A stretch of 64,000 nt of DNA from the NCBI RefSeq assembly GCF_900102635.1, contig NZ_FMZQ01000016.1:1-64000 (forward strand). The letters are read 5' to 3'. Position numbers and translations under genes: made by a program. Source of the stretch: Ectopseudomonas chengduensis (GTDB lineage: Bacteria > Pseudomonadota > Gammaproteobacteria > Pseudomonadales > Pseudomonadaceae). This document shows, in pieces, positions 1-64,000 of this stretch; positions within the stretch are counted from its first letter, which is position 1; each line of letters starts with the position of its first letter. Below the pieces are notes generated by a model. The model worked only from the letters and a program-made list of their open reading frames with translations, ran no database searches and was not told where the DNA came from.

Positions 1-241
1 GCCGCTGTTGCTTGGGCCGCAGCGAATCGGCTTTTAGCGCCTGCTCCAGCGTGGCGTGAAAAGGGCTGAGTTTGTTGAAGATCGCGCGGCGTTGGTAGAC
101 CGGCGGCTTGGCCTCAGGTGCTCTGACCCACTTGCGAATCGTGTTGCGCGCCAACCCGGTGCGCTTGGCTATCTCATGCAGCGACAGCTTGTCGCGGAAA
201 TACATCCGGCGAATTTTGCCCATCATTTCCATACTGATCAC
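1..241 (-). CDS. istA: IS21-family transposase IstA, N-terminal fragment
   Basis: This is the first 80 codons of an IS21-type transposase, cut by the window edge. The protein begins (V/M)ISMEMMGKIRRMYF and carries a helix-turn-helix of the form LSLHEIAKRTGLARNTIRKW, the DNA-binding domain of IstA proteins. Start: GTG at 241-239 has a good AGGAG site about nine bases upstream; the ATG at 232-230 is the alternative. The DDE catalytic core and the partner ATPase IstB would lie outside the window, so activity cannot be judged. Confidence 0.85.
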   Translation of the reverse strand, partial: MISMEMMGKIRRMYFRDKLSLHEIAKRTGLARNTIRKWVRAPEAKPPVYQRRAIFNKLSPFHATLEQALKADSLRPKQQR

Positions 242-347
242 CCTGTGTTCTCCTGCTCAAAAATTGAGCAGAAGCAGTTGAACACCTGGGTCAGTTTTCA
301 GTCGGCAGAACAGCCTCTACTGGGTCAGTTTTCGGTCAGCGGCAACA
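1..347 (-). mobile_element. IS21-family insertion sequence, partial (one end only)
   Basis: Only the istA-side end of the element is in the window; the rest lies beyond base 1. The evidence is a truncated istA reading leftwards and two copies of a subterminal repeat, CTGGGTCAGTTTTC, at 287-300 and 320-333. Repeated subterminal motifs of this kind are typical IS21 transposase-binding sites. The outer tip is placed near 347 because the minus strand there begins TGTTGCC, giving the TG dinucleotide usual for IS21 ends; this boundary is approximate. A perfect hairpin, GCTCAA/TTGAGC, lies at 255-269 between the repeats and istA. Confidence 0.8.
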
Positions 348-604
348 TGCATATCGACTCCGGCACTTTAATGCCGTTTAGACTAGTAGCCTTTGCAAAT
401 AAAGGCAATAAAATGCCTTAAATTGCTCTGAGGCTGGGTATTAAAGGCACTTTAATGCCCATACCGCGCATGGCGCAGTTTGTGCCGCCTGTGCTTCCGC
501 CATTGGCAATATCCATGGTCACTATCGAGAGCACTGATTTCTGTCTGGCGAGGCATCGGCCTAATGTTGAGCCCAACAGAGATTGAATTGGCTTGGAGGT
601 CATG
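348..604. other. Gene-free gap with three phased 14-bp dyads
   Basis: No convincing gene lies between the insertion sequence and the small gene at 605. The gap is AT-richer than its surroundings at its left end. It holds three copies of an imperfect palindrome with consensus GGCAnTnnAATGCC: GGCACTTTAATGCC at 362-375, GGCAATAAAATGCC at 404-417 and GGCACTTTAATGCC at 446-459. Start-to-start spacing is exactly 42 bp both times. They look like operator sites for a dimeric regulator. Nothing recognisable was seen in 460-590. Confidence 0.6.
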
Positions 605-811
605 ATGTCCCGTATCGATGTGGTTTCCCTGGTTGGCAGCGCCGTCCCGGCTGAGCTCAGGTCCGATGGTCATATGGCGTGCTGGCTGGTGATGGTGGAT
701 GGCCAGCCCAAAGCCGGCCCTTTCGCTTCCCGTGAGGCCGCGCTGGCTTGCCAGGCGGTCTGGCTGCTCAGCAGCGCTATTCGTCGTGAGGGCGATTCGC
801 TGCTGGCCTGA
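605..811 (+). CDS. Small hypothetical protein, 68 aa
   Basis: The product begins MSRIDVVSLVGSAVPAEL. I do not recognise a family. The strongest support is a clean GGAGG ribosome-binding site at 595-599 placed five bases before ATG 605; the adjacent ATG at 602 and TTG at 593 are less well spaced. The protein is soluble-looking and has a single short domain with a central GPFASREAALACQAVW stretch. A rho-independent terminator follows at 851-873. The gene stands alone on the plus strand upstream of earP, and the three 42-bp-phased dyads lie upstream of it. Confidence 0.6.
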   Translation: MSRIDVVSLVGSAVPAELRSDGHMACWLVMVDGQPKAGPFASREAALACQAVWLLSSAIRREGDSLLA

Positions 812-850
812 TTCACTGTTTTACCCCGCGCTCGCTCCAGCGCTCCCCTT

Positions 851-873
851 AGCCCGCCTCTGGCGGGCTTTTT
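851..873 (+). terminator. Rho-independent terminator
   Basis: Stem AGCCCGCC / GGCGGGCT with a TCT loop, followed by a T run. It separates the 68-aa gene from earP. Confidence 0.75.
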
Positions 874-919
874 CTTGCTCGCCGGTTAGAATGGCGATCA
901 TCTTCTGAAGGGGCGCAGC

Positions 920-2062
920 GTGGCCAGGTGGGACATCTTCTGCAGCGTGGTGGATAACTACGGTGATATCGGCGTGACCTGGCGGTTGGCCCGACAGTTG
1001 GCGGCTGAGCAGGGACATGCTGTGCGCCTATGGGTCGACGAGTTGGGGGCCTTCGTACGCTTGTGCCCCGAGGCCAGTGTCGATGCTGAATGCCAGCACT
1101 GGGGCGGTGTCGAGGTGCGCCAGTGGCGTGAGCCGTTCCCTGCGGTTGAACCTGCGCAGGTGGTGATCGAGGCCTTCGCCTGTCAGTTGCCGTCTGCCTA
1201 TATCGAGGCAATGGCGGCCAGCGGCACGCGTCGCTTGTGGCTGAATCTGGAATATCTCAGTGCCGAAGACTGGGTGGCAGGCTGCCATGGCCTGCCATCA
1301 CCGCAACCAAGCGGTTTGCAGAAGTTCTTCTTCTTTCCCGGATTCGTGGAGGGCACGGGCGGTTTGCTGCGCGAGGCCAATCTGCTGGCGCAGCGGCGCG
1401 CCTTTCAGGCAGACGCGCACGCGCAGCAGGCGTTCCTGCAGTCGCTTGGCGTGATAAGGGAACCCGGGGCGCGACTGATTTCGTTGTTCGCTTATGAAAA
1501 TGCGGGGCTGGCGGGATGGTTAGATGCACTGGCAGCCGATTCGCAGTCGACTCAATTGCTGGTGCCGCAAGGCAAGGTTTTGGCGAATCTGCAGGCCTGG
1601 CTGGGCGAGGTGCAGTTGGTGCCTGGTGATCAGCGGCAGCGCAGCAATCTGCTGATCCATGTGCTGCCTTTCGTGGCGCAGGATGACTACGACCGCCTGT
1701 TGTGGTGCTGCGACCTCAACGCGGTGCGTGGCGAAGACTCCTTCGTGCGAGCGCAATGGGCGGGGCGGCCATTGCTCTGGCACATCTACCCGCAGGAGGA
1801 AGGGGCGCACTGGGACAAACTTGAGGCATTTCTGGCGATTTATAACGCCGATTTGATGCCCGAAGCCGCTGCCGTTCAGGCTGAATTCTGGCGAGCCTGG
1901 AATGCGGGGGAAGGGATGGGAACGGTCTGGCCTGCGCTTCTCGAAGTATGGCCGGTACTGCAGCGACACGCCGAGCAATGGTGTGACGAACAGGCCGTTC
2001 GGTCGGATCTTGCCACGATGCTGGAACAGTTTTACCTAAATTGGCTATCATACGCGGCCTAG
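920..2062 (+). CDS. earP: EF-P arginine rhamnosyltransferase EarP
   Basis: EarP (formerly DUF2331) transfers rhamnose from dTDP-L-rhamnose to Arg32 of elongation factor P. This is needed for efficient translation of polyproline stretches in bacteria with an arginine-type EF-P. The 380-aa product starts [18 protein letters not shown]. The two aspartates of the VVDNYGD segment (residues 12 and 16) correspond to the essential N-terminal aspartates of the family, and the [10 protein letters not shown] motif near residue 275 forms part of the nucleotide-sugar site. Start is GTG 920, preceded by an AAGGGG site. The target gene efp follows 34 bases downstream on the same strand, the conserved pairing in pseudomonads. 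Confidence 0.95.
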
Positions 2063-2096
2063 ATTTCTGTACCTCCCGCATATTTCGGATATTCGC

Positions 2097-2669
2097 ATGA
2101 AAACTGCACAAGAAATGAGAGTCAACAGCGTGGCCCTGATCGATGGCCAGCCGTGGCTGATCCAGAAGGCCGAGTTCACCAAGTCCGGTCGTAACAGCGC
2201 CATCGTCAAGATGAAGCTGAAGAACCTGCTCAACGGTTCCAAGACCGAGACCGTCTACAAAGCCGACGACAAGATGGAGCCGGTGATTCTCGAGCGCAAG
2301 GAAGTGAACCTGTCCTACATCAGCGGTGAGGACTACGTGTTCATGGATCCGGAATACAACTCCTACGAGCTGCGTTCCGAAGATCTGGAAAGCGTTCTGC
2401 CGTTCATCGAAGAAGGCATGAGCGACGTCTGCGAAGCCGTGTTCTTCGAAGGCAAAGTGATCTCCGTCGACCTGCCGACCACCATCGTCCGTCAGGTTGT
2501 CTACACCGAGAACGCTGCTCGTGGCGACACTTCCGGCAAGGTCATGAAGCCTGCCAAGCTGCGCAACGGTACCGAGATCAAGGTTGCTGAGTTCGTCGAC
2601 ATCGACGACTGGATCGAGATCGATACCCGTGACGGTTCCTACAAGGGCCGCACCCAGGCTCCGGCCTGA
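2097..2669 (+). CDS. efp: Translation elongation factor P (arginine type)
   Basis: EF-P binds next to the peptidyl-tRNA and relieves ribosome stalling at consecutive prolines. The 190-aa length is standard. The modification loop reads [12 protein letters not shown], putting arginine at position 32 where E. coli has lysine; this matches the EarP rhamnosylation pathway encoded just upstream. KOW-like N-terminal and OB-fold domains appear intact, ending in the typical [11 protein letters not shown] region. A strong terminator follows at 2687-2712. Confidence 0.97.
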
Positions 2670-2686
2670 GCTTAAGCTGCACGAGA

Positions 2687-2712
2687 AACCCGGCCTAGGT
2701 GCCGGGTTTTTT
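2687..2712 (+). terminator. Rho-independent terminator of efp
   Basis: Perfect 8-bp stem AACCCGGC / GCCGGGTT with a 6-base loop followed by TTTT. Confidence 0.85.
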
Positions 2713-2768
2713 GTGGCCGTCACGCGGCGGTTTCCGTGGGGCGCGCGGTGCACCCTAGGGTCATGATC

Positions 2769-3731
2769 TTACTGCTGCGCGATGGCCAGGCTGGTTTGCA
2801 GCGCCTGGTCCCATGGTGGCGGAAAGCCGAAGCGCTGCTTCAGGAAACTCAGCAGCAGGCGTGTCCGCGGGCTGGCTTCGCGTTCCAGGCGCAGGGCGTA
2901 GATGCTCACCGGCTCGACGGGCGGTAGGCCCTGTTCGCAGAACAGCGGGATCAGCTCGCCACGTTGCAGATGCTCGCTGCTCATCCAGGTGGGCAGGTGG
3001 GCCACGCCAATGCCGGCGAGGGCGCTGAATAGCAGGGTTTCTGCGTTGTTGCTGGTCTGGCGCAGGCGCTTGGGCTTGCACAGCTGCAGCTTGCCGTCGA
3101 CTTCGAAACGCCAGGCGTAAGGTGGCGCCAGGCTGTCCCAGTCCAGGCCGTCGTGTTGTTCCAGCTCTAGCGGGCTGCGTGGAATGCCGCGTCGACGCAG
3201 ATACTCCGGGCTGGCGCAGACGATGCGCGTCATCGACGCCAGCGGCGTGGCCACCAGGCGGCTGTCGGGCAGGGGGCCAATACGCACGACGATATCCACC
3301 TCGCCCAGGTGTTCGCCCTGTAGGTCGATGAAGCTGTCGATCAGGCGCAGTTGCACGTCCAGGCCGGGATTGGCGCGCAGGAACTCGGCAATCGCCGGAG
3401 CCAGGTGGCGGCGCCCAAAGGGGGAGGGGGCGTCGATGCGAATCAGGCCTTCCGGTGCACTGCTCAACGACACCGCTTCGGCGCGGGCCAGGTGCAGCTC
3501 GGCGAGGATGCGCCGGGCGCGCTCGGCGAAGGCCAGGCCCGCCGGGGTGACGCGTACCGCATGAGTCGTGCGACTGAACAGACTGCTGCCCATGGCGCGC
3601 TCTAGGGCGTCGATGCGCCGTGCCACTGCCGAAGGCGTGAGCGGATGGCGCCTTGCCGCTGCGGAGAAGCTGCCGGTCTCCAGCACGTCGAGAAAGAGTT
3701 CCAGTTGGTCGGTCAGTGCATCGGGGTTCAT
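2769..3731 (-). CDS. LysR-family transcriptional regulator
   Basis: 320-aa LysR-type regulator. An N-terminal winged HTH (about residues 1-60, with FSAAARRHPLTPSAVARRIDALERAMGSSLF) is followed by a periplasmic-binding-like effector domain. Start at 3731 is chosen over the upstream in-frame ATG because AGAAGG lies six bases before it and the family N-terminus fits. It is transcribed away from the TauE/SafE permease at 3832, and the 100-bp divergent gap makes that permease its most likely target. The inducer is unknown. Confidence 0.88.
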   Translation of the reverse strand: MNPDALTDQLELFLDVLETGSFSAAARRHPLTPSAVARRIDALERAMGSSLFSRTTHAVRVTPAGLAFAERARRILAELHLARAEAVSLSSAPEGLIRIDAPSPFGRRHLAPAIAEFLRANPGLDVQLRLIDSFIDLQGEHLGEVDIVVRIGPLPDSRLVATPLASMTRIVCASPEYLRRRGIPRSPLELEQHDGLDWDSLAPPYAWRFEVDGKLQLCKPKRLRQTSNNAETLLFSALAGIGVAHLPTWMSSEHLQRGELIPLFCEQGLPPVEPVSIYALRLEREASPRTRLLLSFLKQRFGFPPPWDQALQTSLAIAQQ

Positions 3732-3831
3732 GGCAGCCTTCTTATGCGAGATAAGCAAAGCCATTGTGCGTTGCTATGCGTTTCCGCGCTAGCCGCGGCT
3801 GATTAACATGCGCCCACTGTCTGGAGGTGTC

Positions 3832-4599
3832 ATGAATCTGTTCGACCTGTTGCTGAATCTGTTGCTGGGGCTGGGCCTGGGGACGCTGGGTGGTTTGTTC
3901 GGCATCGGCGGCGGCCTGATCGCCATTCCGGTGCTGGGCATCGTTTTCGGCCTGGATCAGCAGCTTGCTCAGGGGACTGCGCTGGTGATGGTGGTGCCGA
4001 ACGTGATGCTGGCGATCTGGCGTTACCATCAACGCAATCGTATCGACCTGCGACATGCCCTGCTGCTCGGTGTCACCAGCTTCTTCTGCGCCTGGTTGGC
4101 CTCGCTGTATGCGGTGGAGGTGGATTCGCGCACCATGCGTTGGGCCTTCGTCGGTTTTCTGCTGGCCCTGGCGGCCTACAACCTGCTGCGCATGCTGATG
4201 GCTCAGGCGCCGGCCAGTGGCGAGTTGCGTCATCACTGGGGCTGGTTCGGCGTGCTGGGCGGGGTGTCTGGTGCGATGGGCGGGCTGTTTGGTGTGGGTG
4301 GCGCGGTGGTGGCTACGCCAGTGCTGACCAGTGTGTTCGGCACCACGCAGGTGGTGGCGCAGGGGCTCTCGCTGTCGCTGGCGTTGCCCAGCACCGGGGT
4401 TACGCTGTTTACCTACGCGTTGCACGATCACGTCAACTGGTGGATGGGTGTGCCGCTGGCCATCGGTGGCCTGCTCAGCATCAGTTGGGGTGTACGCCTG
4501 GCGCACTCGTTGCCGGAGCGTCTGCTACGCAGCCTGTTCTGTGGCTTCCTGCTGCTCTGTGCGCTGCTGCTCGCGCTGGAGTCGGGTGGCCGCCTATAG
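3832..4599 (+). CDS. TauE/SafE-family membrane permease
   Basis: 255-aa integral membrane protein with about eight predicted helices. Two related halves each carry a glycine-rich GGLFGIGGG / GGLFGVGGA motif, at about residues 20-30 and 150-160, as is typical of the TauE/SafE family of sulfite or organosulfonate exporters. The start is ATG 3832, directly after a GGAGG site, rather than the upstream in-frame ATG at 3808. It is divergent from a LysR regulator and its 3' end overlaps the next LysR gene by six bases in convergent orientation. The substrate cannot be read from the sequence. Confidence 0.88.
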   Translation: MNLFDLLLNLLLGLGLGTLGGLFGIGGGLIAIPVLGIVFGLDQQLAQGTALVMVVPNVMLAIWRYHQRNRIDLRHALLLGVTSFFCAWLASLYAVEVDSRTMRWAFVGFLLALAAYNLLRMLMAQAPASGELRHHWGWFGVLGGVSGAMGGLFGVGGAVVATPVLTSVFGTTQVVAQGLSLSLALPSTGVTLFTYALHDHVNWWMGVPLAIGGLLSISWGVRLAHSLPERLLRSLFCGFLLLCALLLALESGGRL

Positions 4600-5448
4600 G
4601 CGAAAACCTTCGACGATATGCTCGGCCAGGCATTCGGTGACGGGTGACTGGCTGCTCTCGTTGCGCAGCAGCACGATGCTGGTCAGCGGCAGCAGCGGCA
4701 GGCCTTCGGCTTCGCCGAGCATGCGCAGATCCGGGGTGATCAGGCTTTGCAGCTGCGCAGTGACCGCGAGGCCCGCGCGCACCACGGCGAAGATCGCCGA
4801 CAGGCTGGGGCTGGTGTAGGCGATGCGGTAGGGACGGCTCATCGCATCGAGCGCGTTGCAGGCCCATTCGCGGCAGAAACAGTCGGCGTTGAACATGGCC
4901 AATGGCATGGGGTTCTGTTCATGTGGGCAGAAGCTCTGGGCCACGGCCCAGGCGAAGCGCTCCTGGCGCAGCAGCTGGCCGATCTCCTTGCCGGGCTGGC
5001 GGGTGACGATGGTCAGGTCGAGATCCTGGCGCAGCAACAGCTGGCCGGAGGGTTCGCAATGCACCTCCACCTGCACCAGTGGATAGGCCTGGGCGAAGCG
5101 CGAGAGAATCTCCGGCAGAAAACGCATCACGTAGTCGTCCGGCGTACCGATACGCACGGCACCGACCATATGCGGCTCGCGCAGGGTGTTGAGTACCTCG
5201 CCATGCAGCTTGAGAATGCGCCGCGCATAACCCAGCAGTACCTGACCCTCGGGTGTCAGCCGCACCTGGCGGCCGTCGCGCTCGAACAACGGGCGCTGCA
5301 CCACGTCTTCCTCCAGCCGCTTCATCTGCATGCTCACGGCTGACTGGGTGCGATTGACCGTTTCTGCGGCGCGGGTGAAACCGCCGGTGTCGGCGATGGC
5401 AACGAAGCTGCGCAGCAATTCGGTATCAATACTGGGGTGGAAGGCCAT
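4594..5448 (-). CDS. LysR-family transcriptional regulator
   Basis: 284-aa LysR-type regulator. The HTH region GGFTRAAETVNRTQSAVSMQMKRLEE is followed by an effector-binding domain. A GAGG site lies eight bases before ATG 5448. It is divergent from the DUF1127 gene at 5546 with a 97-bp gap. A LysR gene next to a short DUF1127 gene is a recurrent arrangement in pseudomonads, so the DUF1127 gene is a plausible target. It could also be an autoregulator with distant targets. Confidence 0.88.
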   Translation of the reverse strand: MAFHPSIDTELLRSFVAIADTGGFTRAAETVNRTQSAVSMQMKRLEEDVVQRPLFERDGRQVRLTPEGQVLLGYARRILKLHGEVLNTLREPHMVGAVRIGTPDDYVMRFLPEILSRFAQAYPLVQVEVHCEPSGQLLLRQDLDLTIVTRQPGKEIGQLLRQERFAWAVAQSFCPHEQNPMPLAMFNADCFCREWACNALDAMSRPYRIAYTSPSLSAIFAVVRAGLAVTAQLQSLITPDLRMLGEAEGLPLLPLTSIVLLRNESSQSPVTECLAEHIVEGFRL

Positions 5449-5545
5449 TCATCAATCCTCGAGATGGATCCCATAAGAAACATTCGTTGGATTGATCTTA
5501 AGCCTGACCCGACACTGACGCCAACCCCACAGGGAGGGCGAAAAG

Positions 5546-5770
5546 ATGAAAGGTCAGAAAGGTTATGCGTTGGCTCAGGCCATCCACTTCGAACGGCTGC
5601 CGTCACTGGTCGGCGTATGGCGTATGCTGCGGCGCTGGCGTCAACTGGCTCGCGAGCGGGCGCAGCTGGCGCAACTGAATGATGCTGCATTGAAGGACCT
5701 GGGACTGTCCCGAGCCGATGTGTTGCAGGAGGCCGAACGGCCGTTCTGGGATGACCCGCTGAGAAAATGA
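5546..5770 (+). CDS. DUF1127 (YjiS-like) small basic protein
   Basis: 74-aa arginine-rich protein. The C-terminal half has the DUF1127 signature: RRWRQLARERAQLAQL, then NDAALKDLGLSRADV and a terminal EAERPFW. Small DUF1127 proteins in other bacteria act as post-transcriptional or metabolic modulators; no function is established for this one. A strong GGAGGG site precedes ATG 5546. The EamA exporter starts 24 bases downstream and may be cotranscribed. Confidence 0.88.
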   Translation: MKGQKGYALAQAIHFERLPSLVGVWRMLRRWRQLARERAQLAQLNDAALKDLGLSRADVLQEAERPFWDDPLRK

Positions 5771-5794
5771 GTGGCACATGACGGGAGTTGCTGA

Positions 5795-6739
5795 ATGACC
5801 GCGGTACGCAAGGGCGCCGATTTTTTTCTGTTCCAACTGATGCTGTTGTTATGCGCCATCTGGGGTAGCCAGCAGGTGGCAATCAAACTGGCGGCGGACG
5901 ATATCGCGCCCATGCTCCAGGTAGCGTTGCGCTCGGGTGTTGCCGCGGTGCTGGTCGGCCTGCTGTTGCTGTGGCAGCGCGGCTGGCGCGAGTGGCTCAG
6001 TACGACCTGGCTGGCCGGGATCCTGGCCGGTGTCTTGTTCGCGCTGGAGTTCTTCTTTATCGCGCTGGGCCTGCGCTACACCACGGCCTCGCATATGGCG
6101 GTGTTTCTGTACACGGCGCCGATCTTCTCGGCGCTGGGTCTGCACCTGCTACTGCCCAGCGAGCGTCTGCGTCGCCTGCAGTGGCTGGGCATCGCGCTGT
6201 GTTTCGGCGGCGTGGTGATGGCTTTCGGTGTGGGCGGTAACTGGGCCGAGATCGATCACGACATGCTGCTCGGCGATGCGCTGGGGCTGTGCGCAGGCAT
6301 GGCCTGGGGCGCGACCACGGTCGTGGTGCGGGGCTCGCGCCTGTCCGAGGCGCCGGCCGGGCTGACCCTGTTCTATCAGTTGGCAGTGGCCTTCGTGCTG
6401 CTGCTGGCCTATGCGCTGGTGGTGGTGGACCTTTCCCAGCTGCGTTGGACGCCTGTGGCCATTGCCAGCATCCTGCTGCAGGGCGTGGTGGTGTCGTTCT
6501 TCACCTACCTGGCCTGGTTCTGGTTGCTGCGCCGCTACCTGGCTTCGAACATGGCGGTGTTCTCATTCATGACACCTCTGTTTGGCGTCACCTTCGGCGT
6601 GCTGGTGCTGGACGAGCCACTGACCCTGAACTTCATCATCGGCGCGGCGCTGGTGCTGTCGGGTATCACTCTGGTCAGCAGCGAGGCTTGGTTGCGTCGA
6701 CGTCTGTCCGGCTGGCGTGGCCTGCCTCAGCAACCCTGA
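5795..6739 (+). CDS. EamA/DMT-family transporter
   Basis: 314-aa member of the drug/metabolite transporter superfamily with ten predicted helices formed by two EamA repeats, the second beginning near residue 160 (LGDALGLCAGMAWGATTVVV). Helix 1 has the usual AIWGSQQVAIKLA pattern. Relatives export amino acids or metabolites; the substrate here is unknown. The gene lies 24 bases downstream of the DUF1127 gene and just before the DUF3291 gene, so the three probably form one transcript. Confidence 0.85.
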   Translation: MTAVRKGADFFLFQLMLLLCAIWGSQQVAIKLAADDIAPMLQVALRSGVAAVLVGLLLLWQRGWREWLSTTWLAGILAGVLFALEFFFIALGLRYTTASHMAVFLYTAPIFSALGLHLLLPSERLRRLQWLGIALCFGGVVMAFGVGGNWAEIDHDMLLGDALGLCAGMAWGATTVVVRGSRLSEAPAGLTLFYQLAVAFVLLLAYALVVVDLSQLRWTPVAIASILLQGVVVSFFTYLAWFWLLRRYLASNMAVFSFMTPLFGVTFGVLVLDEPLTLNFIIGAALVLSGITLVSSEAWLRRRLSGWRGLPQQP

Positions 6740-6765
6740 TCATTCGTTTGCATGGAGGCTGGAAA

Positions 6766-7212
6766 TTGTCCGCTTATCACTTGGCCCAACTGAACATTGC
6801 CTGGATGAAGACGCCGCTGGAGTCACCGGAGATGGCTGACTTCGTCGCCAATCTGGAGCGTATCAATGCACTGGCTGAAGGCTCGCCCGGCTATGTCTGG
6901 CGTTTGCAGGACGAGGCGGGCGATGCCACGGCAATCCGTCCGTTTGGTGACGAGGTGTTGGTGAACATGTCGGTCTGGCACGACGTACAGTCGCTCAGCG
7001 ATTACGTCTACAAATCGGCGCATACCGAGATGCTCAAGCGCCGTCGTGAATGGTTCGAGCGTGTCGAGCAGGCGCACCAGGTGCTGTGGTGGGTGCCAGC
7101 CGGGCATCGGCCGAGCGTGGTCGAGGCCTCCGAGCGCCTGGCGCATCTGCGCGAGTATGGCGCGACGGCGCAGGCCTTCACCTTTCGCCACGCGTTCGCC
7201 GCGCCGGCCTGA
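6766..7212 (+). CDS. DUF3291-domain protein
   Basis: 148-aa protein beginning LSAYHLAQLNIAWMKTPLES, typical of DUF3291, which has a ferredoxin-like antibiotic-biosynthesis-monooxygenase-type fold and no proven activity. The start is TTG 6766: there is no ATG in the right place, and GGAGG at 6754-6758 is seven bases upstream. The WRLQDEAGDAT and NMSVWHDVQSLSDYVY segments are the conserved core. It follows the EamA gene by 26 bases. Confidence 0.8.
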   Translation: MSAYHLAQLNIAWMKTPLESPEMADFVANLERINALAEGSPGYVWRLQDEAGDATAIRPFGDEVLVNMSVWHDVQSLSDYVYKSAHTEMLKRRREWFERVEQAHQVLWWVPAGHRPSVVEASERLAHLREYGATAQAFTFRHAFAAPA

Positions 7213-7250
7213 ACTCGTCGGCAGCCAAACTGCCTGATAGGCTGGTCGCC

Positions 7251-8444
7251 ATGACGCTCTCACTTTCTCTCGCCGAAGCCCGCCGCCTGGCCCTGGCCGC
7301 TCAGGGGTTCGGCCGTACTCCACGCGGCGCCATCGCCCACAAGCAGCTGCAGGCGCAGATCGAGCGCCTTGGTGTGTTGCAGATCGACTCGGTCAATGCC
7401 CTGGTGCGCTCGCACTACCTGCCGGCTTTTTCCCGTCTTGGTCATTACCAGGCCGAGCACCTCGATGAACTGGCTTGGGGCCGGGTGCGGCGCAGGCGGC
7501 TGTTCGAATACTGGGGGCACGAAGCCTCGCTGTTGCCGCTCGAGCTTTATCCGCTGCTGCGCTGGCGAATGCGCCGAGCCGCGGATGGGCAGGGCATCTA
7601 CAGCCAGCTGGCGAAGTTCGGCGTGGAGCGGCGTGACGCCATAGACAGCGTGCTGCAGGCCGTGCGCGAGCGCGGTGCGCTGGGCGCCGGCAGCCTTTCC
7701 TCGCGTACCGAGAAGGCCGGCCCCTGGTGGGACTGGAGCGCGGAAAAGATGGCTCTGGAATGGCTGTTCGCTGCAGGTCTGGTCACTGTGGCCGGGCGCC
7801 GCGGCTTCGAAAGGCTGTACGACCTGCCGGAGCGGGTCATTCCCGCGGATATGCTGAATCACCCGGATCTCGATGAGGACGAGGCGCAGCGCCGCCTGTT
7901 GCTGCGTTCTGCCGATGCCCTTGGCGTCGCGACCGAGCGCGATTTACGCGACTACTACCGGCTGGACGTCAGTGACAGCAAGCGCCGTATCGCCGAATTG
8001 GTGGAGGCGGGCGAGTTGTTGCCCGTCGCGGTGCAAGGCTGGCGGCAGGTGGCCTATTGCCGTGGTGAGCCGCGCATTCCCCGGCGTGTTCGCCATAGCG
8101 CCTTGCTGTCGCCGTTCGATTCACTGATCTGGGAACGCGAGCGCACCGAGCGGCTGTTTGGTTTTCGCTATCGCCTGGAGATCTACACCCCGCAGGCCAA
8201 GCGCGTGTATGGCTACTACGTGCTGCCGTTCCTGCACCACGAACGCCTGCTGGCGCGGGTGGATCTGCGCAGCGAGCGCGCTACCGGACGCCTGGCGGTG
8301 CATGCCGTGCATCTGGAGGACGCGGTGTTGAGCGAGGAGGCGCGCCTGGCGCTGAGCGATTCACTGCGAGCGCTGGCGCATTGGTTGGGCCTGGATGAGG
8401 TGTGGCTGGCGCCGAGCGTCAGTCTGCGCGGACTGCTCGGTTAG
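7251..8444 (+). CDS. YcaQ/AlkX-type DNA glycosylase (HTH_42 family)
   Basis: 397-aa protein of the family once annotated as winged-helix or cytoplasmic protein. E. coli YcaQ unhooks interstrand DNA crosslinks and removes alkylated purines. The catalytic QxD motif of the YcaQ branch is visible as Q44-I-D46 in LGVLQIDSVN; the AlkZ branch would have QxQ. Start ATG 7251 matches the family N-terminus (SLAEARRLALAAQGF), although no strong ribosome-binding site precedes it. The end overlaps the convergent LprI-like gene by four bases. Confidence 0.85.
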   Translation: MTLSLSLAEARRLALAAQGFGRTPRGAIAHKQLQAQIERLGVLQIDSVNALVRSHYLPAFSRLGHYQAEHLDELAWGRVRRRRLFEYWGHEASLLPLELYPLLRWRMRRAADGQGIYSQLAKFGVERRDAIDSVLQAVRERGALGAGSLSSRTEKAGPWWDWSAEKMALEWLFAAGLVTVAGRRGFERLYDLPERVIPADMLNHPDLDEDEAQRRLLLRSADALGVATERDLRDYYRLDVSDSKRRIAELVEAGELLPVAVQGWRQVAYCRGEPRIPRRVRHSALLSPFDSLIWERERTERLFGFRYRLEIYTPQAKRVYGYYVLPFLHHERLLARVDLRSERATGRLAVHAVHLEDAVLSEEARLALSDSLRALAHWLGLDEVWLAPSVSLRGLLG

Positions 8445-8830
8445 CCGCCGTTTTCCAGCAGGAACCTCAGTTCCTCAACGCGCTGGATATTCAGCTCCAT
8501 CGGGCAGGTGTAGTACATCGGCGAGCCGACGTGCTTGCCCTGCAGGTCGCACTGGCCGTTGCGGTAGATCAACCAGGCCTTCTGCGCCGTTTCCAGCTGT
8601 TCGGCGTCCTCTGGCGCGTCGTCCTGCAGCTTGAGGAACAGCTGCTGGTAGATGCGGTTCATCTCCTTCTTCACCGTTTCCGATACGCCTTCGGCGCAGC
8701 CGGCGACGCTGGCGTTGTCGATCACTCCACTGGCGTCCAGGCAGGCCTGGTAATGCTTGTCGTAATCACCCCAGGCGCCGAGCGGCAGCAGCAGAGTGAA
8801 CGGTAGCAAGCCGTTACGCAGTATCGACAT
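8441..8830 (-). CDS. LprI/DUF1311-family secreted protein
   Basis: 129-aa protein with an N-terminal signal sequence (MSILRNGLLPFTLLLPLGAWG). Its mature part contains the lysozyme-inhibitor LprI-like pattern: an EMNRIYQQLF helix followed by QKAWLIYRNGQCDL and paired cysteines. It is probably periplasmic. Start 8830 is set by a GGGAG site five bases upstream. Its inhibitor function is inferred from the family name only, since most DUF1311 proteins are uncharacterised. Confidence 0.78.
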   Translation of the reverse strand: MSILRNGLLPFTLLLPLGAWGDYDKHYQACLDASGVIDNASVAGCAEGVSETVKKEMNRIYQQLFLKLQDDAPEDAEQLETAQKAWLIYRNGQCDLQGKHVGSPMYYTCPMELNIQRVEELRFLLENGG

Positions 8831-8849
8831 GGCAATCTCCCAATGAAAC

Positions 8850-8870
8850 AGGGGCTGCAATGCAGCCCCT
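8850..8870 (-). terminator. Likely terminator hairpin after the M48 protease gene
   Basis: Near-perfect 10-bp stem AGGGGCTGCA / TGCAGCCCCT with a very short loop. On the minus strand it is followed by only GTTT, so termination may be weak. Confidence 0.5.
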
Positions 8871-8881
8871 GAACATTACCT

Positions 8882-9637
8882 TTACTTGGCAGCCAGACGG
8901 GTGCGCATGTTGGCGGCGCGGTCGCTGGAACCCGGGTGCGAGGAGAACATGCTGCCTTCGCCGCCGCCCAGTTTGGCCAGCTTCTCGAACGCGGTGACCA
9001 GGCCTTCACGGGGGATGTTGCGTTGGGTCAGCAGGTCGAAGGAGAAGTTATCGGCGGCGTTTTCCTGGCTTTGCGAGAACTGCGCATTGACCAGTTGCTC
9101 ACCCAGGGCGCCGAGCTGCGATGCGGACAATGCGGCAATGGTGCCGTTGCCCGACGCGGCTGCAGCATTGCGCGCGGCGGTGGTGGCGTAGGCGGTCTGC
9201 ATGGCCTTCTTGCTGTGACCGAGGGCGACGTGGCCGATCTCATGGCCGAGCACGCCTTCCACTTCGTTGTCGGTCATCAGGTCCATCAGGCCGCTGTATA
9301 CGCGCACGCAGCCGTTGGCCATGGCCCAGGCGTTGACCTCATCGGCCTGATACACCTTATAGGTGATCGGCGTGCCGTTGATCTGATGGCCGAGGTTGTT
9401 GGCGATCTTGTCCAGGCGCTTGCTGTACGGGCTGTTCGGGCCGGCGATATTGGCTTCGGCATCCATTTCAGCGCAGGCCTGGTCGGACATGCTGCGTACT
9501 TCGGCGTCGCTGAGGGTCGCGGCCTGCACGGCCATCAGGCCGGATTGCAGCATGGCGTCGGGGGACATGTTCTGGCAGCCAGTCAGCAAGACAGCACTGG
9601 ACAGGGCGAAAGCGGAGAGGGTGGTGCGCAGTTGCAT
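8882..9637 (-). CDS. M48-family metalloprotease lipoprotein (LoiP-like)
   Basis: 251-aa lipoprotein. The lipobox LLTGC places the lipidated cysteine at residue 21. The zinc motif HEIGH is at residues 132-136 and the third ligand is in QENAAD (glutamate 192), so the active site is intact. LoiP/YggG of E. coli is an outer-membrane-associated protease induced by envelope stress; the same location and role are inferred here. The gene stands alone. Confidence 0.9.
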   Translation of the reverse strand: MQLRTTLSAFALSSAVLLTGCQNMSPDAMLQSGLMAVQAATLSDAEVRSMSDQACAEMDAEANIAGPNSPYSKRLDKIANNLGHQINGTPITYKVYQADEVNAWAMANGCVRVYSGLMDLMTDNEVEGVLGHEIGHVALGHSKKAMQTAYATTAARNAAAASGNGTIAALSASQLGALGEQLVNAQFSQSQENAADNFSFDLLTQRNIPREGLVTAFEKLAKLGGGEGSMFSSHPGSSDRAANMRTRLAAK

Positions 9638-9798
9638 GGTTCATCGTCCTTGTTGGGGGTGTTGGCCGCGAGTCCTTTCCGGCTGGGTGTAACTGGGGCA
9701 CCTGTCCGGTGCTCGCGATGGGGCAGCATTATGCCGGATACCGCACAGAAGATGTGCGAGCCGGTTCGCGCCCTGGCCACTGGCCAGGGCGCGGCTCG

Positions 9799-11145
9799 TC
9801 AGCGGCGTACCTGCTTCAGCGTTTCGGCGATCATGAACGCCAGTTCCAGGGACTGGTCGGCATTCATGCGCGGGTCGCAGTGGGTGTGGTAACGGTCTGA
9901 CAGGCCGTCCTCGGTGATCGGGCGCGAACCTCCAATGCACTCGGTGACGTTCTGCCCGGTCATCTCGATATGGATGCCACCGGCGTAGGTGCCTTCGGCC
10001 TGGTGCACGGCGAAGAACTGCCGGACTTCGCTGAGGATCTGCGCGAAATCGCGGGTCTTGTAGCCGCTGCTGGCCTTGATGGTGTTGCCGTGCATGGGGT
10101 CGGAACTCCACAGCACCTGGCGGCCTTCCTCCTTGACCTTGCGCAGCAGACGCGGGAAGTGCGCTTCGACCTTATCGGCGCCCATGCGCACGATCAGGTT
10201 AAGGCGACCGGGATCGTTGTCCGGGTTGAGGGTGTCGATCAGGCGGATCAGCTCGTCCGGGTCCATGCTCGGACCGACCTTGACGCCGATGGGGTTCTCG
10301 ATGCCGCGCATGAATTCGACGTGCGCACCGTCCAGTTGGCGGGTGCGGTCGCCGATCCACAGCATGTGCGCGGAGCAGTCATACCAGCGGCCGGTGAGGC
10401 TGTCGCGACGGACGAAGGCCTCTTCGTAGTTGAGCAGCAGCGCTTCGTGGGCGGTGAAGAAGCTGACTTCGCGCAGCTGCGGCGCGCTGTCCATGCCGAC
10501 GGCGCGCATGAACGCCAGGGTTTCGTCGATGCGATTGGCCAACTGGTGGTACTTCTCGGATAGCGCCGAGTTGGCGATGAAGTCGAGGTTCCACTGATGC
10601 ACCTGATGCACGTCGGCAAAACCGCCCTGAGCGAAGGCGCGCAGCAGGTTGAGGCTGGCGGTGGCCTGGTGGTAGGCCTGCAGCAGGCGCTCCGGGTCCG
10701 GTACGCGACTGGCGACGTCGAAACCGATGCCGTTGACGATGTCGCCGCGGTAAGCGGGCAGGGTAACGCCATCGATGGTTTCGCTGCCGGACGAACGTGG
10801 CTTGGCGAACTGGCCGGCCATGCGTCCGACCTTGACCACCGGGCAGCCGGCGGCGAAGGTCATGACGATGGCCATCTGCAGCAACACCTTGAAGGTGTCG
10901 CGGATCTTCGCGGCGGAAAACTCGGCGAAACTCTCGGCGCAATCGCCGCCCTGCAGCAGGAAGGCGCGGCCCTGGGTGACCTCGGCGAACTGGCGACGCA
11001 GCTCGCGCGCCTCGCCGGCGAATACCAGCGGCGGGTAGCCGGCCAGGGTTTGCTCGACGCGATTCAGGTGCGCGGCATCAGGGTATTCAGGCTGCTGCTG
11101 GATGGGCTTGGCCCTCCAGCTTTCGGGGCTCCAGGCATTCGACAT
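9799..11145 (-). CDS. Class II DAHP synthase (3-deoxy-7-phosphoheptulonate synthase)
   Basis: Condenses phosphoenolpyruvate and erythrose 4-phosphate, the first step of the shikimate pathway. The 448-aa length and the sequence ([30 protein letters not shown] and [20 protein letters not shown]) mark the plant-like class II enzyme, which is unrelated in sequence to AroFGH. Metal and substrate residues in these blocks appear intact. Pseudomonads usually carry both classes; the class II copy is often tied to secondary metabolism or alternative regulation. It is not in an obvious operon. Confidence 0.93.
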
Positions 11146-11219
11146 GCTGCGTCTCTAGCAATTGATCAGGCGGAGACGCATGGTAACCGATAAGCCCCGC
11201 AGCTCGTACGTGTATTGGC

Positions 11220-13013
11220 TCATGACGCCGGGGCGGGCTCGAATGCGCGCGCAGGCCGCATGCGCGGCGATACATCGCGCGCCGGCAGGAAGCGCCCGTA
11301 GCGCTGTGCCTTGCCCAGATCATCCGGGTATTCCAGGCCGCGCCGATAGGCGATGCGACCGTTGATCATCGTCAGCGCGACCGCTGCATCGTTGCGTTTG
11401 ACCACCCGCATCAGGCCCAGCACCTCCATCGGCGCTTCGTGCAGTTCGTCCAGGGTGTCATCGAGGCCGGCGGGGTCGATCAACACCAGGCCGGCACGGT
11501 CACCGACGCGCAGGTAGCCGGCATCGATGCCGATGAAGTCGGCCAGCTCGCCGCTGCAGCGGCGCACGGCCTTGCCCAGCTCCATGAACGGCTCGCCGGC
11601 CAATTCGGCATCGCGCACGTACTTGAGAAAACGCAGCGGGAAGTTGTACTGGGCGATGGAGCGCAGGTGCGCGCCGGAGTCGGCGAAGCCAGGGTGCGTC
11701 CAGGGGCTGGCCAGCAGCTTGCGCATGATCGCCTCGCGCTGGTTGCCGTAGCAGGTCGTCCACTTCAGCGCCTCGCGGTACTGGCAGGCCAGTTCGAAGT
11801 AGGCGTCTACCGCATCCAGGCCGCGCGCCTGGCCCAGTTGCTTGAAGTTCCTGCCGACCAGGCTGGGGGCCGGGCATTCGGTCACCCAGCAGTCGGAGAA
11901 GTCGCGGTGCCACAGGCCCTTGGTCAGCACGGCCTTTACCTGCTTCTTGAACAGGGCGCGGAACGCTGGCTCCTTGACCTTGGCGTAGAGCTCATCCGGG
12001 TCCTTGATGTTGCGCAGGATCTCGCCGGCACCGAATTCCTCGAAGGCATTCACGTTGAGTCCTTCCAGGCGCAGGGTGAAGGGCGCTGGCAAGGTCTGCC
12101 AGCGGAAGTGGCCGCGCAGCACCCTGTTCGCCAGCCAGCCGGAAAGGCGGGTGAAGCGATGCAGCAGTGGCTGCGACTTGAGATCCAGCGCCGTCAGCAT
12201 GGTGCATTTCAGCGGCTTCCTGAACCAGCCGTGGGCCTGCCAGAGGAAGGCGAACACGTTGACCTTGGTCACCGCGTTCGGCGCGCCCTGCAGCACGGCG
12301 CCGCGCCGCCGCAGTACGGCGAACAGGCGGGAGAACTCCTTCCAACTGGCGAAGGTCGACGGCAACGGGCTGGACCAGGCGCGGTCGCCGTCCATCTTGT
12401 CCAGTCGGGTGGTCATCACCGACAGGCCAATACACCCGGCGTCCAGCGCCTCTTCGAGCAACTGTTCCATGCGCGCCAGTTCGGCTTCGCTGGGCTTCAC
12501 CCGACTGGTGGCGCGCTCCAGGCCCATCACCGCCACGCGCAGCTCCGAATGGCCGAGGAAGGAATTGACGTTCGGGCCCAGCGGCAACTGGTCGTAGAAG
12601 GCGCGATAGCCGGCGGCGTCGCGCCAGGTTTTCTTTTCCTTGAGGATCGGCAGCACGTACTCGCGCGGCACCGCTTCGACGCGGGTGAACAGGTCGGAGC
12701 AGTCTTCGGCGTCGGCCAGCACCATGCTGATGGAACAGGAGCCGATGGTTACGCTGGTGACACCATGGCGTACCGACTCCTTCAGTGCTGGTGCGGCGAT
12801 CACCTCGGCATCGTAGTGCGAGTGGATCTCGAGGAAGCCGGGGGTGAGCCACTGGCCTTTGGCGTCGATCACCTCGGGGCAACCGGCCCCCTCCAGTGGG
12901 CTGAGGCTGAGCACCTCGACCTTGCCGTCACGGATGCCGATATGGCGGATTGCCCCCGGCGCGCCGGAGCCGTCGAAGTACAGGCCGTTGTTGATGATGA
13001 TGTCGTAGCTCAT
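11220..13013 (-). CDS. D-aminoacylase-like amidohydrolase
   Basis: 597-aa amidohydrolase-superfamily protein resembling N-acyl-D-amino-acid deacylases. An N-terminal beta-sandwich strand (YDIIINNGLYFDGSG) is followed by the metal motif FLEIHSHYDAEV, a GCIGLSVM loop, and the late aspartate in FADSGAH. The chemistry would be hydrolysis of an amide or ring bond with one or two metals. Start 13013 is supported by TGGAGA upstream and by a 4-bp ATGA overlap with the preceding permease gene. It is the last gene of the five-gene operon beginning at 16795, so its substrate is probably an intermediate made by the monooxygenase and dehydrogenase. Confidence 0.82.
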   Translation of the reverse strand: MSYDIIINNGLYFDGSGAPGAIRHIGIRDGKVEVLSLSPLEGAGCPEVIDAKGQWLTPGFLEIHSHYDAEVIAAPALKESVRHGVTSVTIGSCSISMVLADAEDCSDLFTRVEAVPREYVLPILKEKKTWRDAAGYRAFYDQLPLGPNVNSFLGHSELRVAVMGLERATSRVKPSEAELARMEQLLEEALDAGCIGLSVMTTRLDKMDGDRAWSSPLPSTFASWKEFSRLFAVLRRRGAVLQGAPNAVTKVNVFAFLWQAHGWFRKPLKCTMLTALDLKSQPLLHRFTRLSGWLANRVLRGHFRWQTLPAPFTLRLEGLNVNAFEEFGAGEILRNIKDPDELYAKVKEPAFRALFKKQVKAVLTKGLWHRDFSDCWVTECPAPSLVGRNFKQLGQARGLDAVDAYFELACQYREALKWTTCYGNQREAIMRKLLASPWTHPGFADSGAHLRSIAQYNFPLRFLKYVRDAELAGEPFMELGKAVRRCSGELADFIGIDAGYLRVGDRAGLVLIDPAGLDDTLDELHEAPMEVLGLMRVVKRNDAAVALTMINGRIAYRRGLEYPDDLGKAQRYGRFLPARDVSPRMRPARAFEPAPAS

Positions 13014-13750
13014 GGCAGTCTCCAGGGCGCCAGCAGCAGGATGCCGGTGACCAACAGCAGGACGTAGATGGCGAGGCGGAAATGACGCTCGTCGAAGCGT
13101 CGATGCAGGCGTTCGCCCAGCCACACACCGAGCAGCAGGAGCGGGGCGTAGGTGAGCACCTGGGGCAGCGCTGGCAGCAGGCGGCCGTCGAGCAGAAAGG
13201 CGAGGGTGAGCAGGCTGTTGAGGGTGAACCAGACAGTAACTAGGGTGGCGCGCAGTCGCGCCTTGTCCAGTTGGGTGCCAGCCAGGCCGTAGACCAGCAG
13301 CGGGCCGCCCGAGGCGAACAGGCCGTGGCTAAGGCCTGCGGCCAGGGTAATGACGCGAGTCAGCCAGGCCGGGCGTTGCGGCAGTGCGCTCGCCCGGCGC
13401 AGGCGCCACAGTTCGCGGCCGGCGAACCAGACGATCAGCGCACCGAAGCCGAGCTTCAGCGCCTGGGTGTCCAAATAAGGCAGCAGCCAATAGCCGAGCA
13501 GCGTGCCGATAAGCATGCCGGGCAGCAGGGTACCAAGCAGCAGGCGGCGGTCGATCTGCTGCCAGTGGCGATGCACCAGATAGCCGGTCATGCAGATGTT
13601 CAGCGGCACCAGAATCGGCAACAGCTGATCGATGGGCAGCAGCAATGCGCCGAGCGACAGCGCGATGACCACGCTGCCAAAGCCAGTAACGGCTTCCAGG
13701 GTGTAGGCCAGCAGAATGAAGCCGCCGAGGGCGTAGGGCGCCAGGGCCAT
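13010..13750 (-). CDS. TauE/SafE-family membrane permease
   Basis: 246-aa membrane protein with about eight helices and TauE/SafE features: EAVTGFGSVVIALSLGA in the first half and GLSHGLFASGGPLLVY in the second. It is the second such permease in the window and only distantly similar to that at 3832. Its ATG shares one base with the stop of the upstream dehydrogenase (TGATG), and its stop overlaps the next start by four bases. It therefore belongs to the coupled operon and may import or export the pathway substrate. Confidence 0.85.
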   Translation of the reverse strand: MALAPYALGGFILLAYTLEAVTGFGSVVIALSLGALLLPIDQLLPILVPLNICMTGYLVHRHWQQIDRRLLLGTLLPGMLIGTLLGYWLLPYLDTQALKLGFGALIVWFAGRELWRLRRASALPQRPAWLTRVITLAAGLSHGLFASGGPLLVYGLAGTQLDKARLRATLVTVWFTLNSLLTLAFLLDGRLLPALPQVLTYAPLLLLGVWLGERLHRRFDERHFRLAIYVLLLVTGILLLAPWRLP

Positions 13751-14532
13751 CAGCTCATTTCCCCGGCGAAACGCTGGCTCATCTTGCGGTGGTACAGCGC
13801 CGGTGCCAGGCGCCAGAGCAGGCTCGCCAGCCAGCTGCCACGATCCGGGAACAGGCGTTCGCGGCGCTGTTGCAGTGCATCGAGAATCAGGCTTGCCATC
13901 CAGTCGGCGCTGCGAATCCTGCCGATGGTCGAGCGGGCATGGCCGGCCGGTTTGCCATCGCCACCCAGGGCATTGCGATCGATGGGCGTATCGAGAAAGC
14001 TCGGATAGACCATGAGCAGGCCGATGCCGTCACGGGCGATCTCGGCGCGTAGCACCTCGAAGGCCTGGCCCAAGGCGCTTTTCGCGGCGCAGTAACCGGC
14101 ACGGCCGAGCACCGGCATCCAGCCGGCCATGGAGCCGATGGCGATCACCTGGCCGCGGCTTTCACGCAGCAGCGGCAGGGCGGTCAGGGTCAGCTCCAGC
14201 GGCGCGTGATAGTCCACCGCCATGACCTTGCGAAACACCGCTGGATCGGTGCGCAGCGTGGGCGAGCGGTGGGTGATGCCGGCGTTGTTGATCAGCACGT
14301 CCAGCCGGCCGAAGCGCTGCCGGCAGTCATCGAGCAGACGTTCATGCAGCTCGGGTTCGGTGATGTCGCCAGCAAGGGCCATTACGCGCTCGCTGCCCAA
14401 TTCATCGGCGCGAGCCGAGAGGCCGCTGGCGTCTATATCGGTGAGCAGCAGGGCATCGCCACGTGCGTGACAAGCGCGCGCCAGTTGCCAGCCGAGGCCG
14501 CTGGCGGCGCCGGTAATCAGGACCACGCGCAT
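13750..14532 (-). CDS. Short-chain dehydrogenase/reductase
   Basis: 260-aa classical SDR. The cofactor motif TGAASGLG is at residues 7-14, NNAG near 82-85, and the catalytic set is Ser134 and YCAAK with Tyr147 and Lys151, so it should be active with NAD(P). ATG 14532 is chosen because it overlaps the symporter stop by one base (TGATG) and fits the Rossmann start MRVVLITGAA. Third gene of the operon; it probably oxidises or reduces an alcohol/ketone pair linked to the monooxygenase. Confidence 0.9.
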   Translation of the reverse strand: MRVVLITGAASGLGWQLARACHARGDALLLTDIDASGLSARADELGSERVMALAGDITEPELHERLLDDCRQRFGRLDVLINNAGITHRSPTLRTDPAVFRKVMAVDYHAPLELTLTALPLLRESRGQVIAIGSMAGWMPVLGRAGYCAAKSALGQAFEVLRAEIARDGIGLLMVYPSFLDTPIDRNALGGDGKPAGHARSTIGRIRSADWMASLILDALQQRRERLFPDRGSWLASLLWRLAPALYHRKMSQRFAGEMS

Positions 14533-15470
14533 CACCGCTCTCCTGCGCTGGGCAAGGGCGTCAGCAACGCGTCGGCTGCAGGCGGCCTGCGTGACCACAG
14601 CCAGGCCAGGCTGAGGCCGGATACCAGATGCCAGCAGCCCCAGAAGGCCGCGATCAGCAACATGCCGCTGGCCTGCGGGAAGAAGGTGAAGATGATCACC
14701 AGGCCCAGCGCTGAATTCTGGATGCCCACTTCCAGCGTCAGGGCGCGGCGGTCGGCCACCGGCAGCCCGCTCAGGCGTGCGCTGAGGTAGCCAATGCTCA
14801 GTGCCAGAGCGTTGTGAGCCACCACCAGCCAGAAGAACAGATGGAAATGTCGGGTGAACTGCTCGAGGTTGCGGCTGAACGCCAGCGCCACGAAACCGAG
14901 CATTACCAGCAAGGCGAACAGACGCAGGGGCTTTTCCACTTTCAGTGTCAGTTGCGGGAAGCGCCGGCCGATCCACATGCCAGCCAGCAGAGGCAGGCCG
15001 AGCACCAGCAGCACGAGCAGCAGCAAACTCAGCGGGTCCAGTTCGATCTGCGTCAGCAAGGGTCGCGTATGTGGATTGAGCCAGGCGTACAGGGCGAAGT
15101 TGAGCGGTGTCAGCACGCTGGCGACGACGCTGGAAACGGCGGTCATGCTCACCGACAGCGCGACGTTGCCGCGAGCCATCCAGGTCATGATGTTGGAGAA
15201 GCTGCCGCCTGGGCAGGCAGCGATCAGGGTCATGCCCAGCGCCAGTTGCGGCTCGATGGCCAGGGCCCAGCAAGCCAGGCAGGTCAGCGCCGGCAGCAAC
15301 ACGAATTGCGCCAGCATACCGATCACCGGGGCCTTGGGCGCGCGGGCGATGCGGCGGAAGTCTTCGGCGCGTAGGTCCAGGGAGACGCCGAACATCATCA
15401 ACGCAACGATCAGGTTGATCAGCACCAGGCTGCTGGGGTCAAAGGCGATATTCACCTGTTCCATGCTCAT
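14532..15470 (-). CDS. Bile acid:sodium symporter (SBF/BASS) family transporter
   Basis: 312-aa membrane protein with about nine or ten helices. Family signatures include MFGVSLDLRAEDFRR near the N-terminus, AACPGGSFSNIMTWMARGN and EVGIQNSALGLVI, which form the sodium-binding crossover region. Bacterial members carry organic anions, so bile acid is not necessarily the substrate. ATG 15470 overlaps the monooxygenase stop by four bases (ATGA), pointing to coupled translation and uptake of the operon's substrate. Confidence 0.9.
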   Translation of the reverse strand: MSMEQVNIAFDPSSLVLINLIVALMMFGVSLDLRAEDFRRIARAPKAPVIGMLAQFVLLPALTCLACWALAIEPQLALGMTLIAACPGGSFSNIMTWMARGNVALSVSMTAVSSVVASVLTPLNFALYAWLNPHTRPLLTQIELDPLSLLLLVLLVLGLPLLAGMWIGRRFPQLTLKVEKPLRLFALLVMLGFVALAFSRNLEQFTRHFHLFFWLVVAHNALALSIGYLSARLSGLPVADRRALTLEVGIQNSALGLVIIFTFFPQASGMLLIAAFWGCWHLVSGLSLAWLWSRRPPAADALLTPLPSAGER

Positions 15471-16795
15471 GCCCCCTGCGCAGCGAGTGCGCCATCGTTG
15501 GCCAGCTCACGGCGCAGCGCGGCGCTGTGTTCGGCTATGCGTCTACGATAGCTGTCCTTGTGCACGTAATAGGCCATGCGCTCCAGTTGCAGGTAGCGAT
15601 AGCCGCCATCCAGGCGCTGGCTGGCTTGAGCACGAATAGTCTGGCGCAGGGCCTGAGCAGCGGGGCTGCCAGCCCGCGACTGGCGGATATACAGCGCGAC
15701 CAGCTCCGCCTGCTCGTCACGACCCTGCCAGCCCAGGCCGGAGGCCTCGACCATACCGAGCATGAACAGGTCGTCGTGCTCGGGGTGGAATACGTTGAGA
15801 TACAGCTGCGGTGCACCGGCACCTTGCGGCCAGTTCAACTCGTCGCGAGCGATGAAGGGGTAGTCGATCTTGTAGCCGGTGGCCATGAGGATCAGGTCGT
15901 ACTCGGCCTGTTCGCCATTGGCAAAGGTCACGCTTTGCCCCCTCACTGCCGTGATATCGCCGCGAGGGTGGATGTCGCCGTGGCCGATATGGTGCAGCAC
16001 CAGCGAGTTCATCACCGGATGCGACTCGTACAGGTGGTAGTCCGGGTCGGGCAGACCGTACTGCGAGGGTTTGCCGACCAGGGCGCGCACCAGCAGACCG
16101 TCGACCAGCTGTTTGAGACGGCGCGGTAGCTTGATCGCGCCGCCGAAGGTATCGGTGGGTTTGCCGAGGATGAACTTGGGCAGGAAGTGATAGCCACGGC
16201 GTACCGAGAGGTCGACCGAGGCGGCGCGATGCACGGCATCGACGGCGATATCGCAGGCCGAGTTGCCGCAGCCGACCACCAGCACCCGTTTGCCGGCAAA
16301 GATATCCGCGCTCTTGTAGGCATTCGAATGCAACAACTCGCCGGAAAAGTCACCAGGCAGGCGCGGCAGGTTGGGCGTATGCAGGGTGCCGTTGGCGATC
16401 AGCACACCGTCGAAACGCCATTCGCGTTGCTCGCCGTTGCGCTCGCTGATCAGTTTCCAGCCATCTTGCTCGCGTTGCACCTGTAGCACGCGGGTGTCGA
16501 ACTGATAATGCTCGTAGAGACGAAACTGCCTGGCGTAGTCGCGAAAGTAGCGGCGCATCTCGCTGTGGTGCGGGTAGGGCGCCACCTCGGCACGCATGGG
16601 GAACTCGCGGAACTCGGTGGTGCCCTTGGCGGAAATCAGATGCGCCGAGTGATACATGCTGCTGTGCGGGTTATCGATATCCCACAGGCCGCCAACGTCG
16701 CTGTGCAGCTCGAAACCGATGAAATCGATACCGTGCTTCTTCAATTGCCGAGCCGTGCACAGGCCCATGGGGCCGGCACCTATGATGGCGTACAT
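15467..16795 (-). CDS. Flavin-containing monooxygenase (FMO/Baeyer-Villiger type)
   Basis: 442-aa class B flavin monooxygenase. FAD motif GAGPMG is at residues 6-11, the FxGxxxHxxxY fingerprint at residues 150-160 (FSGELLHSNAY), and the NADPH motif GCGNSA at 175-180. Such enzymes insert one oxygen into a ketone or a heteroatom. Start 16795 has a GAGGT site six bases upstream, giving the expected N-terminus MYAIIGAGPMG. First gene of the operon and divergent from the spermidine-synthase-like gene. Confidence 0.9.
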   Translation of the reverse strand: MYAIIGAGPMGLCTARQLKKHGIDFIGFELHSDVGGLWDIDNPHSSMYHSAHLISAKGTTEFREFPMRAEVAPYPHHSEMRRYFRDYARQFRLYEHYQFDTRVLQVQREQDGWKLISERNGEQREWRFDGVLIANGTLHTPNLPRLPGDFSGELLHSNAYKSADIFAGKRVLVVGCGNSACDIAVDAVHRAASVDLSVRRGYHFLPKFILGKPTDTFGGAIKLPRRLKQLVDGLLVRALVGKPSQYGLPDPDYHLYESHPVMNSLVLHHIGHGDIHPRGDITAVRGQSVTFANGEQAEYDLILMATGYKIDYPFIARDELNWPQGAGAPQLYLNVFHPEHDDLFMLGMVEASGLGWQGRDEQAELVALYIRQSRAGSPAAQALRQTIRAQASQRLDGGYRYLQLERMAYYVHKDSYRRRIAEHSAALRRELANDGALAAQGA

Positions 16796-16931
16796 GGCGA
16801 ACCTCGTTATTGTTATGAGTAGCAGCGCAAGTGTTGGAATTATTGCGTGACCGGGGGCGGCTGCTTCAATGACAATCGGCGCCTTTAGCCCGGTTCTTGT
16901 GGTACGGGATGTCACTGTGGGAGAGGTATCG

Positions 16932-17711
16932 ATGCCAGGGTTGCCGCCGGACGACGAGTTGCAGCAGCAGGACGAGGTTCTGCTGGCCGAGGTGCACGAC
17001 GCCTTCGGGGTGATCCGTGTGGTGCAGATCGGCGCCTACCGCTTTCTCGAGTTTGGTGATGCCATCGAGCAGAGTTGCGTGTTCCAGGGCGATCCCAGCT
17101 GGCTGGAATACGACTACACCCGCGCCATGTTGCTGGGCGCGCTGTGCCACGATGCGCCGGAAACCGCACTGTTCCTTGGTCTGGGCGCCGGCAACCTGAC
17201 CCAGGCCTGCCTGAAGTTCCTGCCCTTGGAGGACGTCGAGGCCATCGAGCTGCGCCCGGACGTACCGCGCCTGGCCATGGAGTTTCTCGGTCTGGACGAT
17301 GACCCACGGCTGACCATTCGCATCGGCGACGCCACCGAACTGCTCGACAGCGCGGAAACCGCTGACCTGATCTTTCTCGATCTGTACACCGACCAGGGGC
17401 CTGGTGTCGGGCATCTGGCCTGGCGCTTTCTCGAGCGCTGCCGCGAGAAGCTCAATCCAGGTGGTTGGCTGATCATCAACCAATGGGCAGGCAACGACGG
17501 CAAGCCGCTTGGCGCGGCATTGCTGCGTGGCCTCTATCACCGACACTATTGGGAGTGCCCGGTGAAGGAGGGCAACGTGGTACTGCTGATCCCGGCTGAC
17601 CTCGAGCAACGCTTGAACATGGGACGCCTGCAGATGCGTGCGGGCGAGCTGGCGCCGCGCCTGGGTTATTCGCTACAGCCGCTGATCGAAGCGCTGCGTC
17701 CGGCCACTTGA
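16932..17711 (+). CDS. Spermidine-synthase-like (PABS fold) protein
   Basis: 259-aa protein with the aminopropyltransferase/methyltransferase Rossmann fold: LFLGLGAGNLTQACLKFLP for nucleotide binding, EAIELRPDV, and DLIFLDLYTDQGPG in place of the catalytic region. Many short spermidine-synthase homologues have no proven polyamine activity, so the reaction is uncertain. Start ATG 16932 follows a GAGAGG site. No adjacent speD-like gene is present. Transcription diverges from the FMO operon. Confidence 0.75.
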   Translation: MPGLPPDDELQQQDEVLLAEVHDAFGVIRVVQIGAYRFLEFGDAIEQSCVFQGDPSWLEYDYTRAMLLGALCHDAPETALFLGLGAGNLTQACLKFLPLEDVEAIELRPDVPRLAMEFLGLDDDPRLTIRIGDATELLDSAETADLIFLDLYTDQGPGVGHLAWRFLERCREKLNPGGWLIINQWAGNDGKPLGAALLRGLYHRHYWECPVKEGNVVLLIPADLEQRLNMGRLQMRAGELAPRLGYSLQPLIEALRPAT

Positions 17712-18000
17712 TGCGCCGTTGAGCGGTTGGATGCATGCCAATCGATAAAAACCAGCACCCGAGACAGGATTTTCCGGTATAGTTCGCGCCGGCCAATTTT
17801 CTGGCCACGTTCAGGTAGTGCAACTCGCCCGGGAAATTAACACCCGGCAGCCAGTCCCCAGCGGACTATCCTTGACGATTCACTTTCATCACGTTTTCGC
17901 AAATCCCCGCCGACCAGGCTGCCAGGGTGACCCAAAAGGTCTTACACGGCATGCGCAGCTTTGGAACATGGGTCTTTGCGGATGCACTTGAGGCAGACCC
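17712..18000 (+). promoter_or_regulatory. Long leader region of deaD
   Basis: A 289-base gap without a gene precedes deaD. A TATAGT sequence at 17778-17783 is a plausible -10 box, which would give a leader of about 200 nt. The leader contains inverted repeats such as GGCCA/TGGCC at 17791-17806 and CCCGG/CCGGG around 17828-17853. Long structured leaders are typical of cold-shock RNA-helicase genes. The -35 element is not obvious, so the promoter position is tentative. Confidence 0.45.
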
Positions 18001-19692
<1,692 letters not shown>

Positions 19693-19730
19693 TCCCGCGT
19701 GCCTGATGGCTCATGGCAGGATCAACGAAA

Positions 19731-19763
19731 CGCCGCAACCCTTACCGGGTTGCGGCGTTTTTG
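19731..19763 (+). terminator. Rho-independent terminator of deaD
   Basis: Perfect 11-bp stem CGCCGCAACCC / GGGTTGCGGCG with a 5-base loop, followed by TTTTT. Confidence 0.9.
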
Positions 19764-19782
19764 TTTGTTAAGGGCAGGTGAA

Positions 19783-19922
19783 CAGGTCGTTGAAAAACGT
19801 AGGCGAGGCAGTCAGTGCAAGGCAAAAACAGGCGAAAAAGCGCAGTTTACGAGTTGTAAATGAGCATTTTGAGCCTGTTTTTAACGCAGCAATGGCAACG
19901 CAGGTAGTTTTTCAGCAGCCTG
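19783..19922 (-). repeat. Dispersed palindromic repeat, copy 1 (MITE-like)
   Basis: About 140 bp with imperfect terminal inverted repeats (CAGG, 5 variable bases, TGAAAAAC on each side). Inside, AAAAACAGGC at 19824-19833 pairs with GCCTGTTTTT at 19873-19882, and TTTAC at 19846-19850 with GTAAA at 19856-19860, so the RNA would fold into a long hairpin. The core matches the reverse complement of 62210-62280 almost base for base. It contains no gene. It directly abuts the stop codon of the minus-strand gene starting at 20324. Confidence 0.75.
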
Positions 19923-20324
19923 TCAGCCGGTTTCGCTGAGATTGGCCCTGGGCGCCAGGCGATCGAACACCTCCGGCGTCAACGCCGCTTCACCCGCTTC
20001 GTCGAGCACTTCGCGTGGTCGCTCACTGCCGGGGATGCTGCTGTCGAGCATGCTCAGCAGCTGCGCGCCGCGCGCGGTGAGAATGAAATTTTCGCCGTTG
20101 CCACCTTCGTCTTCCGGGCGTGGTTCGATAAAGCCGTTTTGCAGCAGGCGCGCTTCATAGCGTGCAGCCTCGGCGCGCAGATGGTCGAGATTATCCACGG
20201 GGTCGCCGGCATTCTTATGCTCTTCGGCCAGGTCTTCGGCGTAGCGACGCGGGGCGAAGGGTTTGCCGGCGGAGTTCTGTGCCTCGTGCAGCAGGCGTTC
20301 GATCAGGTCCCAGTCGTGCTTCAT
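19923..20324 (-). CDS. DUF2513-like hypothetical protein
   Basis: 133-aa acidic soluble protein beginning MKHDWDLIERLLHEAQ, which resembles the DUF2513 family start and is sometimes found in phage-like contexts; the assignment is tentative. The middle contains GFIEPRPEDE and ILTARGAQLLSML, resembling a winged-helix-like domain. A GGGAGAG site precedes ATG 20324. The dispersed repeat lies immediately 3' of the stop codon and may have defined or modified the C-terminus and the transcript end. Confidence 0.65.
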   Translation of the reverse strand: MKHDWDLIERLLHEAQNSAGKPFAPRRYAEDLAEEHKNAGDPVDNLDHLRAEAARYEARLLQNGFIEPRPEDEGGNGENFILTARGAQLLSMLDSSIPGSERPREVLDEAGEAALTPEVFDRLAPRANLSETG

Positions 20325-20417
20325 GGCGGTCTCTCCCTATGCGATGGGCTTATAGAGTCCGACTTCAGCAACGCACTACGGTTCGACCTGAATTCTGCGA
20401 GCGGAGTACACAAAGCA

Positions 20418-20444
20418 AAACGCCCCGAACCAGTCGGGGCGTTT
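20418..20444 (-). terminator. Terminator of the cysI-DUF934 operon
   Basis: Stem ACGCCCCGA / TCGGGGCGT with a 5-base loop. On the minus strand it is followed by TTTTGCTTT. Confidence 0.8.
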
Positions 20445-20465
20445 GAGGCGTTTCAGCTGCCGTGA

Positions 20466-20963
20466 TCAGGCGCGGCGACGGAACAGCGGTTGCGGCTGAT
20501 CGGCCGAAGCCTGGTAAACCTCGCTGTAGTCCTCGAAGGCTTTCAGCGCATCGTACGGATCCTTGTCCGCGCGCACGGCGAAGGCATCGAAACCGACACG
20601 CTTGAGGGCAAACAGCTGGTCGCGCAGCACGTCGCCAATGGCGCGAACTTCGCCCTTGTAGCCGTAGCGGGTGCGCAGCAAGTAGGCGGTAGAGGAGTGG
20701 CGGCCATCGGTAAAGGCCGGGAACTCCAGGGCGATGACCTGAAAATGCGCCAGGTCATCGGCGATTTCCTCGATCTCGTCGCCGGCTTCCAGCCAGACGC
20801 CAAGACCGCCGTCGCGGGCCTTGAGGGCGTGCGCATGCTCGCGCCACAGTGCCAGTGGGACGATGATGTCGTCGCAGTTGGGGATGACGTCCAGGGTCAC
20901 GTCCTTGGCCAGCAGGTGCCAGGTCTCGTCGACCACCTGACCGTTCTTAATGATTCGCTGCAT
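20466..20963 (-). CDS. DUF934 protein linked to sulfite reductase
   Basis: 165-aa soluble protein of the DUF934 family, with ALEFPAFTDGRHSSTAYLLRTRYGYKG and RDQLFALKRVGFDAF as recognisable blocks. Genes of this family almost always follow cysI in pseudomonads and are thought to support sulfite reduction; the biochemical role is not settled. Its start overlaps the end of cysI by 17 bases, so the two are cotranscribed and probably translationally coupled. Confidence 0.88.
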   Translation of the reverse strand: MQRIIKNGQVVDETWHLLAKDVTLDVIPNCDDIIVPLALWREHAHALKARDGGLGVWLEAGDEIEEIADDLAHFQVIALEFPAFTDGRHSSTAYLLRTRYGYKGEVRAIGDVLRDQLFALKRVGFDAFAVRADKDPYDALKAFEDYSEVYQASADQPQPLFRRRA

Positions 20964-22605
20964 AGACGCGCTCCTTGAACGGATCGATACCGACGCGGCG
21001 GTAGGTGTCGAGGAAGCTTTCTTCTTCGGTGCGTTGCTCGACGTAGACCTTGATGATCTTGTCGATCACATCGGCCATGTCCGCTTCGGCGAAGGATGGG
21101 CCGAGGATCTGCGCCAGGCTGGCGTCACGGCCGGCGCTGCCGCCGAGCGATACCTGATAGAACTCCTGGCCTTTCTTGTCGACGCCGAGAATGCCGATAT
21201 GGCCGACGTGGTGGTGACCGCAGGCGTTCATGCAGCCGGAGATGTTCAGGTCGATATTGCCGATGTCGAACAGATAGTCGAGATCGTCGAAACGACGCTG
21301 AATGGCTTCGGCGATCGGGATCGACTTGGCGTTGGCCAGCGAGCAGAAGTCGCCGCCCGGGCAGCAGATGATGTCGGTCAGCAGGCCTACGTTCGGCGTG
21401 GCGAAACCTTGTTCGCGCAGTTCGCCCCAAAGAGCCAGCAACTGACGCTGCTCGACGTCGGCGAGGATGATGTTCTGGTTGTGGCTGTTGCGCACTTCGC
21501 CGAAGGAATAACGGTCGGCCAGGTCGGCGATGGCATCGAGCTGCTTGTCGGTGACGTCGCCTGGCGCCACGCCGGTGGGTTTGAGCGATAAGGTCACGGC
21601 AACGTAGCCAGGCTTCTTGTGGGCGAAGGTGTTGCGCTCGCGCCAACGGGCGAAGCCCGGGTGTTCGGCGTTCTGCTGGGCGAGCAGGGCGTCTTCGTCC
21701 TGCAGGGTCAGATAGGCCGGATCAACGAAGTGTGTGGCAACGCGGGCGACTTCGGCTTCGGTGAGGGTGGTCGGCCCGTCCTTGAGGTGCGCCCACTCGG
21801 CGTTCACGCGCTCGGCGAACACCTCGGGGGTCAGCGCCTTGACCAGAATCTTGATACGCGCCTTGTACTTGTTATCGCGACGGCCATAGCGGTTGTACAC
21901 GCGCAGGATGGCGTCGAGATAACTGATCAGGTGCTGCCAGGGCAGGAATTCGTTGATGAAGCTGCCGACGATCGGGGTACGACCCAGGCCGCCACCGACG
22001 GAAACACGGAAGCCCAGCTCGCCGGCTGCGTTCTTCACCGCTTCCAGGCCGATGTCATGCACTTCGATGGCGGCACGGTCGCCCACGGCGCCGTTGACGG
22101 CGATCTTGAACTTGCGCGGCAAGTGGCTGAATTCGGGATGGAAGGTCGACCACTGACGGATGATCTCGCACCAGGGACGCGGATCGACGATCTCGTCCTT
22201 GGCCACGCCGGCGAACTGGTCGGTGGTGGTGTTGCGGATGCAGTTACCGCTGGTCTGGATGGCGTGCATCTGCACGGTGGCCAGCTCGGCGAGAATCTCC
22301 GGCACGTCTTCCAGGTCCGGCCAGTTGAACTGTACGTTCTGGCGGGTGCTGATATGGGCATAGCCCTTGTCGTAGTCGCGGGCGATCTTGGCCAGCATGC
22401 GCACCTGGGTGGACGACAGCAGGCCATAAGGCACGGCCACGCGCAGCATGGGCGCGTAGCGCTGGATATACAGACCGTTCTGCAGGCGCAGCGGACGGAA
22501 TTCCTCGCCGCTCAGCTCTCCGGCGAGGTAGCGGCGGGTTTGATCGCGGAACTGCTTGACGCGATCCTCGACGATCTTTTGATCGTACTGGTCATATACG
22601 TACAT
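20947..22605 (-). CDS. cysI: Sulfite reductase hemoprotein, nitrite/sulfite reductase family
   Basis: 552-aa siroheme enzyme that reduces sulfite to sulfide for cysteine synthesis. Two ferredoxin-like/4Fe-4S repeats are visible. The cluster and siroheme cysteines are C415-x5-C421 (CPGGDFC) and C458-x3-C462 (CMNAC), all present, as are the siroheme-binding arginine blocks (STRQNVQFNW, SGNCIRNTT). Start 22605 is preferred to the upstream in-frame ATG because the family N-terminus is MYVYDQYDQ. The DUF934 partner follows. Dyads at 22723-22772 may be operators. Confidence 0.9.
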   Translation of the reverse strand: MYVYDQYDQKIVEDRVKQFRDQTRRYLAGELSGEEFRPLRLQNGLYIQRYAPMLRVAVPYGLLSSTQVRMLAKIARDYDKGYAHISTRQNVQFNWPDLEDVPEILAELATVQMHAIQTSGNCIRNTTTDQFAGVAKDEIVDPRPWCEIIRQWSTFHPEFSHLPRKFKIAVNGAVGDRAAIEVHDIGLEAVKNAAGELGFRVSVGGGLGRTPIVGSFINEFLPWQHLISYLDAILRVYNRYGRRDNKYKARIKILVKALTPEVFAERVNAEWAHLKDGPTTLTEAEVARVATHFVDPAYLTLQDEDALLAQQNAEHPGFARWRERNTFAHKKPGYVAVTLSLKPTGVAPGDVTDKQLDAIADLADRYSFGEVRNSHNQNIILADVEQRQLLALWGELREQGFATPNVGLLTDIICCPGGDFCSLANAKSIPIAEAIQRRFDDLDYLFDIGNIDLNISGCMNACGHHHVGHIGILGVDKKGQEFYQVSLGGSAGRDASLAQILGPSFAEADMADVIDKIIKVYVEQRTEEESFLDTYRRVGIDPFKERVYAANH

Positions 22606-22722
22606 GAAGGGTCCTGTTTTCAGGCTACTTACTGCCAATCAGCGCGCACGGCCGCGCACTCCCCGAGGAGCCGGGGCACGATACCAGCTCAGGTTTATGC
22701 GTAAAAGTGATGTTTGAATATA

Positions 22723-22772
22723 TAAACCTTGGTTTAAGGAATAAGACTGCCCTAGAGCATAACCATATGGTT
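22723..22772 (-). promoter_or_regulatory. Two related dyads upstream of cysI
   Basis: TAAACC-TT-GGTTTA at 22723-22736 and the perfect 12-bp palindrome AACCATATGGTT at 22761-22772 share AACC/GGTT half-sites. They lie 118-167 bp upstream of the cysI start and 69-118 bp upstream of the 37-aa gene on the other strand. Their position suits a regulator of the divergent pair, but the binding protein is unknown. Confidence 0.4.
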
Positions 22773-22840
22773 TGAGCGATGGCCAAGGCTGGTCTTAAAT
22801 GCAGTGTGCATCACCCAAAAGCACAAGAAGAGGGGGAACC

Positions 22841-22954
22841 ATGACCGAGCACACTGAAGTGGACAATTCCGACAGCGTCATCGATGCCTGGGCGATCTTT
22901 TGCCTGATCCTGATCGCGGTAGGTACGGCGGTCTTCTGGGTCAGCGGACAGTGA
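22841..22954 (+). CDS. Small single-pass membrane protein, 37 aa
   Basis: Translation gives an acidic N-terminus (MTEHTEVDNSDSVIDAW) followed by one hydrophobic helix (AIFCLILIAVGTAVFWV) ending SGQ. A strong AGAGGGGG site sits just before ATG 22841, and a terminator hairpin (AAGGCCGA / TCGGCCTT, 22960-22990) follows, so it looks like a complete gene. The negative-outside or cytosolic tail plus one helix is typical of small regulatory membrane peptides. I do not recognise a family. Confidence 0.65.
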   Translation: MTEHTEVDNSDSVIDAWAIFCLILIAVGTAVFWVSGQ

Positions 22955-22959
22955 GGGCG

Positions 22960-22991
22960 AAGGCCGATACGCATTAGCGGTCGGCCTTTTG
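22960..22991 (+). terminator. Terminator after the 37-aa gene
   Basis: Stem AAGGCCGA / TCGGCCTT with a 13-base loop, followed by TTGT. Moderate strength. Confidence 0.6.
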
Positions 22992-23037
22992 TCATTTGCG
23001 CCCTATACTGCGCCCCGGTTAATTGGGGAGCGGTGCC

Positions 23038-24099
23038 GTGATCCGGTGGGTGTTGGGCCTGTGGCTATTACTGTGCTGCGCATTGGCGTCAGCACAAACC
23101 CGTGCGCCGTCTGTGATCTTCCTCAATCCCGGCTATTCCGACGAGCCGTTCTGGGCCGATTACACCCGCTATATGCAGGACGCCGCAGGCGACCTCGGCA
23201 TCGACCTGAAGGTACTTTACGGTGAGCGTGATCCAGCGCGCATGCTGAGCAATGCCCGCCAGGTTCTCGACGGTGAACACCCGGATTACCTGATCTTCAC
23301 CAACGAGCAGTTCCAGGGACCTGTGCTGCTGCGCCTGTTCGAAGCTAGCCAGGTTGGTCTTTTCGCCCTCCACAGCACGCTCACCGACGAGCAGCAGGAG
23401 CTGATCGGTGGCAGCCGCGAGCGTCACCGCAACTGGCTGGGTAGCCTGGTGCCCAATGATGAAGAGGCAGGTTACCTCATGGGGCGCGAACTGATCGCGC
23501 TTGCCAAGGGGCAACCGGCCGAGCTGCTGGCATTTTCCGGGGTCAAGCAAACGCCGTCATCGATCTTGCGTCTGGCCGGTTTGCAACGTGCGCTGAACGA
23601 GGCGCCGCATGTGCGTCTGGTGCAGGCAGTGCATGGCGAGTGGCAGGAGCAGCGCGCCTATGAGCAGGCGATGAGCCTGTTGCCGCGCTATCCGGGGGTG
23701 AGCCTGGTGTGGTCCGCAAACGATGCAATGGCATTCGGCGTGATGCGTGCGGCTGATGAGCTGGGCAGAGACCTGCGCTATGCAGCCTTGAATAACTCAG
23801 CTCGGGTGCTGCAGGCACATATCGATGGACGAATCGATGTCCTGGCGAGTGGCCACTTCGTTCTGGGGGGCTGTGCCCTGGTGATGCTCAGTGACCATGC
23901 CCGTGACATGGATTTCATCGAGCGCGGCGGCCAGGACCAGGTGGCATCCCTGCTGCGCCTGCTCGACAGGGCGCAATCGCAGAAACTGCTGGCACGCCTT
24001 GGCCAGGCGGACATCGACATGGACTTTGGCCAGTTCAGCGCGTTGACTCAGCCCCAACAGCAGCGCTACGACTGCTCGATAGCATCCCTGCTGGACTGA
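23038..24099 (+). CDS. Periplasmic sugar-type binding protein (Peripla_BP_4), orphan
   Basis: 353-aa protein with a signal peptide (VIRWVLGLWLLLCCALASAQ) and a type I periplasmic-binding fold: SVIFLNPGYSDEPFWADYTRYMQ at the start, LPRYPGVSLVWSANDAMAFGV in the second lobe. Start GTG 23038 is seven bases after TTGGGGAG. No ABC permease or ATPase is near it, so it may serve as a sensor for a receptor rather than in import. It ends directly against the convergent DUF2970 gene. Confidence 0.78.
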   Translation: MIRWVLGLWLLLCCALASAQTRAPSVIFLNPGYSDEPFWADYTRYMQDAAGDLGIDLKVLYGERDPARMLSNARQVLDGEHPDYLIFTNEQFQGPVLLRLFEASQVGLFALHSTLTDEQQELIGGSRERHRNWLGSLVPNDEEAGYLMGRELIALAKGQPAELLAFSGVKQTPSSILRLAGLQRALNEAPHVRLVQAVHGEWQEQRAYEQAMSLLPRYPGVSLVWSANDAMAFGVMRAADELGRDLRYAALNNSARVLQAHIDGRIDVLASGHFVLGGCALVMLSDHARDMDFIERGGQDQVASLLRLLDRAQSQKLLARLGQADIDMDFGQFSALTQPQQQRYDCSIASLLD

Positions 24100-24327
24100 T
24101 CAGCCAGTCGCCAGGTGCAGGATCAGCTTAACCGTCACCAGCAATACGATCACGAACAGGGTGGTGAACAGCACCCCGAGCAGAATGAAATGGCTGGGCT
24201 TTCCGCGACTGAAGTCGCGGCTACGGTTCTTCCCGCTCTGCACGCCAAGGGCGGCGGCCAGCACGCTCTGCAGCATTTCGCGCAGGGTCAGCGGGGCCTG
24301 CTGGGGGTCTTTGTCCTGATCGCTCAT
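24100..24327 (-). CDS. DUF2970 small membrane protein
   Basis: 75-aa protein with the DUF2970 pattern: LTLREMLQSVLAAALGVQSGKNRSRDF followed by one transmembrane helix (FILLGVLFTTLFVIVLLVTVKLIL). Start 24327 (MSDQDKDPQQ) is chosen over the upstream in-frame ATG on family length. The function of the family is unknown. The AraC-type gene diverges from it. Confidence 0.82.
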   Translation of the reverse strand: MSDQDKDPQQAPLTLREMLQSVLAAALGVQSGKNRSRDFSRGKPSHFILLGVLFTTLFVIVLLVTVKLILHLATG

Positions 24328-24445
24328 GGTCAGCCTCTCCGTCGGTCCTGCAAGCATAGTCCGCAACCGCCACGCCAGCACGAGGGACTAGGCTGGCCGC
24401 GGCGAATCAGGCAATCTGCGCGAGCGCTGACCACCGACCTTGACC

Positions 24446-25267
24446 ATGTCTGACGATCTCTTTCCTGACGATGCCGCGCAAACCGAGCGCACCCGCGAAA
24501 CCATCCTGCGCTACCACCTGAGCTGGAAGCACCGCGACCTCGATGCTGTAATGGCGCTGTATCACCCGGAGATCGAGTACAACGACTTCTACCAGCAGCG
24601 CTGCATGCGCCTGGCTGAGCTGCGCGAGTACGTCGAGAACAACCTGCCGCGCCGCCCGGGCGAACTGCTGGAGCACGTCGACCGCATCCGCATCGACGGG
24701 CATACCGCCTTCATCCAGTACTGCACCAGCTTGCAGGGCGGGGAAGGGCTTGTGTCGTTCCGCACCGGTGAAGCCATCACCGTGCGCGACGGGCTGATCT
24801 GGCGGATCAACGAATACGCCACCCTGGTGCATGAGGCGCGTGGCACTGGCGAAGCGGCCAGTTCGCGCCCGGCGATCAGCCGCCTGGGGCTGTCGACCCG
24901 CCAGCTCGGTCAGCTGGCGCAGGACCTGCAGGACTACTTTCAGCGCAGCCAGCCCTTTCTCGACCCCGAGCTGGATCTGCAGCAGGTGGCGGCAGCGACG
25001 GGTTACAGCCGCAACCAGATATCCCATCTGCTCAATCAGGTGCTGGGCGAGAGCTTCTACCGCTACGTCAACCGCGCCCGCCTGCAGTACTTGCTCGATG
25101 GCTTGCAGGCGGGCAGCGACCTCAAGCGTATCGACGAGCTGGCCTTTGCCGCCGGCTTCAACTCGTTGTCGGCCTTCTACAGCTGCTTCAAGCGCCACAC
25201 CGGGCTTTCGCCCACGGCCTACCTCAAGCAGATTTCCGCGCGGGCACGCACGCAAGACAGCGACTGA
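24446..25267 (+). CDS. AraC-family regulator with SnoaL-like N-terminal domain
   Basis: 273-aa protein joining an NTF2/SnoaL-like domain (residues 10-130: RETILRYHLSWKHRDLDAVM then YHPEIEYND) to an AraC-type double HTH (about 165-265: LDLQQVAAATGYSRNQISHLLNQ and IDELAFAAGFNSLSAFYSCFKRHTG). The SnoaL fold probably binds a small-molecule effector in place of the usual cupin arm. ATG 24446 is chosen as start. The flavoenzyme, cupin and binding-protein genes follow on the same strand and are its likely targets. Confidence 0.82.
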   Translation: MSDDLFPDDAAQTERTRETILRYHLSWKHRDLDAVMALYHPEIEYNDFYQQRCMRLAELREYVENNLPRRPGELLEHVDRIRIDGHTAFIQYCTSLQGGEGLVSFRTGEAITVRDGLIWRINEYATLVHEARGTGEAASSRPAISRLGLSTRQLGQLAQDLQDYFQRSQPFLDPELDLQQVAAATGYSRNQISHLLNQVLGESFYRYVNRARLQYLLDGLQAGSDLKRIDELAFAAGFNSLSAFYSCFKRHTGLSPTAYLKQISARARTQDSD

Positions 25268-25312
25268 TCGCCCCAACTAGCCTTGTGTCATCGATTGATG
25301 ACGGAGGCGTGG

Positions 25313-26719
25313 ATGAATTCCTGGCGCAACATCAGTCTGTGGATGGATCAGCTCGATGATCCGCTGCAGGCGCGGCCCAGCCTGCAAGCCCAGCTGCACG
25401 CCGACGTGGCTATCATCGGCGCGGGTTATACCGGCCTGTGGACGGCCTATTACCTCAAGCGCCAGGCGCCGCAGCTGCGTGTGGTGATCGTCGAGGCCGA
25501 GACCGCCGGCTTCGGTGCGTCCGGGCGCAATGGTGGCTGGTTGATGGGTAACCTGCTCGGCGAGGATCGTCTGCTGGCCGGTGTGCCAGCGTCGGAGCGC
25601 AAGGCGGGCTTCGACCTGCTGCACGGCATTCCCGATGAAGTGGTCTCGGTGGTCGCCCGCGAGGGCATCGACTGCGATCTGCGCAAGGGCGGCGTGCTGT
25701 ATTGCGCGGCGCGCTACCCGGAGCAGGAAGTGCGCCTGCGTGATTATCTCAAGGAACTGCGTGCGCTGGGCCTGAGCGAAGACGACTACCGCTGGCTGCC
25801 GCCGAGCGAACTGGCCACCCAGTTGCGCGTGGCCAATGCCTACGGCGCGCTGTACAGCCCGCATTGCGCGACGATCCAACCGGCCAAGCTGGTGCGGGGC
25901 CTGGCGCGCTGCGTCGAGGACCTGGGTGTCGAACTCTACGAGCGCAGCCCGGTGATCGACTGGCAACCCGGCCTGGTGCGTACCGCTCACGGCCTGGTCA
26001 CGGCTGACTGGGTGGTGCCGGCCATCGAGGGGTACGCCGCCAGCTTGCCGCCGTTGGGTAATCACCAGTTGCCGGTGCAGAGCCTGATCGTTGCCACCGA
26101 GCCATTGCCGGCGGATGTCTGGGCCGGTATCGGCCTGGAGCGCGGGCAGGCGTTCAGCGAATTCAGCCGTCAGGTCACCTACGGCCAGCGCAGCCTCGAT
26201 GACCGTCTGATCTTCGGGGCGCGTGGTGGCTACCGCTTTGGCGGGCGCCTGCGCACCGACTTCAACTTAACCGACGACGAGCTGGGTTTACGCCGTTACC
26301 TGATGGGGGAAATCTTCCCGCAGCTGCGCAACGTGCGTTTCACCCATTCCTGGGGTGGCAACCTGGGCATGGCGCGGCGCTTCCAGCCGCACATGCTGCG
26401 CGACACCCGCAACCGCATCGCGCTGTCTGGCGGTTACGGCGGCGAGGGCGTCGGAGCCACCAACCTGGGCGGGCGCACCCTGGCCGATCTCATTCTCGGT
26501 CGGGACAGCGAACTGCTGCGCCAGCCCTGGGTGCTGAGTGATAGCCCGATTTCCAGCCTGAGGCGCTGGGAGCCCGAACCCTGCCGCTGGCTTGGCTACA
26601 ACGCCATCATCCGCAGTTTCGTGCATGAGGACGAAGTCCTCGCCAACCCGCGCAGCCCGGCCTGGCGCCGGCGTCTGGCGCAGGCGGTGGCGGCGCGCAT
26701 GGAAAGCCTGATGGGCTGA
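25313..26719 (+). CDS. FAD-dependent amine oxidase, glutamylputrescine-oxidase-like
   Basis: 468-aa DAO-family flavoprotein. The FAD-binding GAGYTG is at residues 36-41, followed by FGASGRNGGWLMG, which in this family carries the covalent or close FAD contact, and a C-terminal SGGYGGEGVGATNLGGRTL block. Closest recognised relatives oxidise gamma-glutamylputrescine or similar amines with release of H2O2. Start ATG 25313 follows GGAGG. The cupin and SpuD-like genes downstream suggest amine or polyamine use, but the exact substrate is inferred. Confidence 0.8.
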   Translation: MNSWRNISLWMDQLDDPLQARPSLQAQLHADVAIIGAGYTGLWTAYYLKRQAPQLRVVIVEAETAGFGASGRNGGWLMGNLLGEDRLLAGVPASERKAGFDLLHGIPDEVVSVVAREGIDCDLRKGGVLYCAARYPEQEVRLRDYLKELRALGLSEDDYRWLPPSELATQLRVANAYGALYSPHCATIQPAKLVRGLARCVEDLGVELYERSPVIDWQPGLVRTAHGLVTADWVVPAIEGYAASLPPLGNHQLPVQSLIVATEPLPADVWAGIGLERGQAFSEFSRQVTYGQRSLDDRLIFGARGGYRFGGRLRTDFNLTDDELGLRRYLMGEIFPQLRNVRFTHSWGGNLGMARRFQPHMLRDTRNRIALSGGYGGEGVGATNLGGRTLADLILGRDSELLRQPWVLSDSPISSLRRWEPEPCRWLGYNAIIRSFVHEDEVLANPRSPAWRRRLAQAVAARMESLMG

Positions 26720-26753
26720 GTGAATGCCAGCCGTTCCTTTATCCGGAGTACCA

Positions 26754-27095
26754 ATGAATATCACCCATTTTCGTAACACTCCCAACGTCGGCCTGGACGA
26801 GTCCAATCCGGTTGCCGTGCCCCTGAGCGAGCCGGTGGCGGTTACTTCGACCACCAGCGTCGAGCGCAGTGACGGCGTCGAGACCGGCATCTGGGAATGC
26901 ACGCCGGGGCGCTGGCGCCGACAGATTGTGCGGCAGGAGTTCTGTCACTTCGTGGCTGGGCGCTGCACCTTCACGCCTGACGGCGGTGAGCCCATCGAGA
27001 TTCGCGCCGGCGACGCCCTGATGATGCCGGCCAATACCCTTGGCATCTGGGACATACAAGAAACGGTGCGCAAGACCTATGTGCTGATCTTCTGA
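26754..27095 (+). CDS. Cupin-domain protein (DUF861/Cupin_3 type)
   Basis: 113-aa single cupin. The core is GIWECTPGRWRR, then FCHFVAGRCTFTPDGGEP and IRAGDALMMPANTLGIW, matching the (S)-ureidoglycine-aminohydrolase-like Cupin_3 group. In amine-oxidase operons such cupins are common but unassigned. It sits 34 bases after the oxidase gene, with GGAG before ATG 26754. Confidence 0.85.
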   Translation: MNITHFRNTPNVGLDESNPVAVPLSEPVAVTSTTSVERSDGVETGIWECTPGRWRRQIVRQEFCHFVAGRCTFTPDGGEPIEIRAGDALMMPANTLGIWDIQETVRKTYVLIF

Positions 27096-27144
27096 GTCAG
27101 CCCCTTTTCAGTACTGCCTAGAACAACAACTCACGAGGTATCCC

Positions 27145-28221
27145 ATGCTGAAGAAACTCCTGCCGTGCCTGATCCTGGCCGGCACCGCTCATGCCGCTGA
27201 TAGCGTGCGCATCTACAACTGGACCGATTACATCGCCCCGGACACCCTCAAGCAGTTCGAAAAGAGCAGCGGCCGGGGTACCCATTACGACGTCTACGAC
27301 AGCAACGAGACGCTGGACGCCAAGCTGATGGCTGGTCGCTCCGGCTACGACGTGGTGTTCCCTTCCAACCACTTCATGGCCCGGCAGATTCAGGGCGGTG
27401 CGCTGAAGAAGCTCGACCGCAGCAAGCTGCCGAACTGGAACAACCTCAGCCCGGTACTGATGAAGACGCTGGAGGTGAACGACCCGGGCAACGAGCACGG
27501 CTTCCCCTATCTGTGGGGCAGCACCGGTATCGGCTACAACGTAGACAAGGTGCGCGCCGTGCTGGGCGATGAGGTGACGATGGACAGCTGGGACGTGCTG
27601 TTCGACCCGATCAAGCTGGCCAAGCTCAACGAGTGCGGCGTCGCGATCCTCGACAACGGCCCGGAAATGCTGCCGATCGCCTTGCATCATCTGGGCCTGC
27701 CACACCACAGCAAGAACCCTGAGGACTACAAGCGCGCCGAAGCGTTATTGATGGAGATGCGCAAGAACGTGCGTTATTTCCACTCTTCCAAATACGTCGG
27801 TGATCTGGCCAATGGCGAGATCTGCATGGCGGTGGGCTTTTCCGGCGACATCATGCAGGCTGGCGCCCGTGCCGCTGAGGCGGGTAACGGGGTGAAGATC
27901 CAGTACGAGATTCCCAAGGAAGGCGCGCCGATCTGGTTCGACATGGTGGCCATGCCGGTCGATGCCGGCAACGAAGATGGCGCTTACGCCTTCATGAACT
28001 ACCTGCTGCAGCCCGAGGTAATGGCGGCCATCAGCAATCATGTGAAGTACGCCAACGGTAACACCAAGGCCGACGCGCTGGTCGACCCGGCGCTGAAGGC
28101 CGATCCGACCGTGTATCCGCCAGAGGCGGTGATGGACAAGCTGTACACCCTGGAGGCCATGCCGCTGAAGATCGACCGTGTGCGCACGCGTATCTGGAGC
28201 AAGGTCAAGAGCGGCGTCTGA
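27145..28221 (+). CDS. Periplasmic polyamine-binding protein (SpuD/PotF-like)
   Basis: 358-aa PotF-family binding protein. A signal peptide (MLKKLLPCLILAGTAHA) precedes VRIYNWTDYIAPDTLKQFEK, the family start. Binding-site blocks include DVVFPSNHFMARQI, PYLWGSTGIGYN, and NGEICMAVGFSGDIMQA. It would bind putrescine or spermidine in the periplasm. No cognate PotGHI-type ATPase or permease genes are adjacent. It follows the cupin gene by 49 bases and is followed by a strong bidirectional terminator. Confidence 0.88.
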   Translation: MLKKLLPCLILAGTAHAADSVRIYNWTDYIAPDTLKQFEKSSGRGTHYDVYDSNETLDAKLMAGRSGYDVVFPSNHFMARQIQGGALKKLDRSKLPNWNNLSPVLMKTLEVNDPGNEHGFPYLWGSTGIGYNVDKVRAVLGDEVTMDSWDVLFDPIKLAKLNECGVAILDNGPEMLPIALHHLGLPHHSKNPEDYKRAEALLMEMRKNVRYFHSSKYVGDLANGEICMAVGFSGDIMQAGARAAEAGNGVKIQYEIPKEGAPIWFDMVAMPVDAGNEDGAYAFMNYLLQPEVMAAISNHVKYANGNTKADALVDPALKADPTVYPPEAVMDKLYTLEAMPLKIDRVRTRIWSKVKSGV

Positions 28222-28235
28222 GCGTCTACTCGATG

Positions 28236-28264
28236 AAAAAAGCCCCGGCATGCCGGGGCTTTTG
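28236..28264. terminator. Bidirectional terminator
   Basis: Perfect palindrome whose arm is AAAGCCCCGGCA, with A and T runs outside. It serves the binding-protein gene on the plus strand and the chemoreceptor gene on the minus strand. Confidence 0.88.
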
Positions 28265-28290
28265 TTGTGCGTCATTCAATCGCTCATGGT

Positions 28291-30174
28291 TCAGACCTTG
28301 AAACGCCCCAGCAGGCGATCCTGCTGGCCAACCTGTTCCACCATCGAGCCGCACTGGCGCACCTGCTGTTCGGCGCCGCCAGCCAGTTCATGGCTGATGT
28401 CGCGAATGTTGGTGGTGTTGCGGTTGATCTCCTCGGTGGTGGCGCTTTGCTCCTCGGCCGCGGTGGCGATCTGCAGGTTCATGTCGTTGATGCGGGTGAT
28501 CGCCTCGCGGATACGGCCGAGCATGTCGTTGGCCGCGCCGGCGTCTTCGGCCGTCTTGCTGGCCGTGTCGCGGCTCTGTTGCATGCGGCTTTCGGCCTGA
28601 CGCACACCGCCTTGCAGTTGATCGATCATCTGGCGGATTTCCTGGGTGGCCTGCTGCGTGCGCGAGGCCAGCGAGCGCACCTCATCGGCGACCACGGCAA
28701 AGCCACGGCCGGATTCACCGGCGCGCGCGGCTTCGATGGCGGCGTTCAGTGCCAGCAGGTTGGTCTGCTCGGCGATGCTGGTGATGACCTGCAGAATCGA
28801 CTCGATGTTGTGGCTGAGCTTGGCCAGCTCGTTGATCGCGTGGCTGGTGCCATCCATCTCGTCGGCCAGATGGCGGATCGCCGCGCTGGATTGCGACACC
28901 ACGCGCACGCCGTTTTCGGTTTCTTCGTTGGCGGCGACGGCGGCCTGGGCTGCGGCCTGGGCGTTGCGCGCCACTTCCTCGGCAGTGGAGGCCATTTCCT
29001 GCATGGCGGTGGCAAGCTGATCCAGCTCTTGCAGCTGTTCCTGCAGGCGGCGCGCGGCCTGTTCCGACTCGTTTGAGGTCAGAGCCGTACTTTCGCGGAC
29101 CTGGCGCGAGCTGCCCATGACGTCGCCAATCAACGTCTGCAGGGTCTGCAGGAAGCGGTTGAATTCCTGCGACAGCTCGCCGATCTCGTCGTTGCTGGTG
29201 ATCGCCAGGCGGCGAGTCAGGTCACCTTCGCCGCTGTTGATCTCACGCAACGAGGTGCTGAGCAGGCTCAGTGGTTTGAGCAGGCTGTTCATCAGCAGGC
29301 CCAGCACCACCAGGCTGATTGCCACACCGACCACGGTGCCGACCACGGCCAGCCAGGTCAGGCGGTTGGCTTCGGCCATCACCACGCTCTCGTCCAGCAC
29401 CACGCCGATGTACCAGTCCATGCCGCGCAGGTTGGGTAGCGGGGTGAAGGAGACCAGCAGGTTCTTGCCGCCGGCCTCGACTTCGCGCAGTTCCTTGCTC
29501 AGCGCCGGGCTCTGGCCGTCGAACAGTTCGCTGTAGGACTTGCCGTTGTACTCGGCATTGGGGTGGGAAATGATATTGCCCGAGCGGCTGAGCAGGAAGG
29601 CATAGCCGGCGCCATTGAAGTCCAGGGTGTTGATCGCATCGGCGACCGATTGCAGGCGGATATCGCCACCGAATACGCCGAGAAACTGACCCGCGTCGCT
29701 GATCCGGGCCACGGCGGAAATGAGGATTTCATTGGTGGTGGAGTCGACGTAGGGTTCGGTCAGCACTGCCTGATTGCCAGCCTTGCCGGTCGCATACCAG
29801 GGGCGTTTACGGCCGTCCCAGTCGGCGCTGGGTTTCCAGTCGTCACTGTTCTTGATGGGCTTGCCGTCCGCTTCCAGCGCACCGAAGACCAGAATGAACT
29901 CGTTCTTGAGCAGTGGCGCATCGAATACGCGTTGGTTTTCTTCAGGGCTGTAGCTGCTGTCGATGGTTTGCGACACCAGGTCAATCAGACGCAGTTTGGC
30001 GTTTAGCCAGTTCTCGATCTGTCTGGCCAATGCATTGCTCGATTCGGCAATGCTCGATTCGACCTGACTGCGCAGGGTGTCGCGGACCTGGCTGACCTGG
30101 GATAGCGACAGCAGGCTGGTGGTAAGGAACAGCACGGTAGCGGCCGCGATACCGACCTTGTGGGCGATTTTCAT
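28291..30174 (-). CDS. Methyl-accepting chemotaxis protein with dCache domain
   Basis: 627-aa receptor: TM1 near residues 7-27, periplasmic double-Cache domain (about 30-275), TM2, HAMP (about 300-350) and a signalling domain with the conserved tip [19 protein letters not shown]. The ligand pocket reads [10 protein letters not shown], the RxWY part of the amine/amino-acid dCache motif, but with tryptophan where the canonical motif has the first tyrosine. Start 30174 has AGGAG eight bases upstream. The neighbouring polyamine-binding protein suggests an amine ligand; this is inference. Confidence 0.92.
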
Positions 30175-30321
30175 GAATGGGCTCCTGGGCACCAAGACGA
30201 CGGGGCTGCATCCATGCAAGGCAGTTGTCTGCAAGGCAAATACAGTGCTGGCTTTTCGCCGGCGGGACGTGTGGTCTCTCTGTACGTTTTTGTATCGGCT
30301 CTCAGGTGCCGTTCTTGAGCC

Positions 30322-31362
30322 TCAGCCGCGCTTTCTGTGCAAGCGACTGGTATTGACCACATCCACCGCGCGGGCGCGCAGTTGACCGCAACCGCCGTCG
30401 ACATCCTGGCCTGCCGAATTGCGCACCTTGGTCAGCACGCCACGGCTGTGCAGATAACGCACCATCTCGACGATGCGCTCGCCGTCGGGGCGCTGGTAGT
30501 CGTCGGCTTCCAGGCTGTTGTAGGGGATCAGGTTGAGCACGGCGAACTTGCCCTTGAACAGGCGCAGGATGTTGTCCATCTCTTCCTGGCTGTCGTTGAT
30601 GCCCTTGAGCAGGGTCCACTGGTACTGGATCGGGTAGTCGATGGTGCGCGCGTAGGCTTCGCCCAGTTCCACCAGCTCTTCAGGATCGATGCGAGGCGCC
30701 TTGGGCAGCAGGCGTTGGCGCAGTTCGGCGTCAGTGGTATGCAGCGACAGCGCCAGGGCAGGGCGCACGCGTTGCTTGGGCAGGCGCTCGAACACCCGCG
30801 GGTCACCAACGGTGGAGAACACCAGGTTGCGCTGACCGATACCGCCCTCGGTGCCGAGCAGATCGATGGCCTCAAGAACGTTGTCGAGATTGTGCGCCGG
30901 CTCGCCCATGCCCATGAATACCACTTTCTTCACCGGACGAAAGCGCCGACCCAGGGCGACCTGGGCGACCATCTCGGCGCTGCTGAGCTGGCGCAGCAGA
31001 CCGCTCTTGCCGGTCATGCAGAACACACAGGCTACCGCGCAGCCCACCTGGCTGGAGATGCACAGGCCATCACGTGGCAACAGTACGCTTTCCACCATCT
31101 GTTTGTCGGCCAGCTCCACCAGCAGGCGAGCCGAGCCGTCGGCGCCAGGATGTTCGGAGCGCAGCCGGGCCAGTGCGTCCAGTTCGCTGGCGATAGCTGG
31201 CAGCCCTTCACGTACCGTCAGGGGCAAGAAGTTCTCGGTCTTCTGATGCTTGGTGCCGGTATCCAACGGCTTGCCCTGCAGCCAGGCACGGGTAATGCGC
31301 CCGATATGCTGGGGTTTGGCGCCAAGGTCGGCGAGGCGTTGGTTGAGTTCGGTGAGCTGCAT
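30322..31362 (-). CDS. RlmN/Cfr-family radical SAM RNA methyltransferase
   Basis: 346-aa radical SAM enzyme of the type that methylates C2 or C8 of adenosine. The iron-sulfur motif is C108-x3-C112-x2-C115 (CAVACVFC). GMGEPAHN is the SAM-binding motif, and C325 in GGCGQL corresponds to the methyl-carrying cysteine, so the catalytic set is complete. It is shorter than typical RlmN (about 380 aa) and lacks the usual pilF/ispG neighbours, so it may be a paralogue with another target adenosine. The next gene (DUF5924) lies 15 bases upstream on the same strand. Confidence 0.82.
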   Translation of the reverse strand: MQLTELNQRLADLGAKPQHIGRITRAWLQGKPLDTGTKHQKTENFLPLTVREGLPAIASELDALARLRSEHPGADGSARLLVELADKQMVESVLLPRDGLCISSQVGCAVACVFCMTGKSGLLRQLSSAEMVAQVALGRRFRPVKKVVFMGMGEPAHNLDNVLEAIDLLGTEGGIGQRNLVFSTVGDPRVFERLPKQRVRPALALSLHTTDAELRQRLLPKAPRIDPEELVELGEAYARTIDYPIQYQWTLLKGINDSQEEMDNILRLFKGKFAVLNLIPYNSLEADDYQRPDGERIVEMVRYLHSRGVLTKVRNSAGQDVDGGCGQLRARAVDVVNTSRLHRKRG

Positions 31363-31377
31363 GGGGCGCGCATGCTA

Positions 31378-32403
31378 TCACTTGGCCGTGGCAGCGACCA
31401 CGTCGAAGCGCAGTACGCCGATCATCTGCCCTGCTTCGGTGACGACTCGCACTTGCCAGCGGCCTTCGGGTGAGGCCGGGAAGTTGAGTTTGTGCGTCCA
31501 GGCGCGATAGCCCTCCTTGCGCCCGCCGTTGATGTCCAGCGCAATGCGGTCGACTTCCCGGCCGTTGTGCTGCCAGACGTGGTAGATGCGTTCGTTGAGG
31601 CCGCGTGGGGCGTTGATCGAGGTATAGGCGTAAAGCCCATCATCGCGCAGCTGTTCCGGGCTGATCTGTTGCAGGCTCTCGCCTGGCGTGCGTTGTTCGC
31701 CATCGAAGCGATCACTGATCGCCACCTCGGTCAGCCATAGCGTTGCCGGTGGCACCCAGGCGCGCGCCACCCAGCCGGCGCTGGCCATCGCCAGAGGCAG
31801 GGCGGCCAGTAGCACAATGCGTCGCCAGCCGGTGAAACCGATCAGGCCCGGCAGGCTCGGCAGCGCCAGCAGCGTGGCGATCAGCAGGGCAATGCGGTAG
31901 CTCTGCGGGGTACTGAGGTGAAAGATGATCGGCAACGCGGTCAGCATCACCGCGAACAGCGCCAGGCTGTGAAAGATCAACAGCAACCAGCGCCTGGGCG
32001 CCAGCCAGCGGTAGTAAATCGGGTCGGTGATCGAGGCCAGGGCGGCGATCGCCAGCAGGCCGCTGAACAGTAACTGCCCGCTGTTCCAGGTGGTGGTGAT
32101 GAAGAAGAATGGCAAGACGAAGAACAGACTTTCCTGGTGGATCATCTGTGTGCCGTAGCGCAGCAGCGGCAACGGCAATTCGAAGCCGAAGCGCCGGGCA
32201 ATGCGTTCACGCAGCAGGTTCTCCAGAATCAACCAGACCCAACTGACCAGCAATACCACGCCGAGCACCTTGGCCAGGTACGCCTGGCGGTCGACCAGGA
32301 GAAAACTGGCCACGCCCGAGCAGAAGCCGAACAGGGCGACCAGGCCTGGGTAACGGCGCAGCAGGGCGATCAGCGTGGGGATGCGGTCGAGCACGACTTT
32401 CAT
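31378..32403 (-). CDS. DUF5924/DUF2914 membrane protein
   Basis: 341-aa protein with about seven hydrophobic helices in residues 15-235 and a soluble C-terminal domain (about 240-341). The tail has the DUF2914 pattern: NERIYHVWQHNGREVDRIALDI, then KLNFPASPEGRWQVRVVTEAGQMIG. The function is unknown. It lies upstream of the radical SAM gene with a 15-base gap, so both may be one transcript. Confidence 0.75.
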   Translation of the reverse strand: MKVVLDRIPTLIALLRRYPGLVALFGFCSGVASFLLVDRQAYLAKVLGVVLLVSWVWLILENLLRERIARRFGFELPLPLLRYGTQMIHQESLFFVLPFFFITTTWNSGQLLFSGLLAIAALASITDPIYYRWLAPRRWLLLIFHSLALFAVMLTALPIIFHLSTPQSYRIALLIATLLALPSLPGLIGFTGWRRIVLLAALPLAMASAGWVARAWVPPATLWLTEVAISDRFDGEQRTPGESLQQISPEQLRDDGLYAYTSINAPRGLNERIYHVWQHNGREVDRIALDINGGRKEGYRAWTHKLNFPASPEGRWQVRVVTEAGQMIGVLRFDVVAATAK

Positions 32404-32542
32404 GGCAGCAGCAAATGACAGTGTTGGGCGCGCATCCTAGGTAGCCCGAGCCTTGGCTGCAAGCGAGTCGTCAGCTGCGCTGGCGGTGTCGGGCCGCTTG
32501 CGGCACTATTGCGCCCCCGTTTCACCACCGAGTCCGAAAACG

Positions 32543-32836
32543 ATGAAATTCATCCATCAACGCGAGCATCTGGAAGAGGGCGATCTGGTGGTCATCCAGT
32601 GTTCGCAGCCCTGCAACATCCGCCTGATGAACGATGCCAACTTTCGCGCGTTCAGGAACCGTGGTCGGCACAGTTATCACGGCGGCGCCTTCATCAAGTT
32701 CCCAGCGAAGATTCGCGTGCCCTCCAGTGGTTTCTGGAACATCACGCTGGATACCGTCAGCCGTCGTGCGGTGAGCGTGACGCGCAAGCCGCAGATGGAG
32801 TACAGCATCAAGATCGTCCGTCGCCCGGGCGCCTGA
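32543..32836 (+). CDS. DUF1883 protein
   Basis: 97-aa protein beginning MKFIHQREHLEEGDLVVIQCSQ, characteristic of DUF1883, a short beta-rich domain with no assigned function. The later YHGGAFIKFPAKIRVPSSGFWNITLDT block is the conserved core. No strong ribosome-binding site precedes ATG 32543, but the family start fits. A 28-aa membrane peptide follows 88 bases downstream. Confidence 0.8.
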   Translation: MKFIHQREHLEEGDLVVIQCSQPCNIRLMNDANFRAFRNRGRHSYHGGAFIKFPAKIRVPSSGFWNITLDTVSRRAVSVTRKPQMEYSIKIVRRPGA

Positions 32837-32924
32837 TGCTCGCCGCTGCAGGTGAAGAAAAAAGCTAAACGCTGACAGCCAGGTCGAGGTCACAACTCGT
32901 GAACCTCGAAAAAGGAGAGTCAGC

Positions 32925-33011
32925 ATGCTGAAGTTTCTGGGCGGTACCGTCGGTATCATTTTCATCATCGGCCTGATCGTGGTGGTGGGATTGCTCTCAC
33001 TGATCTTCTAG
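32925..33011 (+). CDS. 28-aa membrane peptide
   Basis: Translation from ATG 32925 gives MLKFLGGTVGIIFIIGLIV and then VVGLLSLIF, a single hydrophobic helix with almost no tails. A strong AAAGGAGAG site lies eight to nine bases upstream. A GC-rich hairpin (GCCCCGCTGC / GCAGCGGGGC, 33022-33043) follows the stop codon. It resembles small hydrophobic membrane peptides, including type I toxins or respiratory-complex subunits, but I recognise no specific family. Confidence 0.55.
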   Translation: MLKFLGGTVGIIFIIGLIVVVGLLSLIF

Positions 33012-33052
33012 CCAATGAATGGCCCCGCTGCGTGCAGCGGGGCTGATCGCAT

Positions 33053-33388
33053 TCAGAGCCGTTTGCGCTGGTTGCCCTGGTGCTGCTCGCAGGTCATGAA
33101 GCCCTTGCTGTCGACCCGGCCGTTGACGTCGAAGTCCACGTAATAGGGCTGCTCCAGGCCGTCGACATTCAGCACGTAGTTGTTGCAGGTGCCGCCTGTG
33201 ACACTGTTGCGCACGTCCGAAGAGGGTGGCCCACCGAGGGTGCGTACCTGTTCCTGAGTCATGCCGTGGTCGACCTGCTTGACCAATGGCTCATTGCGGA
33301 AGGTCAGGTAATCGGCCGGGTTCTCGAAGGTCGAGCAACCGCTCACCGCAGCCGCTACGGCCAGTACTGCAAGGCTGTGCTTGTACAT
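33053..33388 (-). CDS. osmE: Osmotically inducible lipoprotein OsmE
   Basis: 111-aa SmpA/OmlA-fold lipoprotein. The lipobox VSGC puts the lipidated cysteine at residue 18. The mature part has ADYLTFRNEPLVKQVDHGMT and the GTCNNYVLN/YYVDFD strands of OsmE. It is outer-membrane-anchored and induced by osmotic stress in relatives. Start 33388 is chosen from the lipoprotein signal and the E. coli OsmE length of 112 aa. Confidence 0.88.
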   Translation of the reverse strand: MYKHSLAVLAVAAAVSGCSTFENPADYLTFRNEPLVKQVDHGMTQEQVRTLGGPPSSDVRNSVTGGTCNNYVLNVDGLEQPYYVDFDVNGRVDSKGFMTCEQHQGNQRKRL

Positions 33389-33510
33389 GTCATCGCTCCG
33401 TCGATTGAGCCGAAATGGCTCGACATGTTTTGGAGCCGCGTCCGTGCATGAGAGTTCGAGTTTTTCGATGATCGGCGCGAGTCGCGCCTCATTCGTCGCT
33501 GCATGAATGA

Positions 33511-33538
33511 AAAGAGCCCGCGATTGCGGGCTCTTTTG
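33511..33538. terminator. Terminator after metH
   Basis: Stem AAGAGCCCGC / GCGGGCTCTT with a 4-base loop and T runs on both strands. It lies just past the metH stop and upstream of osmE. Confidence 0.85.
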
Positions 33539-33540
33539 CA

Positions 33541-37251
<3,711 letters not shown>

Positions 37252-37403
37252 GAGAACTACCTGAGCAAAGCGGAAACAAAGGTGGGCGATGATAGCAAAG
37301 CTGCAGGGTTCTGGAGCACCAGCGGGCTTTTCATGAATTTCATTCATGTTGCTGGAGGCGCCGTCTCGTTAGAATTGCCAGCATCGCACTCAAGGACGTG
37401 GCC

Positions 37404-39680
37404 ATGCTCAAGCCCGCTGCTCTGTTTCTTCTTTCTTTCGCAGCCGGCCTGGCCCGTGCGGAAGCGATTTCCTATATCGATGACGTCCAACCGATCCTCA
37501 CCCACAAATGCGTAGCCTGCCATACCTGCTATGACGCGCCGTGCCAGCTCAATCTGGGCAGTGGCGAAGGCATTGCGCGCGGCGCCAGCAAGCAACTGGT
37601 GTACGACGGTACGCGCAGCAAGGCGCAAGCGACCACTCGGCTTTATCTGGATGCACAGGGCGAGGCGGCCTGGCGCCAGCGCGACTTTTATTCGGTGCTC
37701 GATGGCGAGAACGGCCAGGCTGCGCTGATCAAGCGCATGCTGGAGCTGGGTCGCAGTCAGCCACTGGAGCCCAATGCCAAGCTCCCGGACAATCTCGACG
37801 TAGCCATCACCCGCAGCAACAGTTGCCCATTGCCGGGGGAGTTCGCTGCCTATGCGCAGAAGAATCCCCATGGCGGCATGCCGTTCGCCGTGACGGGGCT
37901 GAACGATGACGAGTACGCCACCCTTGAACAGTGGCTGGCCCAGGGTGCGCCGGTCGCCGAACAGGCGCTCACGCCGAGTGCAGTCGAGTTGCGCCAGGTG
38001 GAGCAGTGGGAAAAATTCTTGAATGCGCCCGGTGCGCGGCAGGATCTGGTTGCGCGCTGGCTGTACGAGCATTTGTTCCTCGCGCATCTGCACTTCGAGG
38101 GCGGGGAGCCCGGGCACTTCTTCCAGATGGTCCGTTCGCGTACCCCTAGCGGCAAACCCATCGATCCTATCGCCACGCGCCGCCCGAACGACGATCCGGG
38201 CACCGAGTTCTACTACCGGCTATGGCCGATCCAGGGCGTGATCGTGCACAAGACGCATATCACCTACCCACTGGGTGACGCCAAGCTGGCACGGGTCAAG
38301 GAGCTGTTCTTCGGCGAAGACTGGGCGCTGGACGCTGTGCCGGGTTACGGCGCACAACGCCGCGCCAACCCCTTCGAAACCTTCGCCGCGATTCCGGCGC
38401 GTGCGCGCTATCAGTTCATGCTGGATAACGCCGAGTACTTCGTGCGTACCTTCATCCGAGGTCCGGTGTGCCGCGGGCAGATCGCCACTGACGTGATTCG
38501 CGACAACTTCTGGGCCGTGTTCCAGGCGCCGGAGCACGATCTCTACATCACCGATGCCAATTACCAGCGCGAGGCCACGCCGCTGTTGGCCATGCCCGGC
38601 CAGTTCGACGATATCGGCGATCTGCTGGGCTTGTGGCGCAACTATCGCGACAAGCGCAACGATTACGAGAACCTGCGCAAGGACGCTTACGCCGACGCAC
38701 CTCCTGCGGACTGGGCACATATCTGGAGCGGCAATGACAACGCGCTGCTGTCGATCTTCCGCCAGCACGACAGTGCCTCGGTGCGCAAAGGCCTGCTCGG
38801 CGAGATTCCGCAGACCCTCTGGTGGATGGATTACCCGCTGCTGGAGCGCACCTACTACCAACTGGTGGTCAACTTCGACGTGTTCGGCAACGTTTCGCAC
38901 CAGGCGCAGACGCGATTGTATTTCGATCTGATCCGCAATGGCGCCGAAGTGAACTTTCTGCGCCTGCTGCCAGCGCGCTCACGTGAGGCCTACCTGGATG
39001 ACTGGTATCAGAACAGCGGCAAGTTAAAGATGCTGCTGGACTACACCTCAGTCGATCATCGTTCACCGAGCGCCATTGGCCTGACCGGTGAGGATCCGAA
39101 GAAGCAGTTCGCCGAACAGCTGCTGCAGCGCTACGCCAAGCTCAACGCGCGTCCTGACCCGATCAACCGCTGCACAGGCGCGCAGTGTTATCGCGACGGT
39201 TTGCCCAGGGAGCTGCAAGATGTCGAGCAGACGTTGGCGCGCCTGGCCAGTCGTCCGGCGGGCGGCTTGCGGGTGATTGATCAACTGCCAGAAGCGACGA
39301 TGTTGCGGGTAGAGCTGAGCGATGGCTCGCGCGAGATCTACAGCCTGCTGCGCAACCGTGCGCACAGCAACGTGGCGTTCATGCTGGGAGAGGAGCTGCG
39401 CTATCAACCGCGCCTGGACACCCTGACCATCTACCCGGAAGTGCTGAGCAGCTATCCGAATTTCCTGTTCACGGTCAAAGCGGGGGCGGTGGATGCCTTC
39501 GTCAAGCAGATGGAAGCTGTCAGCGACGCAAAATCCTTCGAGCAAATCGTCGAGCGCTGGGGTGTACGGCGCAGTCATCCCGAGTTCTGGCGCTATTTTC
39601 ACGATCTCGCCGAGCATATTCGCGAAACCCAGCCGCTGGAGACAGGCGTGCTGGATATGAACCGCTACCAGAACCTCTAA
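37404..39680 (+). CDS. cti: Fatty acid cis/trans isomerase
   Basis: 758-aa periplasmic heme protein that converts cis to trans unsaturated phospholipid acyl chains, stiffening the membrane under solvent or heat stress. A signal peptide (residues 1-19) precedes a c-type heme motif C36-V-A-C39-H40, as in Pseudomonas Cti. Length and the collinear C-terminus are normal for the family. Start ATG 37404 has AAGGA seven bases upstream; the GTG at 37398 is too close to that site. Confidence 0.95.
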   Translation: MLKPAALFLLSFAAGLARAEAISYIDDVQPILTHKCVACHTCYDAPCQLNLGSGEGIARGASKQLVYDGTRSKAQATTRLYLDAQGEAAWRQRDFYSVLDGENGQAALIKRMLELGRSQPLEPNAKLPDNLDVAITRSNSCPLPGEFAAYAQKNPHGGMPFAVTGLNDDEYATLEQWLAQGAPVAEQALTPSAVELRQVEQWEKFLNAPGARQDLVARWLYEHLFLAHLHFEGGEPGHFFQMVRSRTPSGKPIDPIATRRPNDDPGTEFYYRLWPIQGVIVHKTHITYPLGDAKLARVKELFFGEDWALDAVPGYGAQRRANPFETFAAIPARARYQFMLDNAEYFVRTFIRGPVCRGQIATDVIRDNFWAVFQAPEHDLYITDANYQREATPLLAMPGQFDDIGDLLGLWRNYRDKRNDYENLRKDAYADAPPADWAHIWSGNDNALLSIFRQHDSASVRKGLLGEIPQTLWWMDYPLLERTYYQLVVNFDVFGNVSHQAQTRLYFDLIRNGAEVNFLRLLPARSREAYLDDWYQNSGKLKMLLDYTSVDHRSPSAIGLTGEDPKKQFAEQLLQRYAKLNARPDPINRCTGAQCYRDGLPRELQDVEQTLARLASRPAGGLRVIDQLPEATMLRVELSDGSREIYSLLRNRAHSNVAFMLGEELRYQPRLDTLTIYPEVLSSYPNFLFTVKAGAVDAFVKQMEAVSDAKSFEQIVERWGVRRSHPEFWRYFHDLAEHIRETQPLETGVLDMNRYQNL

Positions 39681-39822
39681 ATGCACCGGAGCGCACGTGA
39701 AGTGCGCTCCAGATTGCTTGTCGCATGGCGGCTATGGTTGCGATCAATTCCTACTAATTTAGTTGGGCTTTAACCGGGCGGCGCTCTGGCGTACACTGCG
39801 TCCATGTTCGCGAGGAGTTGCC

Positions 39823-40407
39823 ATGAGCGCCATCATCATTACCCAAGCTGCCGAAGATTACCTGGCCGAGCTGCTGAGCAAGCAGGACACTCCGGGTATC
39901 GGCATCCGAGTTTTCATCACCCAGCCAGGTACGCCTTACGCGGAAACCTGCATTGCCTACTGCAAGCCGGGTGAGCAGAAGCCTGAAGACACCGCCGTTG
40001 GCCTGGCCAGTTTCACCGCCTGGATCGATGGCGTCAGTGAGCCTTTCCTGGAAGACGCAGTCGTCGACTACGCCACCGATCGCATGGGCGGCCAGTTGAC
40101 CATCAAGGCGCCGAACGCCAAGGTGCCGATGGTCAACGAAGACAGTCCGCTCAACGAACGTATCAACTACTACCTGCAGACCGAGATCAATCCCGGCCTG
40201 GCCAGCCATGGCGGCCAGGTGACGCTGATCGACGTGGTCGAAGAGGGCATTGCCGTGCTGCAGTTCGGCGGTGGTTGCCAGGGCTGTGGCCAAGCCGATT
40301 ACACCCTCAAGGAAGGCATCGAGAAAACCCTGCTCGAGCGCATTCCAGAGCTCAAGGGGGTGCGTGACGTGACCGACCACAGCAATCGCGAGAACGCCTA
40401 CTACTGA
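39823..40407 (+). CDS. nfuA: Fe-S biogenesis protein NfuA
   Basis: 194-aa iron-sulfur carrier. An N-terminal degenerate A-type domain (residues 1-95) is followed by an Nfu domain with C152-x2-C155 (CQGC), which holds a 4Fe-4S cluster at a dimer interface for transfer to target enzymes. Start ATG 39823 follows GAGGAG. A bidirectional terminator follows. Confidence 0.96.
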
Positions 40408-40424
40408 TAGGCGTCTTGCACATG

Positions 40425-40454
40425 AAAAAGGGGCGACTGGAGTCGCCCCTTTTT
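40425..40454. terminator. Bidirectional terminator
   Basis: Perfect 14-bp stem AAAAAGGGGCGACT / AGTCGCCCCTTTTT with a short loop and T runs on both strands, between convergent nfuA and the DUF1272 gene. Confidence 0.92.
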
Positions 40455-40458
40455 CATT

Positions 40459-40686
40459 TCAGGCCTTGAGTACACGTTTGCTGGAGGCGGGGAAGCGTTC
40501 GAGCTTTTCGGCCGGGCGAATCGGCCGCTTCACCAGTTCGCCGCCGCAGTTCGGGCAGCGTAGCGCCAGGATGGATTCGGCGCAGGAGCGGCAGAAGGTG
40601 CACTCGAAGGAGCAGATCAAGGCGTCAACACTGGACGCAGGCAGATCGCAGTCGCAGTTCTCGCAGTTGGGGCGCAGTTCAAGCAT
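40459..40686 (-). CDS. DUF1272 zinc-ribbon protein
   Basis: 75-aa cysteine-rich protein. MLELRPNCENCDCDLP followed by CSFECTFCRSCAE and CPNCGGELVKRP gives nine or more cysteines in CxxC pairs, typical of DUF1272 and likely to bind two zinc ions. The function is unknown. Start 40686 is the family start; the longer in-frame extension is not supported. Confidence 0.88.
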   Translation of the reverse strand: MLELRPNCENCDCDLPASSVDALICSFECTFCRSCAESILALRCPNCGGELVKRPIRPAEKLERFPASSKRVLKA

Positions 40687-40787
40687 GGCGCGAGGCTCGG
40701 CACAGTGGGTGATCGCAGCAGTCTGCAGTCGCTGGCGGCCAAGCGCAACGGGCAAATCTGGGGGCGCGCAAGGCGCCCCGACGGGGT

Positions 40788-41057
40788 TTATTCCGGCATG
40801 CTCCAAGGCGCCAGGTCAAAACCCTGGCTGCGCAGCTCATCACGGGAGCGCTGCAGTGCGTCTTCCAGCTGTTGCGGGTCGCTGTAGGTGGCGCTGGACA
40901 GCTGGGTGCGGCCGAGCAGGCGGGTGTTGGTGCGGTCGATGACGCTGATGCTGACGACGCCGGTGCCGTCCTGCGGAGCCCAGGCCACGCACTGGAACGG
41001 GCGGAAGGCGCGATCGGCAATCAGCAGGGCTTCGTTGAAACGCAGCGGTGTGTTCAT
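40788..41057 (-). CDS. Hypothetical protein, 89 aa
   Basis: The product begins MNTPLRFNEALLIADRAFRP, followed by FQCVAWAPQDGTGVVSISVIDR and a terminal DELRSQGFDLAPWSMPE. It is soluble and compact, resembling small conserved pseudomonad proteins, but I cannot name a family. A GGAGAA site lies upstream of ATG 41057. The DUF1272 gene is 101 bases downstream on the same strand and may be cotranscribed. Confidence 0.65.
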   Translation of the reverse strand: MNTPLRFNEALLIADRAFRPFQCVAWAPQDGTGVVSISVIDRTNTRLLGRTQLSSATYSDPQQLEDALQRSRDELRSQGFDLAPWSMPE

Positions 41058-41238
41058 GGGGTCGGTTTCTCCGAGTTGTTCCCAACAATCAATGGCGGCC
41101 AACAGGTTATTGATGTTGGCCTTTCAATGTTGTTGATGAACTCAGTAGACCCATAAGTCACACATGGCTGAAAAAAGTTTTATTACCGGCGTAGTGTGCC
41201 TTGATAAAAACTTCAGGCGTCTCGCCGGCTACAACTTT

Positions 41239-42432
41239 CTACTGCGAAAGTTCCACCTCTGTTTCTTGCGTAACTGGCTGCGGCGCAGCGTTAGCGAGGG
41301 CTGGGGCGTTGCGCTGATGGCGATAGGCGCTTACCGCCTCATATACCGATTTGCGCAAACGGTTTATGCCCCCGATAGGCCGGTGTTCAGGAAGTGCGTG
41401 CCAGGGGTTGAAGGACAAATTGTCGCAGAACAGGTTTTGTTCGCGGCTATCGAAGTCCTGCGGCTGTACGGTAATACGCGCAACGCTCTCGAAGGGCGAT
41501 ATCTTTTCACTCCATTCGACAGTCGGATCTTCGATGGGCATGTAGTACTGCGCGTTCTGCTTTTGCACCTGAAGTTCAAAACACGCCGGCGCACGGTCCA
41601 GTGACAACTGCTGGTAGAGCGCATTACGCAGGAAGTTGGGCAGGTCGGTGTTTTGTTCCGGCAGCTCGTAGGGTGGGCAATTCTGTGGGGCGGGCACCAC
41701 GCGGTACTTGATGTTCAATTCGCCGAGCTTGAACGGCGCGATGGAGTTGTAGGTAGTGGCCACGGGGCTCTCTGGCGCCGGAGCCAGGGTCTTCAGGGCG
41801 ATAATCAGGTGGCGTGCCTCCCAGGTGCGCGGGTCCCAGCTTGGGAAGAAAGCCTGGACCTTCTTGCCATCTGCCTGAGCGGCGAAATTGGTGCGGTACT
41901 CGGCCACGTCGCGAACGAAGAAGGCTGGATGGTTGAACATCACGAAATCCTGTTCGCCAGCATGCGCCGGACTCTTCATGAGTTTCTTGCCAGGCACGTC
42001 GAGCAGCTTGATGGCCATGCCACGTGCATCGCGGGCACGATCAAACTGCGGGTAAGCGTTGCCGTTGGACAGGCGCATCCAGGCCTGCCAGGTATGCCCA
42101 GGTTCGCTGAACACGCCTTGGCGCAGTGACTCGTCCAGTGTATCCAGCACCTGCACCTCGGCTTTGACGCAGCCGTGGGCCTTGGCATGCGCATCGCGCA
42201 GTACGCGGGTGTTATCACGGTGTTGCTCGACGATGCGTACCGCATCTTCGATGATCAGCCTGGTCAGCGCTTTTTCATCCGGCGCGATCTGTTCTTGCGT
42301 GGAGACCGGGCCGGAGAATTTCCAGGCGTAATAGGCTTCGCCCAAACCCCAGCCAACCAGGCCGACCAGAACGACGGTGAACAGCAGTTTGCCGAGCAGG
42401 CGACCGAGCCAGAGCCAGAAGCGTTTCAACAT
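41239..42432 (-). CDS. Catalase-fold heme protein (y4iL-like), membrane-anchored
   Basis: 397-aa protein with an N-terminal transmembrane helix (LLFTVVLVGLVGWGLGEAYYAW) and a catalase-like domain: RDNTRVLRDAHAKAHGCVKAEVQVLD, RLSNGNAYPQFDRARDARGMAIKLLD and QDFVMFNHPAFFVRD. These are the reduced-catalase family hallmarks, in which the heme pocket may serve peroxidation rather than H2O2 dismutation. It is the second gene of an operon, 33 bases after the RoxA-like di-heme protein. It is likely periplasm-facing. The substrate is unknown. Confidence 0.8.
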   Translation of the reverse strand: MLKRFWLWLGRLLGKLLFTVVLVGLVGWGLGEAYYAWKFSGPVSTQEQIAPDEKALTRLIIEDAVRIVEQHRDNTRVLRDAHAKAHGCVKAEVQVLDTLDESLRQGVFSEPGHTWQAWMRLSNGNAYPQFDRARDARGMAIKLLDVPGKKLMKSPAHAGEQDFVMFNHPAFFVRDVAEYRTNFAAQADGKKVQAFFPSWDPRTWEARHLIIALKTLAPAPESPVATTYNSIAPFKLGELNIKYRVVPAPQNCPPYELPEQNTDLPNFLRNALYQQLSLDRAPACFELQVQKQNAQYYMPIEDPTVEWSEKISPFESVARITVQPQDFDSREQNLFCDNLSFNPWHALPEHRPIGGINRLRKSVYEAVSAYRHQRNAPALANAAPQPVTQETEVELSQ

Positions 42433-42465
42433 CGTTGCAATCCTTGTTCTAGATATCGGTTGAAA

Positions 42466-44340
42466 TCAGCCTTCGCAGCTCGGCCCGGGTGTCCAGGTTT
42501 GTACCGGCACGTCGCTGAGCTGAGTCTCCAGGTCAGCGTTGCCGAGCACCTTGAGGTATTCGATCAGCGCCAGGCGTTCGTCCGGCGACAAGGCGCGCCC
42601 GATGACGCCCTCCTGACGGCAGCCATCGCGGAACTCATGGCCACCATTGCCATTGCCGGTAACGCGGGTATCGAGCAGGAAACCACCCGGGAACTTGTCG
42701 CTGCGATAGCCCACGCGTACCGGGTCGAATTCGAAATTACCGACCCAGAACTGGGCCTGCCGCTCGTATACAGGAGAGAGCAGCTCGAACAGATTGGGCA
42801 CCGATCCGTTGTGCAGGAAGGGCGGGGTGGCCCAGATACCATCGAGTGGGCGGGCCTTGTAGCCGCGCTTCTCCTGAACGCCGATGGGCAGGCCGTAGCC
42901 GTCCATTTCCTTGCGCTGGCGTGGCCCGATACCGGCGTCCTGATAGGCGCGGTTCTCCACATAAGCAGTGATATAGGCCAGGCCCTTGGCGCTGGAAATG
43001 CTCTTGAAATCGACCTCATCGAGGCTGGCGCCGTACAGACGCACGTCCAGCTTCGACAACTCGGCCTTGGTCCAGCCCAGGCGACTGATGTCGAAACGAT
43101 GGTCAGCGATGTTGTCGGCGGTAGTTGGGTCGGTGCCGACGATGCTGATCGGTACGACGCGCATCTTCCACTCAGGATCGCGCGACGGTGCCAGGCGCTG
43201 GTCGCGCGGCTTGGGATCGGGGGCATGACAATAGGCGCAATTCTCGGTGTAGAGCGCCTTGCCACGGCTGGCCAGCGGCAGATCCACCTTGCCGAATACA
43301 GCCTCTGGCCACTTGGGTGGCTGCAGCCGTTTCAAGGTTTCCTCAAGGGTGTAGAGGTCATGCAGGCGCACGCTGGAGGCGTAGCGATCAGCCTCGGCAA
43401 CGCCTTTGCCGTGTTCGTCGAGCAGATGCAGGCTGGCGCCTACGCCCAGGGCTTCGCCAACGTTGCGCGCCATCGGTTGCATGGCCGAGCCATTCCATTG
43501 CACCCAGTCGAATTTCCAGATGTCCCAGAGTTGCGGGTAGCTGACCGGGGCATTGGCGACGCGGTAGTTGGCGTCATCCAGCACATCGCCGAACACGGTA
43601 TTGGCGATACGACCGAATGCATCGGTACGGCCAAAGCCTTCTTCGGTCGGATACAGGCCGCGGTGCCAGTCGTTGAAGGCAGTTGCCAGCAGCCGGTCGA
43701 GCACTTGCTTGAAATCCTCGCGTAGCTGGTCACGGCCTTGCGGGTATTGATCACCCAGGACTTCCTGGGCAAAACGACGGAATTTCAGCGGGTTGTAATA
43801 GGTGAAGGCCATGCTCATACCCAGCGCCTGGCCAAAACCGCCGCCGCGTAGGGTCGGCACGGTAGAGGCTAGAGAGTGCAGGGCGGCACCACCGTCGATA
43901 CGCACAGCCTGGCCTTTGTAGCGCAGCTCGCCGGTATGGCAGGCGGCGCAGCTGATATCGAGAAAGTGCTCGCCGCTTTCGCTGTCCTGGTGACGGGTAA
44001 AACCGACCGGCAGATTGCCGGGATTCAGAGCGCTTGGCTGCTGCTTGGGATCGGTGAGAAAGCCGAAGCGGGCCAGATAATCGAGGCGGGCGAATTTCTC
44101 GGTACCGAACGGCATTTCCAGCGCGCTGAACCAGTCATAGCGCAGGCCTTTAACCGTGGTGCCCTGCGGCGTGTAGTAATAGGTCTGGCGCTGCTCTTCG
44201 CCCCACTGGTCCAGATAGTGCAAATCGCTGGGCTGCTGATAGGTCGGCAGGTTGGGGTTGGCGACGTAATACAGCGCCACCGCCAGGCCGATCAGCGCCA
44301 GCAAGATGAAAAGTTTCAGGGCACGGCGGAGCAGACGCAT
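42466..44340 (-). CDS. RoxA-like di-heme cytochrome c peroxidase/oxygenase
   Basis: 624-aa protein with an N-terminal transmembrane anchor (LFILLALIGLAVALYYV) and two c-type heme motifs, C131-AA-C134-H135 and C368-AY-C371-H372. The spacing and the WNGSAMQPMARNVGEALGVGA block resemble the MauG/RoxA superfamily, whose members are peroxidases or dioxygenases such as rubber oxygenase RoxA. Chemistry here could be oxidative cleavage or electron transfer to peroxide. The partner catalase-like gene follows, and a divergent regulator lies upstream. Confidence 0.8.
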   Translation of the reverse strand: MRLLRRALKLFILLALIGLAVALYYVANPNLPTYQQPSDLHYLDQWGEEQRQTYYYTPQGTTVKGLRYDWFSALEMPFGTEKFARLDYLARFGFLTDPKQQPSALNPGNLPVGFTRHQDSESGEHFLDISCAACHTGELRYKGQAVRIDGGAALHSLASTVPTLRGGGFGQALGMSMAFTYYNPLKFRRFAQEVLGDQYPQGRDQLREDFKQVLDRLLATAFNDWHRGLYPTEEGFGRTDAFGRIANTVFGDVLDDANYRVANAPVSYPQLWDIWKFDWVQWNGSAMQPMARNVGEALGVGASLHLLDEHGKGVAEADRYASSVRLHDLYTLEETLKRLQPPKWPEAVFGKVDLPLASRGKALYTENCAYCHAPDPKPRDQRLAPSRDPEWKMRVVPISIVGTDPTTADNIADHRFDISRLGWTKAELSKLDVRLYGASLDEVDFKSISSAKGLAYITAYVENRAYQDAGIGPRQRKEMDGYGLPIGVQEKRGYKARPLDGIWATPPFLHNGSVPNLFELLSPVYERQAQFWVGNFEFDPVRVGYRSDKFPGGFLLDTRVTGNGNGGHEFRDGCRQEGVIGRALSPDERLALIEYLKVLGNADLETQLSDVPVQTWTPGPSCEG

Positions 44341-44380
44341 CGGAGACTTCCTTGTAGCGTTCTTATTAATTGGTCTGTTA

Positions 44381-44404
44381 TGCCAATACTGCAGACTATT
44401 GGCA
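44381..44404. promoter_or_regulatory. Perfect 8+8 bp dyad between di-heme gene and regulator
   Basis: TGCCAATA at 44381-44388 and TATTGGCA at 44397-44404 form an exact inverted repeat with an 8-base spacer, 41-64 bp upstream of the di-heme start. Size and symmetry suit a dimeric HTH protein such as the Fis-type domain of the adjacent regulator. Confidence 0.55.
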
Positions 44405-44567
44405 AGGTGCCATCGCCTTGATCATGAAAACTCTGCAATAACCAGTAGGAACAATGCATATAGAGAAATGATCCATGAAGCGTCAAAGTTCTTGCTAGCT
44501 TTACGTTTGCGAGCGCCAAATTGTTGTTTTTATTGGGATTACAAAATAATGGCGCCAAGGATGGAGT

Positions 44568-45779
44568 ATGTTGGAGGTTGTTTCCGTCGCATCCCGGCAA
44601 TTACTGATGCTCGATCCTTTCGATGCATGCGAAGCGCTGCTTCAACCATTGCAGGCCGCTGGCTGGTCAGTGCAGCACTGCACGCCAGAAACGCTCAACG
44701 GCCATTTAGGTGATGCACTCCTGCTTCACCTCGATCAGCGACCGAGTCATGCATTGCTCAAACAGCTGCAACTGACGGGACTGGGTTGCATCGTGCTGGC
44801 GGATGCCGAGCGATTGATGCAGATCGGCGGCGAAGAGCTGGTCGGCGAATGGTGTTTCGCCGCGCTGACATTGCCGGGGGAAATGCCCCGCTTACTGGAA
44901 ACCTTGCAACAGGCGCAGGCAGCCACTCGCTTGCGCAGATTGAAAAGCGGACGACAACTGCCGCAGTTCTTGGGCAATTGCGGTGCAGCGCGCAGTCTGC
45001 GGCGGCAGCTGGATCGCCTGAGCCGTATCGAAGGGCCGCTACTTGTCAGTGGGGAACGTGGTAGCGGCAAGCATCTTCTGGCCCGTTTGCTCCATCAGCG
45101 CTCATCCTTTGCTGGCCAGGCCATGCGCGCTATCGACTGCGCCGAGCCTCTCGACGAGGCCGCGCTCGCCGCATCGAGCGTTACCAGCGTACTGCTCGAA
45201 AACGCCTCCCTGCTTTCTGCGGCTGACCAGCAAAGGTTGCTGGACTACCTGCAGCGCCATCCTCAAGCACATCTATTGACCCTGGACCGAGGCGAGTTGG
45301 TGCAGGCACTGCAGCAGGGACGTTTCAGGCGGGATCTGTTTCATCAATTGGCGGCGCAACAGCTACAAACGCCGAATCTGCGCGAACATCCAGGTGATCT
45401 GTCGCTGCTGGCCGAGCATTTCGCCAAACAGCACGGGGCGATGATCGGGCGGCATCACCGGCGTTTCAGTGAAGAAGCGATCGAAGCCATGATCAGCCAT
45501 CCCTGGCCAGGCAATGTGCGCGAGCTGCGCAATCGCGTGATACGCGCACTGGTGCAGGCTCAAGGACGACAGATTCTTGCAGCCGACCTTGGCTTGCGCC
45601 CGGCACAGGTCAGCATCGACACCCCGGTAACGCTGGAGGACTACATACTACGGGCCGAGCGGCAGGCGCTGAACGACGTCCTGGGCCGCTACGCCAACAA
45701 CATGAGCCAGGCGGCGCGGACGCTCGGGGTGTCTCGGCCAACCTTCTATCGCTTGCTGCACAAGCATCGCCTGCGCTGA
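44568..45779 (+). CDS. NtrC/VpsR-like regulator with degenerate AAA+ domain
   Basis: 403-aa protein: a receiver-like but poorly conserved N-terminal domain (1-125), an AAA+ domain (135-325) and a Fis-type HTH (about 370-402, NNMSQAARTLGVSRPTFYRLL). Walker A is kept as GERGSGK at 162-168. The GAFTGA sigma-54 contact loop is absent, the stretch before Walker B is shortened, and Walker B reads VLLENA without the acidic pair. It probably does not drive sigma-54 and instead acts like VpsR with sigma-70. ATG 44568 has AAGGA six bases upstream. Divergent from the di-heme operon. Confidence 0.82.
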   Translation: MLEVVSVASRQLLMLDPFDACEALLQPLQAAGWSVQHCTPETLNGHLGDALLLHLDQRPSHALLKQLQLTGLGCIVLADAERLMQIGGEELVGEWCFAALTLPGEMPRLLETLQQAQAATRLRRLKSGRQLPQFLGNCGAARSLRRQLDRLSRIEGPLLVSGERGSGKHLLARLLHQRSSFAGQAMRAIDCAEPLDEAALAASSVTSVLLENASLLSAADQQRLLDYLQRHPQAHLLTLDRGELVQALQQGRFRRDLFHQLAAQQLQTPNLREHPGDLSLLAEHFAKQHGAMIGRHHRRFSEEAIEAMISHPWPGNVRELRNRVIRALVQAQGRQILAADLGLRPAQVSIDTPVTLEDYILRAERQALNDVLGRYANNMSQAARTLGVSRPTFYRLLHKHRLR

Positions 45780-45848
45780 GACTCATGGCTGTAACGCTTA
45801 AGAAACACTGCTAAGGTGCTCGGCACACCTATCGTCAAGGAGATCGTC

Positions 45849-46316
45849 ATGCACCCGTTCGACGCCGAGAAGCCGCCGCAACTGGCCGTGTTGCTGGGTT
45901 ATGCCGGATTGGTTCCATTCGTTGGCGGTGCGCTGGGTATCTGGGTGATTCCCATGGGCTGGCGACCTTTCGTGCTGGCTGCGTTGCTGGATTTCGCAGC
46001 CGTGATCCTGGCTTTCATGGGCGCCATCCACTGGGGGCTGGCGATGCGGGCGGAGGAAACCGACGAGAATGCCAAGTTGCAGTTGGGGCTCTCGGTGATC
46101 CCGCCCTTGTTGGGCTGGGCTGCACTGGCTGGCGGACTGCCGATGGGCTTGTCGCTACCGATTTTCCTTTTTGCCTTTATCGGCCTGTATCTGGCAGACA
46201 TGCACGCGGTACGCGTAGGACTGGCGCCGCAATGGTATCCGGCACTGCGTACGCCGTTGACGCTGGTGGTGTGCCTGAGCCTGTTAGTGGCCTGGGCCAG
46301 CGTACTGATCCGCTGA
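45849..46316 (+). CDS. DUF3429 membrane protein
   Basis: 155-aa protein with about five helices. The GAIHWGLAM motif near residue 60 and the PPLLGWAALAGG helix are typical of DUF3429, whose role is unknown. A strong AAGGAG site precedes ATG 45849. The end overlaps the convergent NadR-like gene by 33 bases. Confidence 0.85.
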   Translation: MHPFDAEKPPQLAVLLGYAGLVPFVGGALGIWVIPMGWRPFVLAALLDFAAVILAFMGAIHWGLAMRAEETDENAKLQLGLSVIPPLLGWAALAGGLPMGLSLPIFLFAFIGLYLADMHAVRVGLAPQWYPALRTPLTLVVCLSLLVAWASVLIR

Positions 46317-46835
46317 GCCGAGCAGCGTTGCGACCTGCTTCAGCGCTGCCTGGCGCCTCTCGTCCCAGCCACCTGAAAGTTCGCAGAAACGCTGCCCGTT
46401 ACCCTGCAGCCAGCCCCGGCAGGCCTGATGAAAAGCCTGGCGCTCTGCCAGCTGTGGCTGGCAACGCTGGCCATCTTCGACCCAGGGCACGCCAGCGGGG
46501 TCGAGCAACAGATGCTGGTCGTAGTGACGCGCCAGCAATTCGGCCTCCAACCACTGCGGACAGTCGCCAAACAGACATCGGCTCCAGAGCATGTTGCTCA
46601 GCAGGTGGGTGTCGAGGATCAGCAGCGGCGGTCTGGCTGCCCGCGCCGCGTCCTCCCAGGCCAACTGGCCGCGCGCGATCTCGGCGATGTCGGCGTAACA
46701 GGTATCGCGCTGCTGCTCATCGATGAAATGGCGCACGTACTCGCCCACCACCACGCCACCGAAGCGTGCCTGTATGTGCGCCGCCAGCCAGCTTTTGCCG
46801 CTGGACTCCGGCCCGGTCAGCACCAGTACCTTCAT
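46284..46835 (-). CDS. NadR-like nicotinamide riboside kinase (AAA ATPase)
   Basis: 183-aa P-loop protein resembling only the C-terminal kinase domain of NadR: Walker A GPESSGKS at residues 8-15, then VVGEYVRHFIDEQQ and LLILDTHLLSNMLWSRCLFG. It would phosphorylate nicotinamide riboside to NMN. The HTH and adenylyltransferase domains of full NadR are missing. It overlaps pnuC by four bases, which supports a salvage role. Confidence 0.85.
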   Translation of the reverse strand: MKVLVLTGPESSGKSWLAAHIQARFGGVVVGEYVRHFIDEQQRDTCYADIAEIARGQLAWEDAARAARPPLLILDTHLLSNMLWSRCLFGDCPQWLEAELLARHYDQHLLLDPAGVPWVEDGQRCQPQLAERQAFHQACRGWLQGNGQRFCELSGGWDERRQAALKQVATLLGSADQYAGPGH

Positions 46836-47401
46836 GGCGCGTACTGCAACGCCGGGTCGCGACGCCAGCTCAGCCAGCCGCTGATGGCCAATGCGGTGAA
46901 AGCAGCGTAGAGACCAGCAGTAAGGTACAGCTCGCTATAGAGGAAGAAGGCCACATAGCAGAGGTCTACCACCACCCAAAGTGCCCAGCATTGCAGGCGT
47001 TTCTGCGCCATCCACAGCTGCGCGACCAGGCTGAAGGCAGTCAGCGCCGAATCCAGCCAGGGTGAGCTGGCGTCGGTGTAGGTCGCCATGAGATAGCCGA
47101 GCAGCCCGGCACCGAGCGCGCCGATCAACAATCCAGTCAGGGCTTCGAGCATGCCCAGGCGGCTGACCTTGCGCCCATCATGGCGTTCGCCGCCACGGGT
47201 CCACTGCCACCAGCCGTAGAGCTGCAGCGCGGCGAACAACAGTTGCAGAAGCAGGTTGGAGTACAGGCGCCAGTCATAGAACAGCCAGGCGTAGAGCAAC
47301 ACCATCACCAGGCCGATGGGCCAGCACCAGGGGTTCTGTCTGACCGTCAGCCACACCGCGACGATGCCGAGCCCGGCAGCAACGAGTTCGAGCCAGGACA
47401 T
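46832..47401 (-). CDS. pnuC: Nicotinamide riboside transporter PnuC
   Basis: 189-aa membrane protein with about seven helices. The PnuC pattern is visible: WLTVRQNPWCWPIGLVMVLL, FYDWRLYSNLLLQLLFAALQLYGWWQW and WVVVDLCYVAFF. It takes up nicotinamide riboside, trapped by phosphorylation by the NadR-like kinase encoded next (ATGA overlap). Confidence 0.93.
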   Translation of the reverse strand: MSWLELVAAGLGIVAVWLTVRQNPWCWPIGLVMVLLYAWLFYDWRLYSNLLLQLLFAALQLYGWWQWTRGGERHDGRKVSRLGMLEALTGLLIGALGAGLLGYLMATYTDASSPWLDSALTAFSLVAQLWMAQKRLQCWALWVVVDLCYVAFFLYSELYLTAGLYAAFTALAISGWLSWRRDPALQYAP

Positions 47402-47451
47402 CCGGCGTCCTCAAATCAGAAAAGGGTGCAGATTGTACTGATGCCGGCGGT

Positions 47452-48066
47452 TCAGCACACCAGGCTGTCGGCTTGTCGATAGAGCATCAGCAGCTTGCGG
47501 GTGATGGTTTGCTGGATGTCGTCGCGCTCGAAGCTCGACAGCCGCTCTAGGCGCGCGAGTTGCAGGCGATGCAGGTGGATATAGGGCATCTGCTGGTCGA
47601 ATTCGCGCAGGTCGCCCTTCATCAGCACCGGCAGGAACAGATCACCGATTTTCTTCTGGTTGCTGATGATCTGCGCCAGTGCCGGTTTGAAGGGCATGGT
47701 CTTGGGCGCAGGCCCATCGTCCTTGATCTGGGTGCTGAGTAGGAGCCCAGGTTTGCCCAGAACCTTGCCCGGCAACACGCACAGACCCGTCTTGCGGATG
47801 GCCTGGCTGTCGATGCCGTGCAGGGTGTCGTGGAAGGCATAGGGGTTGGGCAGCACCACCATCTTACGACCGAGATCGGTGGGGAAGTGCAGGCTGTAGT
47901 TGGTGTACAGCTGCCCCACCGATTCGGAATAGACGCACAGGCGATTCTCGAACAGCTTGATGAAACGCTCGGCCAGCTCGCGGCGGGCCATGCTGTCCAG
48001 GTCCCAGATCAGGTCCTGGTTCTGCGGCCGACTGAAATCGACCTCCTGATGTTGCATGCTGCTCAT
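47452..48066 (-). CDS. Conserved hypothetical protein downstream of chemoreceptor
   Basis: 204-aa soluble protein beginning MSSMQHQEVDFSRPQNQDLIW. Segments include RFIKLFENRLCVYSESVGQLYTNYSLHFP and PYIHLHRLQLARLERLSS. I do not recognise a family. It starts eight bases after the stop of the chemoreceptor gene, so the two are cotranscribed; a start at 48057 (MQHQE) is also possible. Linkage suggests a chemosensory or signalling role, but nothing in the sequence proves it. Confidence 0.65.
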   Translation of the reverse strand: MSSMQHQEVDFSRPQNQDLIWDLDSMARRELAERFIKLFENRLCVYSESVGQLYTNYSLHFPTDLGRKMVVLPNPYAFHDTLHGIDSQAIRKTGLCVLPGKVLGKPGLLLSTQIKDDGPAPKTMPFKPALAQIISNQKKIGDLFLPVLMKGDLREFDQQMPYIHLHRLQLARLERLSSFERDDIQQTITRKLLMLYRQADSLVC

Positions 48067-48073
48067 GCTCGAC

Positions 48074-49708
48074 TCATACGCGGAATTGCCCAAGCAGACG
48101 ATTGAGCTGGTCGGCCAGCTGTTTCAGGTGCTGGCTGGCCGCGCTCGACTGTTCGGCAGCCTCGGCGGTGTTGTGGGCCAGTGCAGCAGTCTGCGTGACG
48201 TTCTGATTGATGTCTTCCACCACGTGGGATTGCTGCAGGGTGGCGCTGGCGATCGAGGCGTTGAGCCCGGTCAGGTTGCGTAGCGATTGGGCGATCTGGG
48301 CGAGGCTCTCACCGGCCTGGCTAGCCTGTTCCACGGTCAGTTGGGAAGCGCGGCTGCTTTCGTTGATCACCTTGACGGCAGCCTCGGAGTTGCCTTGCAG
48401 GCGCTCGATCATACCTTGAATTTCAGCGGTGGACTGCTGGGTACGTTGCGCCAGAAGCCTCACTTCGTCCGCGACCACGGCGAAACCGCGGCCCTGCTCA
48501 CCGGCGCGGGCAGCCTCGATGGCGGCGTTGAGGGCGAGCAGGTTGGTTTGCTCGGCGATGGAACGGATCACCTCCAGCACGCTGCCGATCTGCGTGCTCT
48601 CGCTGGCCAGTGATTGAATCACCTCGACGGCCTTGTCGATGGTGCCCGACAACTGATCGATCTGGCGCAGGCTCGCCTCGATGTTCTGCTGGCCCTGGCT
48701 GGCCTGGTCTTCGGCGGTATGCATCTCGCTGGAGGCGTGTTCGGCGTTCTTCGCTACGTCCTGTACGCCGTAGGTCACCTCGTTGACGGCGGTCGCCACC
48801 AGCTCCATCTGCTGCGCCTGTTGCTGGCTATGGCGCTGCGCTTCGCTGGAAATGTCGCCAAGCGAGCGGGCAGCCTGATCGAGCGAGCCTGCCGAATCGA
48901 GCATCTGCCGGATCACATGGCGCAGCTTTGCGGTGAAGGCGTTGAAATAGGTCGCCAGGGCAGTCAATTCGTCACGCCCGTGGGTGTCGAGGTTGCGAGT
49001 CAGGTCACCTTCGCCGCTGGAAATGCTGGCCATGGCGTCCACTGCGGCCTGCAGCGGCTGCACGATGCTGCGAGTGATCAGCACCACCAGTCCAGTCAGG
49101 AGCAGGGCGATCAGCAGACCGATGCTCATGGCTTTCACCGCCTGGGCTCGGAACTCCACCTGTACGTCATCGACATAGACGCCGGAGCCGATGATCCAGC
49201 CCCAGGGCTGGAACAGCTCGACGTAGGAGATTTTCGGTACCGGGTCAGTGGCGCCAGGTTTCGGCCAGCGGTAGTCGACCTGGCCGGCTCCCTGGCTGCG
49301 GGTGATGGCGACCATCTCGTTGAACAGCGCCTTGCCGTCCGGATCCTTGAAACCTGAAAGGTTCTGGCCCTCGAGCTTGGCATTCATCGGATGCATGAGC
49401 ATGACCGGGGTCTGGTCGTTGATCCAGAAGTACTCCTGGCCGTCGTAGCGTAAACCGCGCACCACTTCCATGGCCTGCTTCTGCGCCTCTTCGCGGCTCA
49501 GGCTGCCGGCGCTTTCCAGGCTATGGAAGTGCTTGAGAATGCCGGCCGCACTCTGCACCACATGCTCGGTCTTTTCCGATTTGCCGGCGTAAAGATCGAT
49601 GTGGATCTGGCGCAGCATGTAGGCGCCCTGCAAGATCAGCGTCAGAATGGCCAGCGCCAGGATCAGCCATAGACGGCGGCTGATAGGAAGACTACGTAAG
49701 CTGTTCAT
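48074..49708 (-). CDS. Methyl-accepting chemotaxis protein with sCache domain
   Basis: 544-aa receptor: TM1 (residues 13-33), a single-Cache_2 periplasmic domain (about 40-190, with [22 protein letters not shown] and [19 protein letters not shown]), TM2, HAMP and a cytoplasmic signalling domain with the tip [19 protein letters not shown]. sCache_2 receptors usually bind small organic acids. The ligand is not known here. It lacks a C-terminal CheR-binding pentapeptide. Confidence 0.92.
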
Positions 49709-49959
49709 GGACGAATTCCTGATTGTTGTAATTGTCGGCTTCAGGGCTGCCTCGAAGGGCGCAGAGCAATACTGTCACATCGAGGCATTATTCACTCTAG
49801 TTGTCTGATAGCATTTCGGCAGCCCGGCGCAGAACCTGAATGAGCACCGGGCTAGACCGTTGCAAGGAACCTCCATGACGGTTTTGTGTCCCAGGGCCGG
49901 GGCCACGCTCCACGTTCTGAGTTTTACGCGTAGGTAGTTGCCGCGCTTTGGGGGATTTG

Positions 49960-50790
49960 ATGGATTTCTGGGTGGCCTTTCAGGCTCTGATTCTGGGCAT
50001 AGTGGAAGGCTTGACCGAGTTCTTGCCGATTTCCAGCACCGGGCACCTGATCGTGGTCGGTGACTTGCTGGGCTTCAATGGCGAAAAGGCGACGGCGTTC
50101 AAGATCATCATCCAGCTCGGCGCCATCCTGGCGGTCATCTGGGAGTTTCGAGCCAAGGTGCTCGGCGTCGTCGTCGGTTTGCCCAGCGACCCGAACGCGC
50201 AGCGTTTCACCTTCAACCTGCTGCTGGCATTCATTCCTGCGGTGATTTTTGGCCTGGCCTTCGCCGATCTGATCGAGCATTGGCTGTTCAATCCGATCAC
50301 AGTGGCCATGGCATTGATCATTGGCGGCATCATCATGCTCTGGGCGGAGAAGCGCGAACACGCGATCAAGGCCGAAACGGTCGACGACATGACCTGGAAG
50401 CTGGCATTGAAGGTTGGTCTTGCGCAATGTCTGGCACTGATTCCGGGTACGTCGCGTTCGGGCGCCACCATCATCGGCGGCCTGGTGTTTGGTTTGTCGC
50501 GCAAGGCCGCGACCGAGTTCTCCTTCTTTCTGGCCATGCCGACCATGGTCGCGGCTACGGTCTATTCTTTGGTCAAGTACCGCGACATCCTGCAGATGAG
50601 CGACTTGCCGATCTTCGCCATCGGTTTCGTCAGCACCTTCATCGTGGCGATGATTACCGTGCGCGCACTGCTCAAGTTCATCACCAGCCACAGTTATGCG
50701 GTGTTCGCCTGGTACCGCATTGCCTTCGGCCTGGTGATTCTCGCCACCTGGCAGCTGCACCTGATCGACTGGAGCACGGCGCAACCGTGA
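49960..50790 (+). CDS. uppP: Undecaprenyl-diphosphatase UppP (BacA)
   Basis: 276-aa membrane enzyme that dephosphorylates undecaprenyl pyrophosphate to recycle the lipid carrier for peptidoglycan and other polymers. The two catalytic motifs are present: [14 protein letters not shown] at residues 16-29 and PGTSRSGAT at 162-170. Start ATG 49960 has GGGGGA just upstream and fits better than the TTG at 49948. Its stop overlaps the next gene by four bases (GTGA). Confidence 0.95.
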
Positions 50791-51509
50791 TCGGTACCGA
50801 ACGCAAGGGGCGCCTTAAAAGCTGGGATGACGCCAAGGGTTTTGGTTTCATCCAGCCGCTGAGCGGCGGTGCTGAAGTCTTCGCGCATATCTCGGCGATG
50901 CGCGGTGATCGCCGCCCGCTGCCGGGTGACGAGGTGCTGTTCATCGAAGGGCGTGACGAAAGAGGGCGGCCAAGGGCCGAGCACTTGCGCCTGGCTGGCG
51001 AGTTCAGCCTTGATCGCCAGTCGATCCGGCGCAAACCGAAAACACCCAGCACGGCGGCACCGGTAGTGCGCAAGGCTGCTGCCAAATCCACGCACCGGTC
51101 AGCGACTCAAGGCTCCATCCAGAACTTCTCCAGCAAGGCCTTGGTGCTCGCTTTGCTGTGCATCCTGCCATTGCTCGGCTGCGTGACGCTGTTCGGCAAG
51201 GGGCTCTGGTGGGTATTGCCGCTTTATCTGCTGGCCAGTCTGCTGAGTTTCCTGCAGTACTGGCTGGATAAACGCAGCGCTCAGAGCGGTGACCGGCGCA
51301 CGGCGGAAAACACCCTGCATCTGGTCGAACTGGCTGGTGGTTGGCCAGGTGCGCTGATCGCTCAGCAGACATTCCGGCACAAGACGCGTAAGGCTTCCTA
51401 TCAGGCTGTTTTCTGGCTGATCGTCGCAGTTCATCAACTGTTCTGGATCGATCTGCTGCTGCTCGACGGTACCTACATCGCCCGCCACATACCCTTATTC
51501 GTCCAGTAG
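50787..51509 (+). CDS. Cold-shock domain / DUF1294 fusion membrane protein
   Basis: 240-aa protein with an N-terminal cold-shock RNA/DNA-binding domain (residues 5-68; KGFGFI and EVFAHIS are the RNP motifs), a basic proline/alanine linker, and a C-terminal DUF1294 membrane domain with about three or four helices (about 115-240, [23 protein letters not shown]). The start is GTG 50787, which shares GTGA with the uppP stop, so translation is coupled. The combination is known in this family but the function is not. Confidence 0.85.
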
Positions 51510-51848
51510 CAGGCCGGGTTGCAGGCGCTTGGGCAGGCGGCGCACCACCAGTTGATGCGAGCGCGTCAGCAACTGGCGCAGCTCATCGTCGCCCAGCGGC
51601 GGCCGGTGGGCGCTCATACTGATCCAGTAAGCACGAGCCAGATACGGGGCAGGGCGGATGCCCGGACGGTCTACATGACCGAGAAACAGGTCGTTATCGA
51701 CCTTGAAGGCCAGATCCTCGCCAAGAAAATCAAGAATGGCGAACATCTTGTTGCCAGCCACCGAGAACACCCGGTTGCTGCCCCATTTGAGGTCTTCGCG
51801 GGCGCCGGGCAGGGCGAGGCAGAAGGCGGCGATCTGATCCGGTGTCAT
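51495..51848 (-). CDS. MmcQ/YjbR-family protein
   Basis: 117-aa protein with the YjbR fold: AFCLALPGAREDLKWGSNRVFSV, then MFAILDFLGEDLAFKV and HRPPLGDDELRQLLTRSHQLV. It has a double-wing DNA-binding-like fold, but no confirmed target. It ends convergently, overlapping the DUF1294 gene by 15 bases. Confidence 0.88.
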   Translation of the reverse strand: MTPDQIAAFCLALPGAREDLKWGSNRVFSVAGNKMFAILDFLGEDLAFKVDNDLFLGHVDRPGIRPAPYLARAYWISMSAHRPPLGDDELRQLLTRSHQLVVRRLPKRLQPGLLLDE

Positions 51849-52079
51849 TGGTCTTTCCCTGGTGGTACGCAGGTCAGTCTATAGAAGGCTGAAGAGCCTG
51901 CGTAGGCGCGCTCCGTTTTCGCCGGCAGGCGATCCATTGTGTCGCTGCCTGCGCGCGTTCAGGCAGATCGCCCGCAGCAGCGCCGGCAAGCCTCAGGGCC
52001 CGTTTTGGCGCCGCCCGGTTGTCTTGTAGACTCTGCCTCCCCGTGGTCATCGCTCGTCCGAGCCCCGTCGATACCCGCC

Positions 52080-53924
52080 ATGAATGCCCGTCGCCGCCTG
52101 CGCTTCTCTCCCTGGCTGTTGCTGAGCCTGTTGCTGTGCTGGTCGACATGGGCCGGTGCCGTCCCTCTCGATGTCGCCCAGCCGAGCGAGCAGCCGCTGT
52201 CGCTAACCACCCATGCCGGAATCCTGGAGGATGCCTCGCGGGCGCTGCAGCTTTCGGACGTGCGATCAGCAGAGATGGCCGCACGTTTCCGTTATCAGGA
52301 GTCCCCCAGCGCTTCCTTCGCCCTGGGCTTCACCCGTTCGGCCTACTGGTTTCGGCTTGACGTTGGCAACTCCGGCGACCAGCCGTTGACGCGCCTGCTG
52401 GTGGTCGACAACCCGCGTATATCCCTGGTCGATGCGTACGTGCCGGACGGGCAGGGTGGCTACCGCACCTGGTTCACCGGCGCGGATCGCCCGCAGACGG
52501 GCAAGGCCTACGCCAACCGCAACTTCGTTTTCCCGCTGCACCTGCCGGCGCACGCGCAACAGGTGGTGTACCTGCGCGTCGAGTCGAGCATCGGCCTGCA
52601 CGTACCGCTACAACTCTGGACGGCCGACGCGCTGCGCGGCTACGAGCGCGAAGACGATATGGCCCGCGCCGGCTACATGGGCATCGCCGTCGCGATGCTG
52701 CTGTTCAACCTGATGCTGTTCATCGCCCTGCGAGATCGCCTCTATCTGCTCTATGTGACCTTCGTGCTGATCACCGCCAGCGCCCTGACGATCAAGAACG
52801 GCATGGCCCCGGACTGGAAGCTGCTCGGCCAGACGCTCAACAGCAACGTGGTCTACTACTCGGCGGTCTCGCTGACCTTGAGCGCCATGCTGCTGTTCAT
52901 GCGCGGCATGCTACAGACCGCGCGCCTGCTGCCACGGGTCGATCCTGGCTTGCGCGCGTTGATTGCTCTGTATCTGCTTTCGCCGCTGATCTATGCCTTC
53001 GCGCTGCCCCAGGTGTCGCGCGTGGCCATCGTGGTCAACCTGCTCACTGCCTTCGTCATGCTCGGCGTGGGCGTGGCCTGCGCCCTCAAGCGTCAGCGCA
53101 GCGCCTACTTCTTCCTCGCTGCCTTCGGCCTGCTGATCCTCGGCGGTGCCAGCACCAGCCTGCGCGCCATGGGCCTGTTGCCGACCAACGCCTTCACGGT
53201 CGACGGCCTGCAGCTCGGCTCGTCGCTGGAGATGCTGTTGCTGGCCTTCGCCCTGGCCGACCGCATCAACGTCATGCGTCAGGAAAAACTGCAGGCCCAG
53301 GCCAGGTTGTTGCAAACCCGGGAGCAATTGGTGGATACCCTGCAACGGTCCGAGCGCGAACTGGAGCAACGCGTCGCCGCGCGCACCGAAGAGCTGCAGG
53401 TGCTCAACAGCCGTCTGGAGACCCTGAGCCTGACCGATGCCTTGACCGGCATCGCCAATCGTCGCCACTTCGACGAGGTGCTAGACAAGGAATGGAAGCG
53501 CGCCCAGCGCGTCGGCGAGCCGTTGGCCCTGGCCGTGCTGGATGTCGACTGGTTCAAGACCTACAACGACCACTACGGCCACCCGGCTGGCGACAGCTGT
53601 CTGCAGCAGATCGCGCAAACCCTGGCCGCCACCATCAGCCGTTCTACCGATCTGGTGGCGCGCTATGGCGGCGAGGAGTTCGTCTTTCTCGCGCCGTCGA
53701 CCGGGCCCGATGGGGCGCACAGCATGGCCGAGAAACTGGTCCGGGCCGTCGAGGCCCTGGCGTTGCCACATGAGCGCTCGCCTTTGGGCCACGTCAGTAT
53801 CAGTGTCGGCATTGCCTCGATGCGAAACGATGGCAACAGCCCGGCACAAACGCTCGTGCAGCGGGCCGATGCGGCGCTGTATCGGGCCAAGGCACAAGGC
53901 CGTAATCGGGTGGAGTGCGGCTGA
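52080..53924 (+). CDS. Diguanylate cyclase with 7TMR-DISM sensor
   Basis: 614-aa membrane sensor: signal sequence, periplasmic 7TMR-DISMED2 domain (about 40-190), seven-helix 7TMR-DISM block (about 195-395), a short coiled coil, and a C-terminal GGDEF domain. The active site is GGEEF near residue 530, in RYGGEEF, so it should make c-di-GMP. An inhibitory I-site RSTD lies five residues before it, so product feedback is expected. ATG 52080 begins the family-like signal peptide. Confidence 0.92.
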   Translation: MNARRRLRFSPWLLLSLLLCWSTWAGAVPLDVAQPSEQPLSLTTHAGILEDASRALQLSDVRSAEMAARFRYQESPSASFALGFTRSAYWFRLDVGNSGDQPLTRLLVVDNPRISLVDAYVPDGQGGYRTWFTGADRPQTGKAYANRNFVFPLHLPAHAQQVVYLRVESSIGLHVPLQLWTADALRGYEREDDMARAGYMGIAVAMLLFNLMLFIALRDRLYLLYVTFVLITASALTIKNGMAPDWKLLGQTLNSNVVYYSAVSLTLSAMLLFMRGMLQTARLLPRVDPGLRALIALYLLSPLIYAFALPQVSRVAIVVNLLTAFVMLGVGVACALKRQRSAYFFLAAFGLLILGGASTSLRAMGLLPTNAFTVDGLQLGSSLEMLLLAFALADRINVMRQEKLQAQARLLQTREQLVDTLQRSERELEQRVAARTEELQVLNSRLETLSLTDALTGIANRRHFDEVLDKEWKRAQRVGEPLALAVLDVDWFKTYNDHYGHPAGDSCLQQIAQTLAATISRSTDLVARYGGEEFVFLAPSTGPDGAHSMAEKLVRAVEALALPHERSPLGHVSISVGIASMRNDGNSPAQTLVQRADAALYRAKAQGRNRVECG

Positions 53925-53936
53925 GAGAAATAAAAA

Positions 53937-53963
53937 AGCCCCAGAGCATCGAACCCTGGGGCT
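53937..53963. terminator. Terminator between the cyclase gene and the mexEF-oprN operon
   Basis: Stem AGCCCCAG / CTGGGGCT with an 11-base loop. On the minus strand it is followed by TTTTTT, ending the efflux operon; it may also stop plus-strand transcripts. Confidence 0.8.
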
Positions 53964-54001
53964 GAGGAGGGTCGGCATGGCGCCGACCGGGGAGAGTGGG
54001 T

Positions 54002-55390
54002 TCAGGCCTGAGGCTGCCAGCCGCCGCCGAGCGCCTTGTAGATCGCGACGATACCGCTGTAGAGCTCGACCTCAGCCGAGGCCTGGGCATCTTCGGCGGC
54101 CAGGCGCTCACGTTCGGCGTCCAGCAGCACGAGGAAATCCACCGTGCCTTCGCGATAGCGGATCGCGGCCTGATCGGCTGCAGCACGACTGGCTTCGGCC
54201 TGGCGCACCAGGGAAACCAGGCGCTGCTGGCGCTTGGCGTAGTCGCTGAAGGCGTTTTCAGACTCCTCCAGTGCCAGCAATACCTGCTGTTCGTACTGCG
54301 ACAGCGCGCCATCAGCCTCGGCTTCGGCGCCGCGCAGGCGCGCTCGTACGCTGCCGAGATCGAAGGCCGCCCAGCTGATGCTCGGCGCTACGCCCCAGGC
54401 ACGGGCTGCTGATGAACCCAGCTGCGAGCCGCGCCCGGCGGTAAAGCCGAGAAAGCCGGAGAGGCTGACCCGCGGGAACAGGTCGGCAGTCGCCACGCCG
54501 ACTTCGGCCGTGGCCGCCGCCAGCTGCCGCTCGGCCGCCTGGATGTCCGGGCGACGGCGCAGCAGTTCGCTCGGGTTGCCGATGGGCAATGCCTTGGCGA
54601 TCACCGGCAGTGGTTTGGGCGACAGGTCGATCTGCAGCTGTTCCGGGCGCTGGCCGAGCAGGGTGGCGATGCGGTTCTGCGCCCGCACCTGCTGCGCCTG
54701 CAGTTGCGGCAGGCTGGCTTCGGTGGCGGCCAGGCGCGCATCGGCGCGCAGGACGTCCAACTCGTTGCCGACGCCGGCGTCGCGCAACTGCTCGGTGATG
54801 GAGCGCGAATCCTGCTGGTTCTTCAGGTTCTCGCGGGCGATGCTTTCGCGCAGCTGTGCGCCACGCAGGGTGCCGTAGGCATCAACCAGCTCGGCGATCA
54901 GGCTGACCTGCAACTGGTAATAATCCGCTTCGGCCACTTCGATGCGCGCTTCACTGGCTTCCAGTTGGCGCTGGATACGGCCGAACAGGTCCACTTCCCA
55001 GGCCATGTCCAGACCCAGGTCGTAGCGTTCCTGACGGATGCGTTCCTCGCTGACCGGCGGCTGCTGGGCCTTGCCGAACTCGCCGCTGGCGCGGCTGGTG
55101 ACGGTTGGGAGGCGGTCGTTGGCCACGTCATCGCGTATCGCCCGTGCTGCACGCAGGCGGTTGAACGCCACGCGCAGTTCACGGTTGTCCTGCAGCGAAC
55201 GCTGCACCAGCTGGTTCAGCGTCGGGTCGTCGAACTGCTGCCACCAGGCGGCTTCGAAGCGACTGCGGTCGTAATCGGCCGCTTCCAGCGCGGCAATGCG
55301 CGCTGGATCGGTCACGGGCGCTCGATAGTCCGGGCCGACGGCGCACGCCGACAGCGCCAGGGTCAGGAGAGCGGGGGCAAAGGCTTTCAT
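54002..55390 (-). CDS. oprN: Outer membrane efflux channel OprN-like
   Basis: 462-aa TolC-family lipoprotein channel that completes the MexEF pump. The signal LLTLALSACAVGPDYRAP gives the lipidated cysteine at residue 16, the usual OprM-type start. Two outer-membrane-efflux repeats follow, with DLGLDMAWEVDLFGRIQRQ and ELLRRRPDIQAAERQL as landmarks. ATG 55390 overlaps the mexF stop by four bases, so they are translated together. Confidence 0.92.
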   Translation of the reverse strand: MKAFAPALLTLALSACAVGPDYRAPVTDPARIAALEAADYDRSRFEAAWWQQFDDPTLNQLVQRSLQDNRELRVAFNRLRAARAIRDDVANDRLPTVTSRASGEFGKAQQPPVSEERIRQERYDLGLDMAWEVDLFGRIQRQLEASEARIEVAEADYYQLQVSLIAELVDAYGTLRGAQLRESIARENLKNQQDSRSITEQLRDAGVGNELDVLRADARLAATEASLPQLQAQQVRAQNRIATLLGQRPEQLQIDLSPKPLPVIAKALPIGNPSELLRRRPDIQAAERQLAAATAEVGVATADLFPRVSLSGFLGFTAGRGSQLGSSAARAWGVAPSISWAAFDLGSVRARLRGAEAEADGALSQYEQQVLLALEESENAFSDYAKRQQRLVSLVRQAEASRAAADQAAIRYREGTVDFLVLLDAERERLAAEDAQASAEVELYSGIVAIYKALGGGWQPQA

Positions 55391-58300
55391 GCATGCGACT
55401 CCTGCAGACGGGCGGCTTTGCGGGCTTCGCGTTTTTCGACGAAGCCGCGGATCAGGACATAGAACACCGGAGTCAGCAGCAGACCGAAGAAGGTCACGCC
55501 GATCATCCCGGAGAACACCGCCACGCCCATGGCATGGCGCATTTCGGCGCCTGCGCCGCTGGACAGCACCAGCGGCACCACGGCCATGATGAAGGCGATC
55601 GAGGTCATCAGGATCGGGCGCAGACGCAGGCGGCAGGCTTCCAGCACCGCTGCGACGTGATCGAGACCCTCTTCCTGTTTCTCCTTGGCGAACTCGACGA
55701 TCAGAATGGCGTTCTTGCAGGCCAGGCCTACCAGCACGATCAGGCCGATCTGGGTGAAGATGTTGTTGTCGAGGCCCGCGATGATCACCCCGGTGATGGC
55801 GGTGAAGAGCACGATCGGCACGATCAGGATCACCGCCATTGGCAGGCTCCAGCTTTCGTACTGGGCGGCCAGCACCAGGAAGGCCAGCAACACGCAGAGC
55901 GGGAAAATGAAGATCGCGGTATTGCCGGCGAGGATCTGCTGGTAGGTCAGATCGGTCCACTCGAAGGTCATGCCGATCGGCAGTTCCTCATTGAGCAGCT
56001 TGGCGATAGCCGCTTCGGCCTGGCCCGAGCTGTAACCCGGCGCGGCGGCACCGTTGATCTCGGCGGTGAGGAAGCCGTTGTAGTGCATCACCCGGTCCGG
56101 GCCAGCGCTGTCATCGACCTTGACGAAGGTCGACAGCGGCACCATCTCGCCACGGTTGTTACGCACCTTGAGCTGACCGATCTGCTCCGGCTCCAGGCGG
56201 AATTGCTGGTCGGCCTGAACGTTGACCTGGTAAGTGCGGCCGAAACGGTTGAAGTCGTTGGCATACAGCGAACCCAGGTACACCTGCAGGGTGTCGAAGA
56301 TGTCGCTGATGGCCACACCATGGGTCTTGGCCTTTTCGCGGTCGATGGCGGCATCGACCTGCGGCACGTTGACCTGATAGCTGGTGAACACCGACATCGG
56401 GTTCAGCTCCGGCAACTGGCGGGCCTTGTTGAGGATATTCTGGGTCTGCGTGTACAGCTCTTCATAGCCCAGGTTGCCACGGTCCTGAATCTGCAGGCGG
56501 AAACCACCGATGGTGCCCAGGCCCTGTACCGGCGGCGGCGGGAAGATGGCGAGGTAGGCTTCCTGAATTTCACTGAACTGGCCGTTGAGCTCGGCGGCGA
56601 TGGCGCCGGCAGACATGTTTTCGTCCTTGCGCAGGCTGAAGTCCTTGAGCGTGACGAAAACGATGCCGCTGTTGGGGCTGTTGGTGAAGCCGTTGATCGA
56701 CAGACCGGGGAAGGCCACGGTGTTTTCCACGCCCGGATGCTTGCCGGCGATTTCGCTCATGCGCTTGATCACCACTTCGGTGCGATCGAGCGTCGCTGCG
56801 TCCGGCAACTGGGCGAAGGCCACCAGATACTGCTTGTCCTGCTGCGGCACGAAGCCGGTCGGAGTGCTGGAGAAACCCAGGTAGCCGAGCACCAGCAGGC
56901 CGCCGTAGATCAGCATGGCGATGCTGCTACCACGCAGCACGCGACGCACGGTGCCGACGTAGCGGTTGCTGGCGCGCTCGAACATGCGATTGAACGGGGC
57001 GAACAGCCAGCCACCGAACAGCTTGTCGAGCCCACGCGAGAAGGCATCTTTCGGCGCGTGGTGATCCTTGAGCAGGATGGCGGCCAGAGCCGGCGACAGG
57101 GTCAGCGAGTTGATCGCCGAAATCACCGTGGAAATGGCGATGGTCAGCGCGAACTGTTGGTAGAACTGGCCCGAAAGACCGGAGATGAAGGCCGTCGGCA
57201 CGAACACCGCGCACAGCACCAGGGCGGTGGCGACGATGGGACCAGTCACCTCCTTCATGGCCTGGCGAGTGGCCTCGACCGGCGATTTGCCCAGGGCGAT
57301 GTTGCGCTCGACGTTTTCCACCACCACGATGGCGTCGTCCACCACGATACCGATGGCCAGCACCAGGCCGAACAGCGACAGGGCGTTGAGCGAGAAGCCG
57401 AACATGTGCATGACCGCGAAGGTGCCGATCAAGGACACCGGCACAGCTGCCAGGGGGATGATCGAGGCGCGCCAGGTCTGCAGGAACAGCACGACCACCA
57501 GCACCACCAGCACCACGGCTTCGAGCAGGGTGTGCACCACCGCCTCGATGGAGCCGCGGACGAAGATGGTCGGGTCATACACCACTTCGTACTCCATGCC
57601 TTGCGGGAAGGACTTCTTCAGCTCGGCCATGCGCTCGCGCACCGAGTCGGAAATATCGATGGCGTTAGAGCCAGGACGTTGGAACACCGGGATGGCGACC
57701 GCCGGCTGGTTGTCCAGCAACGAGCGCAGGGCGTACTGGTTGGAGCCCAGCTCGACGCGGGCGATGTCGCGCAGGCGGGTGATTTCGCCGTTGTCACCGA
57801 CGCGGATGATGATGTTCTCGAACTCTTCCTCGGAGACCAGGCGGCCCTGAGCGTTGATCGACAGCTGGAAACTGTTGCCGGCATCGGAAGGCGGCGCGCC
57901 GAGGGCACCGGCGGCGACCTGGCGGTTCTGTTCGCGGATGGCGGTGACCACGTCGGTGGCGGTGAGCCCGCGCGAGGCGACCTTGTTCGGGTCGAGCCAG
58001 ACGCGCAGCGAGTAGTTGCCCATACCGAACAGCTGTACGTCGCCGACGCCGTCCAAGCGCGCCAGCTCGTCCTTGACGTTGAGCGCGGCGTAGTTGGACA
58101 GGTAGAGCATGTCGTAGCGCTGATCCGGCGAGGTCAGGTGCACCACCATGGTCAGGTCCGGGGAGGCCTTATCCACGGTCACGCCGAGACGCTGCACTTC
58201 GGTGGGCAGGGTCGGCATGGTACGGGTGACGCGGTTCTGCACCTGCACCTGGGCGTTGTCCAGGTCGGTACCGAGGGCGAAGGTCACGGTCAGCGTCAGG

Positions 58301-58566
58301 CGGCCATCGATGGTCGACTGCGACGACATGTAGAGCATGCCCTCGACGCCGACGATGGCCTGCTCCAGCGGCGAGGCGACGGTTTCACCGATCACCTTGG
58401 GGTTGGCGCCGGGAAAATCGGCACGCACCACGACGGTGGGCGGCACCACTTCCGGGTATTCGCTGATCGGCAGCTGGAACAGCGAGATGGCGCCGCCGAT
58501 CAGAATCAGCAGCGACAGCACCGCGGCGAAGATCGGCCGCTGGATGAAGAATTGCGAGAAATTCAT
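55387..58566 (-). CDS. mexF: RND efflux transporter MexF
   Basis: 1059-aa inner-membrane proton/drug antiporter. The N-terminus MNFSQFFIQRPIFAAVLSLL and the segment LGTDLDNAQVQVQNRVTRTM match MexF closely as I recall it. The TM4 proton relay GLVLAIGIVVDDAIVVVENV carries the paired aspartates. MexF pumps usually export chloramphenicol, fluoroquinolones, trimethoprim and quinolone-signal precursors. Second gene of the operon, 27 bases after mexE. Confidence 0.95.
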   Translation of the reverse strand: MNFSQFFIQRPIFAAVLSLLILIGGAISLFQLPISEYPEVVPPTVVVRADFPGANPKVIGETVASPLEQAIVGVEGMLYMSSQSTIDGRLTLTVTFALGTDLDNAQVQVQNRVTRTMPTLPTEVQRLGVTVDKASPDLTMVVHLTSPDQRYDMLYLSNYAALNVKDELARLDGVGDVQLFGMGNYSLRVWLDPNKVASRGLTATDVVTAIREQNRQVAAGALGAPPSDAGNSFQLSINAQGRLVSEEEFENIIIRVGDNGEITRLRDIARVELGSNQYALRSLLDNQPAVAIPVFQRPGSNAIDISDSVRERMAELKKSFPQGMEYEVVYDPTIFVRGSIEAVVHTLLEAVVLVVLVVVLFLQTWRASIIPLAAVPVSLIGTFAVMHMFGFSLNALSLFGLVLAIGIVVDDAIVVVENVERNIALGKSPVEATRQAMKEVTGPIVATALVLCAVFVPTAFISGLSGQFYQQFALTIAISTVISAINSLTLSPALAAILLKDHHAPKDAFSRGLDKLFGGWLFAPFNRMFERASNRYVGTVRRVLRGSSIAMLIYGGLLVLGYLGFSSTPTGFVPQQDKQYLVAFAQLPDAATLDRTEVVIKRMSEIAGKHPGVENTVAFPGLSINGFTNSPNSGIVFVTLKDFSLRKDENMSAGAIAAELNGQFSEIQEAYLAIFPPPPVQGLGTIGGFRLQIQDRGNLGYEELYTQTQNILNKARQLPELNPMSVFTSYQVNVPQVDAAIDREKAKTHGVAISDIFDTLQVYLGSLYANDFNRFGRTYQVNVQADQQFRLEPEQIGQLKVRNNRGEMVPLSTFVKVDDSAGPDRVMHYNGFLTAEINGAAAPGYSSGQAEAAIAKLLNEELPIGMTFEWTDLTYQQILAGNTAIFIFPLCVLLAFLVLAAQYESWSLPMAVILIVPIVLFTAITGVIIAGLDNNIFTQIGLIVLVGLACKNAILIVEFAKEKQEEGLDHVAAVLEACRLRLRPILMTSIAFIMAVVPLVLSSGAGAEMRHAMGVAVFSGMIGVTFFGLLLTPVFYVLIRGFVEKREARKAARLQESHA

Positions 58567-58593
58567 GGGTCTTTCCTCTGGGCGCGGTCTGGA

Positions 58594-59832
58594 TCAGCCG
58601 CGCGGCGAGCGAGCTTCGATTTTTTCGGCGGCGATGCGCGGGGCCTGGCTGCCATCGACGGCCTGGCGCATACGAGCCAGCCGTTCGAGGGTACTGTCAT
58701 CTGCCATGGACACCGGTTGCGGATCGACGGTAGAGCCAGGCATGGCGCGCTGCAGACCGTTGACCACGATCTTCTCGCCCTTGCTCAGGCCGCTGCGGAC
58801 GATGCGCAGCCCTTCGAGCTTCGGCCCCAGCTCGATTGAGCGATAGGCCACGGCGTTGTCGTCACCCAGCACCAGCACGTACTTCTTGCCCAGGTCGGTA
58901 CCGACTGCTTCGTCCTTGATCAGGGTGGCGGCGTAGGGCTTGCTACCCACCAGTTTCAGACGCGCATACAGGCCCGGGGTAAAGCGGCCATCCTGGTTGT
59001 CGAACACGGCGCGGCCACGAATGGTGCCGGTGCGCGGGTTGACCTGGTTGTCGAGAAAGTCCAGCTGGCCCAGGTGCGGGTGGTCGGCTTCATCGGACAG
59101 ACCGAGGTACACCGGGCTGGCACCACGGGCGTCGGAGCCGGATTGACGGGCCAGCTCGACATACTTGAGGAAGGCGCGTTCATCGGCATCGAAGTAGGCG
59201 TAGACCTTGTCGGTGGAGACCACCGAGGTCAGCAGGCTCTCGCCGGCACCGACGAGGTTGCCTTCGGTGATTTCGGCGCGGCTGACGCGACCGTCGATGG
59301 GCGCAGTGATGCGGGTGAAACTGAGGTTGAGGCGGGCGTTTTCCAGCTCGGCGGCGATTGCAGCGACCTGAGCCTGAGCTTCGGTGGCGGCGCTGGCACG
59401 GGCATCGGCCAGTTCCGCGGAGATGGCGTTGCTCTGGCGCAGGCGTTCGCCGCGGCGCGCTTCATTGGCGGCGCGCGCCTGGTTGGCACGGGCCTGCTGC
59501 AGTTGGGCTTCGAGGCGCTTGACCTCGGCCTGGAATGGACGCGGGTCGATCTGGAACAACAGGTCGCCTTTCTTTACCAGGGTGCCTTCGCTGAAGGCGA
59601 CGCGGTCGATGTAACCGGAGACGCGCGGGCGAATCTCGACGGATTGCGGCGCTTCGAGACGCCCGGTGAACTCGTCCCATTCGTTGATCGGCTGTTCGAT
59701 GACTTCGGCGACGCTGACCTTGGGAGCGGGCATTTGCGCCTGAGTTTGCGCAGCCTGTTCGCACCCGCTGAGTGCGAGTACGCCGGCGAGGGCCAGGGGG
59801 AATATCCAGATGTTCTTTTGCTGCTGTTCCAT
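58594..59832 (-). CDS. mexE: RND periplasmic adaptor MexE
   Basis: 412-aa membrane-fusion lipoprotein linking MexF to OprN. The lipobox LALSGC, then PINEWDEFTGRLEAPQSVEIRPRVSGYIDRV and LNLSFTRITAPIDGRVSRAE, match MexE. First gene of the operon. The promoter region contains two MexT-type boxes at 59922-59960. ATG 59832 has GGAG upstream. Confidence 0.95.
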   Translation of the reverse strand: MEQQQKNIWIFPLALAGVLALSGCEQAAQTQAQMPAPKVSVAEVIEQPINEWDEFTGRLEAPQSVEIRPRVSGYIDRVAFSEGTLVKKGDLLFQIDPRPFQAEVKRLEAQLQQARANQARAANEARRGERLRQSNAISAELADARASAATEAQAQVAAIAAELENARLNLSFTRITAPIDGRVSRAEITEGNLVGAGESLLTSVVSTDKVYAYFDADERAFLKYVELARQSGSDARGASPVYLGLSDEADHPHLGQLDFLDNQVNPRTGTIRGRAVFDNQDGRFTPGLYARLKLVGSKPYAATLIKDEAVGTDLGKKYVLVLGDDNAVAYRSIELGPKLEGLRIVRSGLSKGEKIVVNGLQRAMPGSTVDPQPVSMADDSTLERLARMRQAVDGSQAPRIAAEKIEARSPRG

Positions 59833-59921
59833 GGGTGACTCCGCCAGTCGGATTTGTGGATTGGCGGAGTCTGCGACGAGTCTCGGAGGGCTACGAATCG
59901 AATGCCATGAACTTGAATATC

Positions 59922-59960
59922 ATCGGGAATGATAAAAGACGCACTTATATCAATTTCGAT
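59922..59960 (-). promoter_or_regulatory. Two ATCA-N5-GAT MexT-type (nod-box) sites
   Basis: ATCATTCCCGAT on the minus strand (59933-59922) and ATCAATTTCGAT on the plus strand (59949-59960) both fit ATCA-N5-GAT, reported for MexT targets. They lie 90-128 bp upstream of mexE, between it and mexT. An overlapping ATC-N9-GAT nod-box reading starts at 59919. Confidence 0.6.
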
Positions 59961-60018
59961 CTATGAAGGTGCACAAAGGTGCCTGCCGGCACTTAGGTGG
60001 TGCGTTTCCGGATATTTA

Positions 60019-60933
60019 TCAGAGGCTGTCCGGGTCGCCGCAGAACATCTGGATGCGCGAGCGCAGCCAGCGCTCGGCTGGGTCGTTGTCCTGGGCTCCA
60101 CGCCAGGCCATGTGCAGCTCGAAGGTCTGCGTCTGCAGCGGCAGATCCTCGGCGCGCAGACCACCAGCCGCAGTCAAGGCAGCGGCGGTGTAATCCGGCA
60201 CGCTGGCGACGATATCGGTTTCCGCCAGCAGGGTGGCCAGACCGTTGAACTGCGGAACGGCCAGTACGATGTGGCGCTCGCGCCCGATCTTGGCGAGTTC
60301 ATCGTCGATGAAGCCGGTGAGGTCGCCGGCGAAGGACACCAGCGCATGCGGGCGCGCGCAATAATCATCAAGGCTGAGCGCACCGGGTACGGTGTCGGCA
60401 CGCAGCAGTTTGGCCTTGCTGCGGCGGAGAATCTTGCGCTTGGCGTTGGCCGGAAGCTCCTCGGTGTAGGCGACGCCCACCGAGATTTCGCCTGAAGCCA
60501 ACAGCCCCGGCATCATCAGATAGTTGGTGCGGCGGATCACCAGCACCACGCCGGGGGCTTCGGCGCGCAGACGGCGGAGCAGGGCGGGCAACAGGGCGAA
60601 CTCGACGTCATCGGACAGACCGATGCGAAACACCGCCTTGCTGGTGGCGGGATCGAAGTCGGCGGCGCGGCTGACAGCGGTGGAGATCGAATCCAGCGCT
60701 GGCGAGAGCAGGGCGAAGATCTCCTGCGCGCGCGGTGTCGGCTCCATGCTGCGACCGGTACGCACGAACAGCGGATCATCGAACAGGGTACGCAGTCGAG
60801 CAAGCGCCGCACTGATGGCGGGCTGGCCGAGAAAAAGCTTCTCCGCGGCTCGCGTCACGCTGCGCTCGTGCATCAAGGTCTCGAAGACGATCAACAGGTT
60901 CAGATCGAGGCGGCGCAGGTCGTTGCGGTTCAT
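60019..60933 (-). CDS. mexT: LysR-type regulator MexT
   Basis: 304-aa LysR activator of mexEF-oprN and mexS. The N-terminus MNRNDLRRLDLNLLIVFETL and HERSVTRAAEKLFLGQPAIS match MexT closely. The frame is open from start to stop, so the inactivating insertions common in laboratory P. aeruginosa are not seen; the gene looks functional. It lies directly upstream of mexE on the same strand and divergent from mexS. Confidence 0.93.
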   Translation of the reverse strand: MNRNDLRRLDLNLLIVFETLMHERSVTRAAEKLFLGQPAISAALARLRTLFDDPLFVRTGRSMEPTPRAQEIFALLSPALDSISTAVSRAADFDPATSKAVFRIGLSDDVEFALLPALLRRLRAEAPGVVLVIRRTNYLMMPGLLASGEISVGVAYTEELPANAKRKILRRSKAKLLRADTVPGALSLDDYCARPHALVSFAGDLTGFIDDELAKIGRERHIVLAVPQFNGLATLLAETDIVASVPDYTAAALTAAGGLRAEDLPLQTQTFELHMAWRGAQDNDPAERWLRSRIQMFCGDPDSL

Positions 60934-61058
60934 CCGGGTACCATTCGAGGGATACGGGCCTTGTCAGCACGGCGCTGCAAATGAGAGCCTTTGCCCGGGC
61001 AATAGTACGGGCAGTGTGCAGCGGATTGAAAGTCGCTGAATCACTGACAGGCATGAAG

Positions 61059-61080
61059 ACTATCGATAGAGTCTGATAGT
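61059..61080 (+). promoter_or_regulatory. Dyad upstream of mexS, probable MexT site
   Basis: ACTATC (61059-61064) and GATAGT (61075-61080) form an exact inverted repeat with a 10-base spacer, containing ATC-N10-GAT. It is 72-93 bp before mexS and 126-147 bp before mexT, a suitable place for a LysR tetramer. Confidence 0.5.
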
Positions 61081-61151
61081 GTCGCCGCCGCACAGCGGAT
61101 AGAGTCCACAGTCATTGAAGTGTTAATCCGCGATCAAGCTCGAGGTAAGCG

Positions 61152-62174
61152 ATGTCCCGCATGATCCGTTTTCATAAGTTCGGCGATGCCGATGTGCTCC
61201 AGTACGAAGAGGTTCCGACCCCTGTGCCCGGCCCTGGCGAAGTCTTGGTGCGCGTTCAGGCCGTCGGCCTGGGCTGGAAAGACGTGCTGTGGCGTCAGAA
61301 CCTGGCGTCCGAACAGGCCAAGCTTCCGGCCGGCACCGGTTTTGAACTGGCCGGTACAGTGGCTGTGCTGGGCGAGGGCGTGAGCGACTTCGAAGTCGGC
61401 ACCGCCGTTGCCGGCTTCCCGGCGGGTACGCCGAATCGTTATCCGACCTGGGGCGATCTGGTGCTGATGCCCAGCCATGCCCTGACTCGTTATCCCGACG
61501 TGCTCAGTCCGGTCGAAGCCAGCGTTCATTACACCAGCCTGCTGTTCGGCTACCTGGCACTGAACGATCTCGCTCACCTCAAGCCTGGCCAGCATGTGTT
61601 GATCACTGAGGCCAGCCACTGCATGGCACCACAGACCGTGCAACTGGCCAAGGCGCTGGGTGCCAAGGTCATCGTATCCACCAGTTCTTCGGAGGATCGC
61701 GAGTTCCTGCGTGGCCTGGGTGCCGACAAGGTGATCGCCACCGAGGAACAGGACCTGGTCCTGGAAGTCGAGCGCTACACCGAAGGCAAGGGTGTCGAGG
61801 TGATTCTCGACCAGTGTGCCGGCCCGCAGATGAAGCTGCTGGGTGATATCGCCGCGCCGCGTGGCAAGCTGATCCTGTACGGCATCAATGGCGGCAACGA
61901 TACGGCTTTCCCTGCCTGCGCCGCATTCAAGAAGCACCTGCAGTTCTTCCGTCACTGCGTGCTGGATTTCACCGGGTGCCCGGAGCTGGGAATCGAGCCG
62001 AACAATGATGCCGTGCAACGCGCGCTCACGCACATCAATCAGATGACTGCGGACCGCCTGCTGACGCCGGTGATCGACAAGGTGTTCGACTTCGAAGATT
62101 TCGTCGAAGCGCATCGCTACATGGAAACCTGCCCGAACCGCGGGCGGGTGGCCCTGAAACTGGCCACGGATTAG
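61152..62174 (+). CDS. mexS: MexS-like zinc-independent oxidoreductase
   Basis: 340-aa MDR-superfamily quinone-oxidoreductase-like protein. Position and sequence (MSRMIRFHKFGDADVLQYEE; LKPGQHVLITEASHCMAPQTV for cofactor binding) match MexS, which detoxifies an electrophilic metabolite and thereby keeps MexT inactive. ATG 61152 has GAGG six bases upstream. It is divergent from mexT as in P. aeruginosa. Its stop codon TAG falls inside the terminal repeat of a dispersed element. Confidence 0.9.
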   Translation: MSRMIRFHKFGDADVLQYEEVPTPVPGPGEVLVRVQAVGLGWKDVLWRQNLASEQAKLPAGTGFELAGTVAVLGEGVSDFEVGTAVAGFPAGTPNRYPTWGDLVLMPSHALTRYPDVLSPVEASVHYTSLLFGYLALNDLAHLKPGQHVLITEASHCMAPQTVQLAKALGAKVIVSTSSSEDREFLRGLGADKVIATEEQDLVLEVERYTEGKGVEVILDQCAGPQMKLLGDIAAPRGKLILYGINGGNDTAFPACAAFKKHLQFFRHCVLDFTGCPELGIEPNNDAVQRALTHINQMTADRLLTPVIDKVFDFEDFVEAHRYMETCPNRGRVALKLATD

Positions 62175-62316
62175 GCTCTGTACAAAAGTGCCTGCGCTCG
62201 GTGATGCTGCGTTAAAAACAGGCTCAGAATGCTCATTTACAGCTCGTAAACTGCGCTTCTTCGCCTGTTTTTGCCTTGCCTGACCTTCGCTCGACGACTT
62301 TTCGCACAGACCCTAA
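62171..62316 (+). repeat. Dispersed palindromic repeat, copy 2 (MITE-like)
   Basis: About 146 bp. Terminal inverted repeats TTAGGCTCTGTACAAAAGT and, on the other strand, TTAGGGTCTGTGCGAAAAGT differ at a few positions. The core repeats the AAAAACAGGC / GCCTGTTTTT hairpin (62214-62223, 62263-62272) of copy 1. The left terminal repeat includes the TAG stop of mexS. No coding capacity. Confidence 0.75.
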
Positions 62317-62374
62317 AGTCCTTGGCCATGCGGTCGCTATAACCTAGGTCTACGTTCGTTCTAAGGATAGGTAC

Positions 62375-63268
62375 ATGAGTCTGGTTACCGGCGACGCGCT
62401 ATCGCTGTTGTTGTTTCGTTTGCATAGCGGCCGCCTGCTGGGGATCAACCTGCTCAAGGTCAACGAGATCATTCCCTGTCCAGCCTTGACCAAGCTGCCC
62501 AATCGTCACCCCAACGTGCGCGGCATCGCCACCTTGCGCGGCGCCGCGATGACGGTGATCGACCTGGCGCGCGCCATCGGCGAACGCGGTGCGGCTGACG
62601 AAGACGATGGTTGCCTGATCGTCACCGAGTTGAGCCGCTCGCGTCAGGGGCTGCACGTGAAAAGTGTCGAGCGTATCGTGCAGTGCTCCACCCGCGATGT
62701 GCGTCCGCCACCCGCCGGCTCCGGCGCGCGTGCCTTCATTACCGGTGTGACACAGATCGATGGCGCCATCGTGCAGGTTCTCGATATCGAGAAGGTACTG
62801 CACGACATTGCCCCTGCGCTGGAGGAAGCTCCCGTCGGGCAACTGCTCGATGGCCAGGATGCCCGCCTGCTGCAAGATCGCCGCGTCTTGCTGGTCGACG
62901 ACTCGCAAGTCGCGTTGCAACAGACCCTCAACGTACTGCGCCAGCTGGGGCTCGATTGCACCGCAGTGCGCAGTGCCCAGGCTGCCCTGCAGCAACTGCA
63001 CGAATACCATCAGGCTGGCATGCCATTCGAGCTTCTGGTCTCGGACATCGAGATGCCTGAGCTGGATGGCTACAGTCTGGTTCAGGAAATTCGTCGCAGC
63101 CCCGATATTGCCGGCACCTACGTGCTGCTGCACACCTCGCTGGACAGCACCATGAATACCGAGAAGGCGCGTTCGGTCGGTGCCAATGCGGTACTGACCA
63201 AGTTCTCCTCGGTCGATCTCAGCCAGGCACTGCTCGATGCCTTCCGGCAAATGAGCGGGCAGCACTGA
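62375..63268 (+). CDS. cheV: Chemotaxis coupling protein CheV
   Basis: 297-aa protein: a CheW-like domain (about 8-150, with GINLLKVNEIIPCPALTKLPNRHPNVRGIA) couples receptors to CheA, and a receiver domain (about 170-295) has the acidic pair D175-D176 and the phospho-accepting D224 in SDIEMPELDGY. Both modules are intact. It is a single gene with a strong hairpin after it. Confidence 0.93.
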   Translation: MSLVTGDALSLLLFRLHSGRLLGINLLKVNEIIPCPALTKLPNRHPNVRGIATLRGAAMTVIDLARAIGERGAADEDDGCLIVTELSRSRQGLHVKSVERIVQCSTRDVRPPPAGSGARAFITGVTQIDGAIVQVLDIEKVLHDIAPALEEAPVGQLLDGQDARLLQDRRVLLVDDSQVALQQTLNVLRQLGLDCTAVRSAQAALQQLHEYHQAGMPFELLVSDIEMPELDGYSLVQEIRRSPDIAGTYVLLHTSLDSTMNTEKARSVGANAVLTKFSSVDLSQALLDAFRQMSGQH

Positions 63269-63278
63269 GCTCCCCCTG

Positions 63279-63309
63279 CAACCCCTTGCCGCTTGACGGC
63301 AAGGGGTTG
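63279..63309 (+). terminator. Hairpin after cheV
   Basis: Perfect 13-bp stem CAACCCCTTGCCG / CGGCAAGGGGTTG with a 5-base loop. It lacks a full T run, so termination may be partial. Confidence 0.6.
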
Positions 63310-63432
63310 CCTCGCCTCCTTTCTACCTGATTATAAAGTTCAATACTTTCAATTGGTTAAGCGCGCCTCGTGAGCTGGCATGCGCTTTGAATCAGTACGC
63401 CTGGCAATTGCAACTCAGTCAAGGAGCACGGC

Positions 63433-63936
63433 ATGAGCACGATTGGAGGTATTGGCAGTTACGGTGGCATATCCCTGACGGGATTTCGCAACAAGCAGAG
63501 TGAAGAGCAGGGCGAGCTGGCCCAGTTAGCGCGCAATGTCGAGAAGACCACGCGCACGGCGAACGCCGAGTCCGAACGCGAGTTCCGCGCCAGGCAGGCT
63601 ACGGAGGAGGGCTTCGCGCGTTTGCGCGTCGCTCTGCAGAACGCGTCAGACGGCAAGGTCGAGACATCCGTCAGTTCAGGGCAGGTGGAAAAGCCATTGG
63701 GCGACGAGGGCGGTAACGCCGCGCTGGAGGCTTTCAAGGCCTATATGGCGATGACTCCGGCCGAGAAGATGCGCGACAGTATCCTCAAGGAAATAGGCAT
63801 GACCGAAGAGGAGATCGAGGCGCTGCCACCTGAGCAGCAGAAGGCAGTCGAAGAAGAAATTGCCCAGCGCATGGAGGAGCGAGCCAAGATGCAGGCCCAG
63901 TCAGAAGACAATGGTCATTCTTATGGGCTGATCTGA
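63433..63936 (+). CDS. Hypothetical coiled-coil protein, 167 aa
   Basis: The product begins MSTIGGIGSYGGISLTGFRN with a glycine/serine-rich, unstructured N-terminus. A charged helical part follows (GELAQLARNVEKTTRTANAE), and the end is rich in glutamate and glutamine (TEEEIEALPPEQQKAVEEEI, then AQRMEERAKM). It has no signal peptide or membrane helix. AAGGAG lies before ATG 63433. I do not recognise a family. The gly/ser-rich start followed by helices recalls secreted or flagellar-associated proteins, but this is only an impression. Confidence 0.6.
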   Translation: MSTIGGIGSYGGISLTGFRNKQSEEQGELAQLARNVEKTTRTANAESEREFRARQATEEGFARLRVALQNASDGKVETSVSSGQVEKPLGDEGGNAALEAFKAYMAMTPAEKMRDSILKEIGMTEEEIEALPPEQQKAVEEEIAQRMEERAKMQAQSEDNGHSYGLI

Positions 63937-64000
63937 TCGGCGTGCGCCTTGTTGGATGGGTATTTCAGGGTTGGGCCTGCGAAAAAACCGTGATGTAAAT

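Follow-up and report, generated by a model that had tools for sequence, protein, structure and literature searches.

Dispersed repeats of Ectopseudomonas chengduensis with a conserved hairpin core and differing ends

The two repeats described here were found in a window of 64,000 nucleotides, the whole stretch of E. chengduensis DNA analyzed, and belong to a family defined by a hairpin core. On balance, and by a limited preference, the copies are explained as non-autonomous transposons, in which a selected folded core is combined with borrowed, swappable tips and internal cassettes. The original prediction had described two copies with a common core and few mismatches, and the own-genome search agreed, giving 80 bp in common at 95% identity (E 1.8e-29). 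Its descriptions of two differing end types were also correct: copy 1 ends in the imperfect inverted sequences CAGGTCGTTGAAAAACG / GTTTTTCAGCAGCCTG and copy 2, on the opposite strand, in GGCTCTGTACAAAAGTGCC / CGACTTTTCGCACAGACCC, and no alignment was possible between the outermost 15–20 nt of the two. The parts of both copies were located as follows.

19783..19922, + strand: copy 1, whole element, tip type A, without optional modules (own-genome search, site comparison)
19783..19799, + strand: copy 1 left tip, type A, resembling the ends of an IS5-family insertion sequence (IS) in genome G078 (L334)
19800..19816, + strand: copy 1 left subterminal stretch, common to type B copies
19817..19891, + strand: copy 1 conserved hairpin core (match of covariance model R1, 94 bits; pair counts)
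19892..19906, + strand: copy 1 right subterminal stretch
19907..19922, + strand: copy 1 right tip, type A, inverted
about 62174..62313, − strand: copy 2, whole element, tip type C
62295..62313, − strand: copy 2 left tip, type C, resembling the ends of IS5-family IS in L232 and L341
62205..62279, − strand: copy 2 conserved hairpin core (covariance model R1)
62174..62192, − strand: copy 2 right tip, type C, inverted

Allowing up to 3 mismatches, a core 21-mer occurred twice in the window against an expectation of 0 from 100 shuffles, and the folding of copies 1 and 2 was better than that of every dinucleotide shuffle (z of -5.3 and -3.7, respectively). Copy 1 is flanked by TGAA and TCAG, that is, without a target duplication.

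Spread and constraint of the hairpin core

The dispersed family that had been proposed is real and far larger than anticipated, since it extends to two phyla and, in the 5.41-Mb genome of the strain itself, to about 72 distinct core-bearing places, all of which were fetched. Queries with copy 1 and copy 2 gave at least 47 and at least 41 matches in this genome, and a core 13-mer with at most one mismatch was found at 71 places, versus 1 for the reversed control. Two contigs of the assembly, C25 and C31 (L225, L231), start at base 1 exactly on an IS1182 end; contig breaks therefore track IS1182, and some copies may be missing.

The superfamily core, GARRAAGCGSAGTKTAC-N5-GTMAATGAGCATTYYGA, recurs in Pseudomonadota and Bacteroidota. 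When a genome was counted at an R1 match of E ≤ 0.001, the positives numbered 72 among 200 Pseudomonadota genomes and 19 among 148 from Bacteroidota, the phylum to which an Alistipes MAG belongs. Copy numbers of 10 to 150 in a genome are frequent, and all 12 genomes reached through loci carried 12 to 150 copies each by the same model. Named genomes were also scanned with GTAAATGAGCATTYYGA, a 17-mer of the right arm, yielding at least 119 stretches. The left hairpin half, which is absent from this search pattern, was present in its standard form in 107 of the 122 matches listed and as a module variant in another 12, the remaining ones listed being two partial variants and one chance match in a coding region. 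The hosts included Pseudomonas, Stutzerimonas, Azomonas, Halomonas, Salinicola, Marinobacter, Methylococcaceae, Nitrosomonadales and Desulfobacterales, as well as Alistipes, Bacteroidaceae, Prevotellaceae and Tannerella, and the core was also carried by 16 plasmid records. No matches were obtained in the E. coli genomes searched or in the phage records searched. In one Bacteroidota genome (G296; contigs C23, C35, C37 and C49; L277) cores occur in same-strand pairs with a spacing of about 100–130 bp, so tandem copies exist.

A viral collection gave 44 matches to GTAAATGAGCATTYYGA, nine of which passed the left-half test; L360 was a further variant by eye, and the others were mostly coding. Additionally, four viral contigs start directly 3' of the core and at the same position, after AACGCxGT (L360/L387 in G458, L377/L388 in G459, L374 and L359). 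Two of them measure 37–39 kb and one 42 kb, and one is an 11-kb fragment. The L360 record, with Mor and GemA genes (Pfam) at its other end, is therefore Mu-like. Two of the four contigs have the other half of the element, along with a short direct repeat, at the opposite end of their record, and two further contigs that share this phage end, L390 and L396, are located elsewhere. Phage targeting of the element is suggested by these records, but not proven.

The structure of the core was evaluated by RNAalifold on 30 diverse cores (alignment A1), which gave 22 pairs; compensatory change was seen in 16. The covariation score was 0.512, compared to 0.170 ± 0.015 in shuffled alignments and at most 0.143 when the structure was slid. 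On 104 distinct rows the score was 0.429 versus 0.140 and both sides had changed in 19 of the 22 pairs; this larger alignment was fitted to the model and is biased towards structure. Unpaired positions were constrained as much as the pairs, and the tandem G.A steps, the bulged S and the G.T closing pair were retained in approximately 90–99% of 144 copies. Conservation of the right arm is inflated by the search pattern, but that of the left arm is not, and left-arm bases outside the pattern were conserved at 91–99%. The outer stems are wholly diverged between Pseudomonas and Bacteroidota, and the core is almost invariant. Since purely mutational copying within a palindrome would erase the asymmetries that are retained, selection on the folded form is inferred, acting on the core across Pseudomonadota and Bacteroidota. 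The earlier reading of the core as the conserved unit was thus upheld by its presence in two phyla, its strong compensatory pairing and its differing ends.

Ends, matching insertion sequences and target sites

The outer arms are complementary within copies (score of 12.3, versus 7.4 between copies; 187 copies), and their sequences differ among copies. At least six end types (A–F) plus private ends were distinguished in the own genome, with more types in Bacteroidota, Nitrosomonadales and others. Many E-type copies have ends that are private yet mutually complementary, and one locus (L271) combines an E-like tip with a subterminal stretch otherwise found with Nitrosomonadales tips.

The tips were compared with a sample of IS made up of PF01609 loci from seven related genomes plus 20 more stretches off the same list. 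Type D tips match the ends of IS1182-family IS in the own genome and its relatives (L225, L323–L326, L328, L329, L332, L336), two copies of which, L225 and L231, carry D-type tips in the own genome. Type C tips match the ends of IS5-family elements of 895–910 bp (L232, L341), and type A tips those of an IS5-family element of 1.3 kb (L334). The type B tip matches one clean end beside an IS5 gene (L337), and type B ends are probably of the IS5 family, judging by this likeness. No IS bearing type E tips was found among the IS loci searched. In all cases the likeness is limited to 14–19 bp; the interiors of the matching IS are unrelated to the element, and the two transposase families have only distant mutual similarity.

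Duplication of the target was clearest for type A, in which an exact 4-bp duplication, mostly YTAR, was present in 20 of 29 copies versus 19% of mismatched pairs, and at least three of the four bases agreed in 26 of 29 versus 59%. Exact duplications were seen in 3 of 7 type B and 1 of 4 type D copies. None of the four type C copies had one at the boundary set by the script, and moving this boundary by one base gave YTA/G...C/TAR (slashes mark the boundary) in all four. Most E and private ends showed no visible duplication. For type D the flanking hairpin score was 8.9 versus 5.6 (n = 4, a small sample), and three of the four copies lie inside terminator-like inverted repeats, as IS1182 copies do. 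The end type therefore determines the target, which was demonstrated for type A, the sample for type D being small. A mid-position in terminator-like inverted repeats was noted for IS1182 itself (L323, L332, L336) and for IS1182-tipped elements (L025, L029, L065, L166), and some of these insertions have a 4-bp duplication in the loop.

The elements hence have the MITE traits of small size (about 120–220 bp), lack of a recurring gene, terminal inverted repeats and target-site duplication, but fail another, because the ends are not common to the family and the interior is not IS-derived; it is the core that is common instead.

Tip exchange and change of the interior

The swappable ends that had been postulated were borne out by identical 54-nt cores with A and B tips (L003, L007) and by identical 54-nt arms with C and D tips (copy 2 and L025, of IS1182 type). 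The proposed grouping by end type was run on core trees, and the pattern of one end per core lineage was not found. In the tree of 24 own-genome copies the tip label changed 12 times, compared to a shuffled mean of 13.4 and a minimum of 6; across species, with 80 labelled copies, 29 changes were counted versus a shuffled mean of 53 and a minimum of 10. Since the latter number lies below that of the shuffled labels, exchange is occasional and not free: tips are inherited with the core for a time and then swapped. These trees, built from 54 columns, are weak; of 287 copies, 164 were omitted for want of an assigned tip. In the own-genome survey the automatic tip calls misassign a few copies, L076, L077 and L043 being type C by eye.

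Four sites in type A copies can hold optional inserts (m0–m3), and all four combinations were present for each of the pairs m1/m2, m1/m3 and m2/m3. Inserts m2 and m3 are versions of a single mini-hairpin (YYGGR, a 4-bp stem and a CRNN loop), located in either arm at an internal loop. The site of copy 1 is empty in G078, where the flanks are 98–99% identical, and in G064, and relatives without copy 1 are also without its tips. G063 (flanks 96–97% identical) shares this insertion, including its ends and flanks, and bears three extra modules. Likewise, at the site compared between L069 and L120 an m2 insert is present in P. composti and absent in the own genome, with the right arm altered and the left arm not. 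These differences at the same site indicate that interiors change while the insertion stays. Another site, that of L096, is empty in L194. Moreover, in several Pseudomonas species the same internal loops hold long cassettes of the GGGAGTAACAGCCGAAGGCTGGCCCGAAGGGCGAGCGCCAGCGAATCAA type (L083, L090, L095, L102, L103, L114, L170, L218), and that of L090 appears to pair with a matching 3' cassette.

Proposed mechanism, alternatives and related elements

In the proposed mechanism, the tips of about 14–19 bp would belong, as terminal inverted repeats, to separate IS of the IS5 and IS1182 families and would choose the transposase and the landing site. The core is a 22-bp hairpin with near-invariant tandem G.A internal loops, which selection on its fold would preserve, and at its internal loops optional mini-hairpin cassettes are gained and lost in place. 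That IS transposases move the copies in trans is inferred; no transposition was observed, and recognition of the tips rests only on sequence match and target preference. With less certainty, it is inferred that an arm acquires a new tip or module through recombination, either with an IS end or with a different copy, and that hairpin-templated repair copies the change to the other arm. Such copying was not seen happening, and at L069/L120 only the right arm had changed. As the whole element folds back on itself, such arm-to-arm copying is proposed to keep changing ends matched. Least certain are the inferences that the core acts in a folded, single-stranded form, more likely as DNA that becomes exposed when it is replicated or transposed than as RNA, that some widely conserved host factor, none of which was found, reads it, and that elements carrying the core thereby gain an advantage in spreading. 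The broader reading is put forward tentatively, at somewhat less than even confidence: a cross-phylum mobile class whose identity would reside in the folded core with its cassettes, whose ends would be replaceable and kept matched via its own hairpin, and in which a single core lineage could pass between transposase families and phyla.

The core could instead be transcribed and act as a mobile structured non-coding RNA, such as a regulator, a stabilizer or a ribozyme-like part, that transposition only spreads. This is unlikely, though it retains some support. An RNA would suit the covariation combined with tandem G.A loops that are non-canonical yet conserved and a G.T pair that is fixed, as well as the helix-like optional modules at internal loops and some excess of G.T over A.C in the stems. 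Such an excess would indicate that a single strand is the folded one. It amounted to 48 to 25 over all 106 rows (p 0.01, related sequences); with the rows reduced to 46 the counts were 23 to 16 (p 0.34, not significant), and in related copies the outer parts gave 177 to 98. However, the stems are almost strictly Watson-Crick, and no gene-orientation bias was detected in 135 high-GC copies with crude gene calls: between tandem genes the core had the same orientation in 37 cases and the opposite one in 38, and read-in from neighbours was sense in 69 and antisense in 72. Rfam gave no gathering-level match in the window, nor did any of its families match the element at E ≤ 1 across nine loci, and no common promoter is evident, the tips being different (promoters were not scanned). 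It had been suggested that the folded core or its RNA matters. The folded core is supported by covariation, whereas a role of RNA was not shown, in view of the symmetric orientation and the absence of an Rfam family, and the results lean, weakly, towards a single DNA strand.

Two other explanations were considered. That the copies are ordinary MITEs, independent IS-derived miniatures whose likeness in the core reflects recent horizontal spread and whose ends have mutated apart, seems improbable, even though type A copies have IS5-like tips with exact 4-bp duplications, copies in one genome are often near identical and tips partly track the core lineage. Such an origin is difficult to reconcile with an almost invariant core between outer stems that have diverged completely from Pseudomonas to Bacteroidota, with an interior not derived from the matching IS, or with tips that match two only distantly similar transposase families. 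There is very little to recommend the core as a mobile unit in its own right, with palindromes or other miniature elements as the sites of insertion and the ends being its targets. The private, complementary ends of many E-type copies would be expected in that case, but the target duplications lie outside the tips and not at the core boundary, relatives lacking copy 1 also lack its tips, and no recurring gene was found within 1.5 kb of the core at loci L100–L218. The preferred reading is that of non-autonomous transposons with a selected core and borrowed tips.

REP/REPIN elements with RAYT are high-copy imperfect hairpins with conserved mismatches; unlike them, the present elements have terminal repeats, target duplications and IS5/IS1182 tips, and showed no recurring neighbour gene at loci L100–L218. 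BOX elements and BIMEs are built of exchangeable modules and vary by units repeated in a row, whereas the present elements have cassettes nested in a hairpin and tips drawn from several IS families. Normal MITE families are defined by their ends, in contrast to the present elements, which are defined by the core. According to the part of the source that was available, MITEPsy1 of Pseudomonas savastanoi pv. phaseolicola has IS5-like terminal repeats and a 4-bp CTAG/YTAA duplication and is moved in trans, its transposition having been seen in vivo (PMC3189936). As far as that partial text goes, the present elements resemble bacterial MITEs such as MITEPsy1 in size (about 100–150 bp), IS5-like terminal repeats and the 4-bp duplication. 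MITEPsy1 was rejected as a member of the family, a MITEPsy1-like plasmid copy (L386) being without the core, and the exact whole-element MITEPsy1 pattern was found in 0 of 249 genus genomes. From what could be consulted of PMC2718517, the R0 and R2 repeats of P. fluorescens are intergenic hairpins with ends identical to those of local IS, and R178 is a 101-bp repeat with internal repeats present in all three strains. All three are, on that partial account, intergenic hairpin repeats like the present ones, with the ends of R0 and R2 being IS ends. R178 is a candidate for the same element, although no sequence comparison was made. No published description of the element was found in the limited, open-licence literature searched, and a core common to different phyla is not described in the available portions of PMC3189936, PMC10969869, PMC2718517 and PMC1590033.

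MITEs are usually found, named and explained via their ends, and a class defined by its core and able to swap its ends would escape such classification. It would also explain how miniature elements outlast the transposons that feed them. Furthermore, a hairpin conserved in two phyla would point to an unknown cellular reader, and it raises the question of what makes the core worth keeping while its surroundings change.
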